From NCBI GenBank assembly GCA_949286885.1, contig CASEEG010000045.1:1-44272 (forward strand): a stretch of 44,272 nucleotides of DNA. Reading direction: 5' to 3'. Each line of letters starts with the position of its first letter. Position 1 is the stretch's first letter. This DNA comes from an uncultured bacterium. GTDB taxonomy: Bacteria > Cyanobacteriota > Vampirovibrionia > Gastranaerophilales > Gastranaerophilaceae. A program made the translations under genes and the position numbers. The notes beneath the pieces were generated by a model, which was given only the letters and a program-made list of their open reading frames with translations, made no database searches and was not told where the DNA came from. Shown here one piece after another: positions 1 to 44,272 of this stretch.

Positions 1-1
1 A

Positions 2-1243
2 TTGGCTCTTTGTTCCGGTGATGAAATTGTATCAATAAATAATACGGTGCCAAGAGATATTATTGATTACAGTTTTCTTGTAAAAGACGAAGAAATTTTG
101 CTGCACATTAAACGTAAATCAGGCGAAGAAGAACTTTTTGAGATAGAAAAAGACTTTGACGACGATTTGGGTATAAGCTTTGAAAGTGCGGTATTTGACA
201 GGGTTAAACCATGTTGTAACAAATGTATTTTTTGTTTTGTTGATCAGCAGCCAAAGGGTCTAAGAAAAAGTCTTTATGTAAAAGACGACGACTGGAGGCT
301 TTCTTATTTGCAAGGTACATACATTACTCTTACAAATATGAAAGAAAAAGATTGGCAAAGACTTGAGAATTTTCATCCCTCGCCTTTGTATGTTTCAATT
401 CATACAACAAATCCCAAGCTCAGAGCAAAAATGCTCAACAATCCTAATGCTGCAAGGATTATGGATGATTTAGAACGTCTTAAAAAAAATGATATAAAAA
501 TCCACGGGCAAATTGTACTTTGTCCAAATTATAACGACGGGGATGAGCTTTTAAGGACTTTGGAAGATTTAAAAAAGTTTAAAAAGATTTTAAATTCACT
601 TGCAATTGTTCCTGTCGGTGTTTCAAAGTACAGGAAAGAAAATCTTAAAACAGTTGATAAAGATGTCGCAAGCTTTGTTATAAAAGCTGTTGAAGATTTT
701 AATTTGCAGATGAAAAAAAATATTTTAATGGCGTCTGATGAATTCTTTTTGATTTCAGGACAAGAAATTCCAGAGAAAAAATATTACGGAGATTTTGCTC
801 AAATAGAAGACGGTGTAGGTGCAATAAGGCTTTTAAAGGATGATTTTAAAAAGTGCAAAAAGAAATTAAAAAAATCCCTTAAAAAACCTTGCAGGTTGAG
901 TCTTTTAACAGGCTTGAGTGCGGCAAAAATATTTGAAGAATTAAAAAAAGAAATTAACGTTACAGGGCTTGATTTTGAAGTTATTGGAGTTAAAAATAAA
1001 TTTTTTGGGGATAAAATCAATGTTACAGGGCTTGTAACAGGTACTGATTTAAAAAAAGTTATAAAAGAATATAAGGTTCAAAATGCAATAATACCTTCTG
1101 TTATGCTAAGAGAGGGGACGGATGAGTTTTTGGATGGTATAAAAATTTCAGATATTAAAAAAGAATATCCTGAAATTAAGTTTTATATTATTAAAAATTG
1201 TTACAAATTTGGCGAGATAATGAAAATAATTAACTCAATGTAG
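2..1243 (+). CDS. DUF512 family radical SAM protein (5' partial)
   Basis: The protein matches the DUF512 / cyanobacterial FeS oxidoreductase family (TIGR03279-like), whose biochemical function is unknown. What is left of an N-terminal PDZ-like segment (GDEIVSINN near residues 6-14) is followed by a radical SAM cluster motif, CX3CX2C, around residues 71-78 (PCCNKCIFCFVDQQ). The C-terminal part, with LLTGLSAAKIF and GLVTGTDL, is the DUF512 domain. The reading frame is open to the window edge and the PDZ segment lacks its beginning, so the real start lies upstream and the TTG at base 2 is not it. The family call rests on motif recognition; the substrate is unknown. Confidence 0.88.
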   Translation: MALCSGDEIVSINNTVPRDIIDYSFLVKDEEILLHIKRKSGEEELFEIEKDFDDDLGISFESAVFDRVKPCCNKCIFCFVDQQPKGLRKSLYVKDDDWRLSYLQGTYITLTNMKEKDWQRLENFHPSPLYVSIHTTNPKLRAKMLNNPNAARIMDDLERLKKNDIKIHGQIVLCPNYNDGDELLRTLEDLKKFKKILNSLAIVPVGVSKYRKENLKTVDKDVASFVIKAVEDFNLQMKKNILMASDEFFLISGQEIPEKKYYGDFAQIEDGVGAIRLLKDDFKKCKKKLKKSLKKPCRLSLLTGLSAAKIFEELKKEINVTGLDFEVIGVKNKFFGDKINVTGLVTGTDLKKVIKEYKVQNAIIPSVMLREGTDEFLDGIKISDIKKEYPEIKFYIIKNCYKFGEIMKIINSM

Positions 1244-1302
1244 CAATAAAATCACACTTTTTGGTTTAAAAGTATTATGAAGGTATAAAATAAAGGTTAG
1301 TT

Positions 1303-1881
1303 ATGTCTGTAAATAGTGTTCAAAACAAACAGCAAAGCGATTCTTTCGGGTCTGTATTCCAGGATTCGTTGATTCGTCAAGGTAAAAATCTTTTGGTTGG
1401 AACCGGAGTAGGTCTTGCTGCAGGTAGTGCAGTTTCCATGGCTATTCCTGCTTCCCGTAACACTATTGCAGAAAAGCTTACGGATTATTTTTTAAAGACC
1501 GATGAAGTCGCTTTAGGACAAATGAAAGCATTAAAAGAATCTACTGCACAAAATAATATTACAAAAGAGCAGTTAGAAAATATACTTAAAAATATTGACG
1601 ATTTAATTAAACCTTTTAAAGAAAAAGCCCAAAAAGAAGTTGAAAGGTTTTTTAAACTACCCAGAAATTCCCGTTCAAAGGACGACATTGTAAATTGGGC
1701 GAAAAAAGCTGCTAAAAAGTCACAAAATGCAAATATTATAGGTACTGCTGTCGGGGTTGGTGTTTTGATTATGCTATTTTCGGATTTGTTCTCTGGGATT
1801 TTTCACAAAAAGACCGCGCGCGCTGAACAATCCAAAGTTGTAAGTGGTGTGAATAGCAAAATGGGCACTCATCAAGGCTAG
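1303..1881 (+). CDS. Hypothetical protein with two membrane segments
   Basis: I do not recognise this 192-residue protein. It has a Gln/Ser-rich N-terminus, a Gly/Ala-rich hydrophobic segment near residues 29-49, a charged Lys/Glu-rich helical middle (about 60-140) and a second hydrophobic segment near 145-165, then a basic tail. This suggests a hairpin membrane protein with the charged middle on one side of the membrane. An AAGG ribosome-binding site lies 6 bases before the ATG. It sits between the DUF512 gene and ffh on the same strand. The protein at 31785-32333 has a loosely similar build (short, polar N-terminus, one Gly/Leu-rich membrane segment), but no clear homology is visible. Confidence 0.7.
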   Translation: MSVNSVQNKQQSDSFGSVFQDSLIRQGKNLLVGTGVGLAAGSAVSMAIPASRNTIAEKLTDYFLKTDEVALGQMKALKESTAQNNITKEQLENILKNIDDLIKPFKEKAQKEVERFFKLPRNSRSKDDIVNWAKKAAKKSQNANIIGTAVGVGVLIMLFSDLFSGIFHKKTARAEQSKVVSGVNSKMGTHQG

Positions 1882-1916
1882 ATTTTACTAAAAATATTTT
1901 TATAGTAAAATTTTTA
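1882..1916 (+). terminator. AT-rich hairpin after the 1303-1881 gene
   Basis: ATTTTACTA (1882-1890) and TAGTAAAAT (1903-1911) form a perfect 9-bp inverted repeat with a 12-base loop, followed by a T run. It starts directly behind the stop codon at 1881, as a terminator would. The same bases also read as the ffh promoter (see next entry), so the stem may be incidental; it is very AT-rich and would be weak. Confidence 0.4.
1884..1911 (+). promoter_or_regulatory. Putative ffh promoter giving a leaderless mRNA
   Basis: TTTACT (1884-1889), a 16-base spacer and TAAAAT (1906-1911) resemble a sigma-70 promoter. The -10 box ends 6 bases before the ffh ATG at 1918, so transcription would begin at or next to the start codon. 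There is no Shine-Dalgarno sequence upstream of the ATG, which agrees with leaderless translation. Confidence 0.45.
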
Positions 1917-1917
1917 T

Positions 1918-3285
1918 ATGTTTGATTCACTTTCAGAAAGACTGCAGGAAATAATTAAAAAAACCGCAGGCAATGCGCAGTTAAGCGAAGAAAATATGCA
2001 AGATGCGCTGAGGGAAATTCGTCGTGCGCTTTTAGGGGCAGATGTTTCACTTAGTGTTGTTAAGTCTTTTATTTCAAATATTAAAGATAAAGCAGCAGGA
2101 CAAGAGGTTATAAAAAGCGTTAACCCTTCACAAATGCTTATAAAAATTGTAAATGATGAACTTGTTGAGCTTTTAGGGAAAGAAAAAAAGCCCTTAAACC
2201 TTGATACAAATCCGTCTTTTATTATGATGCTGGGGCTTCAGGGTTCAGGTAAAACTACAAGCAGCGCAAAGTTGGGTTTAAAACTTAAAAAAGAAGGTAA
2301 AAAGCCTTTGCTTGTAGCATGCGATGTGTATAGACCTGCTGCAATTTTGCAGTTAAAAACCTTGTGTAGCGAAAATAACCTTGATTTCTTTTCTTTGGAA
2401 AATGAAAAAGATGTAAGAAAAATTGTTGATGAGGCAATAAAATACGCAAAAGAAAATCAAAATACGGTTTTAATTCTTGATACTGCAGGGCGTTTGCAGA
2501 TTGATACATCTATGATGGCAGAGCTTTTGCTTATTGAGAGGATGTACCCGCTTAATGAAAAATTGCTTGTAATTGACTCTATGACAGGCCAAGAGGCAAT
2601 TGATGTTGCAAAAAACTTTGATGAGCAATTAGGTATTACAGGTATTATTTTAACAAAGCTTGATGGCGATACAAAAGGCGGTTGTGCGCTCAGTGTTGTC
2701 TATTCAACAGGCAAGGCAATTAAGCTTGTAGGCATGGGTGAAAAAATTGAACCTTTAGAGGATTTTTACCCTGATAGAATGGCATCTCGCATTTTAGGAA
2801 TGGGCGATATTGTTTCTCTTGTTGAAAAAGCGCAAAAAAATATTGATGTTGAAGAAGCAAAAAAACTTGAGGAGAAATTTTTAAAAGCGCAGTTTAGTTT
2901 TGAAGATTTCTTAAAAATTCAAAAACAAATTAAAATGCTTGGCTCGTTTGATGGTATTTTGGGCATGTTGCCAATCCCCGGGTTAAATAAAGACGATAGG
3001 CAAAAAATTTCTCATGAAGGGGAAAAACAGTTTAAAAAAATGGAGGTGTTTATATCCTCTATGACACCACAGGAGCGAAAAAACCCTGATTTGTTGAATG
3101 CATCAAGAAAAAAAAGAATAGCTCGAGGTGCAGGCATGGAGTTAAGTGAACTAAATGCTTTTGTAACTCAGTTTGAACAAATGAGAAAAATGATGCAGGG
3201 TTTTGGTGCGCTTAAAAATACTTTTAAAAAGGGCGGAAAATCGGCACTTTATGGCAAAATGCCAAAAAACCCACGTTTTAGATAA
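1918..3285 (+). CDS. ffh: Signal recognition particle protein Ffh (SRP54)
   Basis: This GTPase binds 4.5S/SRP RNA and signal sequences and delivers ribosomes making membrane proteins to FtsY at the inner membrane. The 455-residue protein has the N-terminal helical bundle, then the G domain with GLQGSGKTT (P-loop, near 107), DTAGR, TKLDGD and the GMGEKIEPLEDF closing motif, then the methionine-rich M domain (about 300-455) with GMLPIPG. Length is normal for the family. It is followed by rpsP, a common partner, although rimM and trmD are missing from the cluster. No ribosome-binding site precedes the ATG. Confidence 0.97.
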   Translation: MFDSLSERLQEIIKKTAGNAQLSEENMQDALREIRRALLGADVSLSVVKSFISNIKDKAAGQEVIKSVNPSQMLIKIVNDELVELLGKEKKPLNLDTNPSFIMMLGLQGSGKTTSSAKLGLKLKKEGKKPLLVACDVYRPAAILQLKTLCSENNLDFFSLENEKDVRKIVDEAIKYAKENQNTVLILDTAGRLQIDTSMMAELLLIERMYPLNEKLLVIDSMTGQEAIDVAKNFDEQLGITGIILTKLDGDTKGGCALSVVYSTGKAIKLVGMGEKIEPLEDFYPDRMASRILGMGDIVSLVEKAQKNIDVEEAKKLEEKFLKAQFSFEDFLKIQKQIKMLGSFDGILGMLPIPGLNKDDRQKISHEGEKQFKKMEVFISSMTPQERKNPDLLNASRKKRIARGAGMELSELNAFVTQFEQMRKMMQGFGALKNTFKKGGKSALYGKMPKNPRFR

Positions 3286-3394
3286 ATTTTTTTTAAAATG
3301 TCAAGCATTTTTGTGAAATTTGCTTGCAATTAAATTATGCTTGTGTTTTGATTACTATATAACTGATTAATGACTAAGGAGAAAAGTAAAAGAA

Positions 3395-3784
3395 GTGGTT
3401 AAGATTAGACTTAAAAGACTAGGTTATAAAAAGAATCCTACATATCGTATCGTTGTAATTGACGGTCGTTGCAAAAGAGAAGGTGCGCCTATTGAAGAAT
3501 TAGGCCATTACAATCCTAAAACAAAAGAAATGAAATTAAATTTAGCTTCAGCACAAGAATGGGTTAAAAAAGGTGCTCAACCTACAGCTACTGTTACATA
3601 CCTTATGAAAAATTGTGATGAAGAAGGTAAATTAATTTATAACAAAAAAGAAACTGTAAAATTATCTAAAAAAGCTCAAGCCAAACTTGAAGCTCAAAAA
3701 GAAGCTGAAGCCCAAGCGGCAGCGGCGGCAGAAGCTGCGGCAGCTGATGAGGCGCAAGTTGAGGCAAGTGAAGCTAACGAATAA
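3395..3784 (+). CDS. rpsP: 30S ribosomal protein S16
   Basis: S16 binds 16S rRNA and is needed for assembly of the small subunit. The N-terminal 85 or so residues are canonical (MVKIRLKRLGYKKNPTYRIVV, then EELGHYNPKTK). The start is a GTG at 3395, because the conserved MVKIRL begins there; a TAAGGAG ribosome-binding site lies somewhat far away (about 13 bases). The last 45 or so residues form an unusual Lys- then Ala/Glu-rich tail, making the protein 129 residues against the usual 80-100. A strong terminator follows, so rpsP ends its transcription unit instead of leading into rimM-trmD. Confidence 0.97.
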   Translation: MVKIRLKRLGYKKNPTYRIVVIDGRCKREGAPIEELGHYNPKTKEMKLNLASAQEWVKKGAQPTATVTYLMKNCDEEGKLIYNKKETVKLSKKAQAKLEAQKEAEAQAAAAAEAAAADEAQVEASEANE

Positions 3785-3802
3785 GATCGAAAAGAACACT
3801 TT

Positions 3803-3834
3803 ATTGAGCCTCAAATCGAGGCTCAATTTTTTTA
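3803..3834 (+). terminator. Rho-independent terminator after rpsP
   Basis: ATTGAGCCTC (3803-3812) pairs perfectly with GAGGCTCAAT (3818-3827) across a 5-base loop and runs into a T tract. It closes the ffh-rpsP unit and separates it from the glycosyltransferase gene. Confidence 0.9.
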
Positions 3835-3853
3835 TATAAATTTGAGGAATAAA

Positions 3854-4834
3854 TTGGCAAATATTTTAATCATATCACCAATAAGTATAGCAGGAGAGCT
3901 CATTATGCGAGGCTTTAAAAAGGGTTTTGAAGCAAGTGGGCATAGTGTTTCTTTTGTTGATGTAAGAGAGTTGAATAATGCTCAAAACTATGACTATATT
4001 CTCTCTTACGACTATGGTTATATGGTGAGCGAAAATGCGTTTTTAAATGTACAAAAAATCCTCTCAATTAATCCAAAAGTCAAGTTAATACATTATTTTG
4101 CAGATAATCCATCCTTAAATTATGCTCACAGTGGGCAATTTGACCTAAAAGAAAAGTTTTTTGAGTTTTGCAAGTTGCACAAAAATAATTTAGAGCTTGT
4201 TTTTTGGGATAAAAAATTTGTCCAAGATTTTAAAGGTGTTAAATCTTCTTATTTTCCAATTTGTGTGGATTGCAGTGTTTATAGGGATTTTGAGCTTGAA
4301 GAAAAATATGACATAACTTTTTTAGGGCGTCCTTTAAGTGATGAAAGACAGAAAATTTTAAGTGCAATTGTAAAAAATTTCCCCGATAAGCTTAAAATTT
4401 TTTCTTACCCCAAGCATTTTGAAAATAGTATTGAGGGTATGAAGCGATTTTTAAATGATGAGGAAATAAAAAAATATAAAAAGTGCTTTTGTGGTTTTGT
4501 TGAGAGTCAAGAGGAACTTTCAAAGATTTATAATTCATCAAAAATTAATTTAAACATAAATTTGCAGGGAGATAATTCCCTTAACTATAGAACCTTTGAG
4601 GTGCTTGCCTCTAAAGGTTTTTTGTTGTGCGATAAAAGAGAAGATATAAAATCTTTAGGTTTAGAAAATGTTGTTGTTCAATATGAAAATGAGCAAGATT
4701 TAATTGAAAAAATTACTCATTATTTAGCTTATAAGGACGAGCGAAATCAAATAAGGGCGCGAGCGAGAAAGCTCGTCAGCCAACATTTTGACATTGTTGC
4801 ACGAGCGGGCGAGATACTTAATACAGTCGAGTGA
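3854..4834 (+). CDS. CgeB-like glycosyltransferase (GT-B fold)
   Basis: The protein is probably a sugar transferase of the CgeB / Glyco_trans_1_2 type, acting on a surface or storage glycan; donor and acceptor are unknown. The N-terminal Rossmann-like half begins ANILIISPISIAG; the C-terminal half carries the typical INLNINLQ...NYRTFEVLASKGFLLCD donor-site region and ends in a helix (RARKLVSQHF). The start is taken as TTG 3854 because a GAGGA ribosome-binding site lies 5-6 bases upstream; a start at TTG 3842 would lie before that site. It stands alone between a terminator and the dapL promoter. Confidence 0.8.
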   Translation: MANILIISPISIAGELIMRGFKKGFEASGHSVSFVDVRELNNAQNYDYILSYDYGYMVSENAFLNVQKILSINPKVKLIHYFADNPSLNYAHSGQFDLKEKFFEFCKLHKNNLELVFWDKKFVQDFKGVKSSYFPICVDCSVYRDFELEEKYDITFLGRPLSDERQKILSAIVKNFPDKLKIFSYPKHFENSIEGMKRFLNDEEIKKYKKCFCGFVESQEELSKIYNSSKINLNINLQGDNSLNYRTFEVLASKGFLLCDKREDIKSLGLENVVVQYENEQDLIEKITHYLAYKDERNQIRARARKLVSQHFDIVARAGEILNTVE

Positions 4835-4849
4835 TTTTAAAAAAAATAA

Positions 4850-4858
4850 TGCTAAAAT
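4850..4858 (+). promoter_or_regulatory. Extended -10 promoter element for dapL
   Basis: TGC followed by TAAAAT (4853-4858) matches an extended -10 box, 20 bases before the dapL ATG with an AAGGAG ribosome-binding site in between. No good -35 is visible, as is common for extended -10 promoters. Confidence 0.4.
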
Positions 4859-4878
4859 AAAAGTTTAAGGAGAATAAA

Positions 4879-6066
4879 ATGGAAACTACATATACTATAA
4901 AGCCTTCAAAGAGAATTCTGGAAATTCCAAAGTATATATTTGCCGAGTTGAACGAGTGGAAAGATGAAGCTCGTGCTCAAGGTATTGATTTAATTGACTT
5001 AGGGATAGGTAATCCTGATGGCGCTACACCAAAACCAGTTGTAGAAGCTGCACTTAAGTCTATTCAAATGCCTGAAAGCCATGGCTACCCTAGCTTTAGG
5101 GGAAAAGATGATTTTCGTCGTGCAATTGCCCGTTGGATGAAAAGGAGGTATAACGTAGATATTGACCCTATTCAAGAAGTTCAAACTTTAATTGGTGAAA
5201 AAGAGGGTCTGGCTAATATTGCGCTTGCTTATTCTGAACCTGGAGATATAAATATTGTTCCGGATCCTTATTATCCCGTTTTATCCCGCGGTAGCTGGGT
5301 TGCAGGTGCGCAAGTATATCATGTTCCCCTGACTGATGAAAATGATTATTTGCCTGATTTAGACTCAATTCCAGAGGATATTGCACGCAAGGCGAAAATG
5401 TTTTTTATAAATTATCCAAATAACCCCACAGGCGCTACTGCTCCAAGAGAATTTTTGGAAAAAATGGTTGCTTACTGCAAAAAATACAACATTTTGCTTG
5501 TGTCTGATATGGCATATGGTGAGGTATGTTATGATAATTATCGTCCTTTAAGCATTTTTAATATTGAGGGTGCTAAAGACATTGCAATTGAGTTTCATTC
5601 GTTCTCTAAAACATTTAATATGGCAGGCTGGAGAGCAGGTTTTGCGGTTGGCAATAAAGAATTTATAGATGTATTATATGCAATGAAGTCAAACATTGAC
5701 TATGGTACATCTTCAATTGTTCAAGATGCTTGTATTGCAGCGCTTGAGATGGATTATAAGTATGTTCAGGATATTATGGATAAGTACAATTCTCGTCGTG
5801 AGATAGTTGCTCAAGGCTTTAATAAGCTTGGTTGGCATATGAAAAGAAGTTCAGCTACAATGTATTTTTGGTTAAAAGTTCCCCATGGCAGACACTCTAA
5901 AGAATTTTGTAAAGAAGTTTTATTTAAAACAGGGGTTATGTTTACTCCAGGGATTGCTTTTGGCGAGTATAGTGATGATCATTTTAGGGTTTCAATTGTT
6001 CAGCCTAACGAGCGTTTAATTGAAGCATTTAAAAGATTGGATGAAGCGGGTATTCGTTATATGTAA
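4879..6066 (+). CDS. dapL: LL-diaminopimelate aminotransferase (class I/II PLP enzyme)
   Basis: DapL converts tetrahydrodipicolinate directly to LL-diaminopimelate with glutamate, the short lysine/peptidoglycan route used by cyanobacteria, plants, chlamydiae and relatives. The 395-residue protein has the aminotransferase fold motifs LGIGNPDG (40s), NYPNNPTGA (near 178), SDMAYGEV (near 209) and the PLP-lysine motif SFSKTFNMAGWRAGF with Lys244, plus a C-terminal arginine motif (DDHFRVSIV). It has a clear AAGGAG ribosome-binding site. Some class I aminotransferases closely resemble DapL; the assignment fits the lineage but is not proven by motif alone. Confidence 0.82.
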   Translation: METTYTIKPSKRILEIPKYIFAELNEWKDEARAQGIDLIDLGIGNPDGATPKPVVEAALKSIQMPESHGYPSFRGKDDFRRAIARWMKRRYNVDIDPIQEVQTLIGEKEGLANIALAYSEPGDINIVPDPYYPVLSRGSWVAGAQVYHVPLTDENDYLPDLDSIPEDIARKAKMFFINYPNNPTGATAPREFLEKMVAYCKKYNILLVSDMAYGEVCYDNYRPLSIFNIEGAKDIAIEFHSFSKTFNMAGWRAGFAVGNKEFIDVLYAMKSNIDYGTSSIVQDACIAALEMDYKYVQDIMDKYNSRREIVAQGFNKLGWHMKRSSATMYFWLKVPHGRHSKEFCKEVLFKTGVMFTPGIAFGEYSDDHFRVSIVQPNERLIEAFKRLDEAGIRYM

Positions 6067-6071
6067 ACTTG

Positions 6072-6099
6072 TTTACACAATAAAAAAATATGGTAAAAT
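6072..6099 (+). promoter_or_regulatory. Promoter of the pilin gene
   Basis: TTTACA (6072-6077), a 16-base spacer and TAAAAT (6094-6099), with an extended TGG before the -10. It lies 31 bases before the pilin ATG, which has its own AAAGGA ribosome-binding site. Confidence 0.6.
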
Positions 6100-6129
6100 A
6101 CAAATATAATTAAAAAAAAGGAAATTTTA

Positions 6130-6384
6130 ATGAAATTTAATACAAAAAGCAAAGCACAAAGCTTGGTAGAGTATGCATTAATACTTGCACTTGTAACAGT
6201 TATTGCTATAACTGCACTTCAGTTTTTGGGTCAAAAAGTTAATACTGCAGTAACAGGTGTTGGTGATGATGTACAAACAACAACTGAGAATGCTGCAAAA
6301 ACTTATTGTGAAGGACTTGGAACCGGTTACAGTTGGAATGAAAGCACAGGAAAGTGTGTTAGCAGCGATAGTGGTTCAAATTAG
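6130..6384 (+). CDS. Flp/Fap-type pilin (Tad pilus subunit)
   Basis: This 84-residue protein has the layout of a Flp pilin: a short basic leader, a prepilin peptidase site of the form KAQ/SLVEYALIL with the conserved Glu-Tyr pair at mature positions 4-5, and one hydrophobic helix (about residues 12-32), followed by a Thr/Ser/Gly-rich exposed tail with two cysteines (in TYCEGLG and GKCVSS) that could form a disulfide. It would be cleaved at the inner membrane and assembled into a thin Tad pilus. None of the Tad machinery (tadA, tadB, tadZ, tadV or rcpA types) is in the window, so it is an orphan here. Its stop overlaps the convergent kdsB stop by four bases. Confidence 0.85.
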   Translation: MKFNTKSKAQSLVEYALILALVTVIAITALQFLGQKVNTAVTGVGDDVQTTTENAAKTYCEGLGTGYSWNESTGKCVSSDSGSN

Positions 6385-7112
6385 CTTTTGTCCTTTTGAA
6401 TACATATAAATTTATCTAAATCCTGTTGGGTGTCAATCCCGATGGGATTTAAGTTTGTAAGCGCAACTTTAATTTTCATACCGTTTTTAAGTGCGCGCAA
6501 TTGCTCTAAACTTTCTGCTTTTTCAAGGTCAGATTGGCTTAAAGATGTCATTTTTAATAGAGACTCTCTCTTGTAGCCGTAAATTCCAATGTGCGCGTAA
6601 TATTTTGCCTCGCCTTTGTTTCTCTCGTAAGGTATTGGGCAGCGTGAAAAATAAAGCGCATTAAAATCATTATCAAATACGCATTTTACACAATTTGGAT
6701 CTTGAATTTGTTCAATATCGGTTATTTGTCTTACGAGGGTTGAAATGTCGCAATTGCCTTCAATTAGTGTTGATATAGCTAAATCAATAACTTCGGAGGT
6801 TATTTGCGGTTCGTCTCCTTGCATATTAAGAATATAATCGTATTCGCTGTGTCTTTTTGCAACCTCGCAAATCCTGTCTGAGCCTGATTTGTGTTCGGTC
6901 GATGTCATTTCAACATTTGCGCCAAACTCTTTTGCTTTATTTAAAATTAATTCGGAATCCGTTGCAATTATTACTTCTTGTGCCAGTTTAGATTGTTTTG
7001 CAGCCTCCCAGACCCACTGAATAATAGGTTTAGAGTTAACTTCTTTTAATAATTTGCCGCAAAGTCTTGTTGAAGAGTATCTTGCTGGAATTATAATAAC
7101 CGTATTTTTCAT
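6381..7112 (-). CDS. kdsB: 3-deoxy-manno-octulosonate cytidylyltransferase
   Basis: KdsB activates KDO with CTP to CMP-KDO, the donor for the inner core of lipopolysaccharide, in the cytoplasm. The 243-residue protein has the nucleotide-binding N-terminus PARYSSTRLCGKLL, the NMQGDEP motif near residue 97 and PYERN followed by YAHIGIYGY. Length is normal. An AAAGGA ribosome-binding site precedes the ATG. It lies 9 bases behind the TPR gene and is probably co-transcribed with it. It is direct evidence for an outer membrane with KDO. The stop overlaps the pilin stop tail-to-tail (TTAG). Confidence 0.95.
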   Translation of the reverse strand: MKNTVIIIPARYSSTRLCGKLLKEVNSKPIIQWVWEAAKQSKLAQEVIIATDSELILNKAKEFGANVEMTSTEHKSGSDRICEVAKRHSEYDYILNMQGDEPQITSEVIDLAISTLIEGNCDISTLVRQITDIEQIQDPNCVKCVFDNDFNALYFSRCPIPYERNKGEAKYYAHIGIYGYKRESLLKMTSLSQSDLEKAESLEQLRALKNGMKIKVALTNLNPIGIDTQQDLDKFICIQKDKS

Positions 7113-7121
7113 AATTATCCT

Positions 7122-9206
7122 TTAGTAATATTTTTCGCCGAGCTGTATAACTTTTTGTTCTGCTTCTTTTATTAATTCTTCTTCTTTAGGATTACCTGAG
7201 AGATACTTTTCATAAGCTTCAAGGGCATCTCTTTCTTTACCTATTTTTTCATAGGCTTTTGCCATTGAATAATAACCTAAACTAAATGTGCGATTGAGTT
7301 TTACTGCCATTTTGTAATCTTTTATAGCCTGAGGATACATTTGCATAGCCTCAAGTATAATTCCCCTGTAATAATATACTTGAGCATCTTGCGGATAGCG
7401 TTTTGCCGCTTCATTTGCGACGTTTAACGCTTTTTCATACTGTTTTTTATCATAATAGGTGTATGCTTCATTTAAAAGTTCTGTTACAACTTGTCCTCTT
7501 AAATAATTTGAAAGCTTTATTGCTTTTACGTTTCTGGGGTCAAGCTCAATTGCTTTTAAGAGCATACTTTGTGCTAGTTTTGGACTTTTTTGTTCAAGGT
7601 AAACAAGCGCAAGTGAGTAATAAGTATCAGACTGGGTGGCATCAAGCTCAAGAGCTTTTTTGTAGTTTTCAACAGCTTTATTATAATTTTTTAAATATTT
7701 ATAGCAATTTGCAATAGCAACATAAACCTGACTTGTTTTGGGCTCAATTTGCTCATACATTTTAATTGCTTTTGCCCATTCGCTTTTTTTAAGATAATTT
7801 AGTGCTAATTCATCTTTTTTCGTGTCTGTGCTTTTGTTGAGATAAAAAAAAACTTTGCTTATTTCTTCGTTTTTAGGCAGTTCTTTGTGTGCTTTTTTGA
7901 TTAAATCTGCTGCAAGAGAGTCCTCTCCTTTTAGTTCATAAATTTCATACAATTTTAAATAAGCATTGGCGTTTTTAGGGTCTTTTTCAATTGCTTTTTT
8001 GTACAAATAAATTGCGTCTTTGTTGCTGCCGTCAAGACTTGTGATAAGTTCTGCAAATTCAGCATAAAATACGCTTGATGGCTTAAAATCCTCGTTTAGT
8101 GGATAAAAATTATCAATTATAAAATCAGGGTCTTTTTTGTCTTTAAATATCTCATAAATACCATATTTTGCCTGTTTTGACTCAGGGTAAATGGCTAAAA
8201 TTACCTGATATTCTTTAAGGGCTGCGTTTGTTTGACCAAGTGCAAGCAGACTTTTTGCTTTACCTGCTCTGATTTGAGATTCATAGAGATTATCTCTTAA
8301 AATATTATCATAAATTCTTGTTGCCTGAGGGTACTGTTTTGTTTCATACAAAAGCCCGCCAAGACGATATTTTAAGAAAATATCTTTAGGGTTTAGATAA
8401 ATTGCCCTTTGATAAAGTTCATAAGTTTTTTTGTAATCGCCTGTTTTTTCATAAGTTGTACCTAAAATTTCGTACAAGTTTGCGTTTTTGGGCTTTCTCC
8501 TTACTGCTTTTGTAAATACACTAATACCTTTCTTTAGTATTTCAGGATCATCAGTTAAATTAATTGCCCTTGTGTAATATTCAAGCGCAAGGTCGATTTT
8601 GTTCATTTCATTTAAAATTGTTGCAATTTTAAAAAGAGCTGATGCGTTATTTGGCATTAATTCTATTGATTTTTTATAAAAAGGTAAAGCGCAGCTTATG
8701 TCTTTATTAATTTTTTGTTCTATATCGCCTAAATATTCATAGCAAACAGCACTTTGATAATCTTTTTCAATGAGTTCTTCAAACTCATAAGCACTTGCGT
8801 AGTAATTTCCTTCAAGGAAAAGGTTTTTTGCAATTTCAAATCTGTTAGGGTCGTCATTTTGGAAATTTGATTTTTCAATGAGCTTATTTAATTTTTCTAA
8901 AGTCTTTTTGTACTCCTCAGAATTTTTATTTTTTCTTAAAAAGTAAAGTGCTGAGCGCAAATTGTCGCATGCTTCTATATTATCCCTTTTGAAAATTTTA
9001 AAAAATGTCGAACGTCTTTTTTGAGTATTAATGTATTTTTTAATTGTTTCAGGATCTTCATTTTGACGTAGTTGCTGTTCAAGAGAATATATTTTCTCGG
9101 CGCCAAATCCGCTTTTTGGTGTACAAGTTGTAGCAACTTGAGCATTTGCACCAAGCTGCAACATAAAAGTTGTACAAATTAGGGGTATTAATAGTCTTTT
9201 TTCCAT
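7122..9206 (-). CDS. Secreted tetratricopeptide-repeat protein
   Basis: A typical signal peptide (EKRLLIPLICTTFMLQLGANA) is followed by about 670 residues made almost wholly of TPR motifs, for example NYKKALELDATQSDTYYSLALVY and repeated A-x-x-x-Y-x-x-A-I-x-x-x-P units. It is a periplasmic or envelope scaffold for protein-protein contacts; the partner is unknown. Two ATGs (9212 and 9206) are possible. I prefer 9206 because a TATAAT box ends exactly 7 bases before it and there is no ribosome-binding site, which suggests a leaderless mRNA; the signal peptide is intact from either. Position before kdsB hints at an envelope role. Confidence 0.9.
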   Translation of the reverse strand: MEKRLLIPLICTTFMLQLGANAQVATTCTPKSGFGAEKIYSLEQQLRQNEDPETIKKYINTQKRRSTFFKIFKRDNIEACDNLRSALYFLRKNKNSEEYKKTLEKLNKLIEKSNFQNDDPNRFEIAKNLFLEGNYYASAYEFEELIEKDYQSAVCYEYLGDIEQKINKDISCALPFYKKSIELMPNNASALFKIATILNEMNKIDLALEYYTRAINLTDDPEILKKGISVFTKAVRRKPKNANLYEILGTTYEKTGDYKKTYELYQRAIYLNPKDIFLKYRLGGLLYETKQYPQATRIYDNILRDNLYESQIRAGKAKSLLALGQTNAALKEYQVILAIYPESKQAKYGIYEIFKDKKDPDFIIDNFYPLNEDFKPSSVFYAEFAELITSLDGSNKDAIYLYKKAIEKDPKNANAYLKLYEIYELKGEDSLAADLIKKAHKELPKNEEISKVFFYLNKSTDTKKDELALNYLKKSEWAKAIKMYEQIEPKTSQVYVAIANCYKYLKNYNKAVENYKKALELDATQSDTYYSLALVYLEQKSPKLAQSMLLKAIELDPRNVKAIKLSNYLRGQVVTELLNEAYTYYDKKQYEKALNVANEAAKRYPQDAQVYYYRGIILEAMQMYPQAIKDYKMAVKLNRTFSLGYYSMAKAYEKIGKERDALEAYEKYLSGNPKEEELIKEAEQKVIQLGEKYY

Positions 9207-9213
9207 TGACATG

Positions 9214-9219
9214 ATTATA
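9214..9219 (-). promoter_or_regulatory. -10 box of the TPR gene (leaderless)
   Basis: On the - strand TATAAT occupies 9219-9214 and ends 7 bases before the ATG at 9206, the usual distance to a transcription start. A weak -35 (TTTATT) lies about 17 bases further up. Confidence 0.45.
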
Positions 9220-9271
9220 TATCAAATTGTTTTTAAAATAAATACTATCATTTGTATGAGATTTTCATGCA

Positions 9272-9301
9272 AAAACACCCTCTTTTAAAAGAGGGTGTTT
9301 T
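9272..9301 (-). terminator. Terminator of the tpsA gene
   Basis: A perfect 15+15 inverted repeat, AAAACACCCTCTTTT and its complement, with T runs on both sides. It lies just behind the TpsA stop (9317) and before the TPR promoter, so it mainly ends the tpsA transcript; it could act in both directions. Confidence 0.92.
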
Positions 9302-9316
9302 CTTTATTGTTTTGAA

Positions 9317-12300
9317 TTATATTTCAAATTCATCTTCTTGTTGTTTTTTTGTTATTGTTCCTGCATCTTCATCTACTTCGACCCTTGCTGCTGCATTTAC
9401 GATACCTGTTGTTGGGTCTGTAGTGTTGTTAGCAATTGGTGCTACTTTTGAAGTTGGTTCTAGTTGACGAGGTAAGCGTATTTGGTTGATTAAGCTTTCA
9501 CCTGTTATAAATGGGTCTGTAGGATCTTCAACTACTGGAGGAGGTGTGCAACCATCAACTGGTTTTTCGTATACTAGAAGGAATTTTTCCATTGTGTTGT
9601 TTTTGAATTCGATGAAGTGTTTTTTGTAAGTGTCGATTGCTGCACCTGCTTGTGGTTGGTGAGTACCTTCTACGAAGTGATCAGTGTATGTGAATGAATC
9701 AGGTTGTTTGAATTGAGTTTCGTAGTCTTCCATTGGGTCTAGGTTGAATTGACCCCAGTTAGCAACTTCAATGTATGCTCTGCCTTGTGCATCTTCGTTA
9801 ACACCTTCAAGATCTGAAGCAGTTAAGTCAGTAAGTGCTGCAAGGAATGTATCGTTTTTGTCAAGGTTCAAGTTGCCTGATTTGATTTTAGAGATTGCAA
9901 GTTTGTTATCAGCTGCGTTGATTGTTACTGTTTTGTTTGAAAGTTCGTTGCTGTTGTATTTAGCGTTGATTTCAATACCTGCTTTTTTGTTATCTGCACC
10001 GCTTACTACGATGTTTGTATCTTTGTCAGCGTTTGCGATTAATTTTGTACCGTTTACTTTTAAGATTGTTTTGTCAGTTGTAAAGTTGCCGCCTGCGTTA
10101 ACGATTGTTTTTGTATTTTCAGGAGCTGCTGAGTCTTTTGCTTTAAGTTCGGTATTTTTAAGAGTTACATCACCTGTAGCTGTTATGTTGTTGATGTTAC
10201 CGTTGAATGTAGTGTCATCTGTTGTGATGTTACCTGTGATATTTAAGTTGTTATTACCTGCTGCGTTGAAGTCAACTTTTGTAGCGTTTAAGTTTCCTGT
10301 ACCAGTGATGTTGTTATCTCTGCCTGCATTAAGAACTAAACGTTCGCTGTAGTTGAGGTTTGCAAAGTTTGCAAGGTCTGCATTGATATCAGCATCAGAG
10401 TTTGTAGTTGTAAGTTTAATGTTTTGACCGCTTAAAGTTGAATCTTTAGTAATATGAGTACCTGCGTTGTGAGTTAATGCTTGTTTAATGTCTACATTAG
10501 CTGCTGCAGCAAGTTTTGAGTTTTGAACAAATACTTCACCGTTTGTTTTATCAAGTGCTTTGATTGTAATATCGCCTGTATTTGTTTTTATGTCAGAATT
10601 ATTTTTAACAGCAACCTTGCCTTTTGTAGATTCAAGGGCGATTGAGTTAAAGTTTCCTTTTTCTGTCAGTTTTACATTCATATCTAATGTATTTTCATCA
10701 GGAACTGCAGAGAAGCTTCTTTTTGTCAGATTATTGTTATCTATTATCAAGTTACCGTTTGTAGTAAGATTTAAGTCATCTGCGTAGTTGTTGAAGCCTG
10801 TTGTGCCTGCGATTGTTACGTTGTTAAGTATGCTTTCATCTTCAACAAAGTTTAACAAACCTCTGTGTTGGATTGTAGAGTCTGCAATTAGTGTATCTTT
10901 TGCAAACATATTCATATCTTTTTCAGAATGCATTGTTGAATTGTTTTCAACTTTAACATTGTCTGCTTTAAGGGTTGTGCTATCAGTTGATTCAGAATAT
11001 GTATTATTTAAAGCTACCGCATCTTTAGCATTTAAAACTATTTTTTTGAGAATGTTGCCGGCACCTTCGTCGTGGTTTGAGTAATTTCTTGCTCTAAGAG
11101 TTGAGTCAGTAGCAGTTATAGAACCTTCATTTGCATTAACTACTAAGTTACCTTTTGCATGGATGTTTGTATTTTCGATATCAACATTTTTGCTGCCTGC
11201 AGAAATTGTAATATCTCCTGCGTTTGCGCCAACTACTCCTGTAGCGCTATAGTCTTGTCCTGAATATGCTGTTTCAACCTTGGAATTTTTAAGACCGACA
11301 TTTTTACCTGCGCTGATCATAATTCTGCCGCCGTTTTGGTTGTATGTATTTATATCAGGATTTTCTTGTCTGCTTGCATTATTTGTTTGAAGATGTGAAT
11401 CTTCAATATTAACATCATTTTGACCGGCAATTATAATATCGCCAAAGTCACCTCTAACGAGTTTGTAACCTTTTACAACGGATTTTTTAATATTTATGTT
11501 TGAATCTTCTACATTGCTGCCGTTTTCTACATATACAGCACCTGATTCGATTGATGAATCTTCAATGCTGATGTTGTTTTTAAGATCTGATCCTTTGTTT
11601 GTTTTATGGCTTTTAATATTTCCGTTTACTTCGTAAGTGAAGTTTACACCGTCACCTGTAACAATTCTTACGTTAGAAAATGTTTGTTCGTGTTTTGTTG
11701 GATCTTGTTCACCGCTGTAGTTAGGTTTAAGATTTGTTGAAATTAATGAGTTTTTATAAACTACTACGTTATCTGCAGCTATACCCAATGATTTGTCAAT
11801 ATTAAATTTTGTGTTTTCAAGTGTGACTTCTGCACCGTCTTTTGTTTTTAAAACGCCGTCTCTGATGAACTTAGCATTTGAAACCATGTCAGATAAAATA
11901 ACTTTTCCGTCTTTATCTACACCTTGAATGTTGAGTTGATTTTTGTATGCTTGAAGTTCTTCTGCTGTCATATCTTTAATGTTTTTAGCACCTTTAAGAT
12001 CAAATGTTGTTGCGGTGAAAGAGTTAAGGTCTACTGTAGAACCTGCACCGAACATAATACCGTTGGGGTTGATAAGGATAACTTTACCTGTACCCATATA
12101 GCTTGAACAATCAGCACCTGCGCAAGAGTTTGTTAATTTACCGTAGATTTGAGATAAACCGCCTGAAGCAAGTACACGGTTTAGAGATGTTTGTGAGTTA
12201 TTAGTAAAACCAAAATTAACATGTCCGTTTGAGCCAACGTTGAAGCTGTTCCAGTCAAATTGACCAACTGCACCGGCACCGCCTTGAACAGTTACATCCA

Positions 12301-12460
12301 TTCTGTTGCCGTCTGTTGTAACAGAACCGTTAATTGAATTGTTAAGGTCAGGTAATGTACCTGCATCAAGAGCAAAAGCCATTGTTGTTGATAGGGGAAC
12401 GTAACTTAGAAAGCTGATTAAAACTAACGCTGAAGCTAATTTTTTGTGCTTAAAGTTCAT
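9317..12460 (-). CDS. TpsA exoprotein, filamentous haemagglutinin family
   Basis: This is the secreted partner of a two-partner (type Vb) system: Sec export, then threading through TpsB to the cell surface. The 1047-residue protein has a signal peptide (about 1-31) and a TPS domain (about 32-160) with FDWNSFNVG and the hallmark NPNG at 131-134. The rest consists of degenerate Asn/Asp/Thr-rich repeats with the spacing of a right-handed beta-helix. A Cys113-Cys118 pair lies in the TPS domain. The C-terminal 100 residues are Pro-rich and acidic (PPPVVEDPTDPF), with no recognisable toxin, adhesin or anchor domain. An AAAGGA ribosome-binding site precedes the ATG. The divergent tpsB gene is the cognate transporter. 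Confidence 0.92.
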   Translation of the reverse strand: MNFKHKKLASALVLISFLSYVPLSTTMAFALDAGTLPDLNNSINGSVTTDGNRMDVTVQGGAGAVGQFDWNSFNVGSNGHVNFGFTNNSQTSLNRVLASGGLSQIYGKLTNSCAGADCSSYMGTGKVILINPNGIMFGAGSTVDLNSFTATTFDLKGAKNIKDMTAEELQAYKNQLNIQGVDKDGKVILSDMVSNAKFIRDGVLKTKDGAEVTLENTKFNIDKSLGIAADNVVVYKNSLISTNLKPNYSGEQDPTKHEQTFSNVRIVTGDGVNFTYEVNGNIKSHKTNKGSDLKNNISIEDSSIESGAVYVENGSNVEDSNINIKKSVVKGYKLVRGDFGDIIIAGQNDVNIEDSHLQTNNASRQENPDINTYNQNGGRIMISAGKNVGLKNSKVETAYSGQDYSATGVVGANAGDITISAGSKNVDIENTNIHAKGNLVVNANEGSITATDSTLRARNYSNHDEGAGNILKKIVLNAKDAVALNNTYSESTDSTTLKADNVKVENNSTMHSEKDMNMFAKDTLIADSTIQHRGLLNFVEDESILNNVTIAGTTGFNNYADDLNLTTNGNLIIDNNNLTKRSFSAVPDENTLDMNVKLTEKGNFNSIALESTKGKVAVKNNSDIKTNTGDITIKALDKTNGEVFVQNSKLAAAANVDIKQALTHNAGTHITKDSTLSGQNIKLTTTNSDADINADLANFANLNYSERLVLNAGRDNNITGTGNLNATKVDFNAAGNNNLNITGNITTDDTTFNGNINNITATGDVTLKNTELKAKDSAAPENTKTIVNAGGNFTTDKTILKVNGTKLIANADKDTNIVVSGADNKKAGIEINAKYNSNELSNKTVTINAADNKLAISKIKSGNLNLDKNDTFLAALTDLTASDLEGVNEDAQGRAYIEVANWGQFNLDPMEDYETQFKQPDSFTYTDHFVEGTHQPQAGAAIDTYKKHFIEFKNNTMEKFLLVYEKPVDGCTPPPVVEDPTDPFITGESLINQIRLPRQLEPTSKVAPIANNTTDPTTGIVNAAARVEVDEDAGTITKKQQEDEFEI

Positions 12461-12837
12461 TATGTTATCCTTTCTTATAAAAATATATACTTCTTATATA
12501 AAATTCCGATTACTTATATAAAAACTTCTAAAAGTAAAAAATTGCAGAAATATCAAAAAAACTTAATAAAATTTACAAATCTTTACCTTTCTTTGTTTTG
12601 TTTGTTAATTGCGTGTATTTGCCATTCTATTACAAAAAAAATTGTAGTACAATGGCAAAAAATTTTTTTTACATATTTTAATAGCAGTGTTGAAAAAGGA
12701 ATGCTCTTAAAATATGTTGAAAGATATTCTAAAATAAATCATATTAATGGTTTATTGCTGACATCACCATTATATATTATTATTGATATGTAATAAGGTG
12801 GCTTATTGCAACAAAAAATGTATGAAAAGGAATTTAA
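12461..12837. promoter_or_regulatory. Divergent tpsA/tpsB intergenic region
   Basis: This 377-base, very AT-rich gap must hold the promoters of both secretion genes. It contains a near-perfect 16+16 inverted repeat in its middle (separate entry) and, on the tpsA side, an 11-base direct repeat CTTATATAAAA at 12493-12503 and 12513-12523, starts exactly 20 bases apart (about two helical turns). An open frame runs through 12446-12793, but it has no ribosome-binding site and a composition like noncoding DNA, so I do not call it a gene. Confidence 0.6.
12620..12657. repeat. Inverted repeat between tpsA and tpsB
   Basis: TGCCATTCTATTACAA (12620-12635) and TTGTAGTACAATGGCA (12642-12657) pair at 14 of 16 positions around a 6-base A loop. 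It lies about 160 bases from the tpsA start and 180 from the tpsB start. A T8 run follows after AAAAA on the + strand, so it could be a terminator-like hairpin, an operator, or both. Confidence 0.6.
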
Positions 12838-14616
12838 ATGCGCAGTTTTAAATTTAAAAAGTCGGATGTAGTGTCCCTTATATTTTGTTTTATGTTGTCG
12901 GGTACGGCAGCTTTTTCAGTTCCATCCGTTCCAATAGAAGGCAACCCAATCGGCGGTAGTTTTGACCCGGGTGTCGTTGACCAAACAAACTTAATTCAAT
13001 TAAAAGAATACGAAAGAAGAACTCGCGAGAATATGGAAGAACACGAACGCGGTCGTGAAGTTATTGAAATGGATAAAAAAATGAGGGAGCAGGTTGATCA
13101 GCTTCCCAACAAAGAAGTAAGTTTTAAGCTTAATTCAATAAAATTTACGGGTAATACACGTTTTACCGAAGAACAGTTAATGGATTTAATCTGTGAAAAA
13201 ATTGGCAATGAAGTTACTATTAACGACCTAATTACAATGGCTAATATGGTAACCGAGTATTATCAACAAAACGGTTATATTTCAACAATAGCTTATCTTC
13301 CACCCCAAAAAGTTCAAGACGGTAATGTTGAAATTGTAGTTATGGAGGGTAAATACGGTAAGGTTGAAATTGAAGGTAATAAGTGGGCTAGGGACAAATT
13401 TGTTCGTGCTACTTATTTGAAAGATAAAAATATTGAACCTGAAAATGTTTTGAACGTTCGTGATATTCAAGAAACTCTAAGGGAAATGAACGCTTCAGGA
13501 TATATGAAGGGTCAAGTTTCCATGCAAGATAATGAAGAGTCTGCTCAATACACAGATTTAACTTTGCAAATGAAAGACAGATTCCCGATTGACTTTGACT
13601 TTCGTTTTGATAACCAAGGTCGTGACGCTATCGGTTTGAATCGTGCGGTGTTCTTTGCGGGCATGTACAACCTAACCGGTTGGGGTGATAAGTTGTTATC
13701 AACAACGGCGCTTGCAAGACGTTCGGTTAGCCAGGGTGTTTTCTATTCTGTCCCGATTGGTCGTCATGAAACTAAGTTGAACTTAGGTTATAGCTATAGC
13801 GGTCTAACAATGGGTGAACAGTGGAAGGACTACGATATTAAGGGTCATTCACACAATTTCTTCGTAGGTTTATCAAGAAGGTTGGTAAAAACTGAAAATT
13901 ATAAGTTGTATGGAGATATTTCATTAGATGTAAGAAATACAAAAAGTACCATAGGAGAACAAAAAGTAACTTTAAATGAGTATAAAACAAGAGCTTTAAG
14001 GGTTAACTTTACAAATATTAAGGACGATTTTTACGGCAAATGGTTTGGAAACGTAGGTGCAAGCGTTGGTTTGCCAATAATGGGTGCATCTGATGAGTAT
14101 GACGGTTATCATTATGACTGGTTGCCTACTAACAAATTTGTTAAAGTTAACGCTAACTTAGCCAGATTGCAAATTTTACCTATGAGATCTATGGCAATTA
14201 TCCAAGCAGGCGGTCAATGGGCAAGTCATGGTTTGTATCCGTCTGAAAAAATGCAATTTGGCGGTATTTCATCTGTACGTGGTTATGAAGAAGGTTTCTT
14301 GCTTAGCGACTACGGTGTAACGGCATCTTTAGAATTCAGATCGCATATACCATTCTTAAATAGAATTTTGCCGGAAAAACTTCAATTTATTGATGATTCT
14401 ATTCAGTGGGCAGCATTTTATGATGCAGGTTGGTTTGGTAATGTCGGCACCGATACTTACGGTCCAAGTTATGTAATGAGCGTGGGCGGTGGTTTAATCG
14501 TCAGACTTACAAGATACTTATCAGGTAACGTCTACATTGGTATTCCTATTGGCGATAAGCCTGAAGGCGCATCAAATTGCCGCGTTCACTTCACAATTAC
14601 ATCAAACATCCTGTAG
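12838..14616 (+). CDS. TpsB outer-membrane transporter (ShlB/FhaC/HecB family)
   Basis: TpsB proteins form a 16-strand outer-membrane barrel with periplasmic POTRA domains that recognise the TPS domain of TpsA and export it. The 592-residue protein has a signal peptide (about 1-27), a charged helical stretch (about 55-90), POTRA domains (about 95-240, with SIKFTGNTRFTEEQL and VVMEGKYGKVEIEGN) and a barrel with the lid-lock motif VRGY at 480-483 (FGGISSVRGYEEG). The C-terminus ends in alternating barrel-strand residues. An AAAGGA ribosome-binding site precedes the ATG. It is transcribed away from tpsA, whereas most TPS systems are tpsB-tpsA operons. Confidence 0.95.
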   Translation: MRSFKFKKSDVVSLIFCFMLSGTAAFSVPSVPIEGNPIGGSFDPGVVDQTNLIQLKEYERRTRENMEEHERGREVIEMDKKMREQVDQLPNKEVSFKLNSIKFTGNTRFTEEQLMDLICEKIGNEVTINDLITMANMVTEYYQQNGYISTIAYLPPQKVQDGNVEIVVMEGKYGKVEIEGNKWARDKFVRATYLKDKNIEPENVLNVRDIQETLREMNASGYMKGQVSMQDNEESAQYTDLTLQMKDRFPIDFDFRFDNQGRDAIGLNRAVFFAGMYNLTGWGDKLLSTTALARRSVSQGVFYSVPIGRHETKLNLGYSYSGLTMGEQWKDYDIKGHSHNFFVGLSRRLVKTENYKLYGDISLDVRNTKSTIGEQKVTLNEYKTRALRVNFTNIKDDFYGKWFGNVGASVGLPIMGASDEYDGYHYDWLPTNKFVKVNANLARLQILPMRSMAIIQAGGQWASHGLYPSEKMQFGGISSVRGYEEGFLLSDYGVTASLEFRSHIPFLNRILPEKLQFIDDSIQWAAFYDAGWFGNVGTDTYGPSYVMSVGGGLIVRLTRYLSGNVYIGIPIGDKPEGASNCRVHFTITSNIL

Positions 14617-14632
14617 TTTGAAAATAAAGTTT

Positions 14633-14659
14633 AAAAGCCCTGAATTTCAGGGCTTTTTT
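14633..14659 (+). terminator. Terminator after tpsB
   Basis: AAAAGCCCTGAA (14633-14644) and its perfect complement (14646-14657) around a single T, followed by T residues. On the other strand it gives a T4 tract and may also end the convergent DUF6973-like gene. Confidence 0.92.
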
Positions 14660-14663
14660 GTGC

Positions 14664-15413
14664 TTATCTTTTTCTGTAATAGCCTTTTACTTTTGTTCCG
14701 TCATCTCTTGTGTATTCATTCACATAAATATAGGCACCTGAGGCAACACCTTGTTTGGCTTCATACTCTGATGGCGCAAATTTATTTTTAATTTGCGTGT
14801 CGATTATATCTTGTACGTTTAAAAATTCTTTATTTGTCATATTGTCAATTGCTTTTGCTGTAAAAAAAGTCTTGCCGTCATTTAACGGTGCAATAGTATT
14901 ATTTGGGATAATTGTATCTGAAAAATCTTTTAATCTGTTTAAAGTATCATTAATTAACGGATGTGCTACAAATTTTCTCGGGTCATCAGGACTTGTAATC
15001 AATTTCCCTTCGCGCATTTTCTGCATAACTAGTTCAGCCGCCAGATTTTTAACATACCTATCATTTTTTACTCCTGGGTCATTTTTTAACATTTCTCTTA
15101 ATTCAAGCCCTATTTCTCTGCCTACTCTGTTGTTCCAGTTGTCCATGTTCTCTTCTGCTTTTGGTTGCCCTTTATTAAGTCTGCCATCTAATTCATGCCA
15201 CTTTGCAAGCCCTGCAGCTATTGGTACATTATATCTTTGTACCCCTATTGCCTGCATAAAAGCGTGTTTAAAGGCGTCTGCTTCGTTGTTCCAACTGGCA
15301 TGGTTCGGGTCCGGATTTGTTTCGTAACCGTAAATTTTTTGGTAATTTCCTGCTTCATTGTACATTTCTTGTTTAAAATTTGCAATGGGGCTAAGTGACT
15401 TTTTGTTTGCCAT
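14664..15413 (-). CDS. DUF6973-like domain protein, possible virus-borne effector
   Basis: Residues 44-100 carry the pattern ADAFKHAF...WHELDG...ENMDNWNNRVGREIG, with His50, His73-Glu74, Asp91, Asn94-Asn95 and Gly98-Arg99. It resembles the DUF6973 domain, which as far as I recall occurs in phage and polymorphic-toxin proteins; its activity is not established. The His/His-Glu/Asp set suggests a metal-dependent hydrolase (inference). Residues about 180-209 (FFTAKAIDNMTNKEFL...) match the C-terminus of the scaffold-like protein at 20233-20889. There is no signal peptide. An AAGGA ribosome-binding site precedes the ATG. It is the last - strand gene of the module and is divergent from a pair of membrane-protein genes. 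Confidence 0.7.
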   Translation of the reverse strand: MANKKSLSPIANFKQEMYNEAGNYQKIYGYETNPDPNHASWNNEADAFKHAFMQAIGVQRYNVPIAAGLAKWHELDGRLNKGQPKAEENMDNWNNRVGREIGLELREMLKNDPGVKNDRYVKNLAAELVMQKMREGKLITSPDDPRKFVAHPLINDTLNRLKDFSDTIIPNNTIAPLNDGKTFFTAKAIDNMTNKEFLNVQDIIDTQIKNKFAPSEYEAKQGVASGAYIYVNEYTRDDGTKVKGYYRKR

Positions 15414-15451
15414 ATTTTTCCTTTCTAAAAAAACTATGTTATACTTGCCTT

Positions 15452-15898
15452 ATGAAATTAAACAACTTAACTAAATTTACAACTTCTAACCTCCTTTCAT
15501 TGCTTGGGTATCCGGGTATTTTGTATTTTTCATACATAAGATTTATATTTTTCCCACTTGACTGGGCAGACCTTGAGGGTTACCACTATGACAGGGATAT
15601 GCTGGGTTTTGTTTCAAGCGCCACAAGTGCGCTGTACTTTATGCTGGCATGCTTTATCTGCGCTGTGTTTTTTGTTCTCATTCTTATTGAATTTTTTATT
15701 AGAAAGAAGAACAAAACAGAGTTTCAACTGGTTAATAAAATTCCTGATAAATTTAAACTTTTGTATAGAATTTTATTCTGGTTAGGACTCTTTTTTGTTT
15801 CACCTCTTGGTCCTCTGGGTGTGTTTTTCTTGCACATGTTTTTTGAAGTATGTTTCAACTACTCGGAATTATTTTTAAGGCTGATAGACAAACTATGA
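15452..15898 (+). CDS. Small multi-pass membrane protein, copy 1
   Basis: This 148-residue protein of unknown family has about three or four hydrophobic segments: near 12-35, a long one near 58-85 (SALYFMLACFICAVFF), and near 112-138. A cytoplasmic-type basic stretch RKKNKTE lies between. The start is ATG 15452, because the second copy begins with the same MKL-LTK-TTSNLLSLLGYP sequence at its own ATG. Its stop overlaps the start of copy 2 (ATGA), so the two are translationally coupled. Only 38 bases separate it from the divergent DUF6973-like gene; a role as membrane-bound immunity protein or holin-like protein is possible but unproven. Confidence 0.72.
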   Translation: MKLNNLTKFTTSNLLSLLGYPGILYFSYIRFIFFPLDWADLEGYHYDRDMLGFVSSATSALYFMLACFICAVFFVLILIEFFIRKKNKTEFQLVNKIPDKFKLLYRILFWLGLFFVSPLGPLGVFFLHMFFEVCFNYSELFLRLIDKL

Positions 15899-16335
15899 AA
15901 TTAATTGGTTTAACTAAACTTACAACTTCAAACCTCCTTTCATTACTTGGATATCCTTGCATTTTACTGTCGCTTTATAACGAGTTTATATTTTCCCCGC
16001 TTGACTGGACAGATCTTGAAGGCTACCACTACGACAGGGATATGCTGGGTTTTGTTTCAAGTGCCACAAGTGCGCTGTACTTTATGCTGGCATGTTTTAT
16101 CTGCGCTGTGTTTTTTGTTCTCATTCTTATTGAATTTTTTATTAGAAAGAAGAACAAAACAGAGTTTCAATTGGTTAATAAAATTCCTGATAAATTTAAA
16201 CCCTTGTATAAAATTTTGTTTTGGTTAGGACTCTTTTTTGTTTCACCTCTTGGTCCTTTGAGTATGTTTTTCTTGTACTTGTTTCTTGAGAAATATTTTA
16301 ACTATTCCGAGATATTTTTAAGGTTAATAAATTAA
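15895..16335 (+). CDS. Small multi-pass membrane protein, copy 2
   Basis: A 146-residue paralogue of the gene just before it. The central block from LDW-DLEGYHYDRDMLG to FFVSPLGPL is almost identical in protein and DNA, while the first 45 and last 25 residues differ more (for example ILLSLYNEFIF against ILYFSYIRFIF). Start is ATG 15895 in the ATGA overlap. It converges with the small - strand gene at 16357. As with copy 1, no known family is recognised. Confidence 0.72.
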   Translation: MKLIGLTKLTTSNLLSLLGYPCILLSLYNEFIFSPLDWTDLEGYHYDRDMLGFVSSATSALYFMLACFICAVFFVLILIEFFIRKKNKTEFQLVNKIPDKFKPLYKILFWLGLFFVSPLGPLSMFFLYLFLEKYFNYSEIFLRLIN

Positions 16336-16356
16336 TCTATAAATTCTCTATAACCT

Positions 16357-16599
16357 TTAATCTCCGTGGGTTTGCAGAAAATAATCATAAATTTTGTCGA
16401 TTTTTTCCTTTATTTCACCCCACTGGTTTTTTAGTTCTTTAATGTAAATAATCGAAGCAAAACGCCCTTGGCATTCGTTCATTATTTCTCTGTGTTTTTT
16501 CTCTAATGCCTCAGGAGTTATAAAAATTCTCGTTTGTGCGGCAAAAATAATAATTACTATTAAAATAGGTGCAAATTCAAGGTAGTTATCGATATTCAT
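16357..16599 (-). CDS. Small single-span membrane protein with helical tail
   Basis: An 80-residue protein with one N-terminal membrane helix (about 9-26, FAPILIVIIIFAAQTRIF) and a charged, probably coiled-coil tail (about 33-75) ending KIDKIYDYFLQTHGD. It follows the large terminase by 12 bases in the same direction, with an AAAGGA ribosome-binding site. In phages, small proteins of this shape near lysis or packaging genes are often holin- or spanin-like, but I see no diagnostic motif, so the role is open. Confidence 0.6.
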   Translation of the reverse strand: MNIDNYLEFAPILIVIIIFAAQTRIFITPEALEKKHREIMNECQGRFASIIYIKELKNQWGEIKEKIDKIYDYFLQTHGD

Positions 16600-16611
16600 T
16601 TTTTGTCCTTT

Positions 16612-17901
16612 CTAAATAATTGGGAAATAATACTCTACAAGGTAGCTTGCAGCATCAAAAGGGTGTGAGAGGAATTTTAGCTCTTTGTTATTTTTAATTG
16701 CCCAATATGTTGGAATGTCAATGTTAGAGCCACCTTCACGGTATTTTAAATTGTTCATATTGTAAATTAATTTTTCGCATTTAGGGTCGATTAAAATTTT
16801 TCTCTGTCCATCCATTGACTTTACCATGGAGCAAAAAGCCGCTACCCTGTTTTTAATTGGCGGATTAAATTGCCTTAGATGAAATTCGACATTTCTTTTC
16901 ATTTTTTGTGCAAAAAAGTTGCGAATGAGCATGTAATTTGTATACTCACTGACGCATGTCCGATTATCGCCTGAGGCATCACCGTTTATAATAATTTTGC
17001 CTTTGTGATAAGGATATCTGCGGGCAAATTCTTCGCAAGTTTGGGTTGTGGTTGTGTTCTCAAGCACAATTTCATCAAAAAAGTAAACTTTATGATTATC
17101 AATGTGGGCTAAAATCCAACACATTGGATCAACGTTAAAGTCGCAAGAAATGTGCAAGTCGCAATAATCTAAATAATTTACTTTTGTAATGTTTTCACTG
17201 CTGAAATTTGGTACTACAAGCGGGCAGTTGTCCTCATCAAATTCACCGAGGACATTTCTTTTGTAGTAGCTTTCATCGTAAGCGCTTTTTAAGTTTTCAC
17301 AAAAGTCTTTAGGTAGATAAATATTTTCTGTAGATGGGGCAAGAACGAGGCGATAGTTAGGTTTTTTGCTGTCTGCAAAATTTTTGTAAATCCAGCCACG
17401 TCTGCTCTGTGGGTTTGTGTGCCCAAAAATCCTATATTTAAAGTCCCTCCAGCTTTTTTTCTTTTTTTGTCGCATACGCCCTAAAAGCATTTTAAATGTT
17501 GCTTCAGGAATGTCGGACATTTCTTCAATTTCAGCAAAACCAAGGTTTAGCGACTTTAGTTTATTTGGTTCGTCAAAGTGTCGAAAAAGAATATTAGAAC
17601 CGTTTTTAAAGACAATTTTTTGTTGTGATTTTATAAATTGCCAGTCGTTGCCCTCTTGCAAGCCAAAATTTTCAAAGTGCTCAAAATAAGCATTTAGTGT
17701 GGTATCTCGAACAAGTGAGTAAGTTTGTGCACCGCAAAGCCCGTTTATACCTGGAAATTTCAGACACAGAAGAGTCCCTAAAAGCGAGCCGGCCCAGGTT
17801 TTACCCGAGCCGAATCCGCCTTGATACACACATACGTCCAGTTCTAAATTGTGTGGGACTTCAAGGAATTTCTTTTGTGTTTTAAGGAGTTTGTATTTCA
17901 T
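16612..17901 (-). CDS. terL: Phage terminase large subunit
   Basis: The motor-nuclease that packages viral DNA into proheads through the portal. The N-terminal ATPase has Walker A GGFGSGKT at 28-35 and a Walker B-like GFAEIEEMSD (about 120-130). The C-terminal RNase H-like nuclease shows three acidic positions: DFNVDP, NGDASGD and PFDAA near the end. I place the start at ATG 17901 (429 residues) because a GGAGGG ribosome-binding site lies 8-9 bases upstream; the in-frame extension to 17973 is Lys/Arg-rich and lies inside the portal gene. The first 20 bases overlap the portal gene. Catalytic residues appear intact. Confidence 0.93.
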   Translation of the reverse strand: MKYKLLKTQKKFLEVPHNLELDVCVYQGGFGSGKTWAGSLLGTLLCLKFPGINGLCGAQTYSLVRDTTLNAYFEHFENFGLQEGNDWQFIKSQQKIVFKNGSNILFRHFDEPNKLKSLNLGFAEIEEMSDIPEATFKMLLGRMRQKKKKSWRDFKYRIFGHTNPQSRRGWIYKNFADSKKPNYRLVLAPSTENIYLPKDFCENLKSAYDESYYKRNVLGEFDEDNCPLVVPNFSSENITKVNYLDYCDLHISCDFNVDPMCWILAHIDNHKVYFFDEIVLENTTTTQTCEEFARRYPYHKGKIIINGDASGDNRTCVSEYTNYMLIRNFFAQKMKRNVEFHLRQFNPPIKNRVAAFCSMVKSMDGQRKILIDPKCEKLIYNMNNLKYREGGSNIDIPTYWAIKNNKELKFLSHPFDAASYLVEYYFPII

Positions 17902-19621
17902 TTTTTTTACCCTCCAAGACGTTTTGTTGTGTTTTTGCCTTTTGAGAGGAATTTTGCGCATTTTTTTGCGCAATTTGCTCTTGTGTTAAAAGAAATTTTG
18001 ATGTGTTTTCTACACCAAGTGTTGCAAGGGTGTATTTAAAGCACTCTTCCCAATTAATTTTTTGTGCGATGTCAGGAATTTTTGAAAATTCGGAAATAGT
18101 TTTTTGAACTTCTTTAAATTTTGAGTTTTTTGCAATGGTTGTTTTTCTGTCTGAGTATTTATATACAAAATTGCCTTCACGAACATCAGGTGTAATATCA
18201 ACAATTACTGATTTTCCTTCAACTTCGGTACTGATTTTAGATTCACCAATCATAAAATTAGCATTTGTGAGCGCTGTTTTTTCTAAAAGCGGCATGATAA
18301 TTTTTCTGTTTATTGAGTCTATAAACCAGTTAAGACGTGCACTTTGCCCGTTTGCCGTATAGTTTAATTCGGTTGCAGTACGCTCTCCTGCCTCTTGTAT
18401 GCTGCCTGCCATATTGTCGAAAATTCCCGTTGCCCTCTCAATTTGGCTTTTAAAGAATTTTATGAATTCCCAACCGCCAAGCATTGCACTAAAGTTAAGA
18501 GGTTGCGGCATTTGTGGCAACAATGACGGGTCATATTCTATTATTTTACCCGGTTTAACTTCGATTTCTCCATGGAAAGCACCTCTGGGAGCTAAAAATG
18601 GCGGATTTGATACAAGCTTATGCCCTAAAATTTGTGTTTGCATAATCTCTCCTGCCGTATTTAAAACAGGAATTACTGGTGCTAAGGGGCTTAAACCGCG
18701 TTTTGTACAAGGGTCTTGTATGATATTGGCATAAATATAAGGACAGTTTATGTAAGGATTTACCTCGTTCTGCACTACGGCAAGCCTGCCAACTACCACT
18801 ATCATACGGTTTTTTAAGATTTTTCCGCTATCAAGTCTTATGTTGCCGAAAAATTTTAGTACTTCAACAAGCCCGTCAGAAATGCCTGTTGTGTCTTTGT
18901 CTTTTTTTGAGCGTTCAAGTAGCATTGCAAGTTCTTGTGCTGCTTGTTTTGTTATTGTAAAATTTTCTCTGTTTTCTAAGATTTCATTAATTTCCATCCA
19001 ACTGCGGTGAATTTTTGGACAACTATCCCAGTTATGTGCCCGTTGGGTGTCAAAAACAAAGTCATGCGCAGGAATTATTTTAAGGGATGTGCCTTCATAG
19101 GTTTTTTCTTTTATTGTTTTAAAAGTTTCAAGGAGCGGATTTTGAATTTTTTCGTATAAAGTTGTCGCAACACGTCTGCTTCTCCAACGTGTTTCCCAAC
19201 CTACAAACATTGTTATTTCGCCCGTTTCTATTAATTGATCTATTATTTTTTCAAGGTTATTTGAAAATCTCATTTTTTCAAGCGCATTACACAGAAACAG
19301 TTTATGTTTGTTTGCGCGTTCTGTACTTGAATTATCTGCCTCGCATACGTCAAAAAGACCTTCAGGATATGACGGGATAGCTTCTAAAAGGTGTGCTTTA
19401 AGTGTTGCGGCTTGTTCCCATGCATCTGGTAAATTTATTTTTTTGCTACCTGTTTCATTGTGTGAATATGTGCCAAAAATGGCATTTCTGATACTTTTAA
19501 TGTGTGAGAGTTGATTTCTTCTTTCTTCGTTCAACTTATCAAATTTTTCACAAATTTTATTTTTAATTTCTTCCGTTTCAAGATCGCTGAGTTTTGCCGG
19601 TTCAAATTCTGTATTTTTCAT
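17882..19621 (-). CDS. Phage portal protein (podovirus/P22-like head-tail connector)
   Basis: The 579-residue protein would form the dodecameric portal through which DNA enters and leaves the capsid. Evidence: position between small and large terminase, length typical of podovirus portals, an N-terminal alpha/beta part, a central segment with ERATGIFDNMAG and ERTATELNYTANGQSARL (characteristic stem/wing-type helices), and a Gln/Ala/Lys-rich C-terminal tail (about 545-579). An AGGAAAGG ribosome-binding site precedes the ATG. The frame is intact. The exact portal subfamily cannot be fixed without a profile search. Confidence 0.85.
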   Translation of the reverse strand: MKNTEFEPAKLSDLETEEIKNKICEKFDKLNEERRNQLSHIKSIRNAIFGTYSHNETGSKKINLPDAWEQAATLKAHLLEAIPSYPEGLFDVCEADNSSTERANKHKLFLCNALEKMRFSNNLEKIIDQLIETGEITMFVGWETRWRSRRVATTLYEKIQNPLLETFKTIKEKTYEGTSLKIIPAHDFVFDTQRAHNWDSCPKIHRSWMEINEILENRENFTITKQAAQELAMLLERSKKDKDTTGISDGLVEVLKFFGNIRLDSGKILKNRMIVVVGRLAVVQNEVNPYINCPYIYANIIQDPCTKRGLSPLAPVIPVLNTAGEIMQTQILGHKLVSNPPFLAPRGAFHGEIEVKPGKIIEYDPSLLPQMPQPLNFSAMLGGWEFIKFFKSQIERATGIFDNMAGSIQEAGERTATELNYTANGQSARLNWFIDSINRKIIMPLLEKTALTNANFMIGESKISTEVEGKSVIVDITPDVREGNFVYKYSDRKTTIAKNSKFKEVQKTISEFSKIPDIAQKINWEECFKYTLATLGVENTSKFLLTQEQIAQKNAQNSSQKAKTQQNVLEGKKNEIQTP

Positions 19622-19638
19622 ATTTAATTTAGCCTTTC

Positions 19639-20043
19639 CTAGATTTTGTCGGGGTCAAGCCCTTCTATACTTTCAAATATTGATTTTTTTGTTCTTAATT
19701 CCTCATATCTATTACCGCTCAACTGTTTGCAGAGTCCATCCAGTGCTCTTAGTGCCAGTTGTGGCTCTTTTAGTCCGTTTTCGTCTTCAAAAAATGCATA
19801 TTCAATTATCTTTAGATATTTTTGGACGATATAGCCTTTTGTAATTTCCAGTTTTTGCGCATTTTGTTGTATGATTTTGTTTAATTGTTTCAATTTTTTA
19901 GGATCGTCGAGGATTTTTTTTACGTTTGTAACAGAAGTTTGATTTTTATATCCTGCAAGATGTGCACTTTGTTCTGCGTCGAGTGTTTTGGCATAATGTT
20001 CGAGAAATTTTTTTTGGTTATTGTTTATATTTTCTTTATCCAT
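19639..20043 (-). CDS. terS: Phage terminase small subunit
   Basis: A 134-residue protein with the N-terminal helix-turn-helix pattern of small terminases: QKKFLEHYAKTLDAEQSAHLAGYKNQTSV followed by a helical linker and an oligomerisation region. It would recognise the packaging site and recruit the large terminase. It is first in the terS-portal-terL unit, 17 bases ahead of the portal. There is no good Shine-Dalgarno sequence before the ATG (AAGAAATATTAAAA only), so translation may depend on an unstructured AT-rich leader. Confidence 0.83.
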   Translation of the reverse strand: MDKENINNNQKKFLEHYAKTLDAEQSAHLAGYKNQTSVTNVKKILDDPKKLKQLNKIIQQNAQKLEITKGYIVQKYLKIIEYAFFEDENGLKEPQLALRALDGLCKQLSGNRYEELRTKKSIFESIEGLDPDKI

Positions 20044-20067
20044 TTTTAATATTTCTTAATAAAGTCA

Positions 20068-20096
20068 TTGATTTTTATAGCTTAATTATGTACAAT
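20068..20096 (+). promoter_or_regulatory. Candidate + strand promoter upstream of terS
   Basis: TTGATT (20068-20073), exactly 17 bases, then TACAAT (20091-20096). It points away from terS, into a 50-base stretch that ends in a strong hairpin terminator, and no protein gene follows it. Confidence 0.5.
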
Positions 20097-20102
20097 GGTT
20101 GT

Positions 20103-20153
20103 GTTGTTAATGCTTCGGCTAGTATGCGAATGGGGTTTCGACCCCTTTTTTTT
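20103..20153 (+). ncRNA. Candidate small RNA antisense to the terS leader
   Basis: From the predicted start near 20103 to the T8 run at 20146-20153 lies a transcript of about 50 bases. Its end is a GGGGT-TTCG-ACCCC hairpin with the very stable UUCG loop. It would be complementary to the 5' leader of the terS mRNA. No match to a known RNA family is recognised; expression is inferred only from promoter and terminator shape. The GGTTTCGACC part superficially resembles a tRNA T-arm, but there is no tRNA here. Confidence 0.4.
20132..20153 (+). terminator. UUCG-loop terminator, + direction
   Basis: GGGGT (20132-20136), TTCG, ACCCC (20141-20145), then eight T. On the - strand the hairpin is preceded by A8 and not followed by T, so it stops only + strand transcription, that is, antisense transcription relative to the virus genes. 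Confidence 0.8.
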
Positions 20154-20182
20154 CCGCTCGGTACTGGGCAAAGATTAACATT

Positions 20183-20222
20183 AAAAAAAGCCCCAATGCA
20201 GCACAAAATTGCTGCGTGGGGC
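20183..20222 (-). terminator. Terminator of the scaffold-like gene
   Basis: On the - strand GCCCCA...GCAGCA pairs with TGCTGC...TGGGGC (one small internal bulge), followed by T7. It begins 11 bases after the scaffold-like stop and separates that unit from terS. Confidence 0.9.
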
Positions 20223-20232
20223 GTTGTGTCTT

Positions 20233-20889
20233 TTAGCTGTTTTTGATGAGGTTTAGTATTTGTGCATCAATTTCGTCTTTATGTTTTAGAAATTCATCTG
20301 TTGACATTTTGTTGATGTCTTGTGCGCTATAGAATTGCTGATTTTTTAAATCTCCGTCAAGACTATCCAAAACATCCTTTTCAAGTTTATTTGTCAGCTT
20401 AGAATTTTCGTTTGTCAAAAATTGTGCGTATTTTGGATTTTTGGCACAAAAACGTTTAATTGCCTCTTCTTCTATTGTTTTTGTAATTTGTGCGATTTTG
20501 TTAAGTTCGTCCAAATCAAGATTTGCATTGGCAGAATTTAAATATTCAAAAAGCACTTCTCTTTGATTAAAAAAGTCAGGATTTTCTTTAATAAATTCTT
20601 TAAAAATCTGCGGTATTTGTTGTGTTCTATTTGTGTTTAACGCACCTGTTTGTGGGTTGTTTAGTATTTTTGTACCATTTGAATTGTTTACATTATTAAC
20701 GTTAGAACCTTGTTTTTTTTGGGCATTATCTAAATACAAGGACTTTAAGAGTGATAGTAAAATTTCCCTCTTTTCGAGTGGGCCTGCTTGCGTGTTTTGG
20801 TACTGGGCGGCCTTCGTTGCTGAGGTAGCGTCAGGTTTTTGGCCAAAGAGTGTCCTCAGTAAAAGTTCTTGAACCATATTATCTTTCAT
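20233..20889 (-). CDS. Putative capsid scaffold / virion assembly protein
   Basis: This 218-residue protein has no enzyme motif. It has a Gln/Asn-rich low-complexity part (about 25-95) and a long helical, charged C-terminal half, a composition common in phage scaffolds and internal virion proteins. It lies between the major capsid and terminase genes. The last 30 residues (FYSAQDINKMSTDEFLKHK then DEIDAQIL) carry an M-S/T-x-x-E-F motif often seen at the C-terminus of small capsid-associated proteins and shared with the DUF6973-like protein. A GGAAGG ribosome-binding site precedes the ATG. Its place after, rather than before, the capsid gene is unusual for a scaffold, so the role is tentative. 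Confidence 0.55.
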   Translation of the reverse strand: MKDNMVQELLLRTLFGQKPDATSATKAAQYQNTQAGPLEKREILLSLLKSLYLDNAQKKQGSNVNNVNNSNGTKILNNPQTGALNTNRTQQIPQIFKEFIKENPDFFNQREVLFEYLNSANANLDLDELNKIAQITKTIEEEAIKRFCAKNPKYAQFLTNENSKLTNKLEKDVLDSLDGDLKNQQFYSAQDINKMSTDEFLKHKDEIDAQILNLIKNS

Positions 20890-20923
20890 CTTATCCCTTC
20901 CTTTAACCTAGTTTTACGTGAAT

Positions 20924-20944
20924 GTCCCTTCGGGGACTTTTTTT
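20924..20944 (+). terminator. UUCG-loop terminator, + direction, ahead of the scaffold gene
   Basis: GTCCC (20924-20928), TTCG, GGGAC (20933-20937) and T7. It lies 35 bases upstream of the scaffold-like ATG. Like the hairpin before terS it is oriented against the virus genes. On the - strand a TATAAT about 10 bases before it could make the same hairpin the 5' end of the scaffold mRNA. Confidence 0.75.
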
Positions 20945-21003
20945 ATGAATTATATCTTTGTTTCGTTCTTGGTTTAATGCTGTTTATTATTTCGGCATGT
21001 AGA

Positions 21004-21867
21004 TTATATTTCACATTTTAATACGGCTAAGGCTTTTGGATTTACTGCCACTGCACCAAATGTGTAAAGTCCTCTTACAATTGTGTCAAAAGACTGTTCT
21101 GCTCTTATTTGTTCGAATTTCTTAATTTGAGATGCATATGTAATACCCTCAGTCGTACCTGCCATAATTGTATAGCTGCCGTCTGTTTCTTTGCCCACAT
21201 TGCTGCTTACAAAAACATCAAGACCGGCAATTCTTCCGATAGAACCTTCTTTTTTAGCTTTATCAGATTCATTTGATGCTCCTGAGAATTGTTCGCAAAG
21301 CAGTAATATTTCTTCTACATCAGGGTGAACAACTACCCAACCATGTTTTTGAGATGTAATTGCGCCTGTGTTTTTAAGAAGCTTTGACAGTGAAACAAAT
21401 TGAGAATAAATATTTGTTTTGCTAAGCGTAATGGGTGATTCTTCTTCCCCTTCTAAAATATTTGCAGTATCTGCTTCTGTGTTCATTGTGAAAATATATT
21501 TATCAATACCTTCATCAATTGCTTTTTGTGCTTTTGTTAAAATAGCATCAGTTAAAGAAATATTTGTTTGTGCCTGTGTAATATCTGGAACACTGAATGA
21601 AAAATATAAATTTTGGTTTAGTTTTAAAGATTTGCTTGACACTGTTGCAGCAGTGTATGCAGGTAATGTGCCTGTATAAGTTCCTGTAGCAACACTTTCC
21701 GGAGTTACAATTTTGATTTCCGATGTTCCATTGTCGGCTTCTGCTTGATAATCGCGGTTTACACATTGTAGCATTGTGCAGTTTTTGTCTAAACCTGCAT
21801 TGATTTTTTTGCTCCAAGTGCTAACAATCAAGCTGCTGTAAGCGGTTGATAAATTTTGTTGTGCCAT
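21004..21867 (-). CDS. Phage major capsid protein (HK97-fold type)
   Basis: A 287-residue protein with the profile of a tailed-phage coat protein: N-terminal arm (AQQNLSTAYSSLIVSTWSKK), an extended region with KIVTPESVATGTYTG, a helical spine region (about 110-150), a domain with GWVVVHPDVEEILLL and RIAGLDVFVSSNV, and a C-terminal ...RGLYTFGAVAVNPKALAVLK, typical for coat proteins of this fold. The start is ATG 21867, with an AAAGGA site upstream and a plausible arm; the in-frame extension to 21963 lies in the preceding gene. It is 44 bases behind the GNAT gene. The fold call is inference from pattern and context. Confidence 0.83.
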   Translation of the reverse strand: MAQQNLSTAYSSLIVSTWSKKINAGLDKNCTMLQCVNRDYQAEADNGTSEIKIVTPESVATGTYTGTLPAYTAATVSSKSLKLNQNLYFSFSVPDITQAQTNISLTDAILTKAQKAIDEGIDKYIFTMNTEADTANILEGEEESPITLSKTNIYSQFVSLSKLLKNTGAITSQKHGWVVVHPDVEEILLLCEQFSGASNESDKAKKEGSIGRIAGLDVFVSSNVGKETDGSYTIMAGTTEGITYASQIKKFEQIRAEQSFDTIVRGLYTFGAVAVNPKALAVLKCEI

Positions 21868-21910
21868 TTCTTTTTTTTCCTTTCTTTTATATGTGCCTTC
21901 CCGCAAGGCT

Positions 21911-22444
21911 CTATAGTGCGGGATTAAATTTTGAGAATATATGAAGATTTTCAGCTCTTCCATTCTTGAAACATTCTTTTTTTAATGTGGCTTCATATTC
22001 AAATTCCAGTTTTTCAATCAATTTCCAGGCGTATGAATTTTCGCCTACTATTTCCACACTCAGCTTTCTCACATTCATTGTTTCGAATAAGAATTTGAGT
22101 CCTTTTTTGGCTATTGCATAAGAACCAAACCCCCAATAAGGTCTGCATATACACAATGTTATTTTAGAGTCGAAATATCCGTTTGCTGCTTTTTTAGTTT
22201 CATAGAGGTAAAAAAAGCCTGCAAATTTTTCTTCTTTTCCAAGTAATACAAAGTATATGTTATCTTTAAATTGTTTTATGAAATTGAAAAATCTTTCAGG
22301 AGTTGAAAAATTTATACGAAAAAAATCATCATCAAATAATCTGGAATGATATTTCAGACAGAGTTTAAAAAATTTTAGTAGTTCTTTATGCCTTATTTTT
22401 TTAAAATTAATGTCAAACAGTTCGCTTAATTTATTTATTTTCAT
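21911..22444 (-). CDS. GNAT-family N-acetyltransferase in the capsid unit
   Basis: The 177-residue protein fits the GNAT fold: FYLYETKKAANGYFDSKITLCICRP strands, the acetyl-CoA loop region RPYWGFGSYAIAKKGLKFLFE (normally Q/RxxGxG/A), then VRKLSVEIVGENSYAWKLIEKLEFEYEATLKKECFKNGR, the RimJ/RimL-type ending. The acceptor is unknown. The GAGG ribosome-binding site is 5 bases before the ATG. Lying directly ahead of the major capsid gene, it may acetylate a virion or host protein, or simply be carried cargo. Confidence 0.82.
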   Translation of the reverse strand: MKINKLSELFDINFKKIRHKELLKFFKLCLKYHSRLFDDDFFRINFSTPERFFNFIKQFKDNIYFVLLGKEEKFAGFFYLYETKKAANGYFDSKITLCICRPYWGFGSYAIAKKGLKFLFETMNVRKLSVEIVGENSYAWKLIEKLEFEYEATLKKECFKNGRAENLHIFSKFNPAL

Positions 22445-22495
22445 GGTTGCCTCTTTTGTAAATTTGTGGTATTTTTATAGTGGAGATTGGAATTT

Positions 22496-22966
22496 ATGCA
22501 AAATGATGAAAAATTTCTTGTTATAGAGCAGTATAGAGTTTATTCTGAAGCTAAAGATTCTTTTATTGCCAGAAACTTTCAAACAAACAGATTTTATCTG
22601 GTCTTGTCTTTGGTTCTGTTTTTATTACTTTATGTGTTTTATGCACTTACGCCTTCCGTTGTTCCAATTGTTGTAGGTTCGGTGATTGGCATGGCTGTAT
22701 GTGTCATGTGGTGGTTAAATCTGGACAGTTACCAATTTTTAATTAAGATTAAATATTCTAAAGTTCTTGAAGAGATGGAGGGCTTACTTCCGTTTAGTCC
22801 ATATAAAAGAGAATATGAAGCTTTTCAGGAAGCTAAAAAGAATAAGAAAGCGATTGTTTTTTCTGATTTTCAGAAATTTCTCACAATAATTCTTTTCTGT
22901 ATATATTTGGTTATTTTCTCAAATGGTATCAGCTCTTTGCTTTTGAATATGATAAAACTGTACTAA
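22496..22966 (+). CDS. RipA-like small membrane protein
   Basis: This 156-residue protein resembles the RipA-type octameric membrane proteins: an N-terminal EQYRVYSEAKDSF helix, two membrane helices (about 33-52 and 57-76), then W-x-x-x-L-x-S/D-Y, a helix with KYSKVLEEMEGLLPFSPYKREYEAF, and a C-terminal hydrophobic helix (about 133-152). RipA is known from Francisella as a cytoplasmic-membrane protein; its mechanism is unclear. The start is ATG 22496: a GGAG site lies 10 bases upstream and would be too close to the TTG at 22487. It is the only + strand gene inside the virus head/tail block, suggesting separate expression as an accessory gene. Its stop overlaps the connector stop by four bases. 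Confidence 0.65.
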   Translation: MQNDEKFLVIEQYRVYSEAKDSFIARNFQTNRFYLVLSLVLFLLLYVFYALTPSVVPIVVGSVIGMAVCVMWWLNLDSYQFLIKIKYSKVLEEMEGLLPFSPYKREYEAFQEAKKNKKAIVFSDFQKFLTIILFCIYLVIFSNGISSLLLNMIKLY

Positions 22967-23631
22967 CCAAAAGTTATCCTTGGTGAGTCCTCATAGGACT
23001 TTGTACCAGAGGTTCTTAGGTTGGTTATTGAGTTATAGTACAGTGTTCTCCAGTATCCGAATTTCGCGAAAGATGGGTTTGCCTTTACTTTGATTAATGT
23101 GCCGTAGACCAAAATCGGTTCTAAATAGGGCAGTGGCAATATGCTTGTATCATTTTTGTTTTCCATTTTTAGTTTTTTTTCGCCGTTTTCATCTTGTGCA
23201 TAAAAGTCTGAGACGTATATTACGCTAAGTTTTCTTTGTTTATTTGATGGCATCGCAATAATTAGATCGCCAATGTTTGAATAATAGTCTGAATTATTTT
23301 GGTTATTGCCGGCAAGCAGAGAGGGATGAATGTATTTGTACTTTTTTGTACCTTCCCAAACAGAAATAATCTTGCCTCCAAAATCTTCAAAAATTGTTGT
23401 TTGATTATTTTCTAAAGTTATTTCACTTTTTTCTATTTGAAAATCCCATATGTACGAGCTTAATACTTCGGAGTTTGTAGAATTAATTAAATTAAGAATT
23501 CTTTTATGTTCACTTTTTATTATTTCGTCAAAATCACTTACTTCTCTCCAACTAAGTTCATTTAATACTTTTGTAAAAATTTCAAAATAGGTTGGCTTTA
23601 TTCTTGTTGTATTTGTGCTATTTTCGCTCAT
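22963..23631 (-). CDS. Putative head-tail connector / adaptor protein
   Basis: A 222-residue protein with the pattern of podovirus connector proteins (P22 gp4 / tail tubular A-like): an N-terminal helical part with ILNLINSTNSEVLSSYIWDFQ, then a beta-rich middle with SVIYVSDF, and a helical PLPYLEPILVYGTLIKVKANPSFAKFGYWRTLYYNSITNLR segment typical of the ring-forming helices. A perfect AAGGAGG ribosome-binding site precedes the ATG. It follows the tail-hub genes in the same operon. No single diagnostic residue exists, so the call rests on pattern and position. Confidence 0.68.
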   Translation of the reverse strand: MSENSTNTTRIKPTYFEIFTKVLNELSWREVSDFDEIIKSEHKRILNLINSTNSEVLSSYIWDFQIEKSEITLENNQTTIFEDFGGKIISVWEGTKKYKYIHPSLLAGNNQNNSDYYSNIGDLIIAMPSNKQRKLSVIYVSDFYAQDENGEKKLKMENKNDTSILPLPYLEPILVYGTLIKVKANPSFAKFGYWRTLYYNSITNLRTSGTKSYEDSPRITFG

Positions 23632-23642
23632 TTATTCCTCCT

Positions 23643-23873
23643 TTATACAAAACCTAAAAATTCATAAATAAATCCTTTACATGTGAATTTATTTAATCCG
23701 TCCCGACATATTTTTGCGGTTAATTTTTTGCCTCTTGTGTTGTTCTTCAAATCCTCCAAGAGCTTGTATGCTCGGATTTTGATCTTAAAATCTGCAAACA
23801 TAGAACTTTTGGTCCAAACAGCATGTTCCCCAAGCATTTGCATATACTCATAATTGTGTTTATCAGAAATCAT
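23643..23873 (-). CDS. Small hypothetical protein in the tail operon
   Basis: A 76-residue basic protein with no recognised domain and no membrane segment. It begins within the last 11 bases of the preceding 510-residue gene, with an AGGAG ribosome-binding site 8 bases upstream inside that gene, so translation is coupled. It lies 11 bases ahead of the connector gene. It could be a small tail or assembly factor. Confidence 0.65.
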   Translation of the reverse strand: MISDKHNYEYMQMLGEHAVWTKSSMFADFKIKIRAYKLLEDLKNNTRGKKLTAKICRDGLNKFTCKGFIYEFLGFV

Positions 23874-25395
23874 TTAACAACTCCTTGAACTCAATTCCTA
23901 CAAGCCTAAAGCCATCACCTTCTTCTTCGCCTTCTATGTTAAGTGCCACACTGAGATTTGAGTCAAAGATTTGCACGCTTACAGAACTTTGGCAAGAATT
24001 TGCCCAAATAGGCGAGTAGTCATTTTCAAAGCAGTTGTATTTGTTTTTTGGCTCTTCTTCGGAAGCCCATATTAATACGCCCGTTTGTACTGTTCTGATG
24101 TATTCATGATCTGTTTTTATTTCTTTTATAAAATCTTTAGAAACGCTGAATTTGAATTTGTTTTCACCGGTTTCATCAAGTAGTAGTGCAAAATCTTCTA
24201 TAATTTTTCTCTCTGATGGTTTACCAAGATGAAAAAAAGGTGTTGTGAAATTAAATTTTATTGTATCTCCGTCAAAAGTAGAACCTATGTTCTCTTGTAA
24301 AATTTTTCCGTTTGAACAACCTGAGAAAACTTCCGAATTGATATTTGCTGCAGATGTTATTTCTTGTGTTTCTATTCTTTTTGTCCAGCAATTATTTGCA
24401 AAATCGTAAATCCATATTGTACTGAAAAATTCATTGTCCGAATATGGTAGGTAGAACCATAATTGATTTTTTTTCTCGTACGGAACACAAAAAGCTTCGT
24501 GCATTCTGCTTCTGTCAGCATTTTTAAATGCATCTTCCACTGCAGATGCGATATTGCCACTCATCATTATTTGTGAAAGTTCTCCAACTTGAGAAAGTGC
24601 AAAAAGTCCATCGGCATTGAAAAAATACTGTTTGTTGTTGCAAGTGCATACAGCTTTTGAGCTTTCCGTACCTTTGTCGGCAAATTTTATTATTGCAAAG
24701 TTTTCAGGAGATGAACCCGAGAGCAGATACACGCCGTCAGACTTGAATATGGCGAGATTTCCACAGTAAAGCGCCAGTGCTGAAATTTTTGTTACTGAAG
24801 AGTGAAAATTTGAAATATATCCAGCATCATTTTCGCTTTCCCAATCATTAAATCTTCCAAGAGCACTGTAATACAGAGTAGCATTAGAGCCGATCCAAAG
24901 TCTGCCTGCATAAGAGGATATTGTGTCCGGCTTTATATCATTTCCTTTTGTATCTTTTGCATTCAGTTGATTTAATTTTGTTTCCAGATTCTTGTTAAAA
25001 TAATAGCCTTCGCAATTTTGAGCAAAAAATGCAATGCCATCCAAATATAATGTAAAATCAACAGCCTTAATTTGTTTTCCATAATCATGGATTGTACTTG
25101 TTTGACCGCTTTGATAATCATAGTATTTGATTTTACCGTTGGATTTTGCAAATAAAAACCCTGCAGTCATTTTAGGGTACTCGCATAAACCTATTATAGA
25201 GGATTCGTCTTCCAAGCCTTCATCTAAGAATGTTTGGTTCCCCAGCATACGTTCTACGCCTTGATTTTTATAGAGTTCTACATTGTAACTGTCATCCCAA
25301 TTGAGTTTTTTCGCCCCATAGCCGAGCATTACTTTTGTGGCGTTAGTATTTATGCCGCCAGAAAAATCGTAAAAAGCTAATTTATTATCGCTCAT
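23863..25395 (-). CDS. Phage tail hub / DNA-stabilisation protein (beta-propeller)
   Basis: The 510-residue protein resembles P22 gp10-like packaged-DNA stabilisation proteins and related podovirus nozzle proteins, which close the portal after packaging. It starts with FYDFSGGINTNAT, a typical opening, and contains blade-like repeats: GFLFAKSNGKIKYYDYQSG, GIAFFAQNCEGYYFN, AGRLWIGSNATLYYSAL, GNLAIFKSDGVYLLSGSS, KQYFFNADGLFALS, KNQLWFYLPYSDN. It overlaps the amidase gene by 11 bases. The propeller is read from the repeats; the precise gp10 homology needs a profile search. Confidence 0.78.
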   Translation of the reverse strand: MSDNKLAFYDFSGGINTNATKVMLGYGAKKLNWDDSYNVELYKNQGVERMLGNQTFLDEGLEDESSIIGLCEYPKMTAGFLFAKSNGKIKYYDYQSGQTSTIHDYGKQIKAVDFTLYLDGIAFFAQNCEGYYFNKNLETKLNQLNAKDTKGNDIKPDTISSYAGRLWIGSNATLYYSALGRFNDWESENDAGYISNFHSSVTKISALALYCGNLAIFKSDGVYLLSGSSPENFAIIKFADKGTESSKAVCTCNNKQYFFNADGLFALSQVGELSQIMMSGNIASAVEDAFKNADRSRMHEAFCVPYEKKNQLWFYLPYSDNEFFSTIWIYDFANNCWTKRIETQEITSAANINSEVFSGCSNGKILQENIGSTFDGDTIKFNFTTPFFHLGKPSERKIIEDFALLLDETGENKFKFSVSKDFIKEIKTDHEYIRTVQTGVLIWASEEEPKNKYNCFENDYSPIWANSCQSSVSVQIFDSNLSVALNIEGEEEGDGFRLVGIEFKELLNDF

Positions 25396-25870
25396 AATAC
25401 CACCTTACTTTATTTCTGATGTAGTCTCCGACCTCATTTTTTTCTATTGAGGGTTCATATGGAATATATGTAATGTCTATTTTTCCCGCACTTGTTGAAT
25501 TAGGGAACATTTTTCCGACTTCGTAGTGAGTCATTATGGTGTTTTTTGCAGGTTTTAAGCCATATTTTTTAAGCAGAGTTGCACAGTAGGCAAAAGCGCT
25601 TTCTGCCTGGATTCTTAAAAATGGGAAATTACCTACATTTAAAGGATTCTTATAACCATACATAGCACAAAGGGCGACCCCTATTGAACCGGTGTTAAAA
25701 TCACCTGTATGTGCTGCATAATATCCGTCATTACAGTTGAGGTTGTCTTCAGGTTTATATTTTCCTTTTGTAATATTTCCTTTGTTGTCAACCAAAAAAT
25801 GATAGTGTTCAAAATCCGTTAATGAAGGAGTATAATTGCCCCCGCTCCAATGTAGAATTATTCTGTTCAT
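25385..25870 (-). CDS. N-acetylmuramoyl-L-alanine amidase (Amidase_2, endolysin-type)
   Basis: A zinc amidase that cuts the bond between MurNAc and L-alanine in peptidoglycan. From ATG 25870 the 161-residue protein shows the zinc ligands His7 (ILHWSGG), His115 (MTHYEVG) and Asp132 with the nearby Lys130 (GKIDITY), plus His54 (AAHTGD). All key residues are intact. There is no signal peptide and no binding domain, as in T7-lysozyme-like endolysins. The start is fixed by an AGGAG site 6-7 bases upstream; it lies within the preceding regulator gene, giving a 62-base overlap. A holin is not clearly identifiable in the same operon. Confidence 0.92.
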   Translation of the reverse strand: MNRIILHWSGGNYTPSLTDFEHYHFLVDNKGNITKGKYKPEDNLNCNDGYYAAHTGDFNTGSIGVALCAMYGYKNPLNVGNFPFLRIQAESAFAYCATLLKKYGLKPAKNTIMTHYEVGKMFPNSTSAGKIDITYIPYEPSIEKNEVGDYIRNKVRWYYER

Positions 25871-26090
25871 GTGTTTCTCCTGAAAGTAAATCAAATGCTA
25901 TTTTTCCGTAAATATCCAAAAAACGCGTTATTGCTTGAGTTCTGTTTTGTGCGCGAAATTTTAAATAAATTCTCGAGAGGTGATTTTGGACTGTGCGAAC
26001 GCTCAAGCCTAGAGTGCTTGCTATTGCTCTATCTTTGAGTCCTAAGCAAAGCAACGACATTACTTGTTTTTCTCGGTTTGTAAGCTTCAT
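25809..26090 (-). CDS. Stand-alone LuxR/GerE-type HTH regulator
   Basis: A 93-residue protein consisting of a LuxR-type DNA-binding domain (LTNREKQVMSLLCLGLKDRAIASTLGLSVRTVQNHLSRIYLKF, residues 3-46) and a short tail, with no sensor or receiver domain. The start is ATG 26090: an AGGA site lies 6 bases upstream, and the -10 box of the likely promoter falls inside the longer in-frame extension to 26162. It is first in the virus late operon and probably controls it, as an activator or autoregulator. The last 62 bases overlap the amidase gene. Confidence 0.85.
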   Translation of the reverse strand: MKLTNREKQVMSLLCLGLKDRAIASTLGLSVRTVQNHLSRIYLKFRAQNRTQAITRFLDIYGKIAFDLLSGETHEQNNSTLERGQLYSFINGF

Positions 26091-26136
26091 TTTTATTCCT
26101 ATCTTGGGGGTTGGTTTATTAATATCAGCAAATAGC

Positions 26137-26164
26137 ATTATAAAAATAAATATATTTTCCAAAG
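26137..26164 (-). promoter_or_regulatory. Putative promoter of the virus tail operon
   Basis: On the - strand CTTTGG/TTTGGA (26164-26158), 15-16 bases, then TATAAT (26142-26137), about 47 bases before the regulator ATG at 26090. This supports the shorter start of the regulator. Confidence 0.5.
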
Positions 26165-26191
26165 TTAAATTTTATTTTTTATATATTTACT

Positions 26192-26216
26192 AAAAGCCTT
26201 GTCGCAAAGCTTTTTT
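26192..26216 (+). terminator. Hairpin with T tract, + direction
   Basis: AAAAGCCTTG (26192-26201), TCG, CAAAGCTTTT (26205-26214), with one mismatch, followed by more T. On the + strand T6 follows; on the - strand T4. It marks the right limit of the virus module and is the third hairpin of this orientation ahead of a virus transcription unit. Confidence 0.6.
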
Positions 26217-26703
26217 ACAATAATTAAAATCAAATTTATTTTTGTAAATTTTTGTGAACGTGAAAAAATAACCAAAAAATTGGACAATTTTTTAAGCATT
26301 TGTATATCCTCGCTCCAAAGCCGTAAACTTTATTATTATGGGGTTGTGGGTTTTAACTATTCACATAATAACAAACAAATACTTTTTGAAAATCGCCAAA
26401 ATTACTTGAGTAATTTTAACTATTGGGGTTATCAAAGCTCTTTTATAAATCTTGTACAGAGAGAATTTTGACAATTTTTGCAAGTTAAAAATTTTATTAT
26501 TTTAATTATAATTTTACAAAAATTAATAAAAATTAAGCGTGTATAAATGAACATGCAACTGTAAAATAAAACATTAAATTAGTTCTTCTGTAATAGCAGT
26601 CTGTGAGGTTTTTTAATAATATTTTTACCTGAAACAAGAATAACATTTGTTTTATTGATATTATTCTACAACCTAACAATATAAATAATGGTGGCTTAAT
26701 TTA
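26217..26703. other. AT-rich intergenic region next to the virus module
   Basis: Nearly 490 bases without a convincing gene. A frame at 26199-26471 begins with TTG, lacks a ribosome-binding site and reads like random AT-rich DNA. The region holds a 20-base near-palindrome, AAAATTACT-TG-AGTAATTTT (26398-26417), and a direct 11-base repeat TTTTAACTATT at 26351-26361 and 26414-26424. These could be regulatory sites. No attachment site or tRNA end is evident. Confidence 0.55.
26398..26417. repeat. 20-base near-palindrome, possible operator
   Basis: Perfect 9-base arms AAAATTACT / AGTAATTTT around TG. Such symmetry fits a dimeric DNA-binding protein, but perfect arms of this length also arise by chance in AT-rich spacers. 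Confidence 0.35.
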
Positions 26704-26985
26704 TTAAAATGGAACAGTATTTTCTTGAATAAATCTAAAAAGTTGGTATTCATCCTGTTCTACAGGATTTTTTTTCTCACGTTCTATTTCTTCTTTCCCT
26801 TCTTTTGTTTCAGATTTCAATTCAATCATTTTTTCGCCTTCTCTTTTACCAAAGACATTGAATTTGAAACCGTCAATCAGTCCGTAATCTGTTTCTGTCT
26901 TGTATGTGCCAACATTAAAAGCGTTAGCACAGGTAAATGTGCTGAGCAAAACGATTAAAAATAAAACGCTTTTAATCTTATTCAT
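26704..26985 (-). CDS. Small secreted protein of unknown function
   Basis: A 93-residue protein with a clear signal peptide (MNKIKSVLFLIVLLSTFTCANA), leaving a mature part of about 70 residues. That part is beta-rich at first (FNVGTYKTETDYGLIDGFKFNVFG) and then strongly charged (KSETKEGKEEIEREKKN). It carries no lipobox and no known domain. It lies between the virus module and the divergent winged-helix gene, and may be periplasmic. Confidence 0.68.
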   Translation of the reverse strand: MNKIKSVLFLIVLLSTFTCANAFNVGTYKTETDYGLIDGFKFNVFGKREGEKMIELKSETKEGKEEIEREKKNPVEQDEYQLFRFIQENTVPF

Positions 26986-27059
26986 ACCTGTATTTTAACA
27001 TACTGGGCTCATTATAACAAATGATGAAAAAAAATCTTTTTGGGTATTTAATATAGTGT

Positions 27060-27383
27060 ATGATTGATTACGATTTTGACAGCGAAGATAAGGAGCTAAA
27101 GCAGGTAGGGCTTGAACTTATGTTTTTAACTCCTGAAAAATGCGCAAGTGATGATGGTATCACTGCTGTTGAGCTGTCTAAAGTCTTAAATATTAGTCTT
27201 GATATTGTAAAAAAGAAGTTAAAAATTTTATACGATCACAATATTGTGCGTGTAATTGGGATTAATCCGAAGTTGTGGAAGTTTGATGAGTACAGTTTTC
27301 AAAGAATGGACGAGGATGACCCTGTGTATCAGCTTTTGTGCTCGTTTGATGATGTGGATTTTGACAGGTATTTTCAATATTGA
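27060..27383 (+). CDS. Small winged-helix DNA-binding protein
   Basis: A 107-residue acidic protein with a helix-turn-helix/wing pattern: GITAVELSKVLNISLDIVKKKLKILYDHNIVRVIGINPKLWKF (about 34-77), as in MarR/ArsR-like or SelB-type winged helices. No ligand domain is present. There is no ribosome-binding site before the ATG. Its stop overlaps the start of the rRNA methyltransferase (TTGA), so the two are coupled. The function is unknown. Confidence 0.72.
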   Translation: MIDYDFDSEDKELKQVGLELMFLTPEKCASDDGITAVELSKVLNISLDIVKKKLKILYDHNIVRVIGINPKLWKFDEYSFQRMDEDDPVYQLLCSFDDVDFDRYFQY

Positions 27384-28765
27384 TAAAACAAAACGACGAG
27401 ATTGAACTAAGAATAGAAAAATTAACTTACCAAGGGTCGGCCCTGGGGCGTTATTACAGTGAAAAAAGTCCTAATGGTTTTGTTGTTTTTGTAAAAAATG
27501 CAGCACCTTGCGATTTAGTTAAAGTTAAAATTACAAAGGTTAATAAGAGTTATGCAACAGGCGAAATTTTAGAGGTTATTGAGCCATCAAAAGAGCGTGT
27601 TAAGCCTTTTTGCCCTTTGTTTAATGCTTGCGGGGGGTGTTGCTATCAATATTTAAATTATGATTATTTGCTTGAGCAAAAAAATAATATGTTAAAAGAG
27701 GCTTTTTTAAAGCTGGATGAGCAGCCAGAGTTTTTAGAGCCTGTAAAAAGTCCGCAAGGCAAGGAATTTAGACATAAAATTCAGTATAGAGTTTCGCAAA
27801 CAAAAAATTCAAAAAGGCTTTTAATAGGCTATTTTAAAGAGAAAAGTCATGATATTGTGAATATAAAATTTTGCCCGATTCAGCCGCATTTGGCAGATGA
27901 AATTGCGCAATATATTAGGGAAAATTGGACTTTTGGGGGGTATGTTGAAAAAACTCACAAAGGGCTTTTAAGGAGTTTGATTTTAAGGTTTTCAAGCGAT
28001 TTAAAAAATGCGCTAATGACTTTTGTTATTAATTTAAAAAAAGATGAATTTTCACGTTATAAGAGCGATTTTGGTGAATTTTTTGAGCAGTTGGGGCAAA
28101 AATTTCCTCAAATTAAAGGGGTGAGTGTTAATTTTAACTCTGATAAGACAAATAAAATAATAGGGGATGAATTTATTTGCGCATGGGGTGAAGATTTTAT
28201 ATATGAAACTCTTGATAGTGCTGATTTCAAGAGAGTTTACAAGATTTCACCGGCAAGTTTTTTTCAGGTAAATCCAAAATGTGCAGTTGAAATTTTTAAC
28301 GAGGTTAAAAAAAATATTAAAGAAAATTCAACTGTGTTGGATGCTTACGGCGGTGTAGGCGCAATAGGTATTTGGGCAAGTGATAAGGCAAGAAAAATTT
28401 ATCTGGTAGAGGAAAATGCTCAAGCGGTAATTGATGCTAAAGAAAACTTTAAACTCAATAATTGCAAGAGTTATGAGGTTTTTTTAGGAGATGCCAAAGA
28501 GCAGTTTAGAAAATTTTTAAAAGAAAAGAAAAAATTTTCTCATGTAATTTTAGATCCGCCAAGAAAAGGCTCTGATAATGAGGCTTTGGAGGTTATTTCA
28601 AAACTTACAAATTCTATAATTTATGTAAGCTGCAACCCACAAACTCTTGTAAGAGATATAAAAATATTGCAGGAGTTTGGTTTTAAGGCAAAAACAGCGC
28701 GCGCTTTTGATATGTTTCCTTATTCTTATCACATTGAATCGGTTACGGTGATTGAGCGTGAGTAG
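27380..28765 (+). CDS. rlmD: 23S rRNA (uracil-C5)-methyltransferase, RlmD/RlmCD/TrmA family
   Basis: A SAM-dependent RNA methyltransferase that makes 5-methyluridine in 23S rRNA (or tRNA, for TrmA-type members). The 461-residue protein has an N-terminal TRAM domain (about 5-65), the iron-sulfur cysteines Cys78, Cys84 and Cys87 with a fourth in KFCPIQ (near 164), the SAM site LDAYGGVGAIGIWA, DPPRKGSD, and the catalytic SCNPQTL cysteine near the C-terminus. The TRAM domain plus FeS cysteines favour the RlmD/RlmCD branch over TrmA. The TTG start lies in the TTGA overlap with the winged-helix gene. The target uridine cannot be told from sequence alone. Confidence 0.92.
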   Translation: MIKQNDEIELRIEKLTYQGSALGRYYSEKSPNGFVVFVKNAAPCDLVKVKITKVNKSYATGEILEVIEPSKERVKPFCPLFNACGGCCYQYLNYDYLLEQKNNMLKEAFLKLDEQPEFLEPVKSPQGKEFRHKIQYRVSQTKNSKRLLIGYFKEKSHDIVNIKFCPIQPHLADEIAQYIRENWTFGGYVEKTHKGLLRSLILRFSSDLKNALMTFVINLKKDEFSRYKSDFGEFFEQLGQKFPQIKGVSVNFNSDKTNKIIGDEFICAWGEDFIYETLDSADFKRVYKISPASFFQVNPKCAVEIFNEVKKNIKENSTVLDAYGGVGAIGIWASDKARKIYLVEENAQAVIDAKENFKLNNCKSYEVFLGDAKEQFRKFLKEKKKFSHVILDPPRKGSDNEALEVISKLTNSIIYVSCNPQTLVRDIKILQEFGFKAKTARAFDMFPYSYHIESVTVIERE

Positions 28766-30035
28766 GAAATTTGTTATAAAAACTCTGGGTTGTAAAACAA
28801 ATGCCATTGAGGGGCAGATAATTATCGACGAGCTTGAGAAAATAGGCTTTTTGCAAGTTCAAGACTGCAAAGACGCTGATATTTTTATTTTAAATTCATG
28901 TTCTGTAACATCGCACAGTGATTCGCAAAGTTCTTATCTTTTAAATCGTGCAAAGCGTGAAAATCCTTTTATAAAAAATATTTTAACAGGTTGTGTGGCG
29001 CAGACAATTGACCTGCATAAGAATTTTGATACAACAAATATTGATTTAATTTTAGGGAACGATGAAAAGCTTGAGCTTAGAAAATATATTGATGAGCTTT
29101 TTAAAGGACGTAAAAACAAGCTTGTTGGGGATATATTTAAAATAAAAGAATTCAATCATAAAATAGTTGAAAACCCTTATCAAACTCGTCCAAGCATAAA
29201 AATTCAAGAGGGTTGCAATAACAGGTGCTCATACTGCATAATTCCATACGCTAGGGGCAATTCACGCTCAAATAGTGTAGAAAATATCATTTCGCAAATT
29301 GAACTTTTGGCAAAAAATGGCATAAAAGAAATTGTTTTAACAGGGATTCACATAGGGCAATGGGGCTTAGAATGGGGTTTAGAGCTTGTCGATTTATTGT
29401 ATGAAATTGAAAAGACAGGTATTTCACGTTTTCGTTTAGGTTCTTTGTATGTAAATGAAATAAATGAAAGAATGCTTGAATTTTTAAAGAAATCGGAAAA
29501 ATTCTGTCCGCATTTTCACCTGTCTTTGCAGTCTTTGTGTGATAAGACTTTAGAAAATATGAACAGAAATTACTCATCCTCTGATGCGCTTGAGATTGTA
29601 AGAATGCTCTATAATACTTTTGACGAGCCGTTTTTGGGTTGTGATATAATAGCAGGTTTCCCTGATGAAAGCGATGAGGATTTTAATGTTACTTATGAAA
29701 ATTTAGTGGCACTGCCCTTAAGTTATATTCACGCTTTTCCTTATTCAATAAGGGAAAATACTCCTGCTGCAAAAATGAAAAATCAAGTGCAGGATTCTGT
29801 TAAGACAAGGCGAACTCAAATTCTCAACGAGCTTTGCAAGTTAAAGCATGGCGAATTTCTGAAAAGAAATAGCAATAAAGAACAAGAGATATTATTTGAA
29901 CGTAAATCTTCAAAAACAGGATCTTATAGTGCTATTACAAGGAATTACATAAAAGTTTTCGTAAAAGATAAAAGAGACGATTTGAGAAATACCGTTAAAG
30001 TGGTTAATTTAAGTGATTTTGACAAATTATATTAA
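28758..30035 (+). CDS. mtaB: tRNA (ms2t6A37) methylthiotransferase MtaB
   Basis: A radical SAM enzyme that adds a methylthio group to t6A37 of tRNAs reading ANN codons. The N-terminal UPF0004 domain has its three cluster cysteines in TLGCKTNAIEG, NSCSVTSHSD and TGCVAQ; the radical SAM motif is EGCNNRCSYCIIPYARG; a C-terminal TRAM-like region follows. KTLGCKxN and the SVT/Q pattern distinguish MtaB from MiaB and RimO. The start may be GTG 28758 or TTG 28752; either lies inside the end of the methyltransferase gene, so the two RNA-modification genes are coupled. Length is normal (about 425). Confidence 0.93.
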   Translation: MSRKFVIKTLGCKTNAIEGQIIIDELEKIGFLQVQDCKDADIFILNSCSVTSHSDSQSSYLLNRAKRENPFIKNILTGCVAQTIDLHKNFDTTNIDLILGNDEKLELRKYIDELFKGRKNKLVGDIFKIKEFNHKIVENPYQTRPSIKIQEGCNNRCSYCIIPYARGNSRSNSVENIISQIELLAKNGIKEIVLTGIHIGQWGLEWGLELVDLLYEIEKTGISRFRLGSLYVNEINERMLEFLKKSEKFCPHFHLSLQSLCDKTLENMNRNYSSSDALEIVRMLYNTFDEPFLGCDIIAGFPDESDEDFNVTYENLVALPLSYIHAFPYSIRENTPAAKMKNQVQDSVKTRRTQILNELCKLKHGEFLKRNSNKEQEILFERKSSKTGSYSAITRNYIKVFVKDKRDDLRNTVKVVNLSDFDKLY

Positions 30036-30136
30036 GAAATATTACAAAAAATATATATTTTTTATTTAAAATGTCAATATTTTTACTGCTATTTTTTTTA
30101 TTAATATGAGAGAAATAATTGAAAGAGGAAAGAGAG

Positions 30137-30340
30137 ATGTTAACGCAGGCTCAGATCGATGAGAGTGTAGAAAACTTCTTTGTCGTGAATTCTGCATTGA
30201 GCGAATATACACAGACAAGCGAAGCAATAGTTCAAGCAGCTAAACCGCCCAGAAAAAAAGTTTACAGGAGTATGGAAAAGCTTTTAAAGGAATGTTATTT
30301 CATAGGTTCATTAAGGTATGGCAATAATTTTATAGCTTAA
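30137..30340 (+). CDS. Small hypothetical protein
   Basis: A 67-residue protein without a known domain, containing an acidic N-terminal helix (QAQIDESVENFFVV) and a basic middle (KPPRKKVYRSMEKLLKECYF). The start is ATG 30137 because an AGAGGA site lies 7 bases upstream, after the other possible start at 30119. Its stop overlaps the convergent zinc-ribbon gene by four bases (TTAA). The function is unknown. Confidence 0.55.
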   Translation: MLTQAQIDESVENFFVVNSALSEYTQTSEAIVQAAKPPRKKVYRSMEKLLKECYFIGSLRYGNNFIA

Positions 30341-30810
30341 AAGTTGTAGTTTTGAATAAAACCGCAACGACTTTTTGAACCTTCGGTATATGTTCGCCTT
30401 ATTTTCTTTTCAAAAAAGTCTTTTTGTTGTTGCTCCTCTTTTAGGGCATTGATTTTTGCCAAATCGCCCTTTGGACTGAATTTATTCAAACATTTTGTGC
30501 ACACAAAGCTTGACTTTTGTTCGTCTTCTATTTCTATACCGCAAAATCTGCACTTTATAAGGAGTTTAGGCATTACAGAAAAAAGTCTGCCTTTTTCTAT
30601 TAAATCTTCAAGTTCATTCTTGCTGATGCCTATCTCGTTAATTATTTCTTCAAGAGTTGTTTTAGGATTTGGATTCTTATTGATGAATGCTTTTATTTTG
30701 TCGACAAGTTCCAATTCTGCTTTAAAGCAATTATCACAAATGTCTCTTGCTCCTCTAATAAATAAGGAACCACACTTTTTACAATTAATTAATCCGCTTT
30801 GTTGACTCAT
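30337..30810 (-). CDS. YvyF-like zinc-ribbon protein (TIGR03826-type)
   Basis: The 157-residue protein matches the flagellar-operon protein family YvyF/TIGR03826: INCKKCGSLFIRGARDICDNCFKAE (first zinc ribbon, CX2C...CX2C), a helical middle with TTLEEIINEIGISKNELEDLIEKGRL (a helix-turn-helix-like part), and a second ribbon CRFCGIEIEDEQKSSFVCTKC. In Bacillus it sits with flgM and flgK, but no flagellar gene is in this window. An extended -10 (TGT-TACTAT) ends 6 bases before the ATG with no ribosome-binding site, so the mRNA may be leaderless. Probably a regulatory or RNA/DNA-binding adaptor; the role is unproven. Confidence 0.75.
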   Translation of the reverse strand: MSQQSGLINCKKCGSLFIRGARDICDNCFKAELELVDKIKAFINKNPNPKTTLEEIINEIGISKNELEDLIEKGRLFSVMPKLLIKCRFCGIEIEDEQKSSFVCTKCLNKFSPKGDLAKINALKEEQQQKDFFEKKIRRTYTEGSKSRCGFIQNYNF

Positions 30811-30816
30811 GATAAT

Positions 30817-30825
30817 ATAGTAACA
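30817..30825 (-). promoter_or_regulatory. Extended -10 of the YvyF-like gene
   Basis: On the - strand TGT then TACTAT (30822-30817), 6 bases before the ATG at 30810. It is almost the same string as the element before the gene at 32358 (TGT-TATTAT). Confidence 0.45.
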
Positions 30826-30838
30826 TATATTAAAAATA

Positions 30839-30858
30839 AATTAATACTTGTATTAATT
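30839..30858. repeat. Palindrome between divergent zinc-ribbon genes
   Basis: AATTAATAC-TT-GTATTAATT, perfect 9-base arms, lies between the two divergently transcribed zinc-ribbon genes (starts 30810 and 30978), where it could serve as a shared operator. AT-rich chance symmetry is the alternative. Confidence 0.35.
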
Positions 30859-30977
30859 GAATTTTAATTATAAAATAAATTAATATAAGCCAGATTTATC
30901 TTCAATTAGGGAGAATTTTGTATAATTGCTGATTTTTTTGATGGAAACATACTATAAAGCCAAGAAGGATATCTTTT

Positions 30978-31718
30978 ATGTACACGAATAAATGCACTAA
31001 ATGCGGGAAAGAGTTTGAGACAAAAAATCCTAAGAGAGTTATTTGTCCGGAGTGCTTGTATCCTGATAGAACACCAATTTTGCAAGATCCCAGTGTTAGT
31101 GTTGCAGCACAAAGTACTTCGCAATTTCCCAGAAGCTATAGTGCAGGTACGGGAAATGAAAGCAGTTATAAGAGGTATAATAAAGAACAAAATCAAAGGA
31201 GTGCGCGTCCTAACTTTCAGAAGAGAGATAATGGATTTAATAAACGTCCTCAACGTTCGGGTCCTGCCAGACGCCCCCAAAGACCTCAGAACAAGCCAAA
31301 ACCGCTTCTTATTAATAAAGAGCAGCTTACTCAGATAGAAGAACTCTACAAAAAGATGTTACCGTTACCCAATCCTGATGCTCATGAAGTCATAGGGGAA
31401 AAGATAGGTCTTGAGCCAAAAAAAGTTTTCTTTGGGATAAATTTGATAAGACAAAAGATGATGTTGCCAAAAATACCTTATCCAAAAAGAAAACTTGCTA
31501 TAACACCTGATCAGATGATGGCAATTAAGAATTTATACGAGCCATTGTTACCTCTGCCTCCAATTGGTTGTCATAAAATATTGGCTGCGCAGCTGAAAAT
31601 GGATGAGTGGCGTGTACATGTCGGGATTGGCCTTGTAAGAAAGCAAATGGGTCTTGAACGGTGGAATCAAGAAAGAGAGGATGCACCTGAAGAGTACAGA
31701 AAGAAAGCTGATTCTTAG
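30978..31718 (+). CDS. Zinc-ribbon protein with duplicated helical domain
   Basis: This 246-residue protein is of no family I can name. It has three parts. A zinc ribbon (2-26: CTKCGKEFETK...VICPEC) opens the protein. A long basic linker, rich in Arg, Pro, Gln and Asn, follows (about 40-108). Then come two copies of a roughly 55-residue helical domain: EQLTQIEELYKKMLPLPNPDAHEVIGEKIGLEPKKVFFGINLIRQKM and DQMMAIKNLYEPLLPLPPIGCHKILAAQLKMDEWRVHVGIGLVRKQM. The basic linker and ribbon suggest nucleic-acid binding, perhaps on the ribosome or DNA (inference). An AAGGAT site precedes the ATG. Confidence 0.75.
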   Translation: MYTNKCTKCGKEFETKNPKRVICPECLYPDRTPILQDPSVSVAAQSTSQFPRSYSAGTGNESSYKRYNKEQNQRSARPNFQKRDNGFNKRPQRSGPARRPQRPQNKPKPLLINKEQLTQIEELYKKMLPLPNPDAHEVIGEKIGLEPKKVFFGINLIRQKMMLPKIPYPKRKLAITPDQMMAIKNLYEPLLPLPPIGCHKILAAQLKMDEWRVHVGIGLVRKQMGLERWNQEREDAPEEYRKKADS

Positions 31719-31784
31719 TCCGACGCAAAAATATTTTTTTTGATGTTTTGTTTTATTGTATGACAAAATTTTCAGGTTATTTAA

Positions 31785-32333
31785 ATGGAAATCACGAGTT
31801 TACCTCCTGTTTTTAGAGATTTTTCCGTAGGGCGGAAATCTGACACTGAATTAGCGAATGCTCAAGGGTCTTTGTCTGGTCAAAATGCCCAAAAACAAAA
31901 ACTTGAAGTCAAAAAAATTGGTGGCAATATAACAAAAGTAACCCTGGGTTTGGTTGGTTCGCTTGCACTTGTGTCGTACCTTATACCGCTTGTCAGGCAC
32001 AAAAAATTTAACCTTGTTAATCCTAATTTTGTAGATAAATCGCAAAAGTTTGGAGAATTTAAAAAGGGTTTTATTAAATTTTCTGATAATCTGGAGGTTA
32101 GAAGGGATTTGATAGTATCTTTTGTGGTTGATAAACTTAGAAGTGTAAAAATGCTCATAAGGAAAAATTTTTTCTCATACAACCAAAGCAACCCTGAAAA
32201 GCATGTCCCTATGAGTCAGTTGCCCGAATTTTTTGTTAGATCTGTCATTAAGAATTTAAACGATTTTGTGGTGTTGTGTCGTAAAATAGGCAGTAAAATC
32301 GAAATTGATTATACGGATTTTACTAAATCTTAA
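31785..32333 (+). CDS. Hypothetical single-span membrane protein
   Basis: A 182-residue protein with a polar Gln/Ser-rich N-terminus, one membrane helix (about 50-69, VTLGLVGSLALVSYLIPLV) and a basic, probably helical C-terminal part that may face the cytoplasm. No domain is recognised. Only a weak AGG lies ahead of the ATG. It is 24 bases upstream of the GNAT-like gene on the same strand and may be transcribed with it, although that gene also has its own -10. Confidence 0.65.
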   Translation: MEITSLPPVFRDFSVGRKSDTELANAQGSLSGQNAQKQKLEVKKIGGNITKVTLGLVGSLALVSYLIPLVRHKKFNLVNPNFVDKSQKFGEFKKGFIKFSDNLEVRRDLIVSFVVDKLRSVKMLIRKNFFSYNQSNPEKHVPMSQLPEFFVRSVIKNLNDFVVLCRKIGSKIEIDYTDFTKS

Positions 32334-32342
32334 TGTCGAATA

Positions 32343-32351
32343 TGTTATTAT
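32343..32351 (+). promoter_or_regulatory. Extended -10 of the GNAT-like gene (leaderless)
   Basis: TGT followed by TATTAT (32346-32351) ends 6 bases before the ATG at 32358, and no Shine-Dalgarno sequence is present. Confidence 0.45.
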
Positions 32352-32357
32352 ATATTT

Positions 32358-33362
32358 ATGACACAAATTAAGAACATAGTATTTTATAATTGTAAAAAAC
32401 TTGAAAATGCATTTCACAATAGCGGTTTCAATATTGAGAAATCGGTGGTTGCTCCCTTTTTAATATCTTTTTTTCATTATTTTCTTCCTATTAGGGCAAA
32501 GTTCTTAAGTGAGTCTTATGTTGCCTATGATAAAGATAGAGTGCAAGGTTTTGTTACTGTTGAAAGAGACGAAAGAAGCAGAAAAAGACTCAAGATTACC
32601 AAGGTTTTTCTTGAACAAAATTCTTTTGATGTCGGTAAATTGCTTATCCAATATGTTATTTCTAAATACTGTGCTATGGGTGCAGTATCATACCGTGTTG
32701 TGGTTGAAGATACAAGAAATGATATGTTGACTTTGTTTGTAGATGGGTGTGGTTTTAGAAAGAATGCTCAAGAGTTTACATATAAAATTAATAATAATGA
32801 TTTGAAATATGATGAGAATAATATTTCTGAAGGGTTTAGGTTTTATAAGAACATTAAAAGTGCAGATGTTTGCAGGCTTTATAATTCAAATATAAATGCA
32901 TATCAAAAGCATAGTTTTTCAAAGGCAAAAGAACAATTTGAGCCATATTTTGCCACAGGTATGTCTGACAAAGTTACTTTCTCATATGTTTTGGAAGACG
33001 AACAAAAAGGCAGAGTATATGGCTATTTTAGCGTTGTGACGTATAACAATGTTGATTATATGTTAGACTTTGTTTTAGACAGTGCATTTGAAATATATTT
33101 TGAAGATGCCTTGTGTTATATTTCGCACTGTTTAAATAATCGTGTAAAAAAATGGAATTTGTATGTAAAAATAAAAACCTATTTTGGCAACTATAAGATA
33201 TTTAAAGAGTATTGTGAATTAAAAAATTACGAGTTGGTTAAGTCTAGCTTTATATTGACAAAAGATTACTTAAAAGAAATTAAAGAAACGAGCCTTTTAA
33301 ATAGTGCAAAAATTGTTTTTAACGATATAACACCTGCTTTTAAGGCAAAAAGCAGCCTTTAG
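32358..33362 (+). CDS. Hypothetical protein with GNAT-like domain(s)
   Basis: The first half of this 334-residue protein looks like a GNAT acetyltransferase: AYDKDRVQGFVTVERDERSRKRLKITKVFLEQNSFDVGKLLIQYVISKYCAMGAVSYRVVVEDTRNDMLTLFVDGCGFRKNAQEFTYKI. The second half (about 165-300) has a similar strand-helix order (VLEDEQKGRVYGYFSVVTYNNVDYMLDFVL...) and may be a second, degenerate GNAT domain. The acetyl-CoA loop (V/I-x-x-x-x-R/Q-x-x-G-x-G) is poor in both, so catalytic activity is doubtful. Its stop overlaps the convergent membrane-protein stop by four bases. Confidence 0.62.
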   Translation: MTQIKNIVFYNCKKLENAFHNSGFNIEKSVVAPFLISFFHYFLPIRAKFLSESYVAYDKDRVQGFVTVERDERSRKRLKITKVFLEQNSFDVGKLLIQYVISKYCAMGAVSYRVVVEDTRNDMLTLFVDGCGFRKNAQEFTYKINNNDLKYDENNISEGFRFYKNIKSADVCRLYNSNINAYQKHSFSKAKEQFEPYFATGMSDKVTFSYVLEDEQKGRVYGYFSVVTYNNVDYMLDFVLDSAFEIYFEDALCYISHCLNNRVKKWNLYVKIKTYFGNYKIFKEYCELKNYELVKSSFILTKDYLKEIKETSLLNSAKIVFNDITPAFKAKSSL

Positions 33363-34267
33363 TTTTTTAATTTCAGATTATAGAGCTCAAAATCAATGTA
33401 GTCATCAGGCCCGTTGAAAAATCTTGATATACCCAGGGGCATTATTTTGAATTTATGATTTTTTGCCTGTTCGTACCTAAGCTTAAAGGCAGAAGTTGTT
33501 ATTATTTTGTTTTTATAGTTAAATGAGTCAATCTTTTCCAAAAATTCCATGGCATTGAATATATTTGTAACAGATTTCACTGCGTTTAGTGACAGTGAAA
33601 ATTCCATTGAAATATCCTTTTCAAGCATTGTTGCGTTGAATGTTTTTATTTCTTCTATAAAATTAATCATAAAATCGTCAAAACAGTTAAAATTTTCGCA
33701 AACCAGAAACAGTTTGTCAGAAGCTATGTATTTAGAATTTTTGTATTTAGTATTAATCACTTTTGTTATATGCGAGTAAAATTCTTTTTTTAGGATATCA
33801 AACTCTCCTTTACGGCTTATGGAAAGGTCATATCCTGGTTTTAGTATCAAATTAAAAAGAAAGGTAAAATTACAATATTTTCTTATTTCTTCCTTGAATT
33901 CTTTTTCCAGATTTTTGTTTATTTTTTTTACTTCCCTTTTATTCTTTTCAGCAATTTGCGATTCCTCAAAATTGTACAGGTCTATTACACTTTGCGCAAA
34001 AAAACCAAATATGTAGTGGAACAGAATAAAAAGTCCGGAACATACGATGTAAGACATATCGATTAATCTGCCTTCATAGTCTATGTTTATTGGAAATATA
34101 ATATTTACAAACTGGGCAAAAGGAGCAAAAGGAATAGAGATTATTTTGAAAAAGGGAATATTTAAAAAGCTTATTATCCACAAAAGCGCATAAAGAAAAG
34201 AAATAATCGGACAAAATACTTTTAGTATTATAAAAAAATTATGTGCATAAGTGTAAAATTTTTTCAT
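33359..34267 (-). CDS. Membrane protein with cytoplasmic domain, last in the pan operon
   Basis: The 302-residue protein has two or three N-terminal membrane segments (about 9-35, 38-58 and 70-95), a charged helix (about 100-130) and a cytoplasmic domain (about 140-290). The pattern SDKLFLVCENFNCFDDFMINFIEEIK ... FSLSLNAVKSV ... KIITTSAFKLRYE loosely recalls a degenerate nucleotide-cyclase fold, but catalytic aspartates are not evident, so this is only a suggestion. Its ATG shares one base with the panC stop (TAATG) and has GGAG 5 bases upstream, so it is translated together with panC. Confidence 0.6.
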   Translation of the reverse strand: MKKFYTYAHNFFIILKVFCPIISFLYALLWIISFLNIPFFKIISIPFAPFAQFVNIIFPINIDYEGRLIDMSYIVCSGLFILFHYIFGFFAQSVIDLYNFEESQIAEKNKREVKKINKNLEKEFKEEIRKYCNFTFLFNLILKPGYDLSISRKGEFDILKKEFYSHITKVINTKYKNSKYIASDKLFLVCENFNCFDDFMINFIEEIKTFNATMLEKDISMEFSLSLNAVKSVTNIFNAMEFLEKIDSFNYKNKIITTSAFKLRYEQAKNHKFKIMPLGISRFFNGPDDYIDFELYNLKLKN

Positions 34268-35100
34268 TAAAGCTCCATATTATCTATCAACCTTGTATTT
34301 GTAGGCGGAACTTTAGCCGCAATAAGCATAAGTGCTTTTCTGTCAGTTCCTTGCCAATCTTCGAAAGTTTCAGGATTGACAATTTCCACATAATCAACAT
34401 CTAAACCCTCAAGTATTTTAAGAGCACTATCGCGCAGTATTTCTGTATCTTTTATGCCTTTTTGCCATAATTCTTTGGAATAATTTAGAGCTTTGCTCAG
34501 TTTTAGTGCCTCTTTTCTTGCGTTTTCGTCAAGATAAGAATTTCTGCTGGAAAGTGCAAGACCGTCAGACTCCCTTACAATCGGACAGGGCACAATTTCT
34601 ATATCAAAGTTTAAATCTTTTACCATTTTTTTAATGATAAACAACTGTTGAGCGTCTTTTTGACCAAAATAAGCCCTTGTGCATTTTGTTATATTAAAAA
34701 GCTTTGAAACAACGGTTGCAACACCGTCAAAATGCCCCGGACGGCTTTTCCCGCAGAGTTTGTTTATGGCGGAATATGGCGGACAAACAAGAGTCAACTC
34801 TTTTGTATCCTGATACATTTCATCTACTGATGGTGCAAAAACAATATCTGCCCCCAGTTTTTCGCATAATTGTGCATCTTTTTCAAGTGTGCGCGGATAT
34901 TTGTCAAAATCTTCATTTATTCCGAATTGTACAGGGTTTACAAAAATGCTTACTATAGTAAAACTATTATCTTTAACGCTTTTTTCAATTAAGCTTGCAT
35001 GACCTTTGTGCAGTGCACCCATTGTCGGTACAAGACCAATCGAAGTATTCAAGTCTTTTGTAATTTCTCTTATTTGACTAATCTTGTGAATAATTTTCAA
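34267..35100 (-). CDS. panC: Pantothenate synthetase
   Basis: PanC joins pantoate and beta-alanine with ATP to give pantothenate, the CoA precursor. It shows GLVPTMGALHKGHASLI (ATP-binding HIGH-like motif), FVNPVQFG, RPGHFDGVATVV, FGQKDAQQ and SSRNSYL. I place the start at TTG 35100 (277 residues, MKIIHKIS...), because this gives the family's usual N-terminus and length and a GAGG site lies 9 bases upstream; longer in-frame starts run into panB in another frame. It overlaps the end of panB by 23 bases. Confidence 0.95.
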   Translation of the reverse strand: MKIIHKISQIREITKDLNTSIGLVPTMGALHKGHASLIEKSVKDNSFTIVSIFVNPVQFGINEDFDKYPRTLEKDAQLCEKLGADIVFAPSVDEMYQDTKELTLVCPPYSAINKLCGKSRPGHFDGVATVVSKLFNITKCTRAYFGQKDAQQLFIIKKMVKDLNFDIEIVPCPIVRESDGLALSSRNSYLDENARKEALKLSKALNYSKELWQKGIKDTEILRDSALKILEGLDVDYVEIVNPETFEDWQGTDRKALMLIAAKVPPTNTRLIDNMEL

Positions 35101-35920
35101 GTTTTTGCGCCTCATTTGTATCAAGTGTAAAGCTTTCCGCGATTGACGGGAAATTGCCATTTTCAACGTCACTACAGTAGGCTTTTGCAACGTTAAAAAT
35201 TATATCCTTTAGGCTTGAATATTGACGTGCAAATTTTGGACAAAACTCGTCATATTTACCTAAAATATCGTCACTGACAAGAATTTGACCGTCGCAATAC
35301 TTTCCTGCGCCAATGCCGATTGTCGGAATATTTAACCTTTGAGTTATAAATTTTGAGCTTTCTTGTGGAACCATTTCAAGTACTATTGAAAACGCCCCTG
35401 CTTTTTCAAGTGATTGCGCCATATTTAATATTTCAAAAGTTTTTTGCGAATCTTTTGCACTTACAAAATGTCCGCCTATAGTATTTATGTATTGAGGTGT
35501 AAAACCCAGGTGCCCCATAACGGGAATACCGTTTTGTGTTAAATGTTTTATTGTTTCAAGAATATGGGTATTTGCGCCCTCTATTTTAACTGCTTGCGCG
35601 CCTGCTTGGATAAATTTCCCTGCATTTTTAACCGCTTTTTCAATTGATATTTGATATGACATAAATGGCATATCCGCAACAACAAGGGCATTTTTTGCGC
35701 CTCTTGCAACAGCTTGAGTAAAAATAAGCATTTCATCAAGCGTTACTTGAGTTGTTGAACTATAACCAAGAGCAACCTGTGCAAGCGAATCGCCAACAAG
35801 AATTATATCAACTCCTGCCCTGTCAAAATATTTTGCACTTGAATAATCATAAGCAGTAAGGGCGGTGATTTTTTTACCTTGTTGTTTGAGTTCAATAATT
35901 TTTTTTGCGGTTTTTTTCAT
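35078..35920 (-). CDS. panB: 3-methyl-2-oxobutanoate hydroxymethyltransferase
   Basis: PanB makes ketopantoate from 2-oxoisovalerate and methylene-tetrahydrofolate, the first step towards pantothenate. Motifs: ITALTAYDYSSAKYFDRAGVDIILVGDSL, VVADMPFMSYQ, KIEGA, MGHLGFTPQ, and EMVPQESSKFITQ. The start is ATG 35920 (280 residues, the usual length); the longer frame overlaps the end of yvcK. It lies 4 bases behind yvcK. No panE-type ketopantoate reductase is in the window. Confidence 0.96.
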   Translation of the reverse strand: MKKTAKKIIELKQQGKKITALTAYDYSSAKYFDRAGVDIILVGDSLAQVALGYSSTTQVTLDEMLIFTQAVARGAKNALVVADMPFMSYQISIEKAVKNAGKFIQAGAQAVKIEGANTHILETIKHLTQNGIPVMGHLGFTPQYINTIGGHFVSAKDSQKTFEILNMAQSLEKAGAFSIVLEMVPQESSKFITQRLNIPTIGIGAGKYCDGQILVSDDILGKYDEFCPKFARQYSSLKDIIFNVAKAYCSDVENGNFPSIAESFTLDTNEAQKLENYSQD

Positions 35921-35924
35921 AAAA

Positions 35925-37271
35925 TTAATTTTTCTTTGTATTAAGCTGTTTTTTGGAGCTTTTTTTGTACCACCAGTAAATAGATTTAGCAAGCCTTGAG
36001 GGTGAATGCCTTACAAGCCCTTCTTTGTTATCTTCAATTAATTTATTCATAACAATTTCCAGACCCATTTTTTTGATTCTTGATGTGTCTATTTCAACAG
36101 GCAAAGAGTCAGCTTCTTCATATTTTTTTGCTAAATTTTGCGGCATAAAGTTGTTTATTAAAATTGCATCGAAAAGTTTTTTGTCGCTTATTCCGCTTGC
36201 GATTTTTGCATGCTTAAATAATGCCTCAACATGGTCTGCAGCAGAGTAATTATCTGTTTCTCCTGGTTGCGTCATAACGTTGCATACATATATTTTTTTA
36301 GCTTTTGAATTTAAAATAGCCTGCGAAATTTCTTTTATCAAAAGGTTTGGAGTAATTGACGTATATAAACTTCCTGGGCCTAAGACTATTAAATCGGCAC
36401 TGTTTATGGCTTCAATTACATCTTCCGAGGGTTTGCAATTTTTGGGTTCACAAGAAAGTTCAATAATTTTTTTGCCTACCTCTGGTATGTGGCTTTCGCC
36501 TTTTACGATTGAGCCGTCCTCCATTTTTGCTACAAGGCGCATATCATCCGTTGTTGCAGGCAAAACCCGACCTCTTATTAAAAGAACTTTTGAAGATTCT
36601 TTGATTGCGCTTACCATATCTCCGCAAATGTTTGTCATTGCAGTCAAAAACAAGTTGCCAAAGCTGTGTCCTTCAAGCCCTTCGCCTGTTTTAAATCTGT
36701 ATTGAAAAAGTTTTGTAATTATATCTTCGTCATCTGCAAGTGCTGCAATGCAGTTTCTGATATCTCCGGGGGGCAAAACGCCCATTTCTTCGCGCAGTCT
36801 GCCTGATGATCCGCCGTCATCTCCCACTGTTACAATGGCTGTGATATTATTTGTTATTTTTTTCAGCCCTTTAAGCATTGTGGATAAGCCTGTGCCGCCG
36901 CCAACAGCAACAATTTTTGGTCCATGGTCAAGTTTCATTTTGCGATAAACCACTTCACCAAGTGTTTTTTGCTTGCGTTCGCTTCCGACTCCAAGACTCA
37001 TGAAATTTGTTTTTTTCCAAGCTTGAATAAAAATAATTGCCCCAAATAGGATAAATACAATACCTACAGGCTCTGGCGGCATAAAATGCACAATTTTTTT
37101 TGCCGTTTCCACTATAAAATAAATTGGTTCAAGTTTAAATAAAAAAGTCAGTCCAAGAGCAGCAAGCACAGAACCTATTATAATAAGCGCAAACCACCTT
37201 TTTACTTTAAGCCCTGGAACAAGCCAGATTGCGTCTTTTGGCATTTTAACTTTTCTTTTTAAAATTTTCAT
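35925..37271 (-). CDS. yvcK: GlmR/YvcK family protein (CofD-like) with membrane anchor
   Basis: YvcK/GlmR proteins bind UDP-sugars and steer carbon to peptidoglycan precursors; in Bacillus GlmR stimulates GlmS. The 448-residue protein has two N-terminal membrane helices (about 25-47 and 67-84) and then the CofD-like fold: VAVGGGTGLSTMLKGLK, VTVGDDGGSSGRLREE, PPGDIRNCIAALAD, EGHSFGNLFL, LGPGSLYTSI and NVMTQPGETDNYSAADH. Bacillus GlmR lacks the membrane part; an anchored form is known from cyanobacteria. The GGAGG lies about 14 bases before the ATG. It is between the pxpA-like gene and panB. Confidence 0.93.
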   Translation of the reverse strand: MKILKRKVKMPKDAIWLVPGLKVKRWFALIIIGSVLAALGLTFLFKLEPIYFIVETAKKIVHFMPPEPVGIVFILFGAIIFIQAWKKTNFMSLGVGSERKQKTLGEVVYRKMKLDHGPKIVAVGGGTGLSTMLKGLKKITNNITAIVTVGDDGGSSGRLREEMGVLPPGDIRNCIAALADDEDIITKLFQYRFKTGEGLEGHSFGNLFLTAMTNICGDMVSAIKESSKVLLIRGRVLPATTDDMRLVAKMEDGSIVKGESHIPEVGKKIIELSCEPKNCKPSEDVIEAINSADLIVLGPGSLYTSITPNLLIKEISQAILNSKAKKIYVCNVMTQPGETDNYSAADHVEALFKHAKIASGISDKKLFDAILINNFMPQNLAKKYEEADSLPVEIDTSRIKKMGLEIVMNKLIEDNKEGLVRHSPSRLAKSIYWWYKKSSKKQLNTKKN

Positions 37272-37275
37272 CAGG

Positions 37276-37935
37276 TTAAATTTGACCTCCGACGCGATTG
37301 TAATTTACTGGCGTTGGTTTTAGAACTTCGCGTGCTTTCATTGCACTTTCAACATCACAAAAATGAATTGTATCAGGTTTGATTTCAAGCTCTCTTATTT
37401 GTCTTATGGTGCCCCAGTCTTGAAAGTTTACTTCAAGGGCACATTTTATGCCTGTTTCTTTTTCAAGAATTTCTTTAAACTCAGCATTATTTATGTATAA
37501 ATTCAGCCAAGGGTTTAATTTTTTAATAGCATTAGCAACTTTTTTTGCAAAATCAATGTTTGAATTTAATTCATTTTTCATTGCCCCATGGAGTCTTACA
37601 TGCTCTATTTCAAGCCCCATAGCATTTGCAAAAGAACTTATTGCGCTTATTTGATAAATAACCGTTGTTTCAAGTTCTTCGTCATTTAGTTCGACTTTTC
37701 TTGAACCAAAACCTTGAATATCTTGATAGCCGATGTGTGCACCTATTGAAACATCATTTTCTTTTGCAAATTCAAGTGCCCTTTTAATGCTTAAAGGATC
37801 ACCAGAGTGAAAGCCTGCCGCAATATTTATTGAGCTTACGTATTTTGCAATCTCAAGTTCTTTTTCGTTTTTATATACCCCATATTCTTGTGCACAATCG
37901 CAATTAAAATCAAACACTAATCTTTTTTCCTTCAA
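37276..37935 (-). CDS. LamB/YcsF (PxpA-like) family protein, divergent
   Basis: The family includes PxpA, the subunit of 5-oxoprolinase that acts with PxpB and PxpC. Matches: FDFNCDCAQEYG, SSINIAAGFHSGDPLSIKRAL, SIGAHIGYQDIQGFGSRK, YQISAISSFAN, and HVRLHGAMKNEL. It is shorter (219 against about 250), the family's DLGE signature reads DCAQ, KPHGALYN reads RLHGAMKN, and the C-terminal HGD motif is not seen. No pxpB/pxpC is nearby. It is therefore probably a divergent member with a different substrate or role. It starts the operon with yvcK (4 bases apart) and pan genes. Confidence 0.8.
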   Translation of the reverse strand: MKEKRLVFDFNCDCAQEYGVYKNEKELEIAKYVSSINIAAGFHSGDPLSIKRALEFAKENDVSIGAHIGYQDIQGFGSRKVELNDEELETTVIYQISAISSFANAMGLEIEHVRLHGAMKNELNSNIDFAKKVANAIKKLNPWLNLYINNAEFKEILEKETGIKCALEVNFQDWGTIRQIRELEIKPDTIHFCDVESAMKAREVLKPTPVNYNRVGGQI

Positions 37936-37956
37936 TCCTCTAACTGATTATAAAGA

Positions 37957-37980
37957 AATTATACAACAAAATGTATAATT
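37957..37980 (-). promoter_or_regulatory. Inverted repeat at the pxpA-yvcK-pan operon promoter
   Basis: AATTATACA (37957-37965) and TGTATAATT (37972-37980) form a perfect 9-base inverted repeat about 25 bases upstream of the first gene. On the - strand it contains a TATAAT-type -10 box. It may be a promoter with an overlapping operator. Confidence 0.4.
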
Positions 37981-37989
37981 GTGTTAGCT

Positions 37990-38769
37990 CTAAGTGCATT
38001 TTTCATATATTTTTACTACACCAATTAATGATAAAATTTTCCGAATAAATTTTAATACAGTTTTATTTTTTGTAAGTTTTAAAATTATTTTGTATAAAAC
38101 TTGCTTTCTTTTGCTATAGTAGATATTTCGAACTTCCGCGCGCTCTTTTTTTCTAAGATATTTTGTTTCTTTTTTTGTACTTACCCCCCCCAGATAAAAA
38201 ATCGCCACAGGTGTTTTTATGTATTTGTATTTACCTTTTAAGTTAAAATATTTTAAAAACCATTGCCAGTCTGACATTATTTTTTTTGTTTCATCGTAAA
38301 GGTCAAGTTTTAAAAAACATTCTTTTTTAATAAAAGTGCAGGGGTGAGGCAGGGATTTATAAAAAAGTTCAAAATCGTCAATAAAATCGTATTCAATAGT
38401 ACTATTTTTTCCGTTTTCATCTCTTATTAAAATGTCGCCAAAAACAAGGTCGCAGTTTAGTTTTGGTAGAATTTTCTCTATAGTTTTGCTGCAAAAAAGT
38501 ACATCTCCTGCATTTAAAAACAAGATATAATCACCATTTGCAGCTTTTATACCTTTGTTCATGGCATTATATATGCCAAAATCAGGTTCTGAAATTATTT
38601 TTGAAATTTTATCTTTGTATTTTTTTATAATTTCAAGTGTGTTATCGCTTGATTTGCCGTCAATTACAATGTATTCAATTTCATTTATTGCACTTTGATT
38701 TATAACACTTAAAATTGTGCGCTCAATTGATTTTTCTTCGTTTTTAGCTATTGTGATAATGCTTATCAT
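37990..38769 (-). CDS. Family 2 glycosyltransferase (WcaE-like)
   Basis: An inverting GT-A enzyme, probably transferring a sugar onto a surface polysaccharide. The N-terminus ISIITIAKNEEKSIERTILSVINQS is typical; IVIDGKSSDNTLEII carries the nucleotide-binding Asp, FLNAGD is the DxD-like metal site, and SDWQWFLKYFNLKGKYKYI holds the expected catalytic-base region. A basic C-terminal helix may touch the membrane. The ATG overlaps the upp stop (ATGA), so it is coupled to upp, a pairing without an obvious metabolic reason beyond UMP supply for UDP-sugars. Confidence 0.88.
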   Translation of the reverse strand: MISIITIAKNEEKSIERTILSVINQSAINEIEYIVIDGKSSDNTLEIIKKYKDKISKIISEPDFGIYNAMNKGIKAANGDYILFLNAGDVLFCSKTIEKILPKLNCDLVFGDILIRDENGKNSTIEYDFIDDFELFYKSLPHPCTFIKKECFLKLDLYDETKKIMSDWQWFLKYFNLKGKYKYIKTPVAIFYLGGVSTKKETKYLRKKERAEVRNIYYSKRKQVLYKIILKLTKNKTVLKFIRKILSLIGVVKIYEKCT

Positions 38770-39428
38770 CTTGTAGTGTTAAAAATTCTATCCCCTGCAT
38801 CGCCAAGCCCGGGGACAATGTAGCCTTTTGCGTTTAGTTCTTTATCTATAGCGCAAGTTATAATTCTTACATTTTCAAATGTTGTGCTTAAGCGTTCTAT
38901 CCCTTGCGGCGCAGCTAAAAGACATACAAAAGTAATGTTTTCTTGAGGTATTCCTTTTTTAACAAAGTTGCCAACGCCGTCGACTGCCGAGTTTCCTGTT
39001 GCAAGCATAGGATCAAGAACAAAAACAAAAGTATTTTTCGGATCTTTTGGTGCTTCGCTTATTTTGTTGTAATACCAAACAGGCTGCAGTGTTCTCTCAT
39101 CACGATACATTCCAAGGTGGTGAATGTGTGCTTGCGGCATCATTTCCTGTGCTACTTCGCAAAACATCATTCCTGCACGCAAAATTGGTGCAATAATCAA
39201 GTTTAAATCTTCTTTAATTTTTTCGCACTCACATTCGCAAATTGGTGTTTTAATAGTCTTTTTTTGAGTTTGCAAATTTTTTGTTGCCTCTAAAAAAACA
39301 GCATAAGATATTCTTCTAAGTGCGCAGCGAAATTTTTCGCCATCTGTTTTTTCATCTCTTAAAACTGATAAATTATGTTTTACAACGGGGTGTTCTATTA
39401 CACAAATATTGCTATTTTTAGTTTTCAT
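38766..39428 (-). CDS. upp: Uracil phosphoribosyltransferase
   Basis: Upp salvages uracil to UMP using PRPP. Evidence: HPVVKHNLSVLRDEKT, IIAPILRAGMMFCE, HHLGMYRDERTLQPVWYYNK, the PRPP loop FVLDPMLATGNSA and the uracil-binding GYIVPGLGDAGDRIF. At 220 residues it is slightly longer than usual (about 208). The segment before PILRAG, KTPICECECEKIKED, is Cys/Glu-rich where other Upp proteins have TPLxETxG-like sequence. An AAAGGA site precedes the ATG. Confidence 0.96.
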   Translation of the reverse strand: MKTKNSNICVIEHPVVKHNLSVLRDEKTDGEKFRCALRRISYAVFLEATKNLQTQKKTIKTPICECECEKIKEDLNLIIAPILRAGMMFCEVAQEMMPQAHIHHLGMYRDERTLQPVWYYNKISEAPKDPKNTFVFVLDPMLATGNSAVDGVGNFVKKGIPQENITFVCLLAAPQGIERLSTTFENVRIITCAIDKELNAKGYIVPGLGDAGDRIFNTTR

Positions 39429-39469
39429 TACTTTTTCCTTTTGCCATTCCTTAGTTATTATTTTACATT

Positions 39470-39507
39470 AAAAAACCCCGAAAACCAAAAAAGTTTTCAG
39501 GGTTTTT
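39470..39507 (-). terminator. Terminator of the GH57 gene
   Basis: AAAAACCCCGAAAAC (39471-39485) pairs with GTTTTCAGGGTTTTT (39493-39507), one C-A mismatch, with a T6 tract on the - strand. It begins 15 bases behind the GH57 stop and isolates upp from it. Confidence 0.9.
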
Positions 39508-39521
39508 ATGATTATTTTTTA

Positions 39522-41255
39522 TTAATCAACATACAACGGTGCAAGTTTCTTTTCTTGCTGAGGTATAACACCTTCTTCTATTGGCAGATATACCCTGTAG
39601 TCAATTTCAGAGAAACAGTTGTCAATTGATTCGATTTTAACTAGTTCGTCGTTGTTAATTGAATTATTTTCAATCATATCGGCGATTTTTTCAAATCTTT
39701 CAACGTGTTCTCTAAATCTGTCTGTTGCATAGTCTTTTGCTTGCCATGTCGTAATTAAGAAAGGCCAATCGGAACTTTGCAAAAGTAGGTTTTCTCTTGC
39801 CAGCTGGTTCAATGCCCTTAATAAAAGCTTATCTTCAGGCTGTTTTTCGTATTTTGATACAATATCAATTATACGTTTTTCGCAGGCATGGATAATTGGC
39901 CACATCCACTCTGTTAAATGGTTTTGCCATACCCAGAAGTGTCCGCCCTGACCCCAGCTTGATTCAGGTATTTGAATAGCTTCGGTCGGAGGATGAGCTT
40001 GCAGATATTCTCCTGCTGTCATTCTTTCAACTTCAGGAAGGTATTGAGCGAATTTTTTAATAACTTGTTTAATAAATTCTACCCCTTCAAACCACCAGTG
40101 TCCGTATAATTCTGTATCAAACGATACCATTACAAGACCTTCTTTACCATTATGAGCCATTTTGTAATCGTTTAATAAATGGTAAATTAAAGTTGTGTAG
40201 TGGTCTGAATTTGAATTAACCTGATTCATAGCCAATACCGGGTCATACAACATCTTGTCGCCTAAATCTGTTGTAGAAGATGTTATTCTCCAGTAATGCA
40301 TACCGGAATTCGGGTCTTTTCTATGGAATTCTCTGTAGCAGCCGTCTCCCGGGTAACCGTCTGCTGCTGACCATACCTGGAACCCTGCTCTATCGTTTCT
40401 ACCCATCACGGCTACTTGCGCATCAGGTAACCAATATGCGCTATATGTGTCGTAGCCCGTTTTTTCCCTCTGAGGCAGAGGAATATATTCAATGTTTCCG
40501 TAAACTCCGATTGTTCTTCTGTTTCCGATTGAGTTACCACCTTCAATAACGTGAGATTCGGTAAAGAAGTATTCTATACCATTATTTTGAAGAGTAACTT
40601 CAATAGCCGGACGCCATTTTTTCTTGCCGTCTTTGCCTATAAACTCGTAACCTTGTCTGTAAGCACATTCAGGTAGCCAGCAACCTTTTGCCTTTTTACC
40701 AAAAAGTCTTTTTGTAGTGTCTGAACCTACTTTAAATTGTGCGTTTAAGTTTGTATCAGTTGCTAAAAGCGGTGAAAAACCATGTGTTGCACCGGAGGTA
40801 GTAATTTCAATGCAACCTAAATCTTGATATTTTTTAAAGCCGCCAATTAAATCTTTATTAAATTTATTTATAAATAAATCTTTGATATGGTTAAACCAAT
40901 CATAGTAATATTTTGCAAGATATTTTAAGTGTTGTGAGTGCGCAACATTGGGATCCGGATATCTTTCTAAATCTCCCGATACAGCTTCAATTCGTGAGTC
41001 AAGATATTTAATAAAGCCTTCTTTTAAGTGTTCATCGTTGAGCTGTTCCGCTAATATTGGCGTAATACCGACTGTAAGCTTTGCTTTAATTCCTTCGTCA
41101 TATAATTCCGCTATCATATTAAGCAGAGGAACGTATGTTTCAGCCATACATTCATAAAGGTTTTCTTCCCCAAACGGCCACATACCTGCCATTCTGTAGT
41201 AGGGGAGGTGTGAGTGCAGCATAAACACAAATTGCCCCACTTTTTCTTTCACCAT
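39522..41255 (-). CDS. GH57 1,4-alpha-glucan branching enzyme
   Basis: The enzyme introduces alpha-1,6 branches in glycogen-like polymers. The 577-residue protein has the GH57 N-terminal signature FMLHSHLPYYR, the nucleophile motif GCWLPECAY (Glu196) and the acid/base motif VSFDTELYGHWWFEG (Asp380), both as in characterised archaeal GH57 branching enzymes, and a C-terminal DUF1957-type helical region with WGQGGHFWVWQN. A GGAGG site lies 7 bases before the ATG. It is a single-gene unit between its own terminator and a leader with a hairpin. An alpha-amylase or 4-alpha-glucanotransferase role is less likely given the motifs. Confidence 0.9.
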   Translation of the reverse strand: MVKEKVGQFVFMLHSHLPYYRMAGMWPFGEENLYECMAETYVPLLNMIAELYDEGIKAKLTVGITPILAEQLNDEHLKEGFIKYLDSRIEAVSGDLERYPDPNVAHSQHLKYLAKYYYDWFNHIKDLFINKFNKDLIGGFKKYQDLGCIEITTSGATHGFSPLLATDTNLNAQFKVGSDTTKRLFGKKAKGCWLPECAYRQGYEFIGKDGKKKWRPAIEVTLQNNGIEYFFTESHVIEGGNSIGNRRTIGVYGNIEYIPLPQREKTGYDTYSAYWLPDAQVAVMGRNDRAGFQVWSAADGYPGDGCYREFHRKDPNSGMHYWRITSSTTDLGDKMLYDPVLAMNQVNSNSDHYTTLIYHLLNDYKMAHNGKEGLVMVSFDTELYGHWWFEGVEFIKQVIKKFAQYLPEVERMTAGEYLQAHPPTEAIQIPESSWGQGGHFWVWQNHLTEWMWPIIHACEKRIIDIVSKYEKQPEDKLLLRALNQLARENLLLQSSDWPFLITTWQAKDYATDRFREHVERFEKIADMIENNSINNDELVKIESIDNCFSEIDYRVYLPIEEGVIPQQEKKLAPLYVD

Positions 41256-41310
41256 ATTTTGCCTCCGATTCTTTCTAATATATTTTTTATATCATAAAAT
41301 TAAAAAAAAT

Positions 41311-41341
41311 ATAACCCATAAGAATTAGCCACATGGGTTAT
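41311..41341 (-). promoter_or_regulatory. Terminator-like hairpin in the GH57 leader
   Basis: ATAACCCAT and ATGGGTTAT form a perfect 9-base stem with a 13-base loop; on the - strand a T8 run follows two bases later. It lies 56 bases upstream of the GH57 ATG. A possible promoter (TTTACA, about 15 bases, TATATT) lies just before it near 41364-41395, so the hairpin may be an attenuator in the leader or a second terminator of the upstream gene. Confidence 0.5.
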
Positions 41342-41393
41342 TAATTTGCCAAAAACATTAGCTATCAGGGCAATATAACCAATATAAATTTTT

Positions 41394-41428
41394 GTAAAAA
41401 AATCCCCCTAAAAATTTAGAGGGATTTT
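41394..41428 (-). terminator. Terminator of the acetyl-CoA synthetase gene
   Basis: AATCCCCCTAAA (41401-41412) and TTTAGAGGGATT (41415-41426), one C-A mismatch, with a T7 tract on the - strand. It lies about 22 bases behind the stop at 41450. Confidence 0.88.
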
Positions 41429-41449
41429 AATTATTTAGAAAATCATTTC

Positions 41450-43606
41450 TTATTTTGCGCAAACACAAGAGCATTCGCAACCAAGAGCTTTTGCTGCTTC
41501 GTCGATTCTGACTTTAATACGTCCGTCAACTGCAATGCCTTCACCTGTTTTTTCTGAAATTAACAATGGGTTAATGTCTAACTCATCAATAAATTTGAAG
41601 TCATTAACAAGTTGAGATAATCTCAAAAGTGTTTCTTGAATTTGACCGATTTGCGCAGGTGTTGTACCTCTTGCGCCTTCAAGAAGTTTGTATGCTTTAA
41701 CTGATTTAATCATATCCATAGCATCATCATCAGTTAATGGCGCAATTCTGAAAGTTACATCTTTCATAACTTCAACAAATACACCGCCCAAGCCAAACAT
41801 CATCATAGGACCGTATTGTGGGTCTGTTGCAATACCGCAAACCATTTCACGAGAGCCCTTAACCATTTCTTGAATAATAACACCTTCAAGACCATCTAAA
41901 AGCCCTTTTGCTTCTAACCTTTGAAGAAGTGCTTTATATTCACTTCTCAATTGTGCTTCGTCTTTGATATTTACAACTACACCGCCAACGTCTGTTTTGT
42001 GTGATGTTGTTTTTGATGTCATTTTCATAACTACAGGGTAGCCGATTTCATTACCCAATTTTGCAACTTCTTCTTCATTTGTGGCTAAACCGTATTTACA
42101 AGCTCTGATACCGTATGCTTCAAGCACATCAATTGATTCAAGTGTTGTAAGTTGAGCTCTACCTTCTTTTAGGGAGTTTTTGATAATTGTTTCAACTTTT
42201 GCTTTATCTACATTGTAAGTAGGGATTGAACCTTGCGGTTTTTCCATCCATTGGCGTTGCTGATCAAGCCTTGTCATAGCTTCCGCTGCTTCTTCGGCGT
42301 ACATGTAAAATGGCATGTTAACTTCCATGTTTGAAATTTTTACAAAGAAGTCAGATGTTGTCATAAATACGCCAATGATTGGTTTTTGAGGATTTTTAGC
42401 TTTAATTTCCATTAACGCTTGAGCAACGTCAATATCTTTTAAACCTAAGAAAGGCAAGTAAATAACAGCTATCATATCAACATTTTCATCTTGAAGAACT
42501 GTTTCAAGAGTTTGCTTGTAGTGCTCAATAGGAGCTGAAGCAATCATATCAATCGGGTTTTTAACAGATGCAGCAGATGGCAAGAAACTTCTTAGTTTTT
42601 CTTTTGTTTCATCGGTAATTTTTGCCATTTGCATACCCGATTCACAAACGGCGTCAGTTGCCATAATTCCCGGGCCGCCTGAGTTTGTAATAATTGCCAC
42701 TCTGTTGCCTTTTGGAATGGGGCAGTTAGAAAACGCTTTTGCGTTTGCAAAAAGGTTTTTAAGTGAAAATTCCCTTATAACGCCTGATTGTTTTAAAAGT
42801 GCAGCGGCTGCTTTATCTGCACCTGCTAATGAGCCTGTGTGTGAGCTTGCAGCTGATGCTCCTGCTGCAGAGCGACCTGCTTTTAGTGCTAAAATTGGTT
42901 TTTTCTTTGTAATTCTTGAAGCAAGTTTTCTGAAGTTTTGCGGGTTTTGAATTGATTCCATGTAAAGTAGGATTTGTTTTACATCGTCGTCATTTTCCCA
43001 GTATTCAAGCATTGTTTCGGCATTAATATCTGCTTGGTTTCCTATTGAAACAAATTGAGCAAAACCTAAGTTTAAGTCTTTTAATATGTTTAAAATACCG
43101 CCGCCAAGTGCGCCTGATTGAGAAACAAAGCCGATGTCACCTTTAACAGGTAAAGATTCGGCAAAAGTTGCGTCCATCTTAACGTTGTCGTTTGTGTTAA
43201 GTACGCCTAAGCAGTTGGGGCCGACACATCTCATACCATAATCACGTACTTTTTGAAGAAGTTGTTTTTCAAGCTCTGCCCCTTCTTTTCCTGTTTCTTT
43301 AAAACCTGCGGTAATAATGCAAAGTCCTTTGATACCTTTTTTATGGCATTGATCAATTGTATCAAGCACAAATTTTGCATTTACTACAATTACTGCTAAG
43401 TCAACTTCACCTGGGACTTCATTAATTGAAGTGTATGCTTGAAAACCTTCTATCATGCCGCCTTTTGGGTTAACCGGATAGATTTTGCCGTTAAATTTGT
43501 AATCTCTTAATCTTTGCATTATTTCAGAACCGATTGTTTTGGGCTTTGTTGAAGCACCAATAACCGCTACTGATTTGGGTTTCATAATTTTGTCAAGTAC
43601 GTTCAT
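41450..43606 (-). CDS. Acetyl-CoA synthetase (ADP-forming), fused alpha-beta
   Basis: The enzyme turns acetyl-CoA (or related acyl-CoA), ADP and phosphate into acetate, CoA and ATP, the final ATP-yielding step of many fermenters. Domain order over 718 residues: CoA-binding (about 5-100), ligase-CoA/flavodoxin-like part (150-300) with the phosphohistidine loop SSHTGSLAG (His256), a second ligase domain (about 300-420), and an ATP-grasp domain (about 480-705) with GYPVVMKMTSKTTSHKTDVGG and DINPLL. The alpha and beta subunits are fused, as in bacterial members. The tail CECSCVCAK is unusually Cys-rich. An AAAGG site precedes the ATG. Substrate range beyond acetate is not visible. Confidence 0.92.
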   Translation of the reverse strand: MNVLDKIMKPKSVAVIGASTKPKTIGSEIMQRLRDYKFNGKIYPVNPKGGMIEGFQAYTSINEVPGEVDLAVIVVNAKFVLDTIDQCHKKGIKGLCIITAGFKETGKEGAELEKQLLQKVRDYGMRCVGPNCLGVLNTNDNVKMDATFAESLPVKGDIGFVSQSGALGGGILNILKDLNLGFAQFVSIGNQADINAETMLEYWENDDDVKQILLYMESIQNPQNFRKLASRITKKKPILALKAGRSAAGASAASSHTGSLAGADKAAAALLKQSGVIREFSLKNLFANAKAFSNCPIPKGNRVAIITNSGGPGIMATDAVCESGMQMAKITDETKEKLRSFLPSAASVKNPIDMIASAPIEHYKQTLETVLQDENVDMIAVIYLPFLGLKDIDVAQALMEIKAKNPQKPIIGVFMTTSDFFVKISNMEVNMPFYMYAEEAAEAMTRLDQQRQWMEKPQGSIPTYNVDKAKVETIIKNSLKEGRAQLTTLESIDVLEAYGIRACKYGLATNEEEVAKLGNEIGYPVVMKMTSKTTSHKTDVGGVVVNIKDEAQLRSEYKALLQRLEAKGLLDGLEGVIIQEMVKGSREMVCGIATDPQYGPMMMFGLGGVFVEVMKDVTFRIAPLTDDDAMDMIKSVKAYKLLEGARGTTPAQIGQIQETLLRLSQLVNDFKFIDELDINPLLISEKTGEGIAVDGRIKVRIDEAAKALGCECSCVCAK

Positions 43607-43630
43607 TTTTTGACCTTTCTTTTTTTGTTA

Positions 43631-44260
43631 TTAATATCCTTCTTTTATCCATTCTCTGTTTCTGAATTTTGCACCTATGCTATGTGCTATTTGTTCGCAT
43701 TTTTCTATATCCAGTTTGTATTTGTCTTCTTCGAATTTTGAAACAATGCTCATTGTTGTGTCAATGCCACACCTTACGCACTCACGAGCAAAATCAAGCA
43801 TAGCATCATAGGCACCCTCAAACTTTGGTTGAGAAATTTTGTTGTAAAGTTCCTCATTTTGGGCGTTTAAACTTATTGAAATATTATCAACCAAACCTTT
43901 TAGCTCGGGCACTATATTTTTTTTATTAACAAAATTTCCATGACCGTTTGTGTTGATTCTGATTTTTAACTCTGGCATTTCTTTTCTAACATATTGGCAG
44001 ATTTTTTTTACTTCTTCAAACTTAATAAGTGGTTCGCCATAGCCGCAAAATACAATTTCTCCGCCTTCAAGTACTTTCTTGGCGGAGTTTTTAATCTGTT
44101 GTATAACGTCATCTGCTTTAACATTTTGGACATCAAGCCATAAATTTGCACCTTTGACATCATCTTTAATATCTCGCACGCAAAATTTGCATGCGTTTGT
44201 GCAAGCGTTTGTTATATTTATATATGCCTTTTGCCCTAAAAAGTAAACTAAATTTGACAC
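43631..44260 (-). CDS. TatD-associated radical SAM protein
   Basis: The protein fits the small radical SAM family found beside or fused to TatD (TIGR04038-like), function unknown. It shows LGQKAYINITNACTNACKFCVRD with the CX3CX2C cluster motif, GEIVFCGYGEPLIKFEEV (glycine-rich SAM contact), RINTNGHG, and a C-terminal IGAKFRNREWIKEGY. The start is read as GTG 44260, because a GAGG site lies 6 bases upstream and the protein then has about 209 residues, a normal length. The frame stays open to the window edge, so a longer form cannot be excluded. It lies 24 bases ahead of the acetyl-CoA synthetase gene and may share its transcript. Confidence 0.85.
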   Translation of the reverse strand: MSNLVYFLGQKAYINITNACTNACKFCVRDIKDDVKGANLWLDVQNVKADDVIQQIKNSAKKVLEGGEIVFCGYGEPLIKFEEVKKICQYVRKEMPELKIRINTNGHGNFVNKKNIVPELKGLVDNISISLNAQNEELYNKISQPKFEGAYDAMLDFARECVRCGIDTTMSIVSKFEEDKYKLDIEKCEQIAHSIGAKFRNREWIKEGY

Positions 44261-44272
44261 TAAAAACCTCAA

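Follow-up and report, generated by a model that had tools for sequence, protein, structure and literature searches.

Which transcripts would be ended by hairpins with T tracts pointing in the + direction, in a region where the virus-like genes run on the - strand? The window (the whole stretch of DNA analysed, 44,272 nucleotides) is a single contig from a draft genome of 1.58 Mb whose closest named relatives are Candidatus Gastranaerophilales, among them one Candidatus Galligastranaerophilus. From about 26.1 down to 16.4 kb, its - strand encodes a compact virus-like module with genes for a LuxR-type regulator, an amidase, a virion protein, a capsid, a scaffold-position protein, the terminase small subunit (TerS), a head-tail connector and TerL. 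The features around the hairpins are:

19639-20043, - strand: TerS (PF03592, E 1.3e-8; phrog_51)
20183-20222, - strand: sense terminator of the 20233-20889 gene, separating it from TerS (hairpin 20190-20222, then T7)
20233-20889, - strand: probable scaffold gene, named from its position alone, between capsid and TerS
20890-20917, - strand: leader of the scaffold-position gene, 28 nt identical in 12 of 14 genus genomes and lacking one A in the other two
20924-20944, + strand: terminator-like hairpin (20924-20937, GTCCC-TTCG-GGGAC) followed by T7, between the capsid and scaffold-position genes
21004-21963, - strand: major capsid protein (phrog_267, E 4e-33)
22496-22966, + strand: 8xMP-family membrane protein gene (PF24838, E 4.5e-20)

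Of the 383 family genomes, 214 have the capsid protein, as do 14 of the 15 in the genus, in most cases as a single copy. The scaffold-position protein had no family match in domain and phrog searches. Hairpins of other sequence occupy the site of the 20183-20222 terminator in relatives. The module (about 10 kb, 16357-26162) is of a short-tailed virus type and carries terminase, connector, capsid and amidase genes; judged from its sequence, it is a candidate domesticated particle or gene transfer agent. A search of viral_contigs returned no match to the capsid protein, nor to either DNA motif. Adjoining the module end is a 300-nt direct repeat (15542-15841 and 15985-16284, 93% identical, spacing 443). 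At the module head, the contigs of all nine relatives L031-L039 stop 4.6-5.0 kb upstream of the capsid gene, and these ends look as though the assembly breaks at the module edge.

An earlier note on this DNA had described three UUCG-loop hairpins of + orientation at the heads of the virus units. We applied a strict terminator rule (5 or more stem pairs, of which 4 or more are G-C, a loop of 3-8 and T7 or more) to 16301-26700. On the + strand, only the hairpins at 20132 and 20924 qualified, against a chance expectation of 0.033 on average (300 first-order Markov simulations), and none qualified on the - strand. The intergenic regions between capsid and scaffold and between scaffold and TerS, taken from 14 genus genomes, show both hairpins to be conserved. 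The 20924 hairpin abuts T7-9 in all 14, which are the module-bearing genomes of the genus, and the 20132 hairpin is followed by T8 in 13 of 13 (the fourteenth is left out of this count, as its contig stops too early). The description thus holds for 20132-20153 and 20924-20944. It does not hold for 26192-26216, which has no UUCG loop (AAAAGCcTTGtcgCAAaGCTTTT), lies inside a - strand small ORF and is unpreserved in 13 aligned relatives. This ORF, read by eye, has about 44 codons (~26160-26300) and is flanked by the module promoter and the LuxR-type gene. Ahead of that gene we also noted a dyad, AAATTACTcAAGTAATTT, that is strongly conserved and accompanied by a TTTTCA-16-TATTAT promoter (26365-26420), the probable operator-promoter of the module. 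The note had further held that there are no + strand protein genes for the hairpins to end. The 8xMP gene is a + strand gene inside the module, although it is located past the hairpins, which do not terminate it.

Read in the + direction, the block around 20132 opens with a promoter, continues with a conserved body and closes with a terminator, and the DNA past the T tract is variable. We interpret it as a small RNA gene with these parts:

20068-20073, + strand: -35 box TTGATT, from a pattern scan
20091-20096, + strand: -10 box TACAAT, read 17 nt ahead of a TTCGG anchor
20102-20153, + strand: small RNA of about 52 nt, its start placed from the -10 box and its end from the T tract
20104-20129, + strand: hairpin P1, loop UCGGCU at 20115-20120, from folding energy and pairing counts
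20132-20153, + strand: intrinsic terminator (20132-20145, GGGGT-TTCG-ACCCC, then T8), from the strict rule and stem replacements across genera

The 65 distinct copies share a common layout of -35 box, 17 nt, -10 box, 17 nt and TTCGG anchor, with one copy (L048) having poor boxes at these offsets. Among the distinct promoters, read at the same offset, the -35 box has T at the first and second positions in 62 of 65 each and G at the third in 41 of 65. In the -10 box, A is invariant at position 2 (all 65), and T occupies positions 1 and 6 in 64 of 65 each. A 3′ hairpin followed by a T-rich tract is present in 114 of 118 small RNA sequences (90 of 118 under a stricter rule). The terminator stems differ in sequence and keep their pairing: GGGGT/ACCCC, GGGTA/TACCC, TGGGGT/ACCCCA and GGGCTG/CGGCCC. 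In genus g37, where TerS is 41% identical to that of the window, the small RNA body is identical, and its terminator stem is again paired but has another sequence. On these comparisons, the hairpin at 20132-20153 very likely terminates a + strand small RNA gene.

We propose that a sigma-70-type promoter at 20068-20096 starts an RNA of about 52 nt on the + strand at about position 20102, and that this RNA would fold into the short P1, with its nearly invariant loop UCGGCU (UCGGAU in one genus), and then into the terminator hairpin with its U tract. The strand is indicated by the fold of P1. Over 8 distinct cores, the mean minimum free energy of P1 was -3.75 kcal/mol for the + strand RNA versus -0.63 for the opposite strand. 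In the pairing count for the five core pairs, all 300 of 300 cells are paired, and at four of these pairs G.U occurs in 41, 30, 40 and 1 cells. As the opposite strand would have A.C at these places, the G.U pairs make P1 strand-specific. One pair appears as U-G, C-G and U-A. In a shuffle control, 338 of 500 shuffles paired as well, the variation being confined to few haplotypes and the base changes being one-sided wobbles. With so few independent haplotypes, this control does not separate P1 from chance, and the support for P1 is strand asymmetry, not covariation. An extended P1 stem, as in sequence type B, was tried over all types and set aside: 83.7% of cells were paired and one pair changed on both sides, which is not clearly above shuffles.

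The body is conserved across divergent hosts and contains no long ORF. A coding alternative is a micro-ORF. The RNA would then be leaderless and encode an 8-residue hydrophobic peptide, ML[FL][IM][FL]RLV, with NTG right at the transcription start. Such a codon 1 is found in 58 of 60 sequences, codon 2 is Leu throughout (CTA 29, TTG 21, TTA 10) and an in-frame TAA lies within the transcript in all 41 sequences that are not of type A. However, 18 of the 19 type A sequences, the type that includes the window, have no in-frame stop before the transcript ends; there is no ribosome-binding site, codon 1 is CTG in 2 of 60 and a non-start codon in another 2 of 60, and a G.U-compatible stem explains the same columns. 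We consider a peptide unlikely.

The hairpin at 20924-20944 presents a weaker case. In its own genome, the pattern CCCTTCGGG-N1-5-T6 occurs at 20926 alone. Beyond the genus, two g37 loci that we read contain no counterpart, and one g21 genome has a different hairpin after the capsid gene. The stem folds equally on both strands in 12 of 14 genomes and slightly better on the sense strand in L037, whereas L039 carries a change that adds a G.U pair to the antisense stem and leaves A.C at that place on the sense strand. A + strand promoter for this hairpin was not evident. Both the T7-9 that abuts the hairpin and the change in L039 speak for a + strand terminator, and we lean towards that reading. 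Most likely, the hairpin would stop + strand transcripts ahead of the capsid gene, whether these are antisense RNA or read-through; the read-through may come from the small RNA promoter. A frameshift signal formed by the A tract and hairpin was ruled out, as the capsid stop codon comes first. In five relatives (L036-L038, L040 and L043), CGAGCTTCGCTCG-like palindromes occur in repeat-rich inserts between the capsid stop and the A tract.

The earlier note had also offered protective 5′ hairpins of the virus mRNAs, which would apply chiefly to 20924 together with the scaffold leader, as sense-strand elements controlling stability or translation. The leader is indeed near-invariant across the 14 genomes, while the protein of 13 relatives is 42-68% identical to that of the window. 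However, the DNA upstream of the A tract is unconserved, and the A tract directly follows the capsid stop in 6 of 13 relatives, where a promoter would have no space between the two. On the opposite strand, T7-9 would be needless, and L039 breaks a sense pair. The 20132 hairpin does not fit, as its companion P1 pairs well on the + strand alone because of its G.U pairs. Thus a protective role fails for 20132 and is disfavoured for 20924, and the sense-strand explanation overall is improbable.

To follow the small RNA beyond the genus, a pattern allowing up to 3 mismatches was searched, which found it in 52 of 383 genomes and 4 of 41 genera, with 0 matches for the reversed control. A profile search then revealed a second sequence type ahead of TerS in further genera. 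A covariance model, R1, built from 32 of the 65 distinct copies, detected the small RNA once per genome in 141 of the 155 family genomes, and in 39 of the 41 genera. With R1, 162 of 192 genomes matched in a draw from the order and 102 of 244 in a draw from the phylum, and among the matches listed all are in the host family. The 14 family genomes without a match include G036, of the same genus and 99% completeness; the same-genus genome without a small RNA match is also without the capsid gene and the 8xMP gene. Rfam yielded no match at E<=1 in 19950-21100, and in five relatives no Rfam match overlapping the small RNA.

In many genera, the small RNA is just upstream of the TerS gene of the virus-like module and directed away from it. 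In 64 of the 65 genomes with both places listed, no more than 3.3 kb separates it from the capsid gene (largest start-to-start distance 3215 bases); the sole exception has the two genes on different contigs. In three g27 loci (L087, L092 and L093), it heads a different set of capsid-like and scaffold-like genes, named by eye, and points away from them. All 12 genomes tested from genus g22 carry the small RNA and lack a TerL match. Other genera have it among unrelated host genes. Because it is kept in g22 and placed among unrelated host genes elsewhere, we infer that it is a core gene. By sequence search, it is a near-universal, single-copy core gene of the host family, a family of gut bacteria, and the position at the module is one of several homes.

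The 8xMP gene is a second recurrent neighbour. Matches to it occur in 166 of the 383 family genomes and in 14 of the 15 from the genus, and it is often close to the small RNA, also in genomes that lack the module. A reading of 22496-22966 as a two-transmembrane immune effector was rejected: PADLOC gave 0 for the window protein, SLATT was below the cut-off and Pfam assigned 8xMP; one homologue gives a weak 4TM match in PADLOC (E 0.0032). The RNA could instead be a cis-acting leader, or attenuator, of this gene, being directly upstream and co-oriented in three g22 loci and one g3 locus examined, and in 61 of 98 genomes compared the two lie no more than 3 kb apart. Against this, the gene is 2.4 kb away in g1 and on the opposite strand in g27, many RNA-bearing genera have no 8xMP match, and generally no conserved gene follows the terminator. 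We regard a leader of the 8xMP gene as quite improbable.

The same distribution bears on insulation, a further option of the earlier note, by which both hairpins would merely block antisense transcription into the virus operons. Their orientation and strict terminator form agree with this, and for 20924, which is genus-specific and lies between the scaffold-position and capsid genes, the role is plausible; insulation of the virus operons by that hairpin is possible. However, a promoter and a conserved RNA body precede the 20132 terminator, and this whole unit is kept in genomes without a terminase match, so insulation fails as the main role of 20132. As an account of both hairpins it is very unlikely. 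Of the three options in that note, the ending of antisense RNAs came nearest: 20132-20153 does appear to end a + strand RNA. This RNA is not a by-product of virus antisense transcription, since it is family-wide, single-copy and kept in genomes without detectable terminase. Finally, a DNA site ahead of TerS (a cos/pac packaging site or protein-binding dyad) would suit the location just upstream of TerS in module-bearing genera, but it is highly improbable given that the element is present in g22 without a terminase match, that the dyads alter in sequence yet keep their pairing and T tract, and that a promoter precedes it at fixed spacing.

Sequence comparison thus establishes, as predictions, the promoter layout, a short structured RNA, its terminator, its single copy and its near-universality. 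The exposed loop may be the working part of the small RNA, acting in trans through base pairing or protein binding, and a trans-acting regulator is a reasonably likely reading. Two target leads were rejected. The loop complement TAGCCGAA near ATG was not enriched overall versus a reversed control, and the one such site common to two genus genomes (23 nt, in G000 and G095) lies inside a coding sequence, which we take from its protein to be adhE-like. For the scaffold leader, 153 of 500 shuffles pair as well. Taken as a whole, the explanation of a small RNA gene with its terminator at 20132, probably acting in trans, and a genus-specific second + strand terminator at 20924 is in our judgement likely to be correct.

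The small RNA gene is apparently undescribed. In the titles and abstract openings of open PMC articles, none on Gastranaerophilales, Melainabacteria or Gastranaerophilaceae with small or noncoding RNA describes this RNA, and those on Gastranaerophilales gene transfer agents or prophages contain nothing on it. A podovirus-like gene transfer agent is described in Faecalibacterium, in an article whose available excerpt makes no mention of Gastranaero (PMC12946183). The constancy of the loop across genera, while stems and terminator vary, indicates strong constraint and offers a short, concrete target for transcript mapping and deletion. With the RNA found repeatedly ahead of the terminase gene in a widespread capsid module, one can test whether RNA regulation by the host is linked to virus-derived particles.

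Several known RNAs invite comparison. The phi29 packaging RNA, of 120-174 nt, is also the product of a small RNA gene and resembles the present case in lying beside packaging genes in a short-tailed virus-like set. The RNA here is about 50-75 nt and is kept without a terminase match; a phi29-type packaging RNA was rejected, as all 12 g22 genomes tested carry the RNA but yield no match to TerL. DicF is a prophage-encoded sRNA, and the small RNA likewise lies within virus-derived DNA, but it is a family core gene that is not tied to the virus module.

The host bacteria are non-photosynthetic. PsrR1, also named SyR1, is a cyanobacterial sRNA of 131 nt that is under RpaB control and targets photosystem mRNAs (PMC13421787, PMC6202907, in excerpt). 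The cyanobacterial HLR1 motif is KTTACAWW-N2-KTTACAWW (PMC13421787, in excerpt). Many of the small RNA promoters have TTACATTTCTTAACA-like repeats upstream of the -35 box that resemble HLR1, a possible likeness to PsrR1. Their best scores average 13.0 of 16 versus 11.3 in shuffles, for sequences that are related and a motif that was chosen after viewing them, and we treat the putative repeats as a lead only. It is doubtful, though conceivable, that the core RNA is wired to a domesticated short-tailed module (the candidate gene transfer agent) and to 8xMP as a switch tying particle production or release to host physiology, perhaps via an RpaB-like regulator.

The small RNA is unrelated in sequence to Yfr1 of cyanobacteria, has no Rfam match and lacks the Yfr1 motif, ACUCCUCACAC. 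What it shares with Yfr1, which is 65 nt long and acts in trans on a distant mRNA (PMC6202907, in excerpt), is that both are very short, widely conserved intergenic RNAs of the cyanobacterial lineage.
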